Assembly (NCBI RefSeq): GCF_000002985.6
Contig: NC_003281.10
Location: forward strand, 13,144,001 to 13,208,000
Origin: Caenorhabditis elegans
Lineage: Eukaryota > Nematoda > Chromadorea > Rhabditida > Rhabditidae
Length of the DNA: 64,000 nt
Reading direction: 5' to 3'
The position numbers and the translations under genes are program-made. Below the pieces are notes generated by a model that did not search any database, was not told where the DNA came from, and saw nothing but the letters and a program-made list of their open reading frames with translations. Positions 1 through 64,000 of the stretch are shown here, piece after piece. The first letter of the stretch is position 1; the number at the start of each line of letters is the position of its first letter.

Positions 1-257
1 GATTTTCCGGAAAATGAGATTTTTTCGTTTTTCAATATTTGCAAAAAAAAAAAGAATAATTAAACAATGCTTAAATTTTGGTAATTCTTATATTTTTAAG
101 AGATATTTCTATGTTTTTTCATGAACAAAAACATAATTTGATTTAAAAAAGTTGAATTTCTCTCGAATATCGATTTTTAGAAAGTTTTTTCAACTTTTTG
201 CGCAAACCGTGTTTTTTATTTAATTTTGTATTTTAATTATCATCATGCGAGAAAAAA
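1..257. other. A/T-rich non-coding end of window
   Basis: No coding signal on either strand. It is rich in A and T runs and is probably intron or 3' region of the minus-strand gene whose exons begin at 623. Confidence 0.5.
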
Positions 258-605
258 AATTTTGAGAATACGTATTGCACAACTTATTTGACGCGCAAAA
301 TATAACTATATCTCATAGCGAAAACTACAGTAATCCATTAAATGATTACTGTAGCTCTTGTGTCGATTTACGGGCTCGAATGTATTAAAATGATTTATTT
401 ATCGATAAAATGATAAAACAATGCGAAGAAACTAATGAAAATTGAATACCGCTATTCTATCACTATTCGAAAAAAAATTAATTTCAATAATTGGAGCCCG
501 TAAATCAACTACAGTAGTCATTTAAACAGGATTACTGTAGTTTTCGCTACGAGATATTTTGCGCGTCAAATATGTTGTGCAATACGCATTCTCAGAATTT
601 TGTGG
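258..605. mobile_element. Foldback repeat, family A (full copy)
   Basis: The arms carry the marker GACGCGCAAAATAT followed by GCGAAAACTACAGTAAT, and the same text returns inverted at the right end around an A/T-rich centre at about 380-490. The outer ends read close to AATTCTGAGAATGCG. The same family recurs at 13062-13315, 16325-16440, 32648-32970, 37945-38055, 38650-39010, 39530-39660, 58900-59130 and 59498-59735. This is a MITE-like palindrome with no coding capacity. Confidence 0.8.
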
Positions 606-622
606 TCACACGTAATACGTAC

Positions 623-3600
623 ATCAATAACCCGTCCCTTCCATCCTTCATAATCTTCTGCACATCGAATCTTATCCAAATATTTCATCAAAAACAGCGG
701 AACACGTTCGTTCAAAACCTCCAGTTCGGCAAGTCGTTCCAAAATATCACTGAATAGCTGCCCAACTTCTCCGCGTAAATCACTTTCGGATGCTTCTTCA
801 AGTACAGTAAATGCCGTATCCAACATGACTTCTCCAATGTGTTTCCGTACTTTTTCCTCCGTTATTGCAAGTTCTTCATGGCAAAATAGGAAGACGGCAA
901 AATTGAATATTGAAAGAGACATTTGAGTTGGAATTTGAATTTTCTGGAGATAAGCTTCGACCCAGAAGAGGAGAATGAATTTCGTCGAATCACCGACCTG
1001 GAAATTTCAATTTAATTTTCGCTTTTAAATGGTTCAAAAAACCAAAAACGCGATGTAAAAAAGTGAAAATTTAGCTAAAAATTGAGTTTCTGGTTTAAAA
1101 TACAGCTAAATTTAGGGAAAATATTGAATATACACGGTGGTGGTTCAGTTGCTAGATGGGTGCAAACGCGCTCCACCGAACAAACGTGCATAACTTGGCC
1201 AGGAAGTACAAAATCGAAAATTCATCACAATAATAAAGATAGATAATTTCATTGCGCGGTCATTTCTTATATGCATCGCAAAATCGATTTTGAGTATCAT
1301 GAACCAATCCATCGTTTTTTGCAGAACTAGGCCATTTTGACTCGTAGATTTACGGCGCGTTGCGTGTCGCGTCGCGGCTCGATTGTAAAACTAAATGTAT
1401 TTGTCCGTGTGGAGTACACGACTTTCCCACGCGTTGTCCGGCTTGTCAATGGAACGCAAAAAATAAAGGCCAGAACCCCGTGTTGGGAAATTCAAGAATT
1501 TTAGTATAATAATTAAAAATAACGAGAAAAGTACTAAAAAACCGGAAAAACTAACTAAAAACGTTGGAATTTACGCTTTTGCCGCCAATACCTAACGAGA
1601 CCCATGCTATGAAGTATCTGTGCTACCGTGTATACGTGTTACTGCGTTGCAATCGCGCTCCAATGCGAAATGCTCCGCCTTCATAGCATGGGTCTCGTTA
1701 GGTATTGGCGGCAAAAGCGTAAATTCCTACGTTTTTAGTTGGTTTTTCCGGTTTTTTAGTACTTTTCTCGTTATTTTTAATTATTTTATACTAAAATTCT
1801 TGAAATTCCCAACACGGGTAGTTCTGGCCTTCCTCATTGAATTTTTCGCGCTCCATTGACAAGCCGGACAATGCGTGGGAAAGTCGTGTGTACTCCACAC
1901 GGACAAATACATTTAGTTTTACAATCGAGCCGCGACGCGACACGCAACGCGTCGTAAATCTACGAGTCAAAATGGCCTAGTTCTGCAAAAAACTCTTACA
2001 TTTCAAAATTAAAACAACGAAAAATGCGCGAAAACCGGCGAATCTCTACCAAAAAATTTGAATTTCCGGGTTTTGCCGCGAAATATCTAACGAGACCCAA
2101 AAAAATGGCGGCGAGGCATTTGGCATTGGAGCGTGATCGCAATATGATTTTTTCAGAGACATCCCAGAATTTTTTTTTCGCAAAATGAAAATTCTCTAAA
2201 TACAACTCGGGAAAATTTAATTATTTTTCGAATTTATTGACGAAAAAAATTCGGCGGAAAGATAAAAAATAATTTATAAACTTAAAAAAAAAAGTGCGCC
2301 CCATTGATTTTTTTGCGCCTCTATAATATTTTTTAAACTTTGAACCTACCGTATGTGGGATAACCTCCATTCCATCCTCTCCAAACATTTCGCTATCACA
2401 GATTGCGTTGGTGTAGAGCTGAAACAGTTTTTTTGAAAATTGAAAAAAAAAATTTTGCTTTTTTTTTTTTTGGAAACAAAAAAAAACAATTTTTGCAAAA
2501 AATTAGTTTTTTTTTGAAAATTAGACAAAAATGAAAATTATTTCTGAAAATTAGAAAAAAGTCTTGTTTTAATTTTTTTTTTTAATCTACATTTTTTTGA
2601 AAATCAATTTTTTCTAATTTTCAAAAAATTATAGAAAAAATTTTAATTAAAAATTGAAAAAAAAACGTTTTTGATTAAAAAATTGAAAATTTTATTTTTG
2701 GAAAATTGAAAAAAAGTATTTGATTTTTTAAAGTTAGAAAAAATTGATTTTTCCTAACAATTTAAATAATTACGTTTTCGAAAAATTAACGTTTTTCTTG
2801 AAAATTAATAAAAAATATTGATTTTTCTTGACAATTGAAATAAATTGAAATTTTTTTGAAAATAAAAATAATTTTTAGCATTTTTTGAAAATTAGAAAAA
2901 GCTTTGTTTTATTCAACAAAAAAAAACTAAATTGTTGAAAATTAGGAAGAAAAATAGATTTTTCTTGAAAAACTTTTTTGTTCTGAAATTTAATTAAAAA
3001 AATTTTTTTTTTTTTTGAAAATTGAAAACTAACAGGATTTTTTTCGAAATATAAAAAAAATTGAAGAAACGTATTTTTCGAATATGATAATAATTTTTTT
3101 TGAAAATATTTAAAAAAATTAAAAATTTTTGAGTTTTTTTTTTCCAAAAAGTAAAAATTTTCTGATAACAATGATTTTTTTTTCGAAAATTTATTTTTTT
3201 AAACGTATTTTTAAATTAAAAAAACAAAAAAAGTTTTTTTTTGATTTTTTAAATTTTTTTTTGAAATTTTTTTTTTTCAAAAAAAAAAAGTCCTAACCTC
3301 CAATATCCTCAAATGCCTGCAAAACTGAAGAACATCCAAATTCTGAGGATCATGAAGCGACATTTGCATTTCAACATGATTCATCTGAATTGCCATCTTC
3401 GCAAACGTCTTATCAATGTTGAACCAGGCGATTCCTCCCAATTTAGTCATCGAGCTGAGCACATCCCACATCAGAGCACGCATTTCTTTTGAGAATTTCT
3501 CGTGTCGTTCTTGTAGAAGACATCGGAGAACGGCTAGAATACCGACTGGCCAGCCACGATTGTCGAATAGTTCCGCTGAAACTTATGGGAGCGGTTTTTT

Positions 3601-6600
3601 TTTGGGGAATTTTTGGGGATTTTTGCTTTAAATTAAGGATGTCAAAAAATGGTCTTAATGAAAAAAGGAAATTATGGAAATTTTAAAAAAATTATCCAAG
3701 AAAAAAGTATTTCTCAAAAAATACACTGATTTTGATGAAAAATTGTTTTAAAAATCAAATCAATTTACTATATATAAAACGCGTGTCGTTCCGTCACTAT
3801 GTAGTTTGATCTCTAATCCACTGCAACTTTTTCCTCACGAGGGACGAGGAAAAGTGGTTTCTAGGCCATGGCCGAGGGGCCGACAAGTTTCAGCGGCCAT
3901 TTATCTTGCTTTGTTTTCCGCCTGTTTTCTTTCGTTTTTCACAGCTTTTTCCCGTTTTTTCTTATTAAAACTGATAAATAAATACTTTTTGCAGATGCTA
4001 AAACAATTTCCAAGTAAAAAAAAATGTATTCAGTGGGCAAGCAGCGGTGAAAGTGGTCAATGTTATATGATGGATTACGGGAATACAAAACCTAAACTTT
4101 TTCTTAAACATGATACATATGCTGCTTAGATGCTGAAACTACCTGATTTTCATAACGAGACCGCTGAAAAAGTTTTGAGGTTTCCACAATTCAACTTTTT
4201 GTGCGAAAATCTCGACTTTTTCACCAAAAAAGTTGAATTGTGGAAACCTCAAAACTTTTTCAGCGGTCTCGTTATGAAAATCAGGTAGTCTCAGCATTTA
4301 AGCAGCATATGTATCATGTTTCAGAAAAAGTTTAGGTTTTGTATTCCCGTAATCCATCATTTTACATTGCCCACTTTCACCGCTGCTTGCCCACTGAATA
4401 CATAATTTTTTTACTTGGAAATTGTTTTAGCATCTGCAAAAAATATTTATTTATCAGTTTTAATAAGAAAAAACAGGAAAAAGCTGTGAAAAACGAAAGA
4501 AAACAGGCGGAAAACAAAGCAAGATAAATGGCCGATGAAACTTGTCGGCCCCTCGGCCATGGCCTAGAAACCACTTTTCCTCGCCCCTCGTGAGGAAAAA
4601 GTTGCAGTGTAATCATTTTGGGAAACCTTATGCTAAATGCGCAGCAGACATCGATCGAGGTCCGCGATAGACACCGTATATCTAATGTATTTTCTCAAAA
4701 AAGTCGGGGGCCGCGCGGCTGGTTAAATTAAAATTTATCAACAAAAATTGATTATTTTTCCAAACAAAAAAAAATAATTTTCCACTTTTCTGCGTTTTTC
4801 AAGGAAAAATAGGAAAAATGTGCCAATAAAGATAAGGACACTATAGAAAAATTGTTTTGATGAAAAAAATACGAAATTTTTTTGTAAAAAGTAGAAAAAA
4901 TATCGGAAAATATAGAAAATTTGTCTTTCACAAAAAAAAAATTGATTTTGATGGAAGTTTTTTTTTTCAAAAATAAAAAATTATGCGAAAAATAGGAGGA
5001 AATTTAAAAAAAAAACGTTGGTAATTTATCCACAAAATTCAAAAATAATTATTTAAGAAATGTAGAAAATTATAATAATACCACAATGACCGAATATCAT
5101 GATAAAAAAAATTCAAACAAATTTTCTAAATTTTATATGATTTTTTGAAAATTGAAAAAATCTCAGTTTTTGCCTAATTCCTATTTGAATTTCCGCCAAT
5201 TGGATTTGTTCGATGGAGCGCACTTGCACGTTTTTAACTTTATTTTATATTATTTTTTGTTATTTTCCACTAATTTTTAATGTTTTCGGTGTATTTTTGT
5301 TTGAATTCTAAAGAAAAAGTCAAAATAAATGCAAATTTCCGATTAAAAAGCAAGCTTACAGGCGTAAAAATGACAAAGTAACGATTTTAAACGATTTCGA
5401 ACCTGAAAACATTAAAAATTAGTGGAAAATAACAAAAAATAATATAAAATAAATTTAAAAACGTGCAAGTGCGCTCCATCGAACAAATCCAATTGGCGGA
5501 AATTCAAATAGGAATTAGGCAAAAACTGAGATTTTTTCAATTTTCAAAAAATCATATAAAATTTAGAAAATTTGTTTGAATTTTTTAATCATGATATTCG
5601 GTCATTGTGGTATTATTATAATTTTCTACATTTCTTAAATAATAATTTTTGAATTTTTTGGAGAAATTACCAACGTTTTTTTTAAATTTCCTCCTATTTT
5701 TCGCATAATGTTTTATTTTTGAAAAAAAAACTTCCATCAAAATCAATTTATTTTTGTGAAAGACAAATTTTCTATAATTTTCGATATTTTTTCTATATTT
5801 TACAAAAAAATTTCGAATTTTTTCATTAAAACAATTTTTCTATAGTGTCCTTATCTTTTTTGGTACATTTTTTCCTATTTTTCCCTGAAAAATACAGAAA
5901 AGTGGAATTTTCGGAAAAAGAATCACTTTTTGTTGATAAGTTTTAACTTAATTTGATTTTTAAAACAATTTTTCATCAAAATCAGTGTTTTTTTTTGAGA
6001 AATACTTTTTTTTTGTTAATTTTTTTTTCATTAAAATCAATTTTTTTTTGAGATAAAAATAGCCTTGGTCTTGGCACGACATCTTTGAAGATTACTGTAG
6101 TTGCGGAAATTTTATCGAATAAAAAATTGATAAAAATAGGGGTAAAAATCGCAAAAAATTCTAAATTTTCGAAAAAAAAAACATACGTCTCTCCATCGGT
6201 GCAATTTGATAGATTTTGCCGAGCAGCATTCGAATGCTCAGCAAAAATTGTCCGACATCCAAGCTTTGCTTTTGTGCCGCAAAGAAATTTGTCGTGTGAC
6301 GAAGAAGCTCGTATACATATTTTCCCTCTCCGGGCTGAAAATTTAAAAATTAAAAAAAAAATTTTTTTTTTCGATTTTTTGAAAAATAGCTCAAAAATTC
6401 GCCAATTTTTCTTAATTTTAGGAAAAAAAATATTTTTCGATTTTTTGAAAAATAGCTCAAAAATTCGCCAATTTTTCTTAATTTTAGGAAAAAAATTTTT
6501 TTTTCGATTTTTTGAAAAATAGCTCAAAAATTCGCCAATTTTTCCTAATTTTAGGAAAAAAAATTTTTTTTTCGATTTTTTGAAAAGTAGCTCAAAAATT

Positions 6601-8752
6601 CGCCAATTTTTCTTAATTTTAGGAAAAAAAAATTTTTTTCCGATTTTTTGAAAAATAGCTCAAAAATTCGCCAATTTTTCTTAATTTTAGGAAAAAAAAT
6701 TTTTCCGATTTTTTGAAAAATAGCTCAAAAATTCGCCAATTTTTCTTAATTTTAAGAAAAAAAATTTTTTTTCGATTTTTTGAAAAATAGCTCAAAAATT
6801 CGCCAATTTTTCTTAATTTTTGAAAAAAAAAATTTTTTCTGAAAATTTGGACTCGCCACGACAAATTTTTGTTAAAAGGGGGTGCGCCTTTAAAAGAGTA
6901 CTGTAGCTTAAAAATTTTCATGCTGCGGAATTGAATTTTTATCGATTTTTAATGGGGTTTTCTCTCAGTTTATGTGTTCTTACAAATTAATCGAATTTTG
7001 CAACAAAAAAGCTGCATCGCATAGAAAAATAGGCGGAGCGAAATTTTGCAACCCTGTGGCACGGTTTTTTACTCTTTTTTCACCAGTTTTGATTTTTTCC
7101 AATAAAATTTACGATTTTTTTGTTGTTTAATTTTTTTTTCGAATTAAACTTATATTCAATTTAGTAAAATATTCAAAAAAAATAAAAAAGGAAAAATCGA
7201 AATTTCGTTGAAAAAAGTGAAAACCGGCGAAAAATTAGGAAAACCCGTGCTGCAGGGTTGCGAAATTACGCTCCGCCTCTTTTTTTTTGCAAAACTTAAA
7301 CAAACTTAAAGGAAAACTATGAAAAATCGATTTTCCGCTGCAACACTAATTTGAAAGTACAGTAATCTTTAAAGGCGCACTGTTTTTCGCATATAGCAAA
7401 AATTTGTCGTTTCGAGACCAAAAAGGCGTCATAATTTGTCCATTCTTTTTTGCAGAAGAATAAGGAAAATGGCGAATTTTCGCGCTTTTAAAAAAAAAAT
7501 CGAAATTTTTTTTCTAATTTTTTAAGCGTAGTTTTGGCCTAAAAATCGCAGAAATTTCAGGTTTTTCCTACAAAAAAACCGCCTACCGTATTCGCCCAAA
7601 CCGCCACAATAAGTGACATATCGTTATAGACAGTACTATTCATTTCAGCCTTATTTCCTCGCGGAGCAACTGATTTTATCACATTTTCCATGAGAATTTT
7701 GAATTTTAAATGAACTTCTGGAGATGTGCATTGGCATAGGAACGACAGAATGTGGATGAGAATTGGTCGAGCGCTGGAAAAAAAATTTTTTCTTGGAAAT
7801 TTTTTTTTGGAAAATTTTTAAAGAATTTTTTAAGAAATTGAAAAAAAAATTTTTTTTTTTTGAAAACTCGTAGTAATTTCCATTTTTCGCAGTTTATTAG
7901 CTTAAATTTTCGGGTTTTTTTTTGCCAAAAACTGTATTTTTTTCAGATTTTCTGCAATCGCGCTCTATTGCGAACTTTTTCGGAGGATTGCAATGGAGCG
8001 CGTTTTCTCTCCGATGAAAAATTGGAAATTAAAAAAAAATTGATAAAAGTCATTGCGGTAACCGGATAATTTGTCGTTTTAATCGATTTTTATATGAAAA
8101 ATTGCAATTATTAGTCATTAAATACACAGAAAAATGATCAAAAATCTTTAAAACGGTTTTTAGGATTTCGTACTACAAGTTTTACAGTTTTTGGCAGAAA
8201 TTCTTGTTTTAGGAGCTTATTTGCGCGGTTTTAACATTAAAAATGATCTATATTTACCATTTTTTAAGTGAAAATCGATACATTTTTGCATTTTAAACTC
8301 AAAAATTGCGTTTTTCTTGCAAAAAAAAAATGAAAAATTCAATTTTTCCCCCGAAAATCCAAATCTTACTGGGCATATTCTTCATGCATTGGCTCAAAAA
8401 TCCTCTGAAACATCTCAATTGGAATACTGGCGAATAACCGATCGGAGCGCTCTCGATTTAGAAGATTATGCTGGAATTTTTCGATTTTTCGCATTTTTTC
8501 ACCGCTCCGGGCACTCAAAAACCTGTAATTCGGTCGGAACTTTCACGAGAATCTTCATTTTCTCCTCGAAAGACGCTGTTGGATCCTCAAATAATTTAAT
8601 GTGCTCTTCGATTTGAATTTCAATCTTTTTTTCGGCTTCTTCCTCTTTTTTTGTCATGGTTTCACTGCTTTCGTTGCTGGAAGGTTGAAAATTTAATGAA
8701 TTATCGATAAATTTTGCGAATTTTAAATTAAAAAAATAAAAAATTACCTCAT
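623..8752 (-). CDS. Unidentified probable helical-repeat protein, 3' end outside window
   Basis: Exons in transcript order are 8752-8748, 8676-8523, 8404-8370, 7773-7587, 6334-6187, 3575-3298, 2418-2350 and 997-623. Phases match at every junction and the sum is 1251 nt (417 codons). The first exon is only ATGAG and the third only 35 nt. The N-terminus (about residues 9-25) is rich in Lys and Glu. The rest is a run of amphipathic helices with no catalytic motif I recognise, suggesting an ARM/HEAT- or MIF4G-like scaffold. The last exon ends at a GTACGT donor at 622; reading on would enter a repeat and stop at 566, so the real 3' end probably lies left of the window. It is divergent from abce-1. 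Introns carry a 63-bp minisatellite and three foldbacks. Exon structure is well supported; function is unknown. Confidence 0.8.
1316..1990. mobile_element. Foldback repeat, family B, nearly full palindrome
   Basis: Inverted arms of about 300 bp contain AACTAGGCCATTTTGAC, CGCGTTGCGTGTCGCG and a GTGTGGAGTACACGACTTTC-like block. The central hairpin at 1570-1710 is GCTTTTGCCGCCAATACC and its complement around a short loop. Related single arms lie at 42515-42735 and 62426-62815. It sits in an intron of the minus-strand gene. Confidence 0.8.
2419..3297. other. Intron of extreme A/T content with phased A/T runs
   Basis: The intron between exons 3575-3298 and 2418-2350 is almost wholly runs of A and T, alternating at roughly 10-bp intervals. 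No other feature is visible. Confidence 0.5.
3819..4609. mobile_element. Foldback repeat, family C (copy 1)
   Basis: The ends are CACTGCAACTTTTTCCTCACG and its complement. Both arms carry GGCCATGGCC and GCTTTGTTTTCCGCCTG. The centre at about 4170-4265 is a hairpin built on AAGTTTTGAGGTTTCCACAA. A second copy lies at 49719-50508 in gly-5. Short open frames here are repeat-derived. Confidence 0.85.
4723..5955. mobile_element. Foldback repeat, family F (copy 1)
   Basis: A palindrome of about 1.2 kb with its centre near 5360. Each arm holds TTCGATGGAGCGCACTTGCA and an ACCACAATGACCGAATATCA block. Related copies are at 14505-15660 and 22475-23195. It lies in the 2.6-kb intron of the minus-strand gene. 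Confidence 0.8.
6345..6850. repeat. 63-bp minisatellite, about eight units
   Basis: The unit, roughly 61-65 bp, contains GAAAAATAGCTCAAAAATTC and GCCAATTTTTCTTAATTTTA, with variation mainly in the length of A/T runs. It begins directly upstream of the exon 6334-6187 acceptor, so it fills the end of that intron. Confidence 0.85.
6847..7422. mobile_element. Foldback repeat, family D with nested family J arms
   Basis: The outer arms hold the GTGCGCCTTTAAAGAGTACTG-type block and GTCGTGTCGAGACC-type ends. The inner arms hold AGGCGGAGCG and GGTTGCGAAATTACGCTCCG. Family D recurs at 20018-20236, 29105-30170, 43470-43690 and 61130-61560. Confidence 0.75.
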
Positions 8753-9832
8753 TTTGAGATCAATAAATCAGAAAAATAGTAGAAAATTGGAAAAATTAAT
8801 GTTCAGCCGAGCACTTCTTCGTCATGGCGACATGGAGAGACTATGCGAAATCGAGAGACGCAGAGAAGCCGCGAAGCAAGCGCGCTCCACTGTACTCTTT
8901 TTTTTTCAGTATTTTTACACGCCACATGTAGCTTTTCAGCCTATTTTTCTGGTTTTCTAGGGTTTTTAGGCAATTTTTTATTTGTTTTTTGTTGAAAACT
9001 CAGACTTTAATTATGTAAAATCTAAAGTTTTACCTTAATTTATGATTTTCCGTCGAAAATTGCCTTTTCTCAACTAAAAAAATTACCAAAAATATTGGGA
9101 ATTTTTAAAATTGCACTTGAAATTGTTGAAATCTCACTTAAAACGAGTTATTTCTGCCTATTTGAGGCTTATATAGCTTGTTTTTTATAATTGCACAACA
9201 TTGTGGAATATTGCGATAATCGGGGGCACTCAAGAGGCGGTCTCCGCAAATTTTAGCAATTTCTCTACGTTTTTCGATAAATTTTCGGTGAAATTGTTGA
9301 TTTTCTAGCTTGCCACGTCAATTTCCTGCTAAAAAGACACGTTTTCTATCAAATTTTTTTTTGTTTTTTTTTCCTATTTTCCATGTATTCTAGATGTTTC
9401 AAGCATTTTTCATATATTTTCTGTTGAAAAATCGAACATTAACTATGCAAAACCTGCTGTTTTACTTGAATTTATGAATTTTCGCTGAAAAAATTTTTTT
9501 TTTGCCTTTTTCAATGGTTAGGACTTGAAAAAACGACCCAAAATATCGGGAATTTCGAGTTATTTCTGCTTGAGCATTTTTTTGAGTTTTTCGGTGAAAT
9601 TATTGATTTTCTAGCTTGTTTCCGTGCTAAAAACCACGTTTTCCATCCAATTTCATTGATTTTTGAGGTAAAACGAACAAAAAAGGCGGCGAGACCCATG
9701 CTATGTCCCTTTAAACCAGCGCGCTCTAATTTAAGAAATTTCCTCTAAAATATGAATTTTCTAACAATTTTTGCCTAAAAAACACGTTTCTTATTCAATT
9801 TCATCGCGTTTTTCAGGTAAAACGAACGAAAA
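8753..9832. promoter_or_regulatory. Divergent promoter between the helical-protein gene and abce-1
   Basis: About 1.08 kb separates the two start codons. Close to the minus-strand gene, 8855-8865 reads GAGACGCAGAG, a motif I remember as common in C. elegans promoters. The rest includes a decayed direct duplication: 8930-9330 resembles 9370-9680, and part recurs just before the abce-1 start. No coding ORF is supported here. Confidence 0.6.
9811..9816 (+). promoter_or_regulatory. abce-1 splice-leader acceptor
   Basis: TTTCAG, preceded by a T-run, lies 16 bp before the ATG at 9833. No upstream donor is needed for the reading frame, which fits trans-splicing of a leader onto the first exon. Confidence 0.55.
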
Positions 9833-12800
9833 ATGAGTCGAAAAGGCCCATTAATAAAAAACAACGAGACGGACGTGCCACTGCGTATTGCTATTGTGGA
9901 AAAAGATCGCTGCAAGCCGAAAAATTGTGGTCTGGCGTGCAAAAGAGCTTGCCCAGTGAACAGACAAGGTATTTAAATCCTCGGTTTCTTTTTCACAAAT
10001 AATTGCAACAAATATCCAGGAAAACAGTGTATTGTCGTCGAGGCAACTTCCACGATTTCTCAAATTTCCGAAATCTTGTGCATTGGATGTGGTATCTGCG
10101 TGAAGAAGTGCCCATATGACGCAATCAAAATCATCAATCTCCCAGCAAATCTGGCAAATGAGACCACTCATCGTTACTCGCAGAATTCCTTCAAGTTGCA
10201 TCGCCTGCCAACTCCTCGCTGTGGAGAAGTCCTCGGACTCGTCGGAACAAATGGAATCGGAAAATCGACGGCACTGAAAATTCTGGCCGGAAAACAGAAG
10301 CCAAATTTGGGAAATTTCCAAAAAGAGCAAGAGTGGACGACTATTATCAACCATTTTCGAGGTTCAGAACTCCAGAATTACTTTACGCGAATTTTGGAGG
10401 ATACTTTGAAGTGTGTCATCAAGCCACAATATGTCGATCAGATTCCAAGAGCTGCCAAGGGAACTGTTGAGAAAAATTTGACCCGAAAGCACGATAATGA
10501 CAATTTGAACTCGGTTATTGATCAAATGGGTAGGTTTTTTCGGCGGAAAATTGGCTGGGATTCGTATTTTTCAGCGAAAATTTTACGTTTAAGTCGTTTT
10601 TTTCACTATTTTTCGGTGAAAAACTGAAAAATGAGTGATTTTCCTGAGAAAAATTGAAACGAAAACGCCGAAATTCGCTAAAAACGAAGAAATTTGATTT
10701 AAAAAATATCCATGTTTCGCAACAAAAAACATGTAAAATTAATATTTTGTTTTTAAAAAAATCACCAAAAAACCGTGCCGCAAGGTTGCAAAATGACGCT
10801 CCGCCTCTTTTTCTGTGCGACGCAGCATTTTTTTTGCAAAATTCGCACGGATCGGCCGTTTAATTTCAACAGTACTATAAAAATCGATTTAAAAACGTCC
10901 GCACCATCAAAATTTTGAAGCTACAGTACTCTTTAAAGGCGCACGCCTTTTTGCATTAAACAAAAATTTGTCGTTTGGAGGCCAATTTTTCAGAGAAAAA
11001 TCAAGACAATTAAAAAAAAAATATTTTCAAAGCTTCTAAAATCAAATCTCTCCAAAAACTAGAAAAAAAATGGAATTTTTTCTTCTCCCCACTGAAAATT
11101 AACAGCTTTTTGGTCTGAAAAAATGTTTTTTTAAAAAACCAATGAATCCAATTTTTGCCAAAAATAACTAAAAATTTAAGTTTTTATCAAAAAAAATTTT
11201 TTAAAAAACACCCAAAATCCCCATTTTGTCATTTTTTTTTTCGAAAATTAAGAAAAATGGGCGAATTTTTAAGCGATTTTCGAGAAAAACAAAAATTTTA
11301 CCGTAGTAATTTGAACCATGCAAATTTTTAAAATCAATTTCCGTCTGAATTTTGCAAAGAACGGAGCGTCGCACAGAAAAATAGGCGGAGCGTCAGTTCG
11401 CAACCCTGCGGCACGGTTTTTTTTGTAGATTTTTTAAATAAAATAATGTTTTTACTTGTAATGTAGAGGCACCACGTTTTCAAGATCTGTTCAAAAACAA
11501 GATCTACGAAAACAAGATCTACGTTTTCAGAATCTGGCACCGTGCTAACTGCGGTTTTCTCGATGAAAAACGAAACAACGATGCTCCGATGTTACGAGTC
11601 GTGTGTTGTTAAGCGTATCTTCTAGATGAAAATTTCAAAAAAATATTTTTCTGAACGCTAAACAACACGCGACGCGTAACATCGGAGCATCGTTGTTTCG
11701 GTTTTCACCGAGAAAGCCGCAGCTGGCACGGTGCCAGATTCTGAAAACGTAGATCTTGTTTTTGAACAGATCTTGAAAACGTGGTGCCTCAAATTTTTTT
11801 TTTCGAAAATTAAGAAAATGGGCGAATTTTTGAGCTATTTTCAAAAAACCGAAAAAAAAAATTTTCAAATTTTTTTTGCCGTAATAATATACCATGTAAA
11901 AAAATGTAAAAAATGTAAAAAATGTAAAAAAATAAAAAAACCATGTATTTTTCAGAGCTTCGTGGCCTTCTGGATCGTGAAATCGACCAACTCTCCGGCG
12001 GAGAACTCCAACGTTTCGCGATCGCAATGTGCTGTGTTCAAAAAGCCGACGTCTACATGTTCGATGAACCATCCTCTTACCTTGATGTCAAGCAACGTCT
12101 GAAGGCTGCCGCGATCATCCGCGAGCGTGTCAGTGATACGAACTATGTTGTAGTTGTTGAACACGACTTGGCAGTTCTCGATTATTTATCTGATTTCATT
12201 TGCTGCTTGTACGGAGTTCCTGGAGTTTATGGAGTTGTTACTCTGCCATCTGGTGTTCGTGAAGGTATCAACATGTTCTTGGAAGGATTCATTCGGACTG
12301 AAAATATGAGATTCAGAGAGTCAAAGCTCTCTTTCAAGACATCGGAGCAGCAGGAGGATATCAAGAGAACTGGAAATATTAAGTACCCGTCAATGTCAAA
12401 AACGCTTGGGAACTTCCATTTGGACGTTGAAGCCGGCGACTTTTCCGACTCGGAAATCATCGTGATGCTCGGAGAAAACGGTACAGGAAAGACGACGATG
12501 ATCAAGATGATGGCTGGATCGTTGAAGCCTGAAGATGAGAACACTGAGCTCCCGCACGTCAGCATCTCGTACAAGCCGCAGAAGATCTCACCGAAATCTG
12601 AGACTACTGTACGCTTCATGCTTCACGATAAGATTCAGAACATGTACGAGCATCCACAATTCAAGACGGATGTGATGAATCCGTTGATGATGGAACAGTT
12701 GTTGGATCGAAATGTGAGAGTTTTTGAAGAATCGTGAATGGGGATTTTGCGATTTTGCTTCAAAATGTGCTAATTGATCTTCAGAATTCAGAATTGCCAC

Positions 12801-15800
12801 TAAAAATCGAAAAATACTGAAAATTTCAGCTTTGAAAATCGTTCTCACCACTAAAACTTTTGGAAAGACAGTTTTTGGTCTGAAAAATTTAAAAAAAAAC
12901 CAAAAAATCCAATATTTTTTCTAACAAATTTTATTAGGAACCGAAAAAATCCAATTTTTGAAAAAAAAAAATTTTTTTTCGTTTTTCCGTAATAAATTCG
13001 CAAAAATTGGATTATTTTGGAAACTTTTTGGCAAAATTTGTTTGGGAAAATCTATTATGTGTACACAAAATTCTGAGAATGCGTATTGAGCAACATATTT
13101 GACGCGCAAAATATCTCGAAGGGAGAACTACAGTAATCCAGTTTAAATGACTACAGTAGCGCTGGTGTCGATTTAAGGGCTCGATGATTTTCGAAACGCC
13201 GTAAATTGACACAAGCACTACAGTAGTCATTTAAACAGGATTACTGTAGTTTTCGCTACGAGATATTTTGCGTTTCAAATATGTTGCTCAATACGCATTC
13301 TCAGAATTTTGTGCTCCTGTAATAATTTTTGCCAAATAATTATTAGGAAACAAAAAAAAAAAGTTTTTTGTTAATTATAAAATCAAGTTTTTGCCAAAAA
13401 ATAATTTTAAAAACCAAAAAATCCGAAAAAAAATATCCATTAGAGCCAGAATACTTTTAAAAACCAAAATGTTTTCTTTTTTTGTCAAAAAGTTTACAAA
13501 ATAATCCAATTTTTGCAAATTTTTTATAGAAAAACGAAGATTTAATTTTTTTTAAACCTGACCAAACTCAATTACAGGTGAAAGAACTTTCGGGAGGAGA
13601 ATTACAACGTGTCGCTCTTGCCCTTTGCCTCGGAAAAACCGCCAGTTTGTACCTTATCGATGAGCCATCAGCTTACCTGGATTCGGAGCAACGTCTTCAC
13701 GCGGCAAAAGTGATCAAAAGATTCATTATGCATGCCAAGAAGACGGCGTTTGTTGTCGAGCACGATTTCATTATGGCTACCTATTTGGCCGACAGAGTCG
13801 TCGTTTTCGAAGGTCAACCGTCGGTCAAGTGTACGGCTTGCAAGTGAGTTTATTGTTTATTAGTGAGAAATACAGTGCATTTTTTCCCCATTCTACAACT
13901 TTAAAGACGCGCGCATTTATACAAAATGGTCTCGTCATTGGTCTCGCCACGCGCTCAACAAATCAATGGGATGCGCGTGGCGAGACCATTGCTCGAAAAT
14001 GCGCGCGCCTTTAAAGTCGAAGAAGTTGAAAAAAAAAATGCACTGTATACCGTATTTCTTCTATTAGTATGGCCTCCCTATTAGACTTGCACTCCCTATT
14101 AGTATTGCACCTTGAACACCCTCCGAAAATTAGTATTGCACTCCCTTTTAGTGTTGCACTCCCTAATAGTCTTGCGTCTCTACTTTTTTTCGGTGCAAAC
14201 CCGCGCCTCACTAAATTTAATATTTTAACAACATTTTCTGCGTCGTTTTCAATAATTTTCGTGAAAATTTTTATAAGATTGAAGTTATTGAACTTTTTTG
14301 TTGCAATTTCAATCAAATTTTCTGAATTTTTACATAAGATTCGAGTTTTTTCAGAACAAAAATAGTAAGCTCAAAGTCAGAAAAATGTTCTGAAAATTAG
14401 TATTGCACTCCCTAATAGTATTGCAAGCGGGAAGACCATCGAAAAATAGTATTGCAGCCATATTAATAAAAGAAATACGGTAATAATTTGTCAAAAAAAT
14501 TTAAAACATGCCTATGGGGTCACAATGACCATCATGGTTAAAAAATTCAAAAAAAAAATTTCTAGATTTTATATGATTTTTTGAAAATTGGAAAAATCAC
14601 AGTTTTCACCTAATTATTTTTGAATTTCCTGCTAATTTGATTTGTTCGATGGAGCGCGCTTGCATTGTTTTTATTAATTAATTTCAATTAATTTTATTTA
14701 TTCTCGTTATTTGACTGATTTTCTTCATTTTCTATGTTTTTTCCTCGGAAAAAGGAAGAAATAAACAAGACAAATGAAAATTTAAAAAAAAACCAAAAAA
14801 TCTAATTTTTTGCCAAAAAATTTAACAAAAATCAAAAAACACCATTTTTTCGCCTAAAAAATCGCAAAACACCTTAATATAATACCAACAAATTCAATTT
14901 TTCGCTAAAAAAAGATTTCTTATAATCCAAAAAAAAAACTTTTTCTGACAAACAATTATTCAAAAAACCAACAAACATAAACGATTTTTTCCCAAAAAAA
15001 AAACAAAACATCTAATTTTTGTCAAAACAAAACTACGATTTTTGCCAAACAATAATTTTTAAAAAACCAAAAAAAAATACATTTCTTGTCGAAAAATTTT
15101 AAAAAAACCGACAAATCCATTTTTTGCCAAAAATCCAATTTTGGTCAAGAAAAATTAATTTTAAAAACTTATTTTAAAAAAAAACTATCTTTAGAATAAA
15201 CCAACAAAAATCCAAATTTGGCCAAAAATTTGTATAAAATAAAAAATCTAATTTTTTTAAAACAAAAACTTAAATTCGTTAAAAAGTAATTGAAAATGCG
15301 TAAAACTGTGATATATTGAGTTCCGACGGCAACAAGTCTGAAATTAGTATATTTCACAGTTTTACCCATTTTGAAATACTTTTTAACAAACATTTTGCAT
15401 TTGTCTTAATTATTTCTTTTATTTTCGTATTAAAAAACATAGAAAATGAAGAAAATCAGTGAAATAACGAGAATAAATTAAATTAATTAATAAAAATAAT
15501 GCAAGTGCGCTCCATCGAACAAATCCAATTGGCGGAAATTCAAAAATAATTGGATGAAAACTGTGATTTTTCCAATTTTTAAAAAATCATATAAAATCTA
15601 GAAATTTTTTTTGAATTTTTTAATCATGATATTCGGTAATTGTGGTACCATAGGCGTGTTTTAAAGTAATTTCTCCACTGGCGTATTACGTTTTTTTTCT
15701 GTATTTTTTTAAAATTAAACCAAAATAAAAATCATTGATTTTTCAGACCCCAATCCCTGCTGGAAGGAATGAATCGATTCTTGAAAATGTTGGATATCAC

Positions 15801-15909
15801 TTTCCGTCGTGATCAGGAAACATATCGCCCACGCATCAATAAACTCGACTCGGTGAAGGATGTTGACCAAAAGAAGAGCGGACAATTCTTCTTCCTTGAT
15901 GATAATTAA
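9833..15909 (+). CDS. abce-1: ABCE1/RLI1 ribosome-recycling ATPase
   Basis: Five exons (9833-9968, 10020-10529, 11956-12713, 13578-13843, 15747-15909) give 610 aa, the usual family length. The N-terminal iron-sulfur domain shows cysteines 27, 32, 36, 40 and 66, 69, 72, 76 in two ferredoxin-like clusters. The first ATPase domain has Walker [10 protein letters not shown] (121-129), signature LSGGELQR and a [11 protein letters not shown]alker B/D-loop. The second has [17 protein letters not shown] and [12 protein letters not shown]. Both catalytic glutamates are present, so the protein looks active. The known role of the family is splitting ribosomes after termination or stalling and contacting initiation factors. 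The start is the first ATG after a TTTTTCAG acceptor. Introns 2, 3 and 4 (1.4, 0.9 and 1.9 kb) are loaded with foldback repeats. Confidence 0.98.
10772..11422. mobile_element. Foldback repeat, families J/D, in abce-1 intron 2
   Basis: The left arm reads CCGTGCCGCAAGGTTGC then ACGCTCCGCCTC; the right arm at about 11365-11422 is its complement. A family D block (CTTTAAAGGCGCACGCC) lies inside the left half. No protein is encoded. Confidence 0.7.
11465..11790. mobile_element. Second foldback in abce-1 intron 2
   Basis: Arms with GAGGCACCACGTTTTCAAG and AACAACGATGCTCCGATGTT are repeated in inverted order. The left arm has an extra partial copy of AAACAAGATCTACG. It ends about 165 bp before exon 3. 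Confidence 0.75.
13062..13315. mobile_element. Foldback repeat, family A, in abce-1 intron 3
   Basis: A compact copy of family A with short spacer. Both arms hold the GCGCAAAATATCTCG and ACTACAGTAATCC blocks, and the ends read CACAAAATTCTGAGAATGCG and its complement. Confidence 0.8.
13871..14046. mobile_element. Foldback repeat, family E (TACAGTGCA ends)
   Basis: The ends are TACAGTGCATTTTTT and its complement. The arms carry GCGCGCATTT and TGGTCTCG/CGAGACCA. The related copy at 52391-52622 in gly-5 has the same ends but a different middle. Confidence 0.8.
14047..14480. mobile_element. Foldback repeat, family G (copy 1)
   Basis: The ends are TACCGTATTTCTTCTATTA and its complement. The interior repeats CTCCCTATTAGTATTGCA-type phrases several times. 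It abuts the family E element with no gap. Copy 2 is at 45003-45445. Confidence 0.85.
14505..15660. mobile_element. Foldback repeat, family F, in abce-1 intron 4
   Basis: Inverted arms carry TTTGTTCGATGGAGCGCGCT and a CACAATGACC block. The flanking phrase ATAGGCGTGTTTTAAAG also occurs beside other F copies. The centre at 15290-15365 is a TTTCACAGTTTTAC-type hairpin. Confidence 0.75.
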
Positions 15910-16321
15910 GCGCAAATCTGAGGCCATACGAAAAGGGGATACGTATATCGCGATGCGTAATATCTGTGCTTTGTTGTATCGTTTTCTTCATGAAAAATTG
16001 CGTTGTGCCAGGATCCCCTTTTGGTAGATTACCTTTTCGCAAATCCACTTTTTGCAGATCCCCTTTTCGTGGGGCCTCGAAAATTTCGTTGTTTTTTTTT
16101 TCGTTAAATTTATCAAAGTTTTCATTGAAAAATAATAGGGGTTGCTCTTTTCAGCAAGCCCAACTATTTTTCTATTCGAAAATTAAATTCATTTGGTTTC
16201 CTAGTATCCTGTTCCTCTTTTTTATTGCTACTTTATTTCATCTCAATATTTATTCCTTCCTTGTTATGATAAAAAGTGTTATTTATGCTTTGTTTATCAA
16301 CAAAACGTATTAAGATAATTC
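15910..16321. other. abce-1 3' flank with a small inverted repeat
   Basis: CCATACGAAAAGGGGA at about 15924 is answered by TCCCCTTTTCGTGGGGCC near 16058-16077, with two further CCCCTTTT/CTTTTCGC echoes between them. No AATAAA is obvious; ATAAAA near 16268 is a possible variant signal. Confidence 0.4.
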
Positions 16322-16324
16322 AAC

Positions 16325-16440
16325 ACTCTGAGAATGCGTATTGCACAACATATTTGACGCGCAAAATATCTCGTAGCGAAAACTACAGTAATTCGTTAAT
16401 TTACTGAATCGCTTGTGTCGATTTACGGGCTCGATTTTCA
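16325..16440. mobile_element. Family A half element
   Basis: One arm only of family A, from CTCTGAGAATGCG to TTTACGGGCTCGA. It directly abuts the next foldback element. Confidence 0.75.
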
Positions 16441-18375
16441 AAAAATTTTGCCGTGCTTAACAAACTCCGAAAAATTTGATACTTTTTTAAGCTTTTTGGA
16501 GCACCAAAACTACTGAAATCTGAACAAACATCTTGTTTCCGAATAAGTTCCGTATAGTATGTTTGTCAAAGCATCAAAATAACTCAATTTTGTGTAATTT
16601 TACTGAATTTTTGGCGAAAAAAAGAATAGTTTTGGTCAGAATTGTTGTGTTTGCCTGACAGTTGGGTTGTACGTCATTTTGAGTAAGGGAGGTTGAGCTT
16701 GAAAAACCGGGAGATGTCGGGTTTAGCCCGTTTTTCTCTTAATTCTTCTCCGATTAGCTCAAATGGTTAATTCCAGACCTCTAATCTTTATTCAAAATAT
16801 CTTTTGCGCAAGCAAAGATAACTGACGCACTCTCGTGCTGGCGCACTTCTCGATGCTGGCGCGAAATCAAATTGTCATCGTTTTGAATGAGTATTTTGCC
16901 TCATTCTGGGTTTTCTATCGGTGGCGAATAGACGCTTGCCGAATAGAGCCACAGTTTCAGTGTTTTTGGTTTATTTTATTGATTTTATTTGGTTTCTGGC
17001 GTTTTGCCACTGTTTTCTCTTGCTTATATTTGTGTCTTTCGCTTGGTTTCTCACAATAATTACCGAATTTGCCGAGCTCGGCAAATTTTGAGATTTGCCG
17101 CACACCCCTGATAGGCATGTTTTAAAGCAATTTCCCCACTGGCGCTACTCCACTTTTAATTCTCAAAAGATTTTAAGAATATTTCATGCTAAACTGGTTG
17201 TAAAAACATAGAATATTCTTACAATCTTGTAAATTAAATAAGAAATTTGGAGATTCATAGATCGATCGTTTTATTTCAACAGTATTTCTAATTTTTTAAA
17301 AATATTTTAACTTTTTCATAAACAAGCTACATAATTAAATCGCTTCAAACGTGAATAAATTTTTTTTCTTCAAATTTCTAATATTAAAAATGGAAAACTA
17401 AACCAACTGGATTTCGTCTCTAAATCACGCCCATTTTTTCCGTACCGCACTTTGGTGTTAATACATTTTAACGCAGATTGTTTCATTTTTTCTAATTTTA
17501 ATAGAAGTGCAATATCCGCAAGGTTTATTTCATTTTAAACTCTCAAAAATCTAATTTAAAAATTTTCATAAATATAAATCTTTGAAAGTTCCAAAATGCT
17601 AAAACATCGAAAATTATTGAAACTTTAAAAACTCCGATCAATTAGAGGTTTGAAACAGGGGTGTGTGGCAAATTTGCCGAATTTGCCGTTTGCCGAGCTC
17701 GGCAAATTTAATAATAATAATAATAATAATTTATTACGCTCGCTGGGAGACGTGAAGGAATACAGAATACAAAAGTTATCATTGTTCGCTTGAACTAGAA
17801 TTGGTGCAGTCGGGCAATCGTTTCCATTCCATTAGAATGTTGTCCTGGTCCTTGCGTTGTCCTTGCGTAGACTCCCCCATAGTGGGCGAGCGATTCCCGA
17901 GTGAAAATAATCACGGAATGAAAATAATCTCGGAATGAAAATAATCACGGAATGGTTTGCCGAATTTGCCGAATTTGCGGAGCTCGGCAAATTTAAAAAA
18001 GGAGATTTGCCGAATTTGCCGAGCAAATTTCGAAATTTGCCGCACACGTCAAAAATTTGACAGTACAATTTTGACCAAAACTGTCGATTTTTTCGGCAAA
18101 AATGTGGTAAAATGACAGCAAATTTAGTTATTTTGATGTTTAACCAGACACACTACACGGAAATTACTCAGAAACCAGCTGTGTGTTAAGAATTCAGAAG
18201 TTTTGTTGCTCCAAAAATCATCATAAAATATCAAATTTTTCCGTGTTTGTCAAGCACGGCAAATTTGTCGAATTTGCCGAATTTGCCGAATTTGCCGTGC
18301 TCGGCAAATATTGGAAAAATAGATTTGCCGAATTTGCCGAGCTCGGCAAATTTTGAGATTTGCCGCACACCCCTG
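16441..18375. mobile_element. Foldback element, family H (GCCGAATTTGCCG ends), with a unique centre
   Basis: The outer arms share GCACGGCAAA-like ends, TCCGAAAAATTTGATA/TATCAAATTTTTCCG and GTTTTGGTCA/TGACCAAAAC. Tandem GCCGAATTTGCCGAGCTCGG phrases occur at 17075-17110, 17675-17705, 17955-18045 and 18255-18375. An (AAT)n run lies at 17709-17733. A 17-bp unit GAAAATAATCACGGAAT is repeated three times at about 17903-17955. The middle at 16740-17640 is less repetitive and carries no supportable gene. Confidence 0.65.
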
Positions 18376-18423
18376 GTTTGAAAGTTCTACATTTCTGGCG
18401 ATTTCGAGACTAATTGATACATA

Positions 18424-18429
18424 TTTCAG
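18424..18429 (+). promoter_or_regulatory. Splice acceptor before the zinc-finger-like/TM gene
   Basis: ATTTCAG precedes the first usable exon. No upstream exon with a fitting frame was found, so this may be a splice-leader site. Confidence 0.45.
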
Positions 18430-18474
18430 TCTAATGGAATATCAAGACACGGGGAGGACCCACAAGTCAGAAAA

Positions 18475-20864
18475 ATGTTCCCGTTTTCTCCGGCTGATGT
18501 GCCAACTCTTTCGTACTTCGATGAGTACAGAGGAAGGCGGGTACAGTGTCACTTCTGTTTCCAGGAAGTCGACGGTAGCACTCTGTGAGTTTTTTTTCAA
18601 ATTGTTCTAATTTTTAACCCATTTTTTTCAGGCTCAATCATTTCAAAGACGACTTGAGAGTATTTCGGTACCCAAGTAACTCGTGTTATGGAATCGCTGC
18701 AACTGGCGACGCATTGAGAGCACATTTGAGACGCCTCCATTTTTATTCTCGTCCTCCTGCGGTGCGGGGATTTGATATTGAGCAGAGACGCATCCGGTTA
18801 GTAAAAAGTTTCCGATTTTCTATTTTCTAATGTTGCATTGAAAATGTGCCACGTTATTTCCGATCCCAAAAATTGAATCGATTTACCTGTTTTTCAAGCT
18901 TGAAAATTCGAGAAAATCAAATTTTTAACAAATTTTGGCTATGTTGAGGCAAAACACATCGAAAACATATAACTCCTTCTGAAAAGAGAAAAATCGACCA
19001 AGTTTTGTATTAGATTAGTTTCGAAATATCGGAGACACGAGAAAACGAAATTTTCGATTAAGTGAGAACAATTCTTCAATAAACATTCACATTTTTTTTC
19101 ATATAATATCCAAATTCAGAAGTTATGGGTGAAAAACATTTAAAGGTGGAGTTCGGTAAATGGGAAATTAGTTTTAAGATACTCAGAATATTCTAATATG
19201 CTGAAATACAACAAAAGAACAATGAAACAAATCGCGAAAGTTCAAAATTTCTAACTTTTTAAAACGCAAATTTTCAAAGTTGGAATTTTCAAACTTTCGC
19301 GATTTTTTTTTTCATTTTTCTTTTGTGGTATTTCAGCATATTGGGATATTCCAAGTATTTTAAAACTAAATCTCCATTTTCCGAACTCCACCTAAAAAGC
19401 ACAAACTTTTCGTGATATTGAAATTTCAGAGCGGACCGGATGTTACAAGAGTTTCAATGCATTCAACGCAATATTCTAGTTGATCGTTCTTTCATGATTT
19501 TGTAAAATGTCGGTATGTTATTATGGCTTTTTTACATTTGTCATGTGTGTCATCATATGTGTCATCAAGGGAAAGTAGGAGACAAAATTATGTTTTTTTT
19601 TCGAAATTTCAGAAACTTTTTCAACTTTCCTATCCCTAAGACGATTTTGCATTTGAAAAATTAATTAATTTTTTTCTCAAAATTCCCAAAATTTATTGCA
19701 GTGTCATCTTTATCCTTCTTCTCCTCTGCTGTGGATGCTGTCTTGGTGCCTATTTCTGTTGTCGATCGAATTTCGATTGTGGAGATGATAAGCGTGACGA
19801 TCAACAGTATCATGGTGAGCGAATAGAAATTTACGAAAAAATCAAAATTTTAGATAAAAAATCGAATTTTTTACCGAAAAAAAAACTACAAAAATTGAAA
19901 TTTGATTTTTCGGTACATAAAAAAATCTCTGAAAATTTTTTTAAGCTAAAAAATCTAAAAAATTGTATTTTATTGTCCAGACGCTAAATTTGGTGATTTT
20001 TGTCTCAAAATTACAGTAACCGGTCTCGACACGAAAATTTTCTGTTAAATGCGAAAATGTGTGCGCGTAGTACTGTTGTTTCGAACTCTATAATAGTTGG
20101 TGTGGAATTTTCATAGATTATTTATTTATGAAAGACGATGAAAATTCCGCAACTCCGAAAGTTCAAAACTACAGTAGTCTTTAAAGGCGCACTGCTTTTC
20201 GAATTTTACACAAAAATTGTCTTGTCGAGACCCCGGGTACAGTGATTTTGAGACAAAAATCGCCAATTTTTGCGAATGGATAATAAAATAAAATTGTATT
20301 AATTTTCGTTTTAGCTCAAAAATAATTTTTTTTTCGAGTTTCGAATTTGCCAAAAAATCAAAATTCAAAATTTCTGGTTTTTTTTTCGCTAAAAAAATTC
20401 GAATTTTTGACTCAAAAATTGGTATTAGAAATTGCAATAAAAATTGAAGAAAAAAATTGGAAAAGTATTTTACATTGAAAAATTCGAAAATTCAGTCTTT
20501 TTTTTCGCTTCTCACAAAACATACATTTGAGATCCTTCAAAAAACAGCATGACTATGAAATTTTTAATGAAATGTTCAATTTAGATCTCAGTTGAAGTTC
20601 GATGAGCATGAGCACGATCCTGACTGGGATATGGAGGACGTTCAACAAGAAAATCGCTCCAAAGAGGCACCGGTTGAAGCTGTGAATAGCCAGGATGCCA
20701 CTAGCCCAGCCGAAAAAGTCTCGAAAATCAAGGAAGATATTTCAACTTCAAGCTCTCGAGTTGATCCGATGTACAGCGACGAGGATAGCGAGGATGAAAC
20801 GAGCGATGCTGATAGCAGTGATGATGAGAACCGCGAGTCGGAAGAAGAAGAAGATGAATATTGA
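18475..20864 (+). CDS. Small single-pass membrane protein with CxxC/HxxxxH segment and acidic tail
   Basis: Proposed exons are 18475-18584, 18632-18796, 19430-19501, 19702-19806 and 20585-20864, giving 243 aa in one frame. Residues 25-74 hold C25xxC28, H40, H69 and H74, a possible zinc-binding fold of BED or C2H2 type with a long linker. Residues about 113-134 form a hydrophobic helix followed by paired cysteines (CCGCC, CC) that could be palmitoylated. The tail ends in a long Asp/Glu/Ser stretch. The join 19501/19702 uses a GTAAAA donor; if it is not used, TAA at 19503 ends the protein just before the helix. The 19806 donor (GTATCA) was chosen for phase; the stronger GTGAGC at 19815 would need another, unseen exon. 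The start is the first in-frame ATG after the 18429 acceptor. I do not recognise the family. Confidence 0.65.
20018..20236. mobile_element. Foldback repeat, family D, intronic
   Basis: GGTCTCGACACG at the left and CTTGTCGAGACC at the right enclose inverted GTGTGCGC and CTTTAAAGGCGCAC blocks. It lies in the last intron of the membrane-protein gene. Confidence 0.7.
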
Positions 20865-20941
20865 AGTTTCTTTTAAAACTATTTTTTATTGTTTTTTTCC
20901 TAATTTACCCCTGTTTTTCTGTTGAGACATTTGACGTTGTT

Positions 20942-20947
20942 AATAAA
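20942..20947 (+). terminator. Polyadenylation signal AATAAA
   Basis: AATAAA lies 78 bp after the TGA of the membrane-protein gene, in a T-rich 3' flank. Confidence 0.7.
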
Positions 20948-21934
20948 TTACTTTTGTTATCGAGTCGGGTTACTGTAAATTAAACGAAAACCAGAATTTG
21001 GGAGCATTTATGAAGCATTATACAGGCATGGTTTGTTTTCGCAATGTCTCCTTTATGCTCGCTTTCGTTCGCAAATACGAGTATTTTGCACCATTTTTGC
21101 TTATGTTTTCAAGTACCCATTCGAAGCACGCGCGATCTTCGGATGAAGCATAAAACTCGTACTCGCGAATCACCTGTGGGCTGTAGGTTCGATTCCCACA
21201 CAGGTTTAAAATTTTTGCATTTTTCAAAAGAATTCATTTCCAGAACGAGAATCAAGTTTTAAGCAGTTTTAGAGCTTTCCAGAACTATTTTTTGCACCTC
21301 AATTAACCCACAATTGAACTGGAAACTTTAAAAAATTTTCACTTTTTTCTCCACCAAAACCCTTGGGAAAATTTGGCTCCAAACTTTTGTTTGAAAATTT
21401 TTTCAAAACGTACCAAATCTTCTAGAACACTATTAACTTGCTATTTTTCATTATTTTCAATGTCCAACTCCTTATTTCTGATGCGTTATGGATATGTTTT
21501 ACCAAATCAATGTTTGTAAAACATCTGGTCTTTGAAGCTATGCAGCTCCGTTGAAAAAAATCTCACAAAAAAATGATCAACTAAAAAGTTGTAGATTACA
21601 ACTTTATCTAAAACTTTTCAGTTGAACACTTTTTCTAAAAAAAATTGGTTGCCGAGCTGGAAACTTTTGAAAAGGAACTATTTATCATTCGAATATTCTA
21701 GAAAGTTTAACATCTATATCTTGGCAACCAAATTTTACTACGTAATACTACTGCTCGGGGAACAAAAAATATTACAAAATTAAAAAAGTGCAGAATAAAA
21801 ATGTAACAAAATGTGAAATAATAGTGGATACAGGTTTAAAAAAAACATGGGAATTGCCTATAATGTGAGAAAAATGAACAAACAAAAATAATACAAAATG
21901 GTTAAAATTCTTAGCAAATTCTTTTGGCTCGGCT
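20948..21934. other. Convergent intergenic region with tRNA-like fragment
   Basis: This is the space between two genes transcribed toward each other. At 21186-21196 GGTTCGATTCC matches a tRNA T-loop/B box and is flanked by a 4-of-5 paired stem, but there is no matching A box or acceptor stem. The rest is A/T-rich and unremarkable. Confidence 0.45.
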
Positions 21935-24900
21935 CTACGCGTCTATTTCCAAATCGCTGTCGGAATCGGCTAGTGGTGGAATAAGAGAATCGTTGAAATC
22001 TTCTGCAGTGAACATGACGTCATCTTGGGACTTGAATTCTCCAAAGTCTTCGACTGAAATATACGGTTTTCTCAAGAATATTTGGGAATCTTACTGAAAA
22101 TATCTTCACCGCACGATGGCTCTGTGGTTTGATTTGAAATCTGGGCATCTTGTGGAGCAGCATCCCAATTAAACAGCTCATTTTTCTGTGGTTCGAGGCT
22201 TGATTGCGGCCTGTCGGTGAAGGCTTCTTGTTCGGTCAGATCCTAAAAAATCTAATATGATCTTTTTTTTAAATAAAATACACGCTCTCATCAAATCCGA
22301 ATAATTATTAGAGCGCGCTTGCTACGCTTTTGCGTTTTTGCATCCGCGGTGTTTTGCGTTTCCACTGAAAATAAATAGCAAATTTTTGAATTTGAAGCTT
22401 TAAAAATTTGTTTACTGTATTTTACAAACAAACCTTTTTTTAACAGTGAAAATATAATTTAAATTGATTAAATGTGGACAAGCGCCAGTTGGGAAATTGC
22501 TTTAAAACATGCCTATGGGTACCACAATGACCGAATATCATAGTAAAAAATTCAAAAAAAATTTCTATATTTTATATGATTTTTTGAAAATTGAAAAAAT
22601 CTCGATTGCATCAAATTCCCATTTAAAGTACCGCCAATAGTTTTGTGTTCGATGGAGCGCGCTTGCCTCTTTTTTTTTTAAATTTTTATTCATCAATGTT
22701 TTTAAATTTTTACTGATTTTTCTTTTTTTGTATTATTTTACTGGAAATTTAATGAAAAATTCAAGATAAATGTAAATTCTTTAATAAAACGTGGGCATTA
22801 AAGCCTGAATCTGTGAAATTGATGATTTCAGGCTTAATGTCGTCGGAAAACATTATTTTCTTGTTTTCACTTCATTTTTAGTGAATAATTTACATTTATC
22901 TTGAATTTTTCATTAAATTTCCAGTAAAATAACACAAAAACATGAAACATCAGTGAAAATTTAGAAACATTGATTAATAAAAATTAAAAAAAAAAGCAAG
23001 CGCGCTCCATCGAACACAAAAGTATTGGGGGTAATTCAAATGGGAATTTGATGCAATTCGAGATTTTTTCAATTTTCAAAAATCATATAAAATTTAGAAA
23101 TTTTTTTTGAATTTTTTTACTATGATATTTGGTCGTTGCGGTACCCATAGGCATGTTTTAAAGCAATTTCCCAACTGGCGCTACTCCACATTTAATCAAT
23201 TTAAATTAGATTTTCACTGTTAAAAAAAGGTTTGTTTGTAAAATACAGTAAACAAATTTTTAAAGCTTCAAATTCAAAAATCTGCTATTTATTTTCAGTG
23301 GAAACACAAAACACCGCGGATGCAAAAACGCAAAAGCGTAGCAAGCGCGCTCCAATAATTATTCGGATTTGAGGAGAGCGTGTGTAATAGCGAACGTACA
23401 GTGGAAAGATGCTCGGAAATCATATCTTCAGCGAGTTTTTCATACAGGATTCGTGCAGGATTTGAAACTTTTGATTTAGGCACGCTCTTTGGACGCCCAC
23501 GCTTTCTTCCATTTCTCCCAGAAACTGGCATAGTTTCTTGAGCTTCTTTCTTCTTTTTAGGATCCGGAGCATATTCGAAAGTTTCTGCAGGCACGATAAC
23601 GGCTGAAACGAAAATTTACCAAAAATGACTGAAAATTGGCCAAAAATGACTGAAATTAGTCAAAAATTGGCTAAAAATGACTGAAAATATTCAAAAATTG
23701 GCCAAAAATGACCGAAAATAGTCAAAAATTAGCCAAAAATGACTGAAAATAGTCAAAAAATAGCCAAAAATGACTGAAAATAGACGAAAATTGGCCGAAA
23801 AAGGTCAATTTTTGACTATTTTTAACAATTTTCAGTCATTTTTCGCCCAATTTTTGACTATTTCCAGTCATTTTTGGCCAATTTTTGACTATTTTCAGTC
23901 ATTTTTGACTATTTTCAGTCATTTTTGGCCAATTTTTGACCATTTCCAGTCATTTTTGGTAAATGTTTAGTTTTTTTTTTCAAAAACTGGCAAAACACGA
24001 AGAAATTCGCACGTTTAACTGATCGATGGCGTCGAGTTCTCGAAAACTTGAGAGCCGCCGAGTGAGCTTGATCCTTGATCGACGATCTTTGCATTCCACG
24101 AGAAGCGAGCTGTTGAGCCGAGTGATCTGTATGCACAATCTCGTCAACGCCGGAAGAGCTCTCCACGGCTTGCAAGCTCGTCTTGATAATCTTCTTCAGC
24201 TCCTCAATCGGGTCTTTCAGCTTCATCCATGAAGTGATTCCCAGCTTCATCTTCAGTCTTGAATACTCTTTATGAATCACACCCAAGGCGTCAAACTGCT
24301 CTACAAGAGCTTTCACATTGACCAGCGGATCATTGAGATTTGTGCGAATGCTCACACCGGATACCTTGTCATCCGTGTAGAATCGCTTGAAATGAGACGG
24401 GTCGTGCTGAAAATTTGAAAAATTGGCAAAAAATTGACCAGAAATGACAGAAAATAGGCAAAAATTGACCGAAGATAGGCAAAAATTGACTAAAAATAGT
24501 CAAAAATTGGCCAAAAAATGACTGAAAATCGTCAAAAGTTGACCAAAATGACTGAAAATAGTCAAAAATTACTGTAAAATGTCAAAAATAACCGAAATAG
24601 GTCAAAAATGTCCATAATTATTATAAATCGCAAAAAATGACTCAGAAAAGCCTATAAAATGGCCAAACCTGGCAAAAGTTGGTCATTTTTTGCCGTTTTT
24701 AATGATTTCGTGCCAATTTCTGTAATTCGTAGTTTTTTGGCCTATTTTTGACTATTTTCAGTCATTTTTGGCCAATTTTTGACTATTGTCAGTCATTTTT
24801 TGGCCAATTTTTGACTATTGTCAGTCATTTTTAGCCAATTTTTAGATTTTTCCTAAAAAAACCATACAATCGATATGAATGCGACTTGCTTGATAGCCTT

Positions 24901-25511
24901 ATCCTCGAGCAACTTCTGGCACAACGCATAAGCATCGTAAATCTTCTCCGTCAGCAGAAACTGTGCGAACCTTCGGAAGTTGCGAGATGAATCCGGGTCC
25001 ATACGAACTTTAACGACATGCTTTTCTTGTTGTATGTAATAGAAAGTATAGAGCGAATAAAGCCCGAAAAGCCGCTCTTTTAAGCTTCTGGGAGTTCCTG
25101 GGCAGACGCATTCCTCCATATATGGCAAGCAATGTACCAGGAGACATTCGTTGAACTGAAAATCGATTTTTTAAAATTATTTTTACAAAAATTAAATATT
25201 TTTGGCCATCTTTCGACCATTTTCAGTCATTTTTAGCCGATTTTTGTGAAATTTTCATTCATTTTTGGCCGATTTAACCTCGATAATCTCCGCACTATTG
25301 TGTCTTCCGGTGAAGAGTCCCACCATTCCGCGATTTTCGAACATGACTTTGTAGTCAAAAAATCTGAAAAAATCGTATAAAAATATTTAATTTTTCGTTT
25401 TTTTACGAACCTGACAGACTCGAATTGCAAATAAGCCCGGAGAAAACTGTTCAGATCATCTCGGATACCTGCGTAGACTGGCGTCAAGCACGACGCACCG
25501 CCTTTCGGCAT
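21935..25511 (-). CDS. snpc-1.2: SNAPc subunit 1 (SNAP43/SNAPC1) homologue
   Basis: Exons are 25511-25411, 25363-25279, 25155-24868, 24406-24013, 23602-23400, 22242-22095 and 22053-21935. All phases match and the sum of 1338 nt gives 445 aa. The first three exons carry the SNAP43 core: FESVRF, then VMFENRGMVGLFTG, then LFGLYSLYTFYYIQQE and a helix ending AIKQVAFISI. This matches the family pattern of a tetratricopeptide-like helical bundle that binds the Myb subunit. Members act in the nucleus at snRNA promoters and, in worms, at piRNA loci. Exon 23602-23400 adds an AT-hook-like KRGRPK between Lys-rich stretches. The C-terminus is acidic. The start follows a TTTTCAG acceptor by seven bases. 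The paralogue number in the symbol is from memory and less certain than the family. Confidence 0.85.
22281..23384. mobile_element. 1.1-kb foldback filling a SNAPc-gene intron
   Basis: The outer arms read AATAATTATTAGAGCGCGCT and its complement, continuing through GCAAAAGCGTAGCAAGC-type text and a TGTTTTGCGTTTCCACTGAAA block. A family F palindrome (22475-23195) forms the inside, with its tip at AAGCCTGAA/TTCAGGCTT near 22800-22840. The intron is 22243-23399, so the foldback occupies all but about 50 bp. Confidence 0.85.
23620..23965. repeat. GACTGAAAATAGTCAAAAATTGGCC tandem/inverted array 1
   Basis: Units of about 30 bp (AAAATGACTGAAAATAGTC, then AAAAATTGGCC) run forward to about 23800 and then in reverse to 23960. 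It fills the intron between SNAPc exons 24406-24013 and 23602-23400. Confidence 0.8.
24410..24850. repeat. GACTGAAAATAGTC-type array 2
   Basis: The same unit as at 23620-23965, again forward and then inverted, filling the intron between SNAPc exons 25155-24868 and 24406-24013. Confidence 0.8.
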
Positions 25512-25917
25512 TTTCTAGCTGAAAATTTGAAAAATTTGTTGATTTTTGTATAAAAAAAACTCAAGAGAAAAGTTTAAACATCGAAAAAATCCCGAATTTT
25601 CTTTTTTTAAACGAAAATTTCACTGAAAACTGACTAAAATGTGGCGAGACCTCAAGAGAAAAGTTGTGGCGAGACCCGCTCCTTGCGAAATGTCATGTCC
25701 CTTTAACTTATCGCGCCAAAAAATGAATTTCAAATTTTTCTCTCTTTTTTAGTCATTTTTAGCCGTTTTTCCCTAATTTTCTTATTTTTTGACGAAAATT
25801 TCACTGAAAACTGACTAAAATACATTTAAAATTGTAACAAAAAACGAATTTCAAATGTTTTTTCTCATTCTTAATGTCATTTTAGCGTTTTTCTTGACTT
25901 TCAAACACAATTCTCAG
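25512..25917. promoter_or_regulatory. Divergent promoter between SNAPc subunit 1 and MFS genes
   Basis: 406 bp separate the two start codons. A direct repeat of about 50 bp around GAAAATTTCACTGAAAACTG occurs near 25610 and 25795. GCGAGACCC followed by ATGTCCCTTTAA at 25668-25710 echoes 9688-9714 upstream of abce-1. Splice-leader acceptors lie at 25519-25520 (minus) and 25912-25917 (plus). Confidence 0.6.
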
Positions 25918-28900
25918 ATGCGGTGGCAAACGATTCGACTAATTTCCATTTATGCTGCACTCTCTGCAATTACCAATTTTCCATCTGGATTTACGAACTC
26001 TTCTGTTAACACAGCTGTCGAGAAGCTTCACAAGTAGGTTTTACGCGTTAAATTTATCTAATTGATGAGTATTTTTCAGATTCATCGCGACTTCTCTTCG
26101 TCAGCCCGGCGTGCCGGACGATGAAAATACGATTGCTCTGTTCCAGGTGGATTTTTGGATTTTTCAGACAAAATTGGGCAAAAAATGACTGACAATAGTC
26201 AAAAATTGGCCAAAAAATTACTAAAAATAGTCAAAAATAGGCCAAAAAAAGACTACGAATTACAGAAATTGGCACGAAATCATTAAAAACGGCAAAAAAT
26301 GACCAACTTTTGTCGGTTTTGGCCATTTTATAGGCGTTTTTTTGCGATTTTGACGGAGAATAGTCGAAAATTGGTCAAAAAATAACTGAAAATAGTCAAA
26401 AATTGGCCAAAAAATGACTGAAAATAGTCAAAAATTGGCCAGAAATTACTGAAAATTTCACCAAAAATTGACCAAAAATGACTGAAAATTTCACAAAAAT
26501 TGGCAAAAAAATGACTGAAAATCGTCAAAAATTGGCCAAAAATGACTGAAAATAGTCAAAAATTGGCTAAAAATGACTAAAAATAGTCAAAAATTGGCCA
26601 AGAAATGACTGAAAATTTCACAAAAATTGGTCAAAAAATGACTGAAAATAGTTAAAAATTGGTCAAAAAATGACTGAAAGTAGTTAAAAATTGGTCAAAA
26701 AACGACTGAAAGTAGTCAAAAATTGGCCAAGAAATCACTGAAAATAGTCAAATTTTAGTCAAAAATAACCGAAATTGGCCAAAATATCCATTTTTTCAGA
26801 AAATTAATAAAATAAATCAATTTATTACAGTCTGCAACTCTAAATTGCTGGTTTGTCGCTCAAATCTTCGGAGCAATAATGACACCAATGATTTCCGATG
26901 GATATGGAAGAAAGTTCGGCTACATCGTCTGCGTCACCACAACAATCTTCGCGACGTTCGTTCAATATTTCTCAATATGCTTCTACATGCCGTGGGGATT
27001 AATTCTCGGACGATCCCTGACAGCTCTTGTATCCCCGCTCGGCGACGCGTGTCTTTTGTTGTACGTCCAAGAAACGTCGCCTCTAGAAATTCGTGGAATG
27101 TCATCATTTTTGTGTGAAATTGGATACGGAACGATGTGTGTTCTCGGAATGGTTCTTGGAATGAAGTCAGTGCTGGGCGAATCGCTGTCACGGCTTCTTC
27201 TTCTTTCGTTGATCCCGCTTTTCTGCTCACTGTGCTTCATCGTTCGGATACCAGAGACTCCAAAGTTTTTGATGATCATGAGGTTGTTATAACAATATTT
27301 AAATTATATTCTAACGAAACATTTAAACATCTTTCAGAAATGACCGCGAAAAAGCCCTGAAATCACTGGAATTCTTCCAAGGAGAGTCATCAGACAACGC
27401 ATATATCATGAGCGAATATCAAGCCGAAAAGATGACTGACAAACTGTCGCAGGATTCTACATTTGTTGATCTACTATCGAAGTGGCACCTCCGACAAGCA
27501 ATGCGTCTGGCACTTGCAACTCTGTCGCTTACTCTCTCCTTCTACCCGATTCTACAATCTTCGACGTATTTCCTGCTGGAATCCGGAGTTTCTGTGTTAG
27601 TTTAGGGGGTTTTTTTTAAATAAATATTTATCGTAATAATTTTTTCCAGTGACATGGCTCAAATCTGCTCAACAATGGCTCAAGTCGTTCTGACGTTGTC
27701 CTCAATCTGTGGAGCATCTATCATTGATCGATTTTCGAGACGGAAGCTGCTCATCACTTTTGGAATTTTATCCAACGTGTTGCTCGTGGCATTCTCATTC
27801 TTCTCTCATCTATCCGCCACAGTAGTCTCACCATATTCGTGGCCCAAATACGCGTGTCTGGCGTCTCTTCTTGCCTACTGCATCTCTTTTGGAATGGTTC
27901 TTGGCCCGTTGTCATGGTTTGTGGCGCCAGAACTTGTCAGTCAACGTCATCGCTGTACAATTTTCTCGGCTTGTTTCGCTATTCACAATCTTCTCATCGC
28001 GCTCACGGATTTCGCTACGATTCCACTTTTCCGTGTACGTTTCTTCAATTGAAGGAGGACTAACGGGTCGGACGATTTTGAACGTATACACCCAAAAAAT
28101 GAGCTGAAATGAACGAATTTCGTAATGAAACTTCTCAAAATTTTTTCAAAATTTTTTTTATGGCGGTTCAAAATTTTGAAAAATTACACTGATTTTAGCT
28201 AAAATATCGAATTTTGCGCACTTTTCCGTGTCACATCTATCCGAAGTTAGCTTTTTTGGAATTATCGTTCTTTATTACATATATTGGTAATTAATCTCAT
28301 TTAATTTCGTCGATTAAAGTACATTTAAAGCCGATAGGTAACCAATTTCGATGATTTTTGGTAATCTATCGGCTTTAAATGTACTTTAATCGACGAAATT
28401 AAATGAGATAAACTACCAATATACGTAATAAAGAACGATAATTCCAAAAAAGTTAACTTCGGATAGATGTGACACGGAAAAGCGGGCAAAATTCGTGATT
28501 TTAGCTAAAATCAGTGTAATTTTTTCAAAAATTTGAACCGCCATAAAAAATTTTGAAAATTTTTTGAGCAGTTTCATTACGAAATTGGTTCATTTGAGCT
28601 TATTTTGGGTCTATACGTTCAAAATCGTCCGAACCGTTAGTCCTCCTTTAAATTTCCTATCTATTAAAAACAAAAAAAATTTTGCAGATCTTCGGCAGCA
28701 TGTGTTTCGTGTTCCTGTTCGTTGTACCGTCGTTCTTCTGTCTCTGCTACATCTACCTGTTCATGCCGGAAACGCTCGGAAAATCCACGTTGGACATCAT
28801 TCACGAGATGATTGATCGTGGACTGCACGGATCGGAGCATCATCTCGTCAATTTGGACACACCAACTCTTCAGATCCGGCCGAGAATGTTCTCGTCGAAC

Positions 28901-28927
28901 TCGGACGGACATCTTCGAATTTACTAA
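25918..28927 (+). CDS. MFS transporter, sugar-transporter (SLC2)-like
   Basis: Exons 25918-26033, 26080-26146, 26831-27282, 27338-27595, 27650-28034 and 28688-28927 sum to 1518 nt (505 aa), normal for a 12-helix MFS carrier. Family signatures in order are DGYGRKFG after helix 2; GRSLTAL leading into YVQETSPLEIRG around helices 4-5; PETPKFL at the start of the central loop; DRFSRRKLL after helix 8; and PETLGKS after helix 12. The C-terminal tail of about 45 residues is hydrophilic. The order matches facilitative hexose-type carriers more than SLC22, but residues that would fix the substrate are not conserved enough to name it. It should sit in a membrane and move a small solute. The start is the ATG directly after a TTCTCAG acceptor. 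It is divergent from the SNAPc gene. Confidence 0.85.
26165..26795. repeat. About 30-bp tandem array in MFS intron 2
   Basis: About twenty units of CAAAAATTGGCCAAAAAATG followed by ACTGAAAATAGT, with some units carrying TTTCACAAAAATTGG instead. Same sequence family as the arrays in the neighbouring SNAPc gene. It fills nearly all of intron 26147-26830. Confidence 0.85.
28053..28651. mobile_element. Foldback element filling MFS intron 5
   Basis: The left end GAAGGAGGACTAACGG and right end CCGTTAGTCCTCCTTTA are complementary. The arms run through AACGTATA, CGTAATGAAACT and ATGGCGGTTCAAA to a tip at about 28340-28370 (AGCCGATAG/CTATCGGCT). The intron is 28035-28687. Confidence 0.85.
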
Positions 28928-30170
28928 ATTTATTAATTTTTTATCCCATCCCTCACCCCTCAGATTAGTTTTTTTGATTGCTGTTTCATGTTGAAACTTA
29001 CTAGCTTTTACTTCTGATTTATCGCTTCTTCCTGTGAATGATATTTTTAAATGCACCCTGAAAATTATACTGATCTCTATTTACTAAATATGAACATTTT
29101 AATATTTTTTCTTGTTCCACAAGTTCGCGAAAATTTGGCATTTAAATTTAAAGGCGCACATTATTTTTCTCTGGGTGGGTCTCGCCACGATCTGGTGTCT
29201 ACTGGCACTAAATTTTACAGATTTGCTAATTTTGAAATCTTAACAGAGAAATCTAAAAAGAACGATTTTTGCGAAAATGTGTGCGCCTTTAAAGAGTACT
29301 GTAGTTTCAAATTTTCCGTAGTTTTTAAATAAAAACTATGAAAAATCGATAAAAAGTCCGCAGCAACAGAAGTTTGAAGTTACAGTAATCTTTAAAGGCG
29401 CACGCCTCTTCTCTTTCAACGCAAATTTGTCGTGTCGAGACCTTCTTTTTTGCTGAAAATATCGCGTCTAGGTAATATTTTTTAAATGAAAAAAGTAACA
29501 AAAACTATAAAATACAATATTGTACCGCAAGTTCGCGAAAATTAGACATTCAGGTTTAAAGGCGCACGCTATTTTTTCGGAGTGGGCCTCGCCACGATCT
29601 CTGCCACAATGGTGGGTACTGGCACCAAATAAAAAAATCTTAAAATCGATTCTTGAGCCAAAAATACGGTAGCTGGTCTCGACGCGACAGTTTTTGTTAA
29701 ATGCAAAATGGTGTGCGCCTTTAAAGAGTACTGTAGTTTCGAACTTTAGTTGCTATTTACGTAATTTGTTTTAATCGATAAAAAAAAAAGAAAAACTATG
29801 AAAAATCAATAAAAAATTCGGCAGCAACGAAAGTTTGAAGTTACAGTAATCTTTAAAGGAGCACACCTCTTTTATTCCCAATATTTCGCCACGTTTTGTT
29901 AAATGCTAAAGGATGTGCGCCTTTGAAGAGTACTGTAATTCCAAAATTTATTTTTGCGGATTTTTAAAAATCGATTTTTCATTGTTTTTCCAAAAAAAAA
30001 GATTTTTTTTAATCAGCAAACATATCTATTTTTAATTAAAAAAAAACGATGGAAATCGATTTTTAAAAATCCGCAAAAATAAAATTTGAAATTACAGTAC
30101 ACCTCAAAGGCGCACACCACATCGCATTCACCACAAATTTGTCGTGTCGAGACCGGGTACCGTATTTTCG
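28928..30170. repeat. MFS 3' flank and family D cluster
   Basis: After the stop, at least three D-type units follow, each with GTGCGCCTTTAAAGAGTACTG, an A/T centre and the inverted AGTAATCTTTAAAGGCGCAC, bounded by GTCGTGTCGAGACC-like ends. They start at about 29105, 29520 and 29870. No gene is visible. Confidence 0.75.
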
Positions 30171-32640
30171 ACACACAAAACCGCAAAAATGTTCGCGTCT
30201 GGCATATATTTCGAACGAACGGAAAATAAATGTTTTCCTCTCAATTCTTCTTTAATTTGACCTTCACGCTCAATTTTTCGTCCATTTCTCTTATTTCCGC
30301 ATGTCTAGTATCTCTTTTTTTTCGCTGGTTTTTTATTGGTTTTTCTTTTTCTCAATTCCTTTTTTTTTGGTAGACAAAAATTTGAATTTATTTGAATATA
30401 TTGTATTAATTTTTTTTCGAGTCCTAGAAATTTGATGTATTTTTCTAGTTTTGTAAATAATTTTTTTTAAAATTAACAATAAAAGAAAACAATTTAGAAT
30501 TTTTTTAATAAATTATAAATCGTGAAAAAAAAATATGAAAAATCGATGTAAATCCCGGAGCAACCAAAGTTTGAAACTACGGTACTCTTCGTGGCGAGAC
30601 CTTTTGGCACAAAAATCGTTAAATTTCGCGGCTGAAAAATAGAGGATTATAATTATTTAATTAAGAAAACAATAAATATCTAAATTTCCTTTTTTTCATT
30701 ATCGGCTTGTGCAATCTTAAATAGCTCTTCTAATTCATCGTTTCTCGCCGATTTCCTTCATTTTTCTCTCTTTTTTTTTCATGCCAGTGTTCTACGATAT
30801 TCTATAATAGATAAGTGTCGGTTTTCACAGAAGATTTGAAAATTAGATAGTAGTTACTGTTGGGAGGGGGACAAAGCGGGGTGAAGGTGAGGTTAATGAG
30901 TAGCAGTCTCACGATGAAGCGAACAGTTTTAACTATGTTCCGTCTGTCTTTTTGTTAAATTTTATTCTAAGAAATGTTTTCGTGTGCACAATTAGCACCA
31001 AACAATGCATCAGATTTTACGCGCAAATTGGAAAAAAAAACGAGGTGAAAACGCGCTTCACGGCTAATTGAAACGCGTTATTAAAAAATAATAATAACAT
31101 TATTCTCTATTCTTTGAAAAATTTATAAAAATCGTTAAAACTAATAGAACTATTTCGAATTTCCGGTTTTGCCGCCAAATACCTAACGAGACCTATGGTT
31201 CAGGGGTGGAGTGGCAGTGGAGCGCGTTTTCACGTCCATTTCAAAAATGACATTTTTCTGCGTCTCCATAATATAGATTTCGAAAACGTTAAACATAACA
31301 GGATAGCATCAGAATAAACAATTAGTTTCTTTTGTTGTTATAAAAGAGGAAAATCCCATTTATAAATATCATAGAAGCCCCCCACTGCTTACGTGATTTT
31401 AGCTATTTTTTATTTTAAATCTGATTTTACACGAACAATTTATTAAAATATCCCTTTTTTTCATTTTTCTAGAACTTTCTAGTCTATTTAATATTTAAGC
31501 TTAGGCAATTCAACAAAATTTTACCAGTAAATTTTACTCAAAAAATTAATCCCTGGGAGCCATTTATTCCATCCTAATTCCAATTTTTCCAAAACGTATT
31601 CTCCCAAAAAAGTGTTCATTTCCAATTTTCCCGCTTGACTTGACGCCGAAATTCTCTTTTTTTTTCGCTGAAGAAAATTGCTGAAAATTTTTTCGAAAAT
31701 ATATTCGGTGTAAGCCCACAACTTTGATGAAATTTTAGTTTAACTTTTTCGAAATTTGTACAAATAATTTCACCAATTTCCACATAAAAATCATTGAGAA
31801 ACAACGGAAAAATTAACGATAAAGACGAAAAATGATTGAAAACATTTGAATTTAGGGTTTTACCGCTAAACACCTAACGAGACCCCTTGGTTCAGGGGCG
31901 GAGCGTTTTTCTGCCCCTCTATAATATTGTAAGTTCTTTTATGTTAAGTTTATTGAAGGCACACCCTGAAAAAACCTTTGGGTCTCTCCACGATCTTTAT
32001 TGTTCTGAGCGCTACGATTGCCAAAAAACTATATGGGAAAAAATAAAATTAGATGTGAAAAGTTTGAAATTAAATGTTTTCAAATTTTAAAATTAGACCG
32101 CCCTACATGGAGCGACTATTCATTTGTTCCCTCTCCCCAACTGCACAAATTTTGTTTTGTTTATAAATTGTCAGTTGCCAGTTAGTCCTTCCGATTTCCC
32201 CGTTTGCCCCCAGCTTTTTCCCGTTTTTAATTTCACAGAGACATGTATATTCTCGACTTGTTTCCTTGGAAATTCCCCCAAAAACCTGGAGACCAACACA
32301 GATTTTTATTGGTTTTTCTTTGATTTTGTTTTAGGCTCCTGGAGATTTTCGGAATAAATATATAATTTTTATCTGACTTGGAACAACTGAAAAAGCTTCC
32401 AAAAAATTGTCTAAAAGTTGAAGAGTGCCGGAAATTTTTGAGCATTTTGTTCGTTGTTCCCCGTCGAATAAAAATTATTTTCAAAAAAAAAGCATATTTT
32501 TTTAAATTTTTTTCCATTTAATTGGCTCATTTTGTATAATAGAATTTTACTAGTTTACCGAGAATTTCCATTTATAATTTTTTAAACAAATCCTTTTTTA
32601 AATTCTTTGTGTCAAAGTGTTTTTTTATATAGAAATATAT
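30171..32640. other. Non-coding stretch, few features
   Basis: Mostly A/T-rich. A GACC-bounded D fragment lies at 30540-30605. Two fragments with TACCTAACGAGACC-type text followed by GGTTCAGGGG lie at about 31165-31215 and 31865-31910 and relate to the centre of family B. A less repetitive G-rich patch is at 30840-30950. No coding exon is supported. Confidence 0.5.
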
Positions 32641-32647
32641 GACGGTA

Positions 32648-32970
32648 ACTCTAAATTCTGAGAATGCGTATTGCACAACATATTTGACGCGCAAAATATC
32701 TCGTAGCGAAAACTACAGTAATCCTTTAAATGACTACTGTAGTGCTTGTGTCGATATACGAGCTCGATTTAAAAAAAAAGAAAGAGAGAAAGCAATACGA
32801 AGAAAAAAAGAAAACAGAATATCACTGTCACAATTCCAAAATAAATTAATTTCAATAATGGAGCCCGTAAATCGACTACAGTAGTCAATTAAAGGATTAC
32901 TGAAGCTTTCGCTACGAGATATTTTGCGCGTCAAATATGTTGCGCAATCCGCATTCTCAGAATTGTGTGT
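32648..32970. mobile_element. Foldback repeat, family A
   Basis: Full copy with both arms and an A/G-rich centre at about 32770-32850. The ends are AAATTCTGAGAATGCG and its complement. Confidence 0.8.
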
Positions 32971-33879
32971 TGCTGTAATAATCTGAAGAAGACTTCTTTT
33001 TTTACAAGAAGTGTGTACTTCTATTGTTCTATATCTCTCTAGCTTCAACCAATCAGTGTCGTTGGCCACGCCCCCTGCTTATCGCTAATTGGACGGCGAA
33101 TTTTTCAGGAGAGCGCGAAATTCAAATTTTGATGAAAATTAACTTTTTGGATTGAAACAAAATTGAATTTTTTAAAACTCTACATTTCACCAGTTTTTTT
33201 TTGTTTTCGAGGAGTTCTCTAATTTTTTCTGACCGGTTAAAAAGTGCGGAAGCAGCAGCAGCAGTCGAATGACGAAAAGAAATAATCGGTCACTCTTTTG
33301 TGGTAAGGAAAAAATTTGGGAAAAGGTGTGAGTCGCCGTCCTATCCCCCGCCAGTCCCGTTAAAAACAACACAGCAATAATCAAATATTTGTTGAGTTCT
33401 CTTATTTTTCACTGCTGCGCTTCTTACCACTCACTTACCCCCACTAGTGACCTATAGATGGCTACTCTTTTTCCCGTTCACTTTATTTCAATTCTTATTA
33501 TTTCACAAGTTTTTGGTCTTATGAATAATATTTTTCAGCTTCAAGAGCTAGAAATGAGAATTATATTCAGGTTTAGAACTATGGAAAAGACCAGTGATCT
33601 TATATGCAATACCAATAAATAGATGCCAATTACCAAAACATATTTGGAAAGTAGCCAAATTTTTACGACGTACCTTGTATGGTACTCTGAAATAACCAAA
33701 CAAAATAGTTTAAAAAAAAACTTTTAAAACATTTGTTTGAAATTTTTATTCACGGTTTAAAAGTGGCACACCATAATTTTGGATTTTTCCTACGAATCTC
33801 ATATTCTGTTCTAAGTATTGTACTATAGTAAGTATTGTACTATTATTCAATCCGAATATAACTTCGCAAAAACTGTGGC
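32971..33879. other. Non-coding stretch with one CCAATCAG-type block
   Basis: ACCAATCAGTGTCGTTGG at about 33048-33065 followed by CCACGCCCCC resembles the repeated blocks at 57240-58150. AGCAGCAGCAGC lies at about 33250. The rest shows nothing I can name. Confidence 0.4.
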
Positions 33880-34385
33880 AGGGGTGAAATTTCCGGCAAA
33901 TCGGTGAACCGGCAAATCGGCAAATCGGAAAACTGCCGGAATGGAAATTCCGGCAAATTGCCGATTTTTCCGAATTTGCCGGAAAAAACGGCAATTGCCG
34001 AAAAAGAAAATTTTCGGCAAATTGTGATTTTGTACTTTTTTTTTGGAAATTTTAGAACTTCTAATGACACGATTCATATGGAATCGTATTGAAATAAATA
34101 AAAATAAATAAACTTCAATTTTAATAGGCAAAATTGCACGCATTCTATGAATTTTCCCACATCTATTTTGAAAAGTAAGCAAATTATATGAAAGTATCTA
34201 AAGAAAACGGAAAAAAAATTACAAAAAGGCACAGTTTTAAGTGTTTCCGTCTTATAAAAAATCCCTCTAAAAACTTCCGTCAAACTGATATCCGGCAAAT
34301 CGGCAATTTGCCGGAATTGAAAATTTCCGGCAATTTTTGCCAATTTGCCAAATTTGCCCAACGCCAATTACCTCCACCCCTTCTT
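33880..34385. mobile_element. Foldback element, CGGCAAAT type (copy 1)
   Basis: The ends carry AGGGGTG and CACCCCT. The arms repeat CGGCAAATCGGCAAAT and TTTCCGGCAAATTGCC. The interior includes GCATTCTATGAATTTTCC and AAACGGAAAAAAAATTAC. Confidence 0.75.
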
Positions 34386-34810
34386 TGAACCTCCCTTCAT
34401 ATTAAATTTATGTCGATTGGATTATATATATATATCTAGATCGAAAAATATCACAACAGTGACGAAGGATTAATGTCAGGGAAAACGAGAAATCGTTTCT
34501 ATTTTTCTATACTTTTTTTCGTTCGGTTTTTGCGGTTGTCTTTTTTTTTTTTAATTTTAAGGTATTCGCTCAAAAACATTAAAATAATTTTTTTGAAAAA
34601 TTATTATTTACAATAGAAAGGTGGTCATATAATTTTGCAAGCCTTTAACTGAAAATTTTGAAAATTCAAAAAATTTTTGAGTTTTTTTTTTTAAATGATA
34701 TCCTCACATTTTGGACTATTATAAATTTTTTCAGACTAAATCCTCACTGCGAAATCGCTTGAATAATATGTTTGAACATTTTTATTTATACATTCACCCT
34801 ACCTTTTCAA

Positions 34811-35226
34811 CCAGGGGTGTTTCCGTTCGGCAAATCGGCAACTTGCCGGTTTGCCGATTTGCCGGAAATTTTCAATTCCGGCATATTGCCGCTTTGCCGA
34901 GTTGCCGGAAATTCTCATTTTTGGGATTTTTATAAGAGGGACTTAAAACTGTGTATTTTTGATTTTTTTTTCCCGTTCTCTTTAGATATTTTCATAGAAT
35001 TTGCTTACTTTTCAAAATTTATGTAGGAACATTTATAGGATGCGTTTAATTTTGCCATTTGAAATTGAAATTCTGAAATTTCCAAAAAAAAAAAGTGCGA
35101 AACCACAATTTGCCGGTTTTCCGGCAAGTTCAGCGGCAATTTCGGCAATTTGCCAATTTGCCGGAAATGTTCAATTCCGGCAATTTGCCGATTTGCCGGA
35201 AAAAATCTTTTACCGCCCACCCCTGC
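34811..35226. mobile_element. Foldback element, CGGCAAAT type (copy 2, inverted)
   Basis: Ends AGGGGTG and CACCCCTG. The interior holds the complements of the copy-1 interior, so the two elements lie in opposite orientation about 425 bp apart. Confidence 0.75.
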
Positions 35227-36073
35227 TTTCAACGTCTCTTTTTACGTCTCATTAGAGAAAAAACAACTCTCTTAAACATATAACATATTTTTCTTTATAT
35301 ACATACAACTAAAAATCCATTCCCGCCACCACTCAAATTCCTTAAGATCCTGAACATTAATAAGCTTCTCCTTTTGTAATTTCAACTAGCTAAATTCATT
35401 CCAAGTAGGACTGGATACATTCTGCCACTCCCGATGAGAAAGTTCATATTTTCTATACATCATTATTGATTCATCCGAAATAATTGTCTTTTTTCGGGTT
35501 CACTATTCACCCTCAATGACAAACCTGAACCTTTTGTTGGAAACTGGCTTCTAGGTTATTTATTTTTTACATTTTTGTTTCTTGGTTATTAAATTCTTGC
35601 AAAGCTTTAATCGTAAGTTCAAAGGAAAATTTTTAAGTACTTTAATAATTTTTGTTATTTATAAATATTTGCACTCAAATATTACATCCTTCTCTTTCTT
35701 TTTTTGAAACGATAATTACCTAAAGGTTGACAATTCCTTTCCGTCAGTTTTTTTCCTCCGATATTTCTATTAGCTAATAGCACACCTGTTTCCTCGATCG
35801 ATTATTTTCTGTTTTGTTGGTGTGCCATCCATTTTTTTTTGAATTACTGTCTGGTTTTTAAACTGTCTATTTCAATGTTTTGAACGTCACTTTTCTATAT
35901 AGCTAAGGCGTAGGCTTAGGCTTTTAGGCAGGCATCCTGTTTTTTTAAAAATAAAATTTAAAAAAAACTCAAAATTCGAGACATTTTTTGAAAACTTGCT
36001 CTCATTTTACAGTCCTATGTACTTTCAAAATTTCGAAAGTGAAAATAAATATTGAGTTGCGTAAATTTACACG
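35227..36073. other. Non-coding stretch
   Basis: No repeat family or exon recognised, except a short TAGGCTTAGG patch at about 35905-35925 that foreshadows the telomere-like tract. Confidence 0.4.
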
Positions 36074-36318
36074 TTAGCTTAGGCTTAGGCTTAGGCTTAG
36101 GCTCAGGCTTAAGTTGAGGCTTAAGCTTAGGCTAAGGCTTAGGCTTAGGGTTAGGCTCAGGCTTAAGTTGAGGCTTAAGCTTAGACTAAGGCTTAGGATT
36201 AGGGTTAGGCTCGTGCTTAGGCCTAAACTTAGGCTTAGTCTTATGCTTATGCTTAGGCTTAAACTTAGTCTTAGGCTGTAACTTAGGCGTAGGCTTAGGC
36301 TTAGGCTCAGTCTATAGG
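36074..36318. repeat. Interstitial telomere-like (TTAGGC)n tract
   Basis: About 245 bp of degenerate TTAGGC, the known C. elegans telomere hexamer, with variants such as TTAAGC, TTAGGG and TTAGTC. A block of about 50 bp with GGCTTAAGTTGAGGCTTAAG is duplicated inside it. It is directly followed by 15 C residues (36319-36333). Confidence 0.85.
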
Positions 36319-36333
36319 CCCCCCCCCCCCCCC
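36319..36333. repeat. Poly-C tract (C15)
   Basis: Fifteen uninterrupted C residues abutting the telomere-like tract. Confidence 0.85.
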
Positions 36334-37944
36334 AAAGTCTTTGTCCCCCGATATTTGCAAATAAATATTAAACAAAATTTAGCCGTGGAGCAGCACTTTG
36401 CACTAGAAAAAATCGATGTAAAATTCATTCTGTGCATTTTTTTTCGCTGAAAAAATTCTCCAAACAAGCAATTTTGCAAACTTTCGATGATTTTAGGGGA
36501 GTCTACAGGTACTTGTAGGTGCGCAGGCAGGCAAATAATCTGAAAGCTTTTGAAAATAATTCTGAAAAGTTTCTTGATTGAAAACATTTGATTTAAAAAA
36601 GTTTCAGATTTTTTAAATTTTCTTTCTGAAAAAGTGCATTGTAAAATTTTCAGATCGATTTTTTTTAGCTCCTTATTTTAGTCCGGCTTTTATCAATTTC
36701 CATAAAATCTAATTTCTAACCTGTGACGCAATTTCCACCTGCTTGTTCATTCAAACACCTTGTAATCCAATTTATATCAAATCAGGCAATTTCCGGGGCG
36801 CAAATCTTTACGCTTCTGAACTTTTTTATTTAAAGTTTACTGATATTTCCTAGCTAACGGAAAATGAAAATCTCAAAGACCCTTGACATATAGTTTTCCC
36901 ATATTTCCTCACACCACTAATTCACATACTCTGGTCATTTAAACTAGTGAAAACGGTCAGTAAGGGAGGGGGGGGGGGTCAGGAAAAAAGAAGAAGCAGT
37001 TGATCCAATCGTCAAATAGTTTTTAAATGATCTTTCTCTTTCGGCGAGGAAAAGTGAGGGAAACCACCATTTGACCGCAATCTCAGTGAATTCCTACTGC
37101 TGGAAAATGTGAGATTTCGATGATCAATTTTTTTTAGAATGATTTCCCTTGAGAGTTAAGCTTCTCTATTTTGCTCTTTTTGGTTAGCTCTTTATCTGAT
37201 CAAATTTTGATTTTTTTTTGTTGCTGATGTCTTTCTGATCGGCCGAGTACAAATTTCTGTCTGAAAATACCAAAAGTAATACAAATTTCAACTGGTCATA
37301 CGAAATTTAAAAATTTGAAATTTTTTTTGAAATCCGGCAGAAACTTTTATTCAATTTTTTTAAAACTTTTATTCAATTTTTTTCTGATTTTTAGAAGGTT
37401 TTTTTGAGGAAAAGTGAGTTTTTTTAAACGCTAACGTTCAAATAGTGTATCTCGTATTTTTAGAGTTCCAGCTCAAAATCCCGGCAAATTCAGTGTTCAG
37501 GGGGTACTGTAGTCGGTGTTTGCGTACTTTTGGAGCTATGTACAGTAATCTCTGTATTTTTAAAATTTGAAATTTTGATTGTTAGACCCTAGAGAAACCG
37601 TTTTAACTGTACTAAAATAATCGGATAAAAATTAGAAGCCTAGAAAAAATTGAGGAAGGTATAGTTTCCGAAATTCAATAATTTTTCAGCAATTTTCAGT
37701 GTCAAATTCGAGTTCCTCGTCATATTCTCCCCGAAATATCAAAGCTGTAGCTCAAAATCGCGTCAAATTCAGTGTGTTAGTGGTACTGTTTGCGTATTTT
37801 TAGAGCTACAGTACCGGGAAAATTTTCAAAGAAATCGGAGAAACTTTCAGTTTTTTTTTGTTTCTAAAATTTAAAAACATTTTTTTTATTTTTTTTGTAG
37901 ATTTCTACAAAGCTAGGCTAAATTAGGTATAGGTATTACAGGAA
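36334..37944. other. Non-coding stretch with G11 run
   Basis: G-run of 11 at 36968-36978. At about 37440-37560 and 37740-37810 two related phrases (AGCTCAAAATC, CAAATTCAGTG, GGTACTGTAG) form a diverged direct repeat. No coding signal. Confidence 0.45.
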
Positions 37945-38055
37945 CACAAAATTCTGAGAACGCGTATTGCGCAACATATTTGGCGCGCAAAATATCTATA
38001 AAATATCTCGTAGTATATCTATAAAATATCTCGTAGCGAAAACTACAGTAATTCT
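37945..38055. mobile_element. Family A half element with internal duplication
   Basis: One arm of family A in which the AAAATATCTCGTAG block is repeated with TATCTATAAAATATC spacers. Confidence 0.7.
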
Positions 38056-38649
38056 TTTCATCCTTTGATTGCGCGTGGTGTTCGCGCATTCCACCGTTCC
38101 GCATAACATGATTGAATAGTTTCTCTCTCACTCTCTCCCTCTCTCACACACTCGCTCGAAATCTCTGCGTCTCTATTAACAAGGAAAAGCTTTGCGGCTA
38201 TCCGATTTAGTGAGAGACTGTTCTCCTATTCCCCCGATACAATACAGAGAGTGAGAGAGGTGAAGAGACGCAGAGAAAACGAGAAAAAGAAATTGCTGAT
38301 TGACCGAAGAAATAGAGGAGAAATGAAGAAGCATTGAATTTAAATCCGATTTATGACGCTGGTCACCATTTTTAATGCTTTTAATTTTGGTTTTCAATTA
38401 ATTTTGCTTCAAATTTTCTACCGGGGTAGGCAAAGGCAGGCAGGCAGGCAGACGTTCAGGCCAGCTTCAAGAGGAATTCGTGGAATTTCAGACATTTAAC
38501 ATTTCTTATCAGTCCTCTAATCTCTTAGTTTATCATATACACTTTTCTGGAGCTTAGAATTTTTAAAGCACCTGTTTGTAATTTCCGAACTTCACTTCCT
38601 AGTTTTCACTGCTTAGAGATTTTCTTTTCGGCCAATATTTTTCAAATAT
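38056..38649. promoter_or_regulatory. CT/GA-rich region with paired CTCTGCGTCTC motifs
   Basis: CTCTGCGTCTC at 38163-38173 and its complement GAGACGCAGAG at 38265-38275 lie in CT- and GA-rich flanks. The same motif is in the promoter at 8855-8865. No gene start was found nearby, so promoter activity is inference only. GGCAGGCAGGCAGGCA lies at about 38435. Confidence 0.4.
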
Positions 38650-39010
38650 TACGGGAACATAAAGTTCTGAGAATGCGTATTGCGCAACATATTTGACGCG
38701 CAAAATATCTCGCAGCGAAAACTACAGTAATCCTTTAAATGACTACTGTAGTGTTTGTGTCGACTTACGGACTCGATTTTCGAAACTTGTAATTTTTAAA
38801 ATAATTTATTTATGGATAGAATATTAAAATCAAGCATAAAATAAGAAAATAATATATCAATATTCGAAAAGATATTTATTTCAAAAATGGAACCTGTAAA
38901 TCGACACTACAGTAGTCTTATTTAAAGAATTACTGTAGTTTTCGCTACGAGATATTTTGCGCGTCAAATATGTTGTGTAATACGCAATCTCAGAATTTCG
39001 TGTCCCCGTA
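38650..39010. mobile_element. Foldback repeat, family A
   Basis: Full copy with ATTACGGGAACATAAAG and TGTCCCCGTAAT outside the usual arms, so the outer palindrome is longer here. Confidence 0.8.
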
Positions 39011-40589
39011 ATACTAGTTCGAATTTTTTAAATCTGCCTTTAAAAAAATTAAATTAAGCTCTCTGAGAGCTTTGAGAAACGTATAATGATGTCTGCAATT
39101 TTGGGTCCTGGCACGAAATTTGAGCTAGTAAGCGACGACACAAATATAGAAAAACCTTTCATTATACGCTAAAACAAGCGAAAATTTCGAAACTTGACGG
39201 AGTTATCAATTTTTTTAAAAGAAATTCGAAAAAACATGTAATTTTCAAAATTTTCAAATACTTTGTCGACATAAAATATATAAAACTACACAACAAAAAT
39301 ATAAAATTATATTTTTGAGCAACTCAATATTTTTAACAAAAAAATTTCGACCGTCTCTATTTTTCAGGCTTTTTTCTAGGCCAGAAGTACCGGTTTACAG
39401 GCCGTGCTTATTTTTTGATAGAATATTGAAATTTTAAAAAAATTAGAAAATAATACAAAGAAACGGATTAAAATGGAGAATCCCTGTCACTTTTGGGAAA
39501 GAAATTAATTTCAAAAATTATGCCCGTAAATCGACACCAGCGCTACAGTAGTCATTTAAGCATTACTGTAGTTTTCGCTACGAGATATAGGTAGTTATAT
39601 TTTGCGCGCCAAATATGTTGTGTAATATGCATTCTCATAATTTTATTTTCCCGTAATATGAAAATGATAAAATACAAAAAAAAATTACAGTAGTCATTCT
39701 ATGATTTTCCTGCAAAAACCAACACAAGCGAGCGCTATAGTAGTTATTCAAAGAATTACTGTAGTTTTCGCTTTGAGATATTTTGCGCGTCTACTATTGC
39801 AATTTGAAAACCTATATTTTCTAATTTTCCACTCCATTTGATAGATTAAGGTCTGGTCTACTCAGCTGTCTGCACTGAGCTCCCCCCCCCCCCTCCCCCG
39901 AACTAATACTGAAGCTTTGAAATTTATGAAACAACATGTGGTTTTTAGTATTCTCTTGTTGTTCCTTCTTCTCCACTTTCTTTTCTGCACAAAATCTGTC
40001 GCATGTTGTACTTTTTTTTCTTTATTCAGTTCCCACAGCACCGCCACATATATTGAATCAATTCAATAATATTCATACATGATGTGGCGAAGTATATGGT
40101 TTCTGATTTTGTGATAATCTCCATTGTGATAATTTTTTGTTAATAATTTCCATTCATCTACCGTAATCCTTTTTTGTGAGTTTTGTGGTATTTGGTCTTG
40201 AAACGAAAAAAATTTTGTAGCTACCATAAGTTTTTGCATTTTTATTATATTGAGCGGAAGCTTAATTTAAAACAGAAAATTGTGAGTTCGGTAGATGCAA
40301 AGTTTCGTGGCGAGACCCGGATGAAAAATTTTCGCAACTGGGTAACACGAGAACATCAAATTTTGTATTTAAATTTTTGAAAAAAAAATATTCAAAAAAA
40401 ATTCAAAAAATTAATATTGCAATTTATCAGTTTAAAGGTGCATTATGTTTTAGGTCTCGCCACGATCTAACTTTATGAATTTTAATTTGGGTTACTGTAC
40501 CTTCTAAAATACGCAACAAAAACTCAATTCTACGATAATTCTTGAAAAATTTGAAAGAATAGTAAGAGTAAATATCGTAATCTCAAGAC
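39011..40589. other. Non-coding stretch with family A fragments and C12 run
   Basis: A-type arms lie at about 39530-39660 and 39740-39800. The C-run 39882-39893 is followed by T and five more C. D-type GAGACC fragments lie at 40310 and 40450. No coding exon is supported. Confidence 0.45.
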
Positions 40590-40705
40590 TCACGGATTTA
40601 TTCAGATGGGTCTCGGTGCGCAAAATTCGCTGAAACGGAAAAATACAAGTAAAATGAACAAGGAAACTTTTTGCGCGTCGAGACCCATCTGAATAAATCC
40701 GTGTG
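40590..40705. repeat. Short palindrome
   Basis: CACGGATTTATTCAGATGGG and its complement form arms of about 40 bp with GTCTCG/CGAGAC inside, around a spacer of about 45 bp. Confidence 0.8.
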
Positions 40706-40856
40706 CCTTTAATAAGTTATGACTTGTGGAAATTAATTTTAGTGTTTCAAAAAAAAGTACCGTATCCATCTTCCATTGAATTTTGTACAATAAAGCATCC
40801 AATGACTAATACGGAATTCTTTCCTTTCTGGTTCATACTTTTCTTTTCTGAAAGCG

Positions 40857-41042
40857 CATGTGCGGCCAGGCTGTCTCATCACGGTTTGCTCTACAAAAAA
40901 TGCGGGATTTTTTCGCCCTAAAATATGTGACGTCAGCACGTTCTTAACCATACGAAATCAGTTAAAAACTCTGCGTCTCATCTCCCGCATTTTTTGTAGA
41001 TCTACGTAGATCAAGCCAAAATGAGACACTCTGACACCGCGT
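40857..41042. mobile_element. Foldback repeat, family I (copy 1)
   Basis: GTCTCATCACGGTTTG and ATGCGGGA arms with TGACGTCAGCACGTTCTTAA between them. The ends resemble CACGTGGTGTCAGAGTG. Other copies are at 41405-41578, 58707-58895 and 62290-62425. Confidence 0.75.
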
Positions 41043-41404
41043 GAAAGCGCAAATGTACCCAAATTTTTATAGCTCCCCTTCCAAAGTTTCCACTTCCCTC
41101 GTTTCTGCTAAACTGTACAATGTATTTGGTGCAGGAGACCGCTCCGCAATATACGCTCGTAAATTGCAATGTTTGCAAAAATTGACGAGAGAGCATGTCA
41201 GACATAAAAATAAGGGACGCGAGGCAAAAAAGTGACACGTTGTTTTATTTTTTTAGCATAAACGGAAAGCGGGTCGTCGAGTGAGATGGCTTTCATTTGT
41301 TTCCTTTTTTGTTTTTTTTGTGTGGTGCTACGTGGTTTCTGTGCTTTTCTGGTGTCCTGTTTGGAACTGAATACAAATTTTTTCAGAAAAAAGTTGGCCG
41401 GAAT

Positions 41405-41578
41405 CACGAGGTGTCAAAGTGTCTCATTTCGGTTTGATCTACAAAAATGGGGGATTTTTTCCCCAAAAAATGTGACTTCAGCACGTTCTTAACCATTAGA
41501 AATTAATTGAAAAGTCTGCGTCTCTTCTCCCGCATTTTTGTAGATCGAACCAAAATAAGACACTTTAACACCACGTGC
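41405..41578. mobile_element. Foldback repeat, family I (copy 2)
   Basis: Same structure as 40857-41042 with CACGAGGTGTCAAAGTGTC and ACACTTTAACACCACGTG ends. Confidence 0.75.
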
Positions 41579-41603
41579 GGAATTAGAATATCTCTAGAAA
41601 CAT

Positions 41604-41710
41604 TTTGGCGGGAATTCAAATTTCTATGGAAAAATTTTTGCGGGAATTCAAATTACTATGGAAAAAATTTGGCGGGAATTCAAATTTCTTCAGAAAAATT
41701 TCGGCGGGAA
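41604..41710 (+). promoter_or_regulatory. Four tandem E2F-like sites
   Basis: TTTGGCGGGAA at 41604, TTTTTGCGGGAA at 41635, TTTGGCGGGAA at 41668 and TTTCGGCGGGAA at 41699. They are embedded in a roughly 32-bp tandem unit that also carries TTCAAATTTCT. The core matches the known E2F/DP consensus. Placement is about 2.4 kb upstream of the gly-5 start. Confidence 0.45.
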
Positions 41711-43469
41711 TTCGAATTAAAATTGTGTATGCACCTTTAAGATTACTGTATAATGTTTTTTTTTCAAATTTTCTTATAATTTACAGATTTTTATAGCTAA
41801 TTTGTGACCGAGTAGAACTTACTTACTTACTTAGTAACTATAAGAAAACAATAACAATTTTTCTAAGATCAATTTAAAGGCGCTCGCACAAAGTAATTTT
41901 GGAAAGGGTCTCACCGCGCCAAATGAATTTTTCAAATAATTTTTTTTCGCGTTCTCATTTTTCCTAGAAATTCCAGAATTTTTGTAGTAAAATTGCAAAC
42001 ATAAGCCCTTTTCGAAATATTTTTTTTCTTCATTAATCGAAAAAATAAGATGATTTGTAGTTTAGCCTAGCCTATAGACATTTTCGTTCCCCTCTCACTA
42101 CAAGTAGGTGTCTCTGACATTCTCTTCTCCAACCTATTCGTCATGCTCAATTGAGCACGTCCGGGGCTCTTCTAACCAGCAAACAACTCCCCCCAGTTAT
42201 GACCACGTTTCTCTTTTGTCTTCTGGGTTCACTATCAATAGAAGTTTCCATTTGAGAAGTATGCAAAGGGCGTGGGCGTCTGTTTGAGCAAAATGGGTGT
42301 GAATGGTAAGATGGATGATAAGGGGGAAATGATGTTTTTGACGTAAAAAATTTTATAATGTGGAGTATCGAAATCTTTTTAGAACAATTTTAAAATGACT
42401 CCCTGATTCCGATATTTAAGTGAAAAAAAAAACTGTGCTTTTTTTAAGGTCACTTTTTTTGTTATATCATTAAAAAAACTAACAAAATTTGTGATTTTTA
42501 GGCGGGAAAAGCATATATTTGGATTTTTCGTCCACGGGGTTCTGGGCATTTCTCATTGAATTTTCGCGCTCCATTGATAATCGCCTGCCGGACAGCGCGT
42601 GGAAAAGTGTCGTGTACTCCTCACGGACAGCAAACTTCAGTTTTACAACTAAAACGAGCCGCGACGCGACACGCAACGCGCCGTAAATCTACACAAAATC
42701 TCTCCGACCCAAAATGGCCTAGTTCGGCAAACAGCCAGAATTCCGTGGAATTCGTCGAGTTTTGACCTAAGAAATGGAAATTTTGTTAGTTTTTTGGCAA
42801 AATAATATTTAATTGACCTTAAAAAACGAAACTTTGGAAAAAAGCGACGAAAATGAAGATATTGAAAATCTCGTAAATCGACACATCGCGATTTTAAGCT
42901 GAAATATAATATCAGGGAAATTTTTTAGAATTTTTTCACTTAGATATTCGGAATCAGGGAGTCATTTAAAACTATTTCTCTCACAAAATTTCTAGGATAC
43001 ACGGAAAATCGAAATCGTGACTCATTGCGAACTTGAAACATTACAGTTCTCGAGCACATTTGAACTTGACCGAAACCACCGAAAAAAGTAAATATAGTGT
43101 GAGAGAGAGAGAGTAAGAGGTATTAGAGAAGCTAAAAAAGATAGTGGTTCTGTTCTATGCTCTCTTCTTATACACCCTCTTCCCTTCCCTTCCCAACTGT
43201 TCAAATATTATCGTTAACATGCCTTGCATGCTGCTGCTCATCGTCATTGTCCACGTCAACCTAAAATTTTTAATGTGAATTTGAATTCAGTATGCCTTGG
43301 GTCCGAAAAAGTTTGCATTATAAATTTCCTTGTTTTACTCGAATTTCCAATACTACTACTACTTTTCACAATTTAATTCGTTTTTTTTCAGGCAGCAAAC
43401 TTATATTATCAAAATTGAGGGATATTGAAGCATAAAACGGAGGATTTTCGGTAGGTTACGGTACCCTGG
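41711..43469. other. gly-5 upstream region with family B arm
   Basis: A family B arm lies at 42515-42735. The less repetitive segments 42060-42310 and 42990-43260, the latter with a (GA)n run at 43098-43115, are candidates for gly-5 regulation. No ORF is supported. Confidence 0.4.
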
Positions 43470-43690
43470 GTCTCGGCACGACAAATGTTTGAAAAAAGGT
43501 GTGCGCCTTTAAAGAGTACTGTAATTTCAAACTTGTTCATTTGCGGAATTTTTATTGATTTTTTAGTTTTTCGATGAAAATCTATTAAATTATCAAATAT
43601 CTAAAGTAAATTTCAAAAAGCTGAAAAATTAATTTTAAGGCGCACACCTTCAATGAGTACAAGGATTTGTCGTGTCGAGACCTGGATCTG
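43470..43690. mobile_element. Foldback repeat, family D
   Basis: GGTCTCGGCACGACAAATG and ATTTGTCGTGTCGAGACC enclose inverted GTGCGCCTTTAAAG/AAGGCGCACACC blocks. Confidence 0.75.
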
Positions 43691-43926
43691 TATTTCTGAC
43701 GCAAAAATCTGAAAAGTGTCATATTAAACAATATTAAAGAAAAAAAAAGAAAAAAACTAACTAAAAAAATCTGTTTTAACATTGAAAACTTGATCATTTT
43801 GAGGTCAAACTAGAAAATATTGATTTTTCTTCGAATTTCTATTGATTTTTTTGTTGCTATTTATTAGTTTTCCTGAAAATTATAGTTTTTCCATCATATT
43901 CCTGCCAAAAACATGTTCCACCGATT

Positions 43927-43992
43927 TTGTCCACGTGTAGTACGTAGTTGTCGGTTTCTAGGTCACCACCCGTGTACTACACGTGGACGATG
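43927..43992. repeat. Hairpin with ACTACACGTGGAC stem
   Basis: TCCACGTGTAGTAC and GTACTACACGTGGA pair around a spacer of about 35 nt. The stem phrase GTACTACACGTGGACTATT also occurs singly at about 47050 and 51625 in gly-5 introns. Confidence 0.7.
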
Positions 43993-44103
43993 TGTCCTTA
44001 TTTGGAGTTTTTGTCGAAAAATTTAGTTTTTACTGGTTTTTACTGAGCTGAATCGAAATATTTTGAGAAATTTCCCAATTAAATTAATCAAAAATTAATT
44101 TTT

Positions 44104-44109
44104 TTGCAG
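44104..44109 (+). promoter_or_regulatory. gly-5 first-exon acceptor
   Basis: TTTTTGCAG ends 26 bp before the gly-5 ATG. It could accept a splice leader or a 5' non-coding exon somewhere in the upstream 15 kb. Confidence 0.45.
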
Positions 44110-44135
44110 ATACGGGTCGATTTTGCCGCTGAGAA

Positions 44136-47100
44136 ATGATTATATTCAAGAAAAAGGCGATATTAAAAGTTCTCCTCTTGGTTCCAGTTTTTTGGATTTG
44201 CTCGTTGATTTTTTTCGCAGCAACCAGCAATGATAGTAGCCAGGTATCAAAAATCAAAAATAAAAAAAATAAAAATGTGATTAAAATCCCATTTTCAGAT
44301 CGGATCAAATAACGATCTCGCGAATAAAATTGCGGAGGCGAATTTCCACCCGAAAGCCGCGAAACAAGACGTAATTCAAGGATTTGGGCCGCCGATTGAG
44401 CCGGAACCTGTCGTAGAGAATAATAAAGTGGAAGAAGAAGAGCAACCCGGCGGGAACTTGGCCAAACCAAAATTTATGGTCGATCCGAACGATCCGATTT
44501 ATAAAAAAGGAGACGCAGCGCAAGCCGGAGAGCTTGGAAAGGCAGTTGTCGTCGATAAAACTGTGAGAATTTGATTATTCTTGAGGAATAACGGTTCTTT
44601 GAACTTGTGGACTCAAAATGTGCTCAAATTCTCAAAATTGCGAAAAAAATGAGCCAAAAATGACTTAAATTGGCCAAAAATTACCAAAAATGATTTTAAA
44701 AATGAAAATATTCCGTATAGATTTTTAATCATTTTAGGGCAATTTCGGTCATTTTTTACTGATTTTTGGCTGATTTTCCATCATTTTAAGTAATTTTAGT
44801 TAATTTTAGGCCAAATTTGGTTATTTTTGGTCATTTTTGGTCAATTTCTGTCATTTTTGGCCGATTTTTAATCATTTTTGGTCAAATTTGGTCATTTTTC
44901 AGAAATTTTTAGTCACTTCAGCGCTCGGAAATTGCCGAAAATTGGCCAATAATGACTAAAAATGACCGAAATTTGCCGAAAATGATTAAAATGTATATAA
45001 TATACCGTATTTCTTCTATTAATATGGCCTCCCTATTAGACTTGCACTCCCTATTAGTATTGCTCCTTGAAAACCCTCCGAAAATTAGTATTGCAGTTAG
45101 TGTTGCACTCCCTAATAGTCTTGCATCTACTTTTTTTTTTTGGTACAAACCCACCCTACTAATTTTGAGATTTTAACAACATTTTTTGCCTACTTTGCAA
45201 CAATTTTGGTAAAATTTCTATGAAATTGAAGTTATTGTACCTTTTTGTTGCAATTACAATCAAATTTTCTGAATTTTCACATAAGATTCGAGTTTTTTCA
45301 GGAAAAAAACTAGTAAGCTCAAAGTCAGAAAATGTTCTGAAAATTAGTATTGCACTCCCTAATAGTCTTGCACTCCCTATTAGTATTGCAAGCGGAAGAC
45401 CATCGAAAAATATTATTGCAGCCATATTAATAGAAGAAATACGGTACATATTTTCGGTCATTTTTAATCATTTTTGGCCGATTTTCGATTATGCTTAGTC
45501 ATTAAAAAAAAGACTAAAAAATTACCAAATTTGGTCCAAAATCACCAAAAATGACTGAAATTGGACAAAAATGAATAAAAATTTCTAAAATATTTAATAT
45601 TTTAAATATTTATGTCATTTTTGGTCATTTTTCGCCTATTTTGGGCCAAATTTGGTCATTTTTCAGACATTTTTAATCACTTCAGTGCTCGGAAATTTTC
45701 GAAAATTGGCCAAAAATGATTAAAAATGATGTCTAAAATATTTTAAATATCAAGTTATTTTAAATATGAAATATTTTCGACATTCCTGGCCAATTTCGGT
45801 AATTTGTAGTCATTTTCAACCGACTGCTGATTATTTTTGGTCCGTTTAGGTATTTTTAGCAAAATTTAGAAATTTTAGTAATTTTTGGCCGAATTTTCAT
45901 TTTTTTTTTTGGTCACATTAGGTAATTTTTAGGTGATTTTGGGTAATTTTTAGTCATTTTTATCCAATTCGCGATCATTTTTTAGCCACTCTAGGTCATT
46001 TTAGGCCGATTTCGGCCCCCAAAATCTAAGATTCTAGTGGAAATTAGTTCTTTTTTTTTCGAAATTTTGATGTTTTGCCTTTAAAATCAACGAAAAAAAA
46101 AAACTTTATTTTCTTTCTAATTTTCAGAAACTATCGACCGAAGAAAAGGCAAAATACGACAAGGGAATGCTCAACAACGCTTTTAATCAATACGCATCTG
46201 ATATGATATCAGTACATCGAACTTTGCCAACTAATATTGATGCTGAGTGGGTTTTTTTTTATTCCAAAATTCATAAAAATCGAAAAATTAATTTTTTTAA
46301 ATTTCCCTAAAAAACTGAAGTTTTTTTGTGATTTTCCGGAAAAAAAGAAGAAAAATCGAATTTTTTCAAAAAATTTTCTTTTTAAAAAAATCGAAAAATC
46401 GATTTTCTTGCAATTATCTGTAAAAAACGAGAAGTCGATTAAAAAAATCCTAAAAAAGAAAAAATCAATTTTTTTTTTGTTTTTCATTTAAAAAACTGAA
46501 GTTTTTTCTGATTTTCCGAAAAAAAAAAACGAAAAAAAAAATCGAATTTTTAAAAGAATTGCCTTAAAAAAAATGAAAAATCGAAATTTTTAAAATGTTC
46601 TAAAAGAACAAAAAATCTAAATTTTTCGATTTTCCGAAAAATCGAAAATATCGACGTTTTTTCATTTTCCGAAAAAAAAACGAAAAAAAAATCGAATTTT
46701 TAAAACAATTGTTTAAAAAAAAACAAAAAATCGAAAAATTTTTTAAATTTCCCTAAAAACTGAAGTAAACGAAAAATCGATTTATTCCAAATAATTTTCC
46801 TTTAAAAAAAATCGAAAAATCGATTTTCTTGCAAATATCTGTAAAAAAACGAGAAGTCGATTTAAAAAAATCCTAAAAAAGAAAAAATCAATTTTTTTTT
46901 TGATTTTCCGGAAAAAAAACGATTTTTTTTTTGAAAATTGGCTAAAATTCCAAAAAATTTTCAAATTTTTGCTCATTTTGATCAGAAAAAATATAGGAAA
47001 ACCTAGAAATTTCTTTTACAAAAATGTTGTCGATTTACGAAGTATTTTGTACTACACGTGGACTATTTTTTGCAGTTTTTGGCTGGAATTCTTATCTTTT

Positions 47101-50100
47101 TCTGATTCTTAAAAAACATTTTAAAGTTCAAAAAAAAACTTAAAAATTCTCGAATTTTCTGTATTTTTGAGAGAAAAACGGAAAAAAAGTAAAAAATTCT
47201 GTACAAAAAAGCATTTTTTCTGCAAAATAATTTTAGAGAAACAAAGAAAAAAAAATCAATATTTGGAAAAATTTAATTTCTTTTTTTGCAGATGTAAAAC
47301 CGAAAAATACAATGAAAATCTGCCGCGAACGTCTGTAATCATCTGTTTCCACAATGAAGCATGGTCAGTGCTTCTCAGAACAGTACACTCGGTTCTTGAA
47401 CGTACTCCCGATCATTTACTGGAAGAAGTTGTGCTGGTTGATGATTTTTCGGATATGGATCACACGAAACGTCCGTTGGAAGAATACATGTCACAGTTTG
47501 GTGGAAAAGTCAAGATTTTGAGAATGGAGAAGCGTGAGGGATTGATTCGAGCAAGACTTCGTGGAGCTGCCGTCGCTACTGGAGAAGTGTTGACTTATTT
47601 GGATTCACATTGCGAGTGCATGGAAGGTAAAAATTAAATTTTCGATCAAAATTTGTACGGGATAAATTTAATTTAGCCTTGATTTTGGAGTTACTGGAAA
47701 TTTCGCGATTTTCGACGTTTTTCGACGAAAAAATACAGTTTTCCTGGTCTTGATAAAACAAATTTTCAAAAAAAAAAAAATCAACAAAAAATCAATTTTG
47801 TGTCAAAAAATGGAAGGTAAAAATTAAATTTTCGACCAAAACTGTATTGGATAAATTTAATTTAGCCCCGATTTTGAAATTACTGGAAATTTTTTCGACG
47901 TAAAAAGCCCGTTTTCCTGGTCTTGTCACGACAAATTTTGGTGAACTCCTTTTATTTTTGTGAAGCTAATAAAATACAAAATGCAGTATAAAAAAAGAAA
48001 AAGTGAAACACAATTGCATAGGCTTTCATTTGAGCATATGCGAAAATTCGATGCTTGGTAAGAAAAGTTTGGGCAAAATTTTTTGTAAAAATGCCAAAAC
48101 CCCTGAAAAAAAAATTTTTAGCAAAAGAAAAACCAAAAATTCAATTTTTCATCAAAATTCCAAAAAAAATCCATTTTCGGTCAAAAAATCTTAAAAAAAC
48201 CAAAAAAATCAGTTTTTCGTCAAAATACCGAGGAAGTCAATTTTTTGGCAAAATGCCAACAAAAAAAAAACAAAAAAATCACTTCTTCGTCAAAATACCA
48301 ACAAAACATCAATTTTTTGTCAAAAAATGGAAGGTAAAAAAATTTTTAAATTTTTTTTCAAATTTTCGATCAAAATTTGTACGGGATAAATTTAATTTAG
48401 CCTCGATTTCAAAATTACTGGAAATTTTTCGCGATTATCGACGTTTTTCGACCAAAAAAAATACAGTTTTTCTGGTCTTGACACGACAAATTTTGGTGTG
48501 CGCAGTAGCCTCTTTTCAATTTTATGAATCTAATAAAATTAGATAATGCAGCAAAAAAAGAAATGAAAAGAAATAAAATTGAAAAAGTTCGGATTTTTTT
48601 TAAAGAAAAAAAATCGTGAAATTTTGCAGTTGGGTACCTGAAAACCCTCAAAAAACCAGCTGAAAGTCGTAAAAAAGGCAAATTTTCAATTTTAAAAAGT
48701 GTTTTGCACAGTGTATTTTTTTTTATTTTTGTATATTTTTGAAAAAAAACAGCTTTATTTATGTCGAATTGAGTCGAATTTCATTTTTTTAAACTTTTTA
48801 GAAGAAAAAATTATTGAAAACCACAAAAAAAAACAATGTTTTCTTCAAAATACAAAAAAAAACCCAAAAAAATCAATTTTTAGAAAAAACAATCGATGTT
48901 TCTTCGAAAAACCAAAAAAAAACCAACAAAAAAATCAGTTTTTCGTCAAAGTAAAACACTAAAAAAAAACAAAAGCTAAAAAAAAAAATAAAAAAATAAA
49001 TCATTTTTTGGCAGAATACCAAAAAATTCAATTTTTCATCAAAATACTGAAATAAAAATCCATTTTTAGTAAAAATTTTAGTAAACAAAAACCTAAAAAA
49101 AAAAACTTCTTCGTTAAATATATTATTAAATACCTACCCCGTCAAAAAGACTTTTAAAAAATCGATTTTTTTTTGTGAAAAAAAAAACCATTTAAAAAAC
49201 CAGAATAAAAACAAGATTTTTTGTGGAAATACTGAAAAATCTTTTTTTTTTTCAAAAAACCAAGAAAAAAAAATCAAAATACCATTTAAAAAACCAAAAA
49301 CAAAATCAATTTTTTGACCAATATTCCGAAAAAATAAATTTTTGCCAAGATAACCAAAAAATAAGTAATATTTTGTCAAAAAAAAGTCAATTTTCCGTCA
49401 AAATACTGAAATACCAAAAAAAATAAATTTTTGATAAAAAATAAAATAAAATAAATTTTTAAAACAATTTTTCGCCAAAATTCCAAAAAATTCAATTTTT
49501 TTGCAAAAAGCCTTTTAAAAAATCGATTTTTTTGTGAAAAAAAACCATTTAAAAAACCAGAATAAAAACAAGATTTTTTGTGGAAATTCCAAAAATTTTT
49601 TTTTCGAAAAACTAGCAAAATACGATTTTTCGCCAAAAAACAATTATTTTTTCCAAGAAAAAAAAACCTAAAAATTCACCAATATATTGGGGCCGTTTGG
49701 AGCAATTTAACCCTATAACACTGCAACTTTTTCCTCACGAGGGACGAGGAAAAGTGGTTTCTAGGCCATGGCCGAGGTCCGACAAGTTTCATCGGCCATT
49801 TATCTTGCTTTGTTTTCCGCCTGTTTTCTTTTGTTTTTCACAGCTTTTTCCCGTTTTTTCTTATTAAAACTGATAAATAAATACTTTTCGCAGATGCTAA
49901 AACAATTTTCAAGTAAAAAAATTATGTATTCAGTGGGCAACCAGCGGTGAAAGTGGGCATTGTAATATGATGGATTACGGGAATACAAAACCTAAACTTT
50001 TTCTGAAACATGATACATATGCTGCTTAGATGCTGAAATTACCTGATTTTCATAACGAGACCGCTGAAAAAGTTTTGAGGTTTTCAAAATTCAACTTTTT

Positions 50101-53100
50101 TGGTGAAAAAGTCGAGATTTTCGCACAAAAAGTTGAATTTTGAAAACCTCAAAACTTTTTCAGCGGTCTCGTTATGAAAATCAGGTAATTTCAACATCTA
50201 AGCAGCATATGTATCATGTTTCAGAAAAAGTTTAGGTTTTGTATTCCCGTAATCCATCATATTGCATTGACCACTTTCACCGCTGCTTGTCCACTGAATA
50301 CATGATTTTTTACTTGGAAATTGTTTTAGCATCTGCAAAAAATATTTATTTATCAGTTTTATTAAGAAAAACGAAAAAAAATCGATGAAAAACGAAAGAA
50401 AACAGGCGGAAAACAAAGCAAGATAAATGGCCGCTGAAACTTGTCGGCCCCTCGGCCATGGCCTAGAAACCACTTTTCCTCGTCCCTCGTGAGGAAAAAG
50501 TTGCAGTGTATAAAAATCAATATTTCAGGATGGATGGAGCCTCTACTCGACCGAATAAAACGTGATCCAACTACAGTAGTCTGCCCAGTAATTGATGTGA
50601 TCGATGACAATACATTCGAATATCATCATTCAAAAGCCTACTTCACAAGTGTCGGTGGATTCGATTGGGGACTTCAATTCAATTGGCACTCGATTCCGGA
50701 GAGAGATCGCAAGAATCGAACACGTCCAATCGATCCAGTACGATCACCTACGATGGCTGGTGGTCTCTTCTCGATTGATAAGAAATATTTCGAAAAACTC
50801 GGAACTTATGATCCTGGATTCGATATTTGGGGAGGAGAGAACTTGGAGCTGTCCTTTAAAGTACGGGGAAATTGAAATTTTTTTTTTTTCCGAAAAAAAA
50901 AACGAAAAAAAATCGAATTTTTGAAAGAATTGCCTTAAAAAACGAAAAATCAAAATTAAAAAAAAATTTCCTTTTAAAAAACCAAAAACCAATTTTTTGT
51001 TGATTTTCCAGAAAAAAAAAACGAAAAATCAATTTTTTTTTCTAATTTTCATGAAAAAACGGAAATTTTTTGTGATTTTTATTGAACAAAAATTTATTTT
51101 CCGGAAAATCGATTTAAAAAAATTTCCGAAAAAAAGAGAAATCGATTTTTCAATTTCCATAAACAACGGAAATTTTTTGTGATTTTCCGGAAAAAAAAGA
51201 AGAAAAATCAATTTTTTTTTATATTCCGGAAAAACGAAAAATTAATTTTTTTAAAATTTCCCTAAAAAACTGTGTTTTTTTTTGTGATTTTCCGAAAAAA
51301 AAACGAAAAAAAAATCGAATTTTTAAAACAATTGCCTTAAAAAAAAACAAAAAATCGAAAATTTTTTTTAATTTCCCTAAAAACTGAAGTAAACGAAAAA
51401 TCGATTTATTCCAAAAAATTTTCCTTTAAAAAAAAATCGAAAAATCGATTTTCTTGCAATTATCTGTAAAAAAACGAGAAGTCGATAAAAAAAATCAATT
51501 TTTTTTGAAAATTGGCTAAAATTCCGAAAAATTTTCAAATTTTTGCTCATTTTGATCAGAAAAAAATATAGGAAAACCTAGAAATTTCTTTTACAAAAAT
51601 GTTGTCGATTTACGAAGTATTTTGTACTACACGTGGACTATTTTTTGCAGTTTTTGGCTGGAATTCTTATCTTTTTCTGATTCTTAAAAAACATTTTAAA
51701 GTTCAAAAAAAAACTTAAAAATTCTCGAATTTTCTGTATTTTTGAGAGAAAAACGGAAAAAAAGTAGAAAATTCTGTACAAAAAAGCATTTTTTCTGCAA
51801 AATAATTTTAAAAATCAAAGAAAAAAAAATCAATGTTTGGAAAAATATTTTAGAAAATTGGAAAAGAAAATTTTGTCAAAAAAGATTTTTAAAAATATTA
51901 AACAAATTTAATTTTTTAATTTAAAAAAAAAAAATTGAAATTCACGAAAAAAAATTTTTTTGGACTTTCGGCTCAACATTTTTTTTTTCCAGATCTGGAT
52001 GTGTGGAGGTACACTGGAAATCGTGCCATGCTCTCACGTTGGACACGTCTTCCGTAAGCGTTCACCGTACAAATGGAGAACTGGAGTCAATGTGCTGAAA
52101 AGAAATTCGATTCGTCTGGCTGAAGTTTGGCTCGATGATTATAAAACATACTATTACGAGAGAATCAATAATCAATTGGTAAAAGGATTTGAGACCCCAC
52201 GAAAAAGGGCAATCTGCGGGAAGAGGATCTACCAACGCCTTTTTTTCCGATGAAAAAAAAAAAAGTTTTTTGAAAAATTTATTTTCTCATTAAAAAGCGG
52301 AGCAATTTATTCGCAAAATTGTTTCAAAAAATTATTCATTTCAATTTATATCGATTTTTTCTTGAAAAACATAAGAAAATATAGAAATTTCTACAGTGCA
52401 TTTTTTCATTTTTTTCCACTTCTACGAATTTAAAGGGGGCGCATTCATGCGGAAGGGTCTTGCCGCGCATTCAGTCATCATTTTTAACAGTTTCGATCTA
52501 CGCGTGATCTCCGCGAATTTTGAACAGACTTTGTTAAAAATGATGACTAAATGCGCGGCAAGACCCTTCCGCATAAATGCGCCCCCTTTAAATTCGTAGA
52601 AGTGGAAAAAAAATGCACTGTACATTTTGAGATATTTTGAAAAAAAAAACTGAATTCGTTTTTCCGGAACATTTTTTTCCCGGAAAATTAATAATAAATT
52701 TCAATATTTCGTCCAGATTTTTTGAAATTTTCATTAAAAAAAAAAAGAAATTTCTACATTTTGAGATATTTTGAAAAAAAATTAATTTGTTTTCCAAATG
52801 TTTTTTTATTTGGAAAATGAAAAATTGGATTTTCAAAAAAAAAGAAGTTTTTTTTTTAATTGAGAAAAATGACCAAAGTTTCAAGATATATGTAAATATA
52901 AATAAAAAATAAAAATTCTAAACATCGAAACCAAAAAAAATCGAATTTTGTTTTATATTGAACTTTTTTAGAAAAAAATCATATTTTTCTAGAAAAATTA
53001 TTTGTAAAATATGATTTTTTTTAAAGTTGGAAGTACAGCAAGGAGATTTTTTGGTCTCAAAATTAAAAAAAAAACCAATTTTCCATCAAAATATTAAAAA

Positions 53101-56100
53101 AATACAAAAAATCAATTTTTCGTCAAAAAACCAACAAAAAAAATTAATAAATCAATTTTTCATTAAAATACCAAAAAAAAATTAATAAATCAATTTTTCA
53201 TCAAAATACCAAAAAAAAACCAAAAAATCAATTTTTCATCAAAATACCAAAAAAAACCAAAAAAAAAAAAATTTTTGCCAAAATATAAAAAAAATCCAAA
53301 AAATCAATTTTTCATCAAAATATTTAAAAAATACAAAAAATCAATTTTTCGTCAAAAAACCAAAAAAAAAATTAATAAATCAATTTTTGCCAAAATACCA
53401 AAAAAAAACCAAAAAATCAATTTTCGTTACAATATCAAAAAAAAAACCAATAAATCAATTTTTTGCCAAAATACCAAAAAAAAACCCCAAAAAAAGTCCC
53501 AACCCTAGCTGGACCCGTGATCCAGATCCCCCTCTAGTAGATTCCGCTTTCAGTGGCGCCTCTCAAAATTAGTAGTGGAAACAAATCTATGAAAACTATA
53601 ATTTTCCAGGGTGATTTCGGAGACATTTCCTCTCGTAAAAAGCTTCGTGAAGATCTTGGCTGTAAATCATTCAAATGGTATTTGGATAATATTTACCCGG
53701 AACTTTTTGTCCCTGGAGAATCTGTTGCCAAAGGAGAGGTACGTCTAATTTTTTGTTTAACTAAAAAAAATTTCATATAAAAATCCTTTTTTTCCATAGA
53801 AAAATAAGTTATCTCTAATATTGTAGGACCTCTAATTTAATTCTAACTGAAAATTTGCGATGCTGCACGGAAAAAGAGGCGGAGCCTCGTTTTGCAAACC
53901 TGCGGCGCGTTTTTTATGCTAAAATGCTTGATTTTGGATTGTTTTTTTTTTCGAAAACGAGATCAATTTTTTCGCCAAAAACACGAAAAAACGGGAAAAT
54001 TAAGAGTTTTTTTCGCAAAAATTCAAAAAAAAATTTTTTTTCACTAAAAACACGAATTTTCAGACAAAATTTGATCATTTTCATCGGAAAAAACTCAGAA
54101 AAATTAGCGAAAATGGTCCAAAATTGACAAATTTCAGCTAAAAACTGCAAAATTATTTTAAAAAACGCGAATTTTCCCACAAAATTTGACCATTAAAAAA
54201 AAAGACTTTAAAAAAATCAGTCGAAAAATGCGCCGCACATTTGCAAAACGCCGCCACGCCTCTTTTTCTGTGCGGCACTGCAATGTCCCGCTTCCCCTAA
54301 AGTGCTTGACTTACAATTGGGATTTTTTAAATTTTTTTTTTTGGCAAAAATCTTATTTAATTTCTGGGTACGTCTTTTTGGTTCAGCCCCCTTAATTCGT
54401 TGTGTACGTCCATTATTAATTTTTAATTTTTTGAAAAAAGAAATATCGATTTTTTTTGACTAACAAAAACAAAACAAATAAGTTTAAAATTTAATTTGAA
54501 AAAAAAAACTATATGATTATCGATCTCTGACCGTGGTACTCTCTGTGTATAAATATATTTTTTCAAAAAAATTTTCCTTTCGTGCCGGATTACTGTACCT
54601 ACATTAAAGTTTTCACGTCCTGTCATCGTCTTTGCATGAATTTGTATGTTATTGCTGTAATTTTTCCAAAAAAAAAAAACATTTAATTCAGTGATGTGCA
54701 GCGAATTTTTTCGGCAAATGCACAAAGCTGGCTTATTTCAACATGATAATTTAACATTTTTGATCTAAAATTGACATAGAAATGTAGAAAAAGGTTCGTT
54801 CCATCTTAAAATAACATTTTTTTTTGTTGAAAGCATTGAAAAAACCCCTCAACAGTACTTTAAAGTTGCCGTTTGTCGAAAAGGAATAGTTTAAAAATTT
54901 TCGACAAACGGCAACTTTTAGGCACTATTGAGGGGGCTTTTAAAGGCTTTCAACAAAAAAAATGTTATTTTAAGATGGAACGAACCTTTTTCTACATTTC
55001 TATGTCAATTTTATTAGGTCTCCAAATAAGTTCCGGGTCAAAAATCATAACTTTGTTCGCTGCGAATCGATTTTTATGAAATTGTGGGAATTTATGTTAT
55101 CAACCATGATCTTTCATTTGACAATAGTCACAAAATTTTTTGGCCGTCCGAAGTGCTCGTACTCGGAGCCAATTTTTTCAGGCATTTTTCAGATCTCGTT
55201 TCTTTTCAGGTTTCAACTGAGGTTTGTGTGCGGATATTGTTTAATTTAGTACACAATGTAAGAAAACAAGAAAGTTTGAAAAAAAATCCGTCCAAAAAAA
55301 TTTTTTTTGTCGATCGTCAAAAAATCTTCAAAACAATTTTTGTCGAAAATTCTTGATTTTTCATACAAAAATGATGTAACCATGTGCAAACTATTTTTAC
55401 ACATACAAAAAATTTCAATTTAGTGGGTCGCACTAAAAAAAATAACAAAAAACACAGCTTTTTCTAACTATTTTCGAGTTTTTGGAGTATTTCTCGAGAT
55501 CCAAATTTCATACTCAAATGTTTTGTATGTGTAAAAATAGTTTGCACATGGTTACATCATTTTTGTATAAAAATTCAAGAACTTTCGACAAAAATTTTTT
55601 TGCAGATTTTTTGACGTGCGACAAAAAAATTTTTTTCGGACGGATTTTTTTTCAAACTTTTCTTGTTTTCTCACATTGTGTACTAAATTAAGCAATATCC
55701 GCACACAAACCTCAGTTGAAACCTGAAAAGAAACGAGATCTGAAAAATGCCTGAAAAAATTGGCTCCGAGTACGGGCACTTCGGACGGCCAAAACATTTT
55801 GTGACTATTGTCAAATGAAAGATCATGGTTGATAACATGAATTCCCACAATTTCATAAAAATCGATTCGCAGCGAACAAAGTTATGATTTTTGATCCGGA
55901 ACTTATTTGGAGACCTAATAGATCAAATATGTTAAATTATCATGTTGAAATAAGTAGTTTTGTGCCTTTGCCGAAAAATGCCGCACAGCCCTGATTTGAT
56001 TTGATTCCTTAATTTCACACTGCTTGAAATCCTAGAATGTATGCTTTGAATGCTGTTTTGCATGATTTTTCATCCATTGTTACCACCAGCCCCTATAACA

Positions 56101-59100
56101 ACAATGCTAACAACCAGTTTTTCCTCATTTAATACAAAAAACCAAGTACATCGAAATGTGAGCACATAGTTTTAATGATTATTTTAGTGTTAACCCGTTT
56201 CTTTCACAAATTTAATATTACCGGTACAGAGAGTGTAGATAGTTAGAGAGTGCCAGACATCCGGGACCCAATGGGGCGGGGCGCGCGGAAGAGACGATTT
56301 GTGTCGATTTACGAAATTTTCCTCGTTGTCATCATTTCGTAAATCGACACAAATCGTCTTCCGCGCACCCCGCCCCGTTGGGTCCCGGATGTCTGGCACT
56401 CTCTAACTATCTACACTCTCTGTACCGGTAATATATTAGAGTTGCGAAATCTGAGACATTGCCGTTGTTAGACTAAAAATGAGCCAGGGTGTGCTTCAAA
56501 ATTTTGGAGAAAAGGCTTTTTTTCAGCTTAAATTTCCAATTTTGTCAGTGCAATTCTTTCAAAATTTGAGATTTTTGCTGTGAAAAAATATTTAAGAAAA
56601 TTTATACAGATTTCGCTATTCTATTTTACTGTTTCACAAGAGCACATATATCTAATTCAAGGCTTGTATTGAATAATTTATTTTCAAAAAACAAAAAAAA
56701 CCCATTTTTCTATCTCTTTATCTATCTATCTATCTATCTTTGTCTTGATGTGGTTGTTTGGTGTTTGAAGGTGCGCAACAGTGCGGTGCAACCCGCACGA
56801 TGTCTCGATTGCATGGTAGGCCGGCACGAAAAGAATCGTCCCGTCGGTACGTACCAGTGTCACGGTCAGGGCGGAAATCAGGTTAGTCTCTCGGAGTTGG
56901 ATCCTTTGGTTTCAGCTGCGAAACGCGCAAACGTCCCAGTGTCTGGATAGTGCAGTCGGAGAGGAGGTCGAGAATAAGGCGATCACGCCGTATCCGTGTC
57001 ATGAGCAAGGAGGAAATCAGGTTGGAAACGGGAAACTGATGCTGATGCTGATGCTGTTGATGTTTGGATCGAAATGAAGATCGTGGAGAGAGCATCGGAG
57101 AGAGCCTATAGAAATTTTTCGGGAATTTTCACTTAGAACACCCATCTATCGCTTATAAGGGATTTATTATTCAAACAAAAAAAACTGAAAATAAGTACAA
57201 ATTGGTCTGAAATACCACAAACAAAAACAGCAAAAAATCAACCAATCAGCGTCTTCGAACTCCGCCCACGCCGTCTGATTGGTTGAAAAATGGGCGGAGC
57301 AAATCGCTGATTGGTCTGGCAGTTTAGACTTTAGAGAGGATTAAAAAGCGAAAAAGAAAATGTATTTTCAATGAGAACTACAAAACCAATCAGCAACCGC
57401 CCACTATTCAACCAATCAGACGAAGTGTGCGGAGTTTGAAGCCGCTGATTGGCTTGAAGATGGGCGTAGCTTCTTAATTTTTATGGCATTCAAACATGAA
57501 GTTTATCCAAGTTTGTAGGCCATGCAACCCCCGCACGGTTTTGTTTGCAAAAAAAAGTGTGCGGGGGTTGCGAAATTTATACTTTCTGTTCCGCCCACTG
57601 AATCCTGTTCTAGTGGGGGTCTCCAATTTTGGCCTGGAACGAATCAGCGTCTTCGAACTCCGCCCACGCCGTCTGATTGGTTGAAAGGTGGGCGGAGTGA
57701 ATCGCTGATAAGTCTAGCAATTTAGACCCATTCTCATTTGCGACCGAGGTAGCACTATAATGAGAACTGCAAAACCAATCAGCGATTCGCTCCGCCCACT
57801 CTTCAACTAATCAGCGTCTTCGAACTCTGCCCACTCCGTCTGATTGGTAGGAAAATGGGCGGAGCGAAGCGTGGATTGGCCTTGAAGTTGTCACTTTAGA
57901 AGTAATTTAGAAGTATAAAGAAAACTGTAAAATAACAACTGCTAAACCAATCAGCGATTTGCTCCGCCTAACCAATCAGCCGAAGTGGGCGGAGCGCGAA
58001 GACGCTGATTGGTTTAGCAGTTTTTATTTTAGATTTTTCTTTATACTTTTCAACTACCTCTACAGTGAACTTCACGACCAATCAGCGATTCGCTTCGTCC
58101 ACTATTCAACCAATGAGACGAAGTGGGCGGAGCTCGAGGACGCTGATTGGCTGGGCAGGTTTTCAGGGGAAAAAAATCAAATAGAGAATTACACTGCGCT
58201 AGAAAACTAAATTATGTGTTGCTGGGATCGTGTGTTTGGTGAAAATGAAAATGAATGGCTCTTTTTTTTTCAAATTTTCTCAGTTATTTAATGTTCTTCC
58301 AACAAGATTACTAATTCACAAGATATGTATACACCGAAAGTCTGTTTTTCTTTTCATGTTCACCAAATCACATTCTCTCAACATCACATCTCTTTTTCCT
58401 TTTAAATTAATTAGAAGTTTACTACTATAAGTATTTATTTTAAATAGATTTAAATAAAAATGAAATTAGAAAATCGCATAACACAGATGCGGAACGCTGG
58501 CGGCAAAAACCGTCAATGTATCGACTACAAACCGTCAGGCGGGAAGACAGTCGGCATGTATCAGTGCCATAATCAGGGTGGAAATCAGGTTTGGAAAAAA
58601 AAAATGGATATACGCAAAATTATTTTTTTATAGTTTGGTCTTAAATGGTTTAATTAATAATAATTCAAAAAGTTCAGTTTGAATAGATATTTCAGTATAA
58701 AACATGCGAAACACGTGGTGGCAGGCTGTCCCATTACGGTTTGATCTACAAAAAATGCGGGATTTTTAACCCCAAAAAAATGTGACGTCAGCACGTTCTT
58801 TACCATGCCAAATCAGATTGAAAACTCTACGTCTCAACTCCCGCATATTTTGTAGATCTACGTAGATCAAACCGAAATGGGACACTCTGACACCGAAACA
58901 CAAAATTCTGAGAATGCGTATTGCACAACATAATTGACGCGCAAAATATAACTATCTCGTAGCGAAAACTAGAGTAATCCTTTAAATGACAACGGTAGCG
59001 CTTGCCGTAAATCGACACAGGCGCTACAGTAGTCATTTAAAGGATTACTGTAGTTTTCGCTACGAGATATAGTTATATTTTGCGCGTCAAATATATTGCG

Positions 59101-60453
59101 GAATACGCATTCTCAAAATTTTGTGTTCTCGTACACTCAAAATAATAAAACTGCGTGGCTTATATGCAGAAAACCCAAAATAAAAGCCCGCCTTTTTTTT
59201 CTCGGAAAATCACGGATTAAAAGCCAAAATCGGTACCCCAACCAGTATCAGCCGCCGACATCTCACGGATTCCGCGCGCCGCTATGGTTAACTGACCGTG
59301 AGAGTGGTGAGCTGTCCCCGCCCTCTGCTAGTTAAACATAGCGGCTCGCGCAATCCGTGAGATGTCTGCGGCTGATGTTGGTTGGGGTACCGATTTTGGC
59401 TTTTCATCCGTGTTTTCCAAAACAAAGGCGGAGCCTCAATTTTGGGTTTTCTGCATACACGCCACGCAGTTTTATTATTTTGAGTGTGTTTACGGGAAAC
59501 ACAAAATTCTGAGAATGCGTATTGCGCAACTTATTTGACGCGCAAAATATAACTATATCTCGTAGCGAAAACTACAGTAATTTATTTAATGACTACAGTA
59601 GCGCTTGTGTCGATTTACGGCAAGAGCTACAGTAGTCATTTAAAGGATTACTGTAGTTTTCGCTACGAGATATAGTCATTTTTTGCGCGTCAAATATGTT
59701 GCACAGTACGCATTCTCAGAATTTGTTTTCTAGCGCGAAAATCAATATCTCCGATGCTCTCTCTCTCCCAGGTAGGTTTTAATGAACAATTTCAGATATT
59801 TGCGTGCGCGATTTCAGATTCTAAGAAACCCAGCTTCACACCACGTAACATTTTCCAATTTTCAGTACTGGATGCTGTCGAAAGACGGAGAAATTCGACG
59901 AGACGAATCGTGTGTTGATTATGCCGGTTCTGATGTTATGGTATTCCCATGTCATGGAATGAAGGGAAATCAAGAATGGCGGTACAATCATGATGTATGT
60001 TCTCGATGGACTACTTGAAATGGCAGAGTTTCAGCAAGAGTGTTGAGAACATCGGCCATGACCACGACGCAGCAGCGTGCGGAGCGGCTGAGACAATAAA
60101 TTTTATTCAATTTTTCGCGTGATTTCTTATCAATTTAGCTCATATCAGAATCAGATAAAATGATAAGAACTATAGGAAAAAAAATATGCGGCCGAGGTTC
60201 ACAGCCCTCTCGCTGAAACTCTTCCATTTCAAAATACGTCTCTCTGGACTCTAAAAGCTTAATAAAGATTCAATTATTTTTTCAGACTGGCCGACTCCAG
60301 CACGCTGTCTCACAAAAATGCCTAGGCATGACAAAGGATGGGGCGAAGCTTGAGATGGTCGCCTGCCAGTATGATGATCCTTATCAACACTGGAAATTCA
60401 AGGAATACAATGAAGCAAAGGCCATCGAGCATGGAGCCAAACCGCCGAGCTAA
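44136..60453 (+). CDS. gly-5: Polypeptide N-acetylgalactosaminyltransferase GLY-5
   Basis: Exons are 44136-44243, 44299-44562, 46128-46246, 47292-47626, 50529-50860, 51993-52178 and 53610-53738, then one of 56771-56881, 56916-57020 or 58487-58588, then 59866-59994 and 60286-60453. The longest form is 626 aa. Residues about 8-29 are the signal anchor of a type II Golgi protein; a Pro/Glu-rich stem follows. The GT-A catalytic domain shows CFHNEAWS, the metal-binding DSH (for DxH) and the GalNAc-T motif [13 protein letters not shown]. The C-terminal ricin-type trefoil has repeats CLD/CID (alternative exon), CVDYAGSD and CLGMTKDG. It transfers GalNAc from UDP-GalNAc to Ser/Thr, starting mucin-type O-glycans. 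The alternative exons change only the first lectin repeat, so binding of already glycosylated substrates may differ between isoforms. AATAAA follows at 60879. Introns are long and repeat-filled. Confidence 0.97.
44575..46060. repeat. GGTCATTTTTGGCC-type simple array in gly-5 intron 2
   Basis: Loose repeats of TCATTTTTGGTCAATTT and AAAATGACCGAAATTTGCC on both strands, interrupted by a family G element at 45003-45445. It resembles the arrays at 23620-26795. Confidence 0.7.
45003..45445. mobile_element. Foldback repeat, family G (copy 2)
   Basis: TACCGTATTTCTTCTATTA ends and repeated CTCCCTATTAG phrases, as at 14047-14480. It splits a simple-repeat array, so it inserted after that array formed. 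Confidence 0.85.
46670..47272 (+). repeat. Intronic duplication, copy 1 (gly-5 intron 3)
   Basis: Nearly identical to 51297-51848 over about 480 bp, including GCTCATTTTGATCAGAAAAA, the GTACTACACGTGGAC phrase and TTGAGAGAAAAACGG. Copy 1 has about 50-60 bp extra near 46865-46925. It ends 20 bp before exon 4. Confidence 0.85.
47627..49718. repeat. gly-5 intron 4 repeats: duplicated donor segment and 30-bp A/T units
   Basis: A segment beginning TGGAAGGTAAAA and running through GATAAATTTAATTTAGCC occurs at 47621, again near 47810 and 48326. Between and after, units of about 30 bp such as CAATTTTTCATCAAAATACC plus A-runs continue to 49680. There are no coding exons inside. Confidence 0.75.
49719..50508. 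mobile_element. Foldback repeat, family C (copy 2)
   Basis: Same element as 3819-4609, with a GAGGTTTTCAAAATTCAAC tip in place of GAGGTTTCCACAATTCAAC. Its right end lies 20 bp upstream of the exon 5 acceptor (AG at 50527-50528). Confidence 0.85.
51297..51848 (+). repeat. Intronic duplication, copy 2 (gly-5 intron 5)
   Basis: Partner of 46670-47272 in the same orientation, about 4.6 kb away. Confidence 0.85.
52391..52622. mobile_element. Foldback repeat, family E (copy 2)
   Basis: CTACAGTGCATTTTTTC and GAAAAAAAATGCACTGTAC ends. The arms carry TTTAAAGGGGGCGCATT and AGGGTCTTGCCGCGCATT. The open frames here are palindrome artefacts. Confidence 0.85.
53030..53500. repeat. 30-bp A/T-phased tandem array in gly-5 intron 6
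   Basis: Units of AATCAATTTTTCATCAAAAT plus ACCAAAAAAAA repeat about fourteen times, with A-runs and T-runs about 10 bp apart. Confidence 0.8.
53856..54287. mobile_element. Foldback repeat, family J
   Basis: GCACGGAAAAAGAGGCGG and CCACGCCTCTTTTTCTGTGC ends, with CGGCGCGTTTTT/GCGCCGCACATTTGC inside. It lies in gly-5 intron 7. Confidence 0.7.
54692..55994. mobile_element. Nested 1.3-kb palindrome
   Basis: The outer arms (AACATGATAATTTAACAT and complement) enclose two further inverted structures. One at about 54790-55015 is centred on GTTTGTCGAAAAGG/TTCGACAAAC. The other at about 55090-55855 has CAACCATGATCTTTCATTTG arms and a GTTTGCACATGGTTACATCA stem. It looks like one foldback inserted in another. 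Confidence 0.75.
56214..56434. repeat. Near-perfect 221-bp hairpin
   Basis: Arms of about 104 nt differ by about two substitutions and a 2-nt indel. They include GGGACCCAATGGGGCGGGG and TTTGTGTCGATTTACG. The loop is about 10-14 nt. It lies 337 bp before alternative exon 8a. Confidence 0.9.
56712..56742. repeat. (CTAT)n microsatellite
   Basis: TATCTATCTATCTATC run about 30 bp before alternative exon 8a. Confidence 0.75.
56771..56881 (+). other. gly-5: gly-5 alternative exon 8a
   Basis: 111 nt (37 codons), phase 0 at both ends, starting [14 protein letters not shown] and ending CHGQGGNQ. The acceptor TTTGAAG is weak compared with TTTTCAG. The donor is GTTAGT. Confidence 0.85.
56916..57020 (+). 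other. gly-5: gly-5 alternative exon 8b
   Basis: 105 nt (35 codons), phase 0, starting [12 protein letters not shown] and ending CHEQGGNQ. It has a strong GGTTTCAG acceptor. Only 34 nt separate it from exon 8a. Confidence 0.88.
57235..58160. repeat. Six CCAATCAGCG/CGCTGATTGG blocks between gly-5 exons 8b and 8c
   Basis: Blocks start near 57240, 57385, 57645, 57775, 57945 and 58078. Each is about 80 bp and self-complementary at the ends, with CTCCGCCCAC/GTGGGCGGAG and GTCTTCGAACTC inside. A separate 12-bp perfect stem, CAACCCCCGCAC/GTGCGGGGGTTG, lies at about 57526-57570. Confidence 0.85.
58487..58588 (+). other. gly-5: gly-5 alternative exon 8c
   Basis: 102 nt (34 codons), phase 0, starting [14 protein letters not shown] and ending CHNQGGNQ. 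The acceptor AACACAG is weak and purine-rich. It lies 1.47 kb after exon 8b. Confidence 0.87.
58707..58895. mobile_element. Foldback repeat, family I (copy 3)
   Basis: TGTCCCATTACGGTTTGATC and complementary right arm with TGACGTCAGCACGTTCTT between. It abuts a family A element. Confidence 0.75.
58896..59740. mobile_element. Two family A elements flanking a unique palindrome
   Basis: Family A copies at about 58900-59130 and 59498-59735 flank a palindrome (59132-59490) whose arms read CACTCAAAATAATAAAACTG, CCAACCAGTATCAGCCG and CATCTCACGGATTCCG. All lie in the intron before exon 9. Confidence 0.75.
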
Positions 60454-60878
60454 TTATTTTTTTTTATTTTCAAATTTTTTCAAAAAAAAGTTTAGTTGTT
60501 CTCATTTCTTCCCTCCATTTGCTCCTCTAGTATTCTTTTCTCGATATGGGTATTGATTTTTTTCGCAAAAAATATTGAAATTTTTATTAATTAATTTATT
60601 TTTCTATTGCCTCCCCTCCCCTCCTTCAGTTTTTTTTCAGATTTCTAAAAAGTCGACGGCTTTAATTTTTTTTTCTTCATCTTGTTTTATGATGTTTCCT
60701 CTGTGATACCCCCTGACAACAATTCCTGCATTTCTTTCGATTTTCACTTTTTCCATGTAATTCCACTTTTTTTTCTGGGTATATGCTCTTGAACTGTTTT
60801 ATCACTTTTTCTCCCCGCGCGCATCCACACATCCAATCCTTGTGATATTTATGAACAATTTCTGGTTTAATTTTTCAA

Positions 60879-60884
60879 AATAAA
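60879..60884 (+). terminator. gly-5 polyadenylation signal AATAAA
   Basis: AATAAA lies 426 bp after the gly-5 stop and about 50 bp before the next trans-splice-like acceptor. Confidence 0.75.
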
Positions 60885-60928
60885 AACTATTGTTATTAAA
60901 ATTTGGATTTATTTCTGCGTGACACGTT

Positions 60929-60934
60929 TTTCAG
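60929..60934 (+). promoter_or_regulatory. Splice-leader acceptor between gly-5 and the downstream gene
   Basis: GTTTTTCAG at 60934, about 50 bp after the AATAAA and 89 bp before the next ATG, is the layout expected for an SL2-type operon junction. Confidence 0.5.
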
Positions 60935-61023
60935 AAAAAAAAGCCAACCCCGCCTTTCGATAAGCCAACTCAAATTTATTTATTTCCCAACATTGTGAAT
61001 TGTGTGATTTCTATTAATTGAAA

Positions 61024-63346
61024 ATGAATCAAAAACCGACGCCTTTGATGTCACCGCCTCCGCCTGCTCAACAAAACGGGTAATTATTTCAGATTTGCCG
61101 GTTTTCAAATAAGTGCAGTAGGGCGCATTTGCAGCGCGCGTGCTCGGTCTCGACACGAACGAAAATATGTGCGCCTTTAAGTAGTACAATATTATTCCGA
61201 CGCAAATATTGACGATTTTTGCTGCGAAAGTACGGTACCCGGTCTCGAAACGACAATTTTTTGTAAAATTCGAAGAGGTGTGCGCCTTTAAAGGTATTAC
61301 TGTAGTTTCAAAATTGTGTTGAATTTGTGTTGCGCAATTTTTATCGATTTTTCATAGTTTTTCTCACGATTTATTAAAAATTAAAAGTTTACGTGGTTTT
61401 AATTTTTAATTTAAACTTTTTAGCAAATTATTATTTGAAATAAATGAAAATTTGATAAAAACTCGACAGCAACGAGAGTTTGACGCTACAGTACTCTTTC
61501 AAGAGACACATTTAGCAAAATATTGTCGTTTTTTGGTGCGAAAATTGCAAAAATTTTGCGCCTGGGTAATATATTTTCACACTAAAAAATATTTATGGGA
61601 AATTGACTGAATTGGAAATTTTCAAACAAATTTCTACACCATATGGTAGGCGTGTAGGCACGTAGGTAGCTGTGTCGGCAGATAGGCATGAAGAAAGCAA
61701 ATAGACAAGTGTGACGTAGGCTTGCTGGCACGTAGGTAGCCAAGAAGAAGCCAAGACAGGCAGGCATTTGAGCGGGCGTGTAGGTAGGCATGAGTCTTAT
61801 TTCATTTTCTGACCAAAATGCTTATTTTTTCCAGAAAAGATCACAAGGAAAAGCTCCATCGCATTGAGGACATCATGTATTCGGACGCCGACACGTTTCC
61901 CGAATTTTCGAATCGTGATGGATCACGTGAAACGGTGGACACTTGTTGGCAGCTAGTCTTGATTCGTGTACCCGAACATCCAAATGAGACTCACATCAAA
62001 ACAATCAATGACGCAATTACGAGTGAGATGAAAGCCACGTGGAAGATCCCGGCCACTTCGTTCGCTTACGTCTCCGCGCCACACATTCCGATTTTGCAGT
62101 TGGCTTACGGAGTTGCGAAGAAGCATTTTGGGGAGAAGACCGCGATTCGATCAAGCTTCATGTTTGCAGAGCCGAAGAACGATAAGGTACAGGGTGGCTT
62201 AAAAATGACCTAAATTGAGTTAAAATCGGCAAAAATCGGCAGCTGGAAACTAACTTTTTTTGGAATCACCGTCTAATTTTGGTGTCCATGTGGTGTCAGA
62301 GTGTCCCATCACGGTGTGATCTACATAAAATGCGGGAAACGAGAGTTGACGTCAAACTTTTCTGGAGAAAAAAATCGCATTTATTGTAGATCAAACCGTG
62401 ATGGGACAACCTGGCATCACGTTTCATAGCGTTTTTCGCGCTCCACTGACAATCGCCAAACAGAAAACACGTGGGAAGGTCGTGTACTCCACACGGACAA
62501 ATAAATGAAGGATTACAATGTAAACCGAGCCGCGACGCGGCACGCAACGCGCCGTAAGTCGACTCCAGCCGTGGCCGACTCCAACATGGCCAAACTCGAC
62601 ACGGGGTTCTGGCTTTCCTCATTGAATTTTCGCGCTCCATTTACAATCGCCTGCCGGACAACGCGTGGAAAAGTATCGTGTACTGCACACAGACAAATAC
62701 ATCAGTTTTACAACTAAAAACGAGCCGCGACGCGATACGCAACGCGCCGTAAATCTACACAAAATCTCTCCGACCCAAAATGGCCTAGTTCGGCAAACTC
62801 TGCCATTTCGATTTATGAGGGAAGCCAGAATTACGTGATTCGGGAAAGTTTCAAAAGTTTGACAAGAAGTGACCAAAGTTCTACAGAAAATTCCGTGTTT
62901 TTATTGAGAAGTTTTCCTAAAAACTGGGCAATTTTTAGAGAAGATATAGGTTATAAGCTTCCAATTTTTTTCAGTTTCTAATCGCTAAGGATTCGGACTT
63001 GAAGCATCTCAAATATGAGGTGATCCTTGGCGCGAGCCGCTTCTGTTGGACAAAAGTGGAGACTCACGCGGAAATGTCAAAACGAATTGAGTCGACACTT
63101 TTTGAGTAAGTTCAACATACAGTACCTCGAAAACCGATACTTTTCAGATTGATGCGTGTTCTTCCGAATCTTGTCCTTTTCCTCGGACCGCTCGCGTTTG
63201 ACGTTCTCTACGAGACACTCGAGATGCAGAAACGAAAAACGATTGCCAAACCGGGAGTAGTCATCGAGAATTTCAAACGGGAAAATAACAAATGGAAGCG
63301 TGTTCAGAAGCACGGAGCCACGTCGATCTCTGTTCCATTGTGTTGA
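61024..63346 (+). CDS. Unidentified 245-aa soluble protein
   Basis: Exons 61024-61079, 61835-62186, 62975-63105 and 63148-63346 sum to 738 nt with all phases matching. The N-terminus is Pro-rich (SPPPPAQQ). The rest is a mixed alpha/beta-like sequence with DTCWQLVLIR, WKIPATSFAYVSAPHIP and a hydrophobic LPNLVLFLGPLAFDVLY segment. It ends in a basic KRENNKWKRVQK region. There is no signal peptide, and the hydrophobic segment is interrupted by Pro and Gly, so I do not call it a membrane helix. I recognise no family. It starts about 130 bp after the likely gly-5 poly(A) site, so it may be cotranscribed with gly-5. Intron 1 holds a family D element; intron 2 holds I and B elements. Confidence 0.85.
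61130..61560. mobile_element. Foldback repeat, family D
   Basis: GTGCGCCTTTAAAGG with GGTCTCGAAACGACA at the left and an AGTACTCTTTCAAGAG-type right arm. It lies in intron 1 of the downstream gene. A TAGGCACGTAGGTAGC-type loose tandem repeat follows at about 61645-61792. Confidence 0.65.
62290..62815. mobile_element. Family I element followed by two family B arms
   Basis: Family I (62290-62425) has GTGTCAGAGTGTCCCATCACG ends. Two direct family B arms follow at about 62430-62600 and 62610-62795, each with CGCGCTCCA, ACACGGACAAATA-like and CGCGACGCG blocks. Confidence 0.75.
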
Positions 63347-63375
63347 TTTTTACTTGAGATGAAGAAAGTACTTGG

Positions 63376-63381
63376 AATAAA
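63376..63381 (+). terminator. Polyadenylation signal AATAAA
   Basis: AATAAA lies 30 bp after the stop of the 245-aa gene. Confidence 0.75.
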
Positions 63382-64000
63382 GATTTTGTGATCTTTTTTT
63401 TTTTGAATTTGAAGTTTATATTAGTTGTGTGGCTTGGATAAAACGTCCCCAAAAGTATTATTTAAGGTTACGATAATATTTTACTAACTACTAGTAAGTG
63501 TTGTAAAAATGCCGTTTTGGATGATAAAAAATGGCCCGTAATAAAGCAATATAACTTTAAAAATTAATGAATTAGTTCAAAGTTTGTATGCTCTGTAATT
63601 TTTTGAATAAAAATTTCAAAACAATTAAAATGTGGCTAATAACAAATTTTTGAATTTCCCCACAAATAAATACTTATTTAGTTTTTTTTTCCAAAAGTTC
63701 TGGAAAACCATAGGAAGCGCTTCTTCTTTCTTCCTTAAAGGTGTAGGACAGCCATCAGATTGCTTTAAAAAAATTGGGCAAAAATAAAAAGTTGTCTAAA
63801 TTTTTTGAAAACGGGTAGTTCATATATAGAAAATTTGCAAAAATGGGCAATTTATGACAAAAAGGCACAATTTTGAAACTCCTCTAAAATGGTTAATTTT
63901 TTAGTTAGGAAACTCAAAATTGATCTACGAACACTAAAAAATTGCTTTTTTTCAATTTTTAATGGTTTTGCACATTTTCAGAAAAATTATTTTTTTGTCC
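63382..64000. other. Right-end intergenic DNA
   Basis: A/T-rich, no repeat family or exon recognised. A phrase with AAAATGGGCAATTTATGAC and AAATTGGGCAAAAA suggests a diverged simple repeat. Confidence 0.4.

Follow-up and report, generated by a model that had tools for sequence, protein, structure and literature searches.

Three alternative copies of a lectin-repeat exon in Caenorhabditis elegans gly-5, separated in part by a gap shorter than usual introns and possibly by a candidate RNA bridge

We analysed a window of 64,000 nucleotides of the Caenorhabditis elegans genome (C3:13144001-13208000), with whole-genome searches covering 100,286,401 bases on 7 contigs. Its forward strand carries gly-5, a gene of ten coding exons in which one of three alternatives serves as exon 8. 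The product is a polypeptide GalNAc-transferase, an enzyme that attaches sugars to proteins. The features of the gene, in positions of the window, are as follows (a slash marks an exon edge).

44136-44243, 44299-44562, 46128-46246, 47292-47626, 50529-50860, 51993-52178 and 53610-53738, + strand: gly-5 coding exons 1-7, up to the linker ...SVAKGE, one open frame across all junctions
56704-56739, + strand: ATTTATCTATCT-type repeat 5' of 8a; the 8a acceptor is preceded by 110 nt lacking AG
56771-56881, + strand: exon 8a, basic alpha repeat, net charge +3; 111 nt, 37 aa; acceptor TTTGAAG, donor CAG/GTTAGT
56882-56915, + strand: 8a-8b gap, GT...AG, 34 nt; contains the 8a donor and the 8b acceptor
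56916-57020, + strand: exon 8b, acidic alpha repeat, net charge -3; 105 nt, 35 aa; acceptor GTTTCAG, donor CAG/GTTGGA
58487-58588, + strand: exon 8c, basic alpha repeat, net charge +4; 102 nt, 34 aa; weak acceptor AACACAG, donor CAG/GTTTGG
59866-59994 and 60286-60453 (stop TAA), + strand: exons 9 and 10, the remaining lectin domain, open frame

With 8a, 8b or 8c in place, the product is 626, 624 or 623 aa long, each a single open frame, and the 8a form is identical, letter for letter, to P0005 (C. elegans Polypeptide N-acetylgalactosaminyltransferase 5). The initial annotation had described the three exons as phase-0 copies of the lectin alpha repeat, and coordinates, phase and motif, all read directly, bear this out: the translations have the common pattern RN..C[LI]D..CH-QGGNQ, with pairwise identities among 8a, 8b and 8c of 17, 15 and 15 of 37 alignment columns, and the trio thus has the homologous, adjacent exons of equal phase by which mutually exclusive tandem duplicated exons are recognised. 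It had also held that the frame is unable to enforce exclusion, which proved right, since the frame stays open with 8a+8b, 8a+8c, 8b+8c, all three or none; frame-based exclusion is thereby ruled out, and retention of the 34-nt gap, which gives a stop at codon 551, was the sole stop-giving combination among those tried. The arrangement of three copies is real, and it lies beyond chance because the same three repeat types occur in the same order in other nematodes. Hagen and Nehrke reportedly described gly-5 a, b and c cDNAs in 1998. The tandem-exon event is already in print, gly-5 being among the genes listed with tandem duplicated exons in the available part of PMC9741552, in agreement with the mention of reported isoforms in the initial annotation. 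In a C. elegans paralogue (L011, C3:7915913-7916098), linker and alpha repeat are matched in one unbroken frame, so a separate alpha exon is not general among C. elegans GalNAc-transferases.

The grading of acceptors proposed earlier, with 8b strong and 8a and 8c weak, was correct: against TTTTCAG, 8b matches at 6/7 positions, 8a at 5/7 (with an AAG end) and 8c at 3/7, and the acceptors of the 8 other coding exons (2-7, 9 and 10) match at 6/7 or 7/7, exon 9 at 7/7. At least 3/7 is reached by 73% of the 503 intronic AGs of gly-5, and 8c is no better than most. The donors of all three alternatives read CAG/GTT, with U1 pairing of -8.2, -6.9 and -6.9 versus -1.9 to -7.2 for the 8 others; weak alternative donors were ruled out, this pairing being at least equal to that of most other gly-5 donors. 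With the UNC-75 cores taken from the available text of PMC12005262, UNC-75, MBNL, FOX, SUP-12 and STAR motifs in six stretches of 34-100 nt by the exons gave clear enrichment only for UCUAUC, present 5 times in the 100 nt preceding 8a, a number that 0/200 shuffles reach; the other counts were 3 YGCU after 8b (14/200 shuffles), 2 UUGU before 8a (102/200) and 1 UGUUG after 8b (39/200). Spacings between AGs of at least 107 nt make up 5/246 in introns 7, 8b-8c and 8c-9, and the UCUAUC run and the 110-nt AG-free stretch (56704-56770) suggest a site of protein binding or a branch point far from the acceptor. The introns within 53739-59865 are also dense in inverted repeats (48 pairs, the longest 55012-55308 with 55624-55920, 297-nt arms, 94%); each of the 25 pairs listed lies inside one intron, so these would shorten introns without pairing across alternative exons.

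The distance from 8a to 8b is 34 nt as read directly, just as the initial annotation gave it, and its statement that this is shorter than usual C. elegans introns stands, the smallest introns quoted for the species in the available part of PMC7706725 being about 40 nt; excision of the gap as an intron is therefore unlikely. A gap under the minimal intron is the hallmark of steric hindrance by close proximity, one named mechanism of exclusion, described for mammals in the available text of PMC3585155. Since the frame is unable to exclude and 34 nt is less than about 40 nt, steric exclusion is the best reading for 8a and 8b, and a sound one that we think likely to hold. A YTNAY-like site was absent within 60 nt upstream of 8b, which is weak evidence in C. 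elegans, where no strong branch consensus is known. Gene predictions from C. remanei, C. sp. 36, C. bovis and C. angaria (P0002, P0001, P0004 and P0007) join a to b, so an intron between them passed the predictors there, and so short a gap may be confined to C. elegans and its close relatives; the C. briggsae prediction P0003 joins b to c.

How 8c might be kept apart was left unexplained by the initial annotation, and a search for complementarity between introns found a concrete candidate, a perfect 16-nt complementary pair flanking this exon.

57086-57101, + strand: candidate 5' arm of the bridge, GAGAGAGCATCGGAGA, 65 nt downstream of exon 8b
59748-59763, + strand: candidate 3' arm of the bridge, reverse complement of 57086-57101, about 100 nt upstream of exon 9

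The exact 16-mer occurs at only 2 places in the 100.3-Mb genome, which are the two arms in opposite orientation, and with at most 1 mismatch it occurs at 9 places versus 3 for the reversed pattern. Stacking of the helix (-34.7 kcal/mol) is the strongest of 45 gly-5 intron pairs, the next being -27.1; 0/1000 dinucleotide shuffles reach this energy and 1/300 the run length, and cofolding of the arms gains 32 kcal/mol. Among 55 duplexes of near-exon segments the pair also comes first (z -2.73, 0/60 shuffles), with the next two near it (z -2.38 and -2.36, each 2/60). The genomic null, 200 kb of the same chromosome arm, gave an equally strong helix in 31/220 overlapping placements of the same geometry, and the strongest helix was isolated in 9/220, comprising 8 distinct sequences; copy numbers for 5 of the 8 showed four repeats (221, 26, 93 and 3448 copies) and 1 pair unique over the 24 bases tested, and the remaining 3 are repeats as judged by eye. 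A unique isolated pair of this geometry thus turned up in about 1 of 220 placements, per the sequences checked. We regard the bridge as a candidate, strong against shuffles and moderate against the genomic null.

With the arms paired, the intron from the 8b donor to exon 9 would keep 167 nt outside the arms, versus 2845, and 8c would lie in a 2646-nt loop; a perfect complement in both flanking introns, here of 16 nt, is one of the features by which RCM-promoted skipping of the zip-2 type is recognised. In a fold of +/-100 nt the 5' arm is mostly in local pairing. A CTGATG repeat right after the 8b donor (57035-57060) could pair with the 5' arm (GATGCT/AGCATC, by eye) as a possible competitor, and the best partner of the 3' arm outside the 57086 arm and its overlaps lies in exon 8b (56929-56978, -18.8 kcal/mol), an exon that the arm could touch. 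Several other structures were rejected: a full docking-selector array with one selector per exon, no selector serving 8c being found among the 12 best partner windows of the docking arm; a stem of intron 7 with intron 8b-8c looping out 8a and 8b, which is near shuffle level (119/1000 as strong); and a stem of intron 7 with intron 8c-9 (2/1000), both stretches of which are already in local inverted repeats. The IRBIS nematode list of complementary pairs, as given in the available part of PMC4174434, holds 241 pairs.

Protein searches (best 120 of 761, 120 of 190 and 120 of 495 matches) yielded 265 different proteins, which are cluster representatives. Ninety-three were marked by hand as transcript-like, a status inferred from source (lgn, jgi or ena, including two ncbi rows and one lgn+uniref row) and contig size (under 7 kb), with lgn row P0228 excluded for its 14-kb contig; the nematode-like rows among them number 14, of which one is named (Ascaris suum), and near-identical sequences are frequent in the arthropod rows. 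Among the matches listed, all 93 transcript-like proteins have one alpha repeat (90 parsed, 3 by eye), and each of the 90 parsed has an insert of 35-40 residues. For 165 other parsed proteins among the matches listed, the motif gives two or three repeats in 41, one in 123 and none in 1 (C. brenneri P0015); by insert length, 48/165 reach at least 60 residues, one of which, P0059, is a parsing artefact. A further 7 proteins that could not be parsed were excluded from these counts.

Nematode repeats fall into types that we named by likeness, a being CLD..GRHEKNKPVGLYPCH, b C[VL]DSAVGEE..PYPCH and c NRGGGSK.CLDW...GLYWCH. Nematodes account for 21 of the 41 multi-repeat proteins, with the orders a-b in 11, b-c in 8 and a-b-c in 2 (Necator and Syphacia), and no other order among these 21 listed. 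The types are seen in Caenorhabditis, hookworms, Steinernema, Panagrolaimus, Strongyloides, cyst nematodes and filarial worms, though not every type in each, and type b is seen in Plectus among the matches listed. A tree built from 61 chosen repeats places nematode c in a single clade with support (99/92). Types a and b fall short of strict clades (3 and 2 changes, respectively), yet their repeats group by type and not by species, and since this grouping extends across many taxa, the a-b-c trio probably predates much of nematode evolution, as judged by the sequences compared. Outside the nematodes, lepidopteran pgant9-like predictions (P0203, P0118, P0214 and P0238) have, between the A and B types or next to them, a divergent alpha repeat as a third copy, and these may represent an independent array of three exons. 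Two proteins of the horsehair worm Gordionus on one contig (P0133 and P0170) are identical at 550/648 aligned positions and differ along their whole length, so they are gene copies and not exon copies.

The three repeats also differ in charge. Net charge, counted as K+R minus D+E, is +3 for 8a, -3 for 8b and +4 for 8c, and +2, -2 and +2 between C[LI]D and CH; gly-5 therefore has alternative alpha-repeat exons of opposite charge, which is one mark of a PGANT9-type charge switch. In the chosen 61, with types assigned by position in joined predictions and in a few single rows by likeness, nematode a is positive in 11/11, b negative in 10/14 and zero in 4/14, and c positive in 8/8, and arthropod A is positive in 10/10 and B negative in 6/10 and zero in 4/10, such that the sign follows the type in 53/53 nematode and arthropod rows when the 8 neutral of 24 acidic-type rows are counted. 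Among other rows, a tardigrade prediction has +3 then -2, the single repeats of three molluscs and two Gordionus genes have +2 or +3, and vertebrate GALNT1 has zero. The best solved matches of the lectin part are PGANT9A (148 bits) and PGANT9B (140 bits), with GalNAc-T1 at 68, and the variable stretch of PGANT9A/B has edges identical to those of gly-5 exon 8 (GE/..GGNQ/YWM). According to the available text of PMC6115407, fly exons 8A (positive) and 8B (negative) provide a charge switch beside the active site, as seen in structures and in vitro peptide preference; in that part, C. elegans is mentioned solely in a reference title. Among the open-licence full texts matched by a search, as judged by title and abstract start, none dealt with a comparison of gly-5 with pgant9. 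Among the matches listed, the basic repeat precedes the acidic one in joined predictions from insects, crustaceans, a tardigrade and nematodes, and this order, apparently common to nematodes and arthropods (including pgant9 by its 8A/8B charges), goes beyond the published event.

Several known systems resemble parts of this arrangement. Drosophila pgant9 8A/8B (PGANT9A/B, PDB 6E4Q/6E4R) shares with gly-5 the alpha-repeat stretch, its edges and the basic and acidic versions, and its splicing is tissue-specific according to the available part of PMC6115407; gly-5 differs in its third exon, 8c, and in the 34-nt gap. Human GALNT13 and Drosophila Pgant5, of the same gene family, likewise have tandem duplicated exon substitution events (PMC9741552, as far as available), but the Pgant5 swap lies in the catalytic domain and not in the lectin repeat (available part of preprint PMC12776162), so that among fly genes pgant9 corresponds more closely to the gly-5 trio. 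C. elegans unc-32 also has three mutually exclusive exons in one cluster (4a-4c), although their exclusion is ascribed to regulators and the order of intron removal, with neither a sub-intron gap nor a bridge named in the available text of PMC3585155. C. elegans zip-2 has a short perfect complement (13 nt) in flanking introns that promotes exon skipping in vivo (available part of PMC8330042), but there several exons are skipped and circRNA is made, whereas gly-5 would skip one of three alternatives. In the docking-selector clusters of Dscam, 14-3-3zeta and Mhc, an element next to a constant exon base-pairs with another within the cluster, as proposed for gly-5, and several such genes have the docking site on the downstream side, like gly-5 (PMC6071210, available part); in gly-5, however, one clear selector was found and not one per exon.

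Taken as a whole, the explanation that we put forward, namely one repeat per mRNA, steric separation of 8a from 8b and a swap of charge, with the bridge treated separately, seems to us evenly poised between right and wrong, and its parts differ in strength. That gly-5 has three mutually exclusive copies of the alpha-repeat exon, with one per mRNA in C. elegans, is very probable on indirect evidence, because the transcript-like relatives are all single-repeat (93/93) and 41/165 of the others have two or three. There would probably be too little room in the 34 nt for U1 on the 8a donor and U2/U2AF on the 8b acceptor to be bound together, and too little sequence for excision as an intron. By analogy with fly PGANT9A/B, the swap would give the loop from CLD to CH another charge and thereby lead to glycosylation of other charged substrates, a step towards which we incline slightly. 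For 8c we offer a more tentative step, in which its poor acceptor would cause skipping by default and the 16-nt bridge would loop it out, reducing the distance from the 8b donor to exon 9 from 2845 to about 170 nt, so that a donor of 8a or 8b, once committed, would be joined to exon 9 and not to 8c; the 8c form would then depend on a factor able to loosen the bridge and to repress 8a and 8b. Exclusion might instead be loose, with double-inclusion mRNAs made and tolerated because they are in frame. Every double inclusion is indeed open, and four of the 41 non-transcript proteins listed with two or three repeats are arthropod 'isoform X' models with both A and B (P0060 Cherax, P0122 Nasonia, P0198 Vespula and P0204 Anopheles), which could rest on RNA evidence and may mean that exclusion in arthropods is looser; but among the matches listed 0/93 transcript-like proteins have more than one repeat, and most joined proteins look like gene-finder chains, as we infer, which makes loose exclusion in gly-5 very improbable. 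Exclusion of 8c by splice-site strength and regulators alone is a far more serious competitor, to which we give a little less than an even chance: the strong acceptor of exon 9 would be preferred, tissue factors would set the order of intron removal and the complementary pair would be incidental. The acceptor scores (3/7 for 8c versus 7/7 for exon 9) favour it, as do the explanation of the unc-32 trio by intron excision order (PMC3585155, as far as available) and the finding that strong helices of the bridge geometry are not rare on the chromosome arm; the 16-mer, however, has its two genomic places in precisely the introns flanking 8c, and regulator motifs by the exons lacked clear enrichment, the UCUAUC run before 8a excepted.

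The history of the a/b pair is a related question. The pair could have arisen once, before the split of nematodes and arthropods, with gly-5 and pgant9 inheriting one ancient charge switch, a possibility that we hold to be real but somewhat doubtful. The shared exon edges agree with a single origin, as do the basic-then-acidic order in joined predictions of insect, crustacean, tardigrade and nematode and the equal charge signs in the chosen rows, but the 37 columns cannot decide: AU tests do not reject a common group of nematode a+b+c (p-AU 0.535, its tree 1.02 log units higher), nor a+c+A with tardigrade A (0.527) or b+B with tardigrade B (0.509), and they give 0.434 for all arthropod repeats together. 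In addition, the available part of PMC9741552, which lists GALNT13, Pgant5 and gly-5 together, takes cross-phylum events as convergent. The fullest combination, in which an alpha-repeat array older than the split would act as a charge selector for O-glycosylation and the C. elegans trio would be separated not by frame but by two stacked physical devices, a sub-intron gap for 8a/8b and a gene-unique 16-bp RNA bridge for 8c, is unlikely to hold in its entirety.

Beyond the known event, this analysis adds the recurrence of a, b and c across nematodes, the alternation of charge with its arthropod parallel and the candidate bridge for 8c. Where three exons exclude one another without protection by the frame, the counting of exons by the cell is put to a strict test, and gly-5 offers for its study two proposed, separable devices, either of which a small edit could disrupt in an animal that is easy to manipulate. 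Where database entries for GLY-5 or PGANT9 show two or three alpha repeats, the protein may be a chain made by gene prediction. If the charge reading is true, the single fly result on PGANT9 would become a wider rule, by which GalNAc-transferases choose their substrates through the swap of a lectin repeat.
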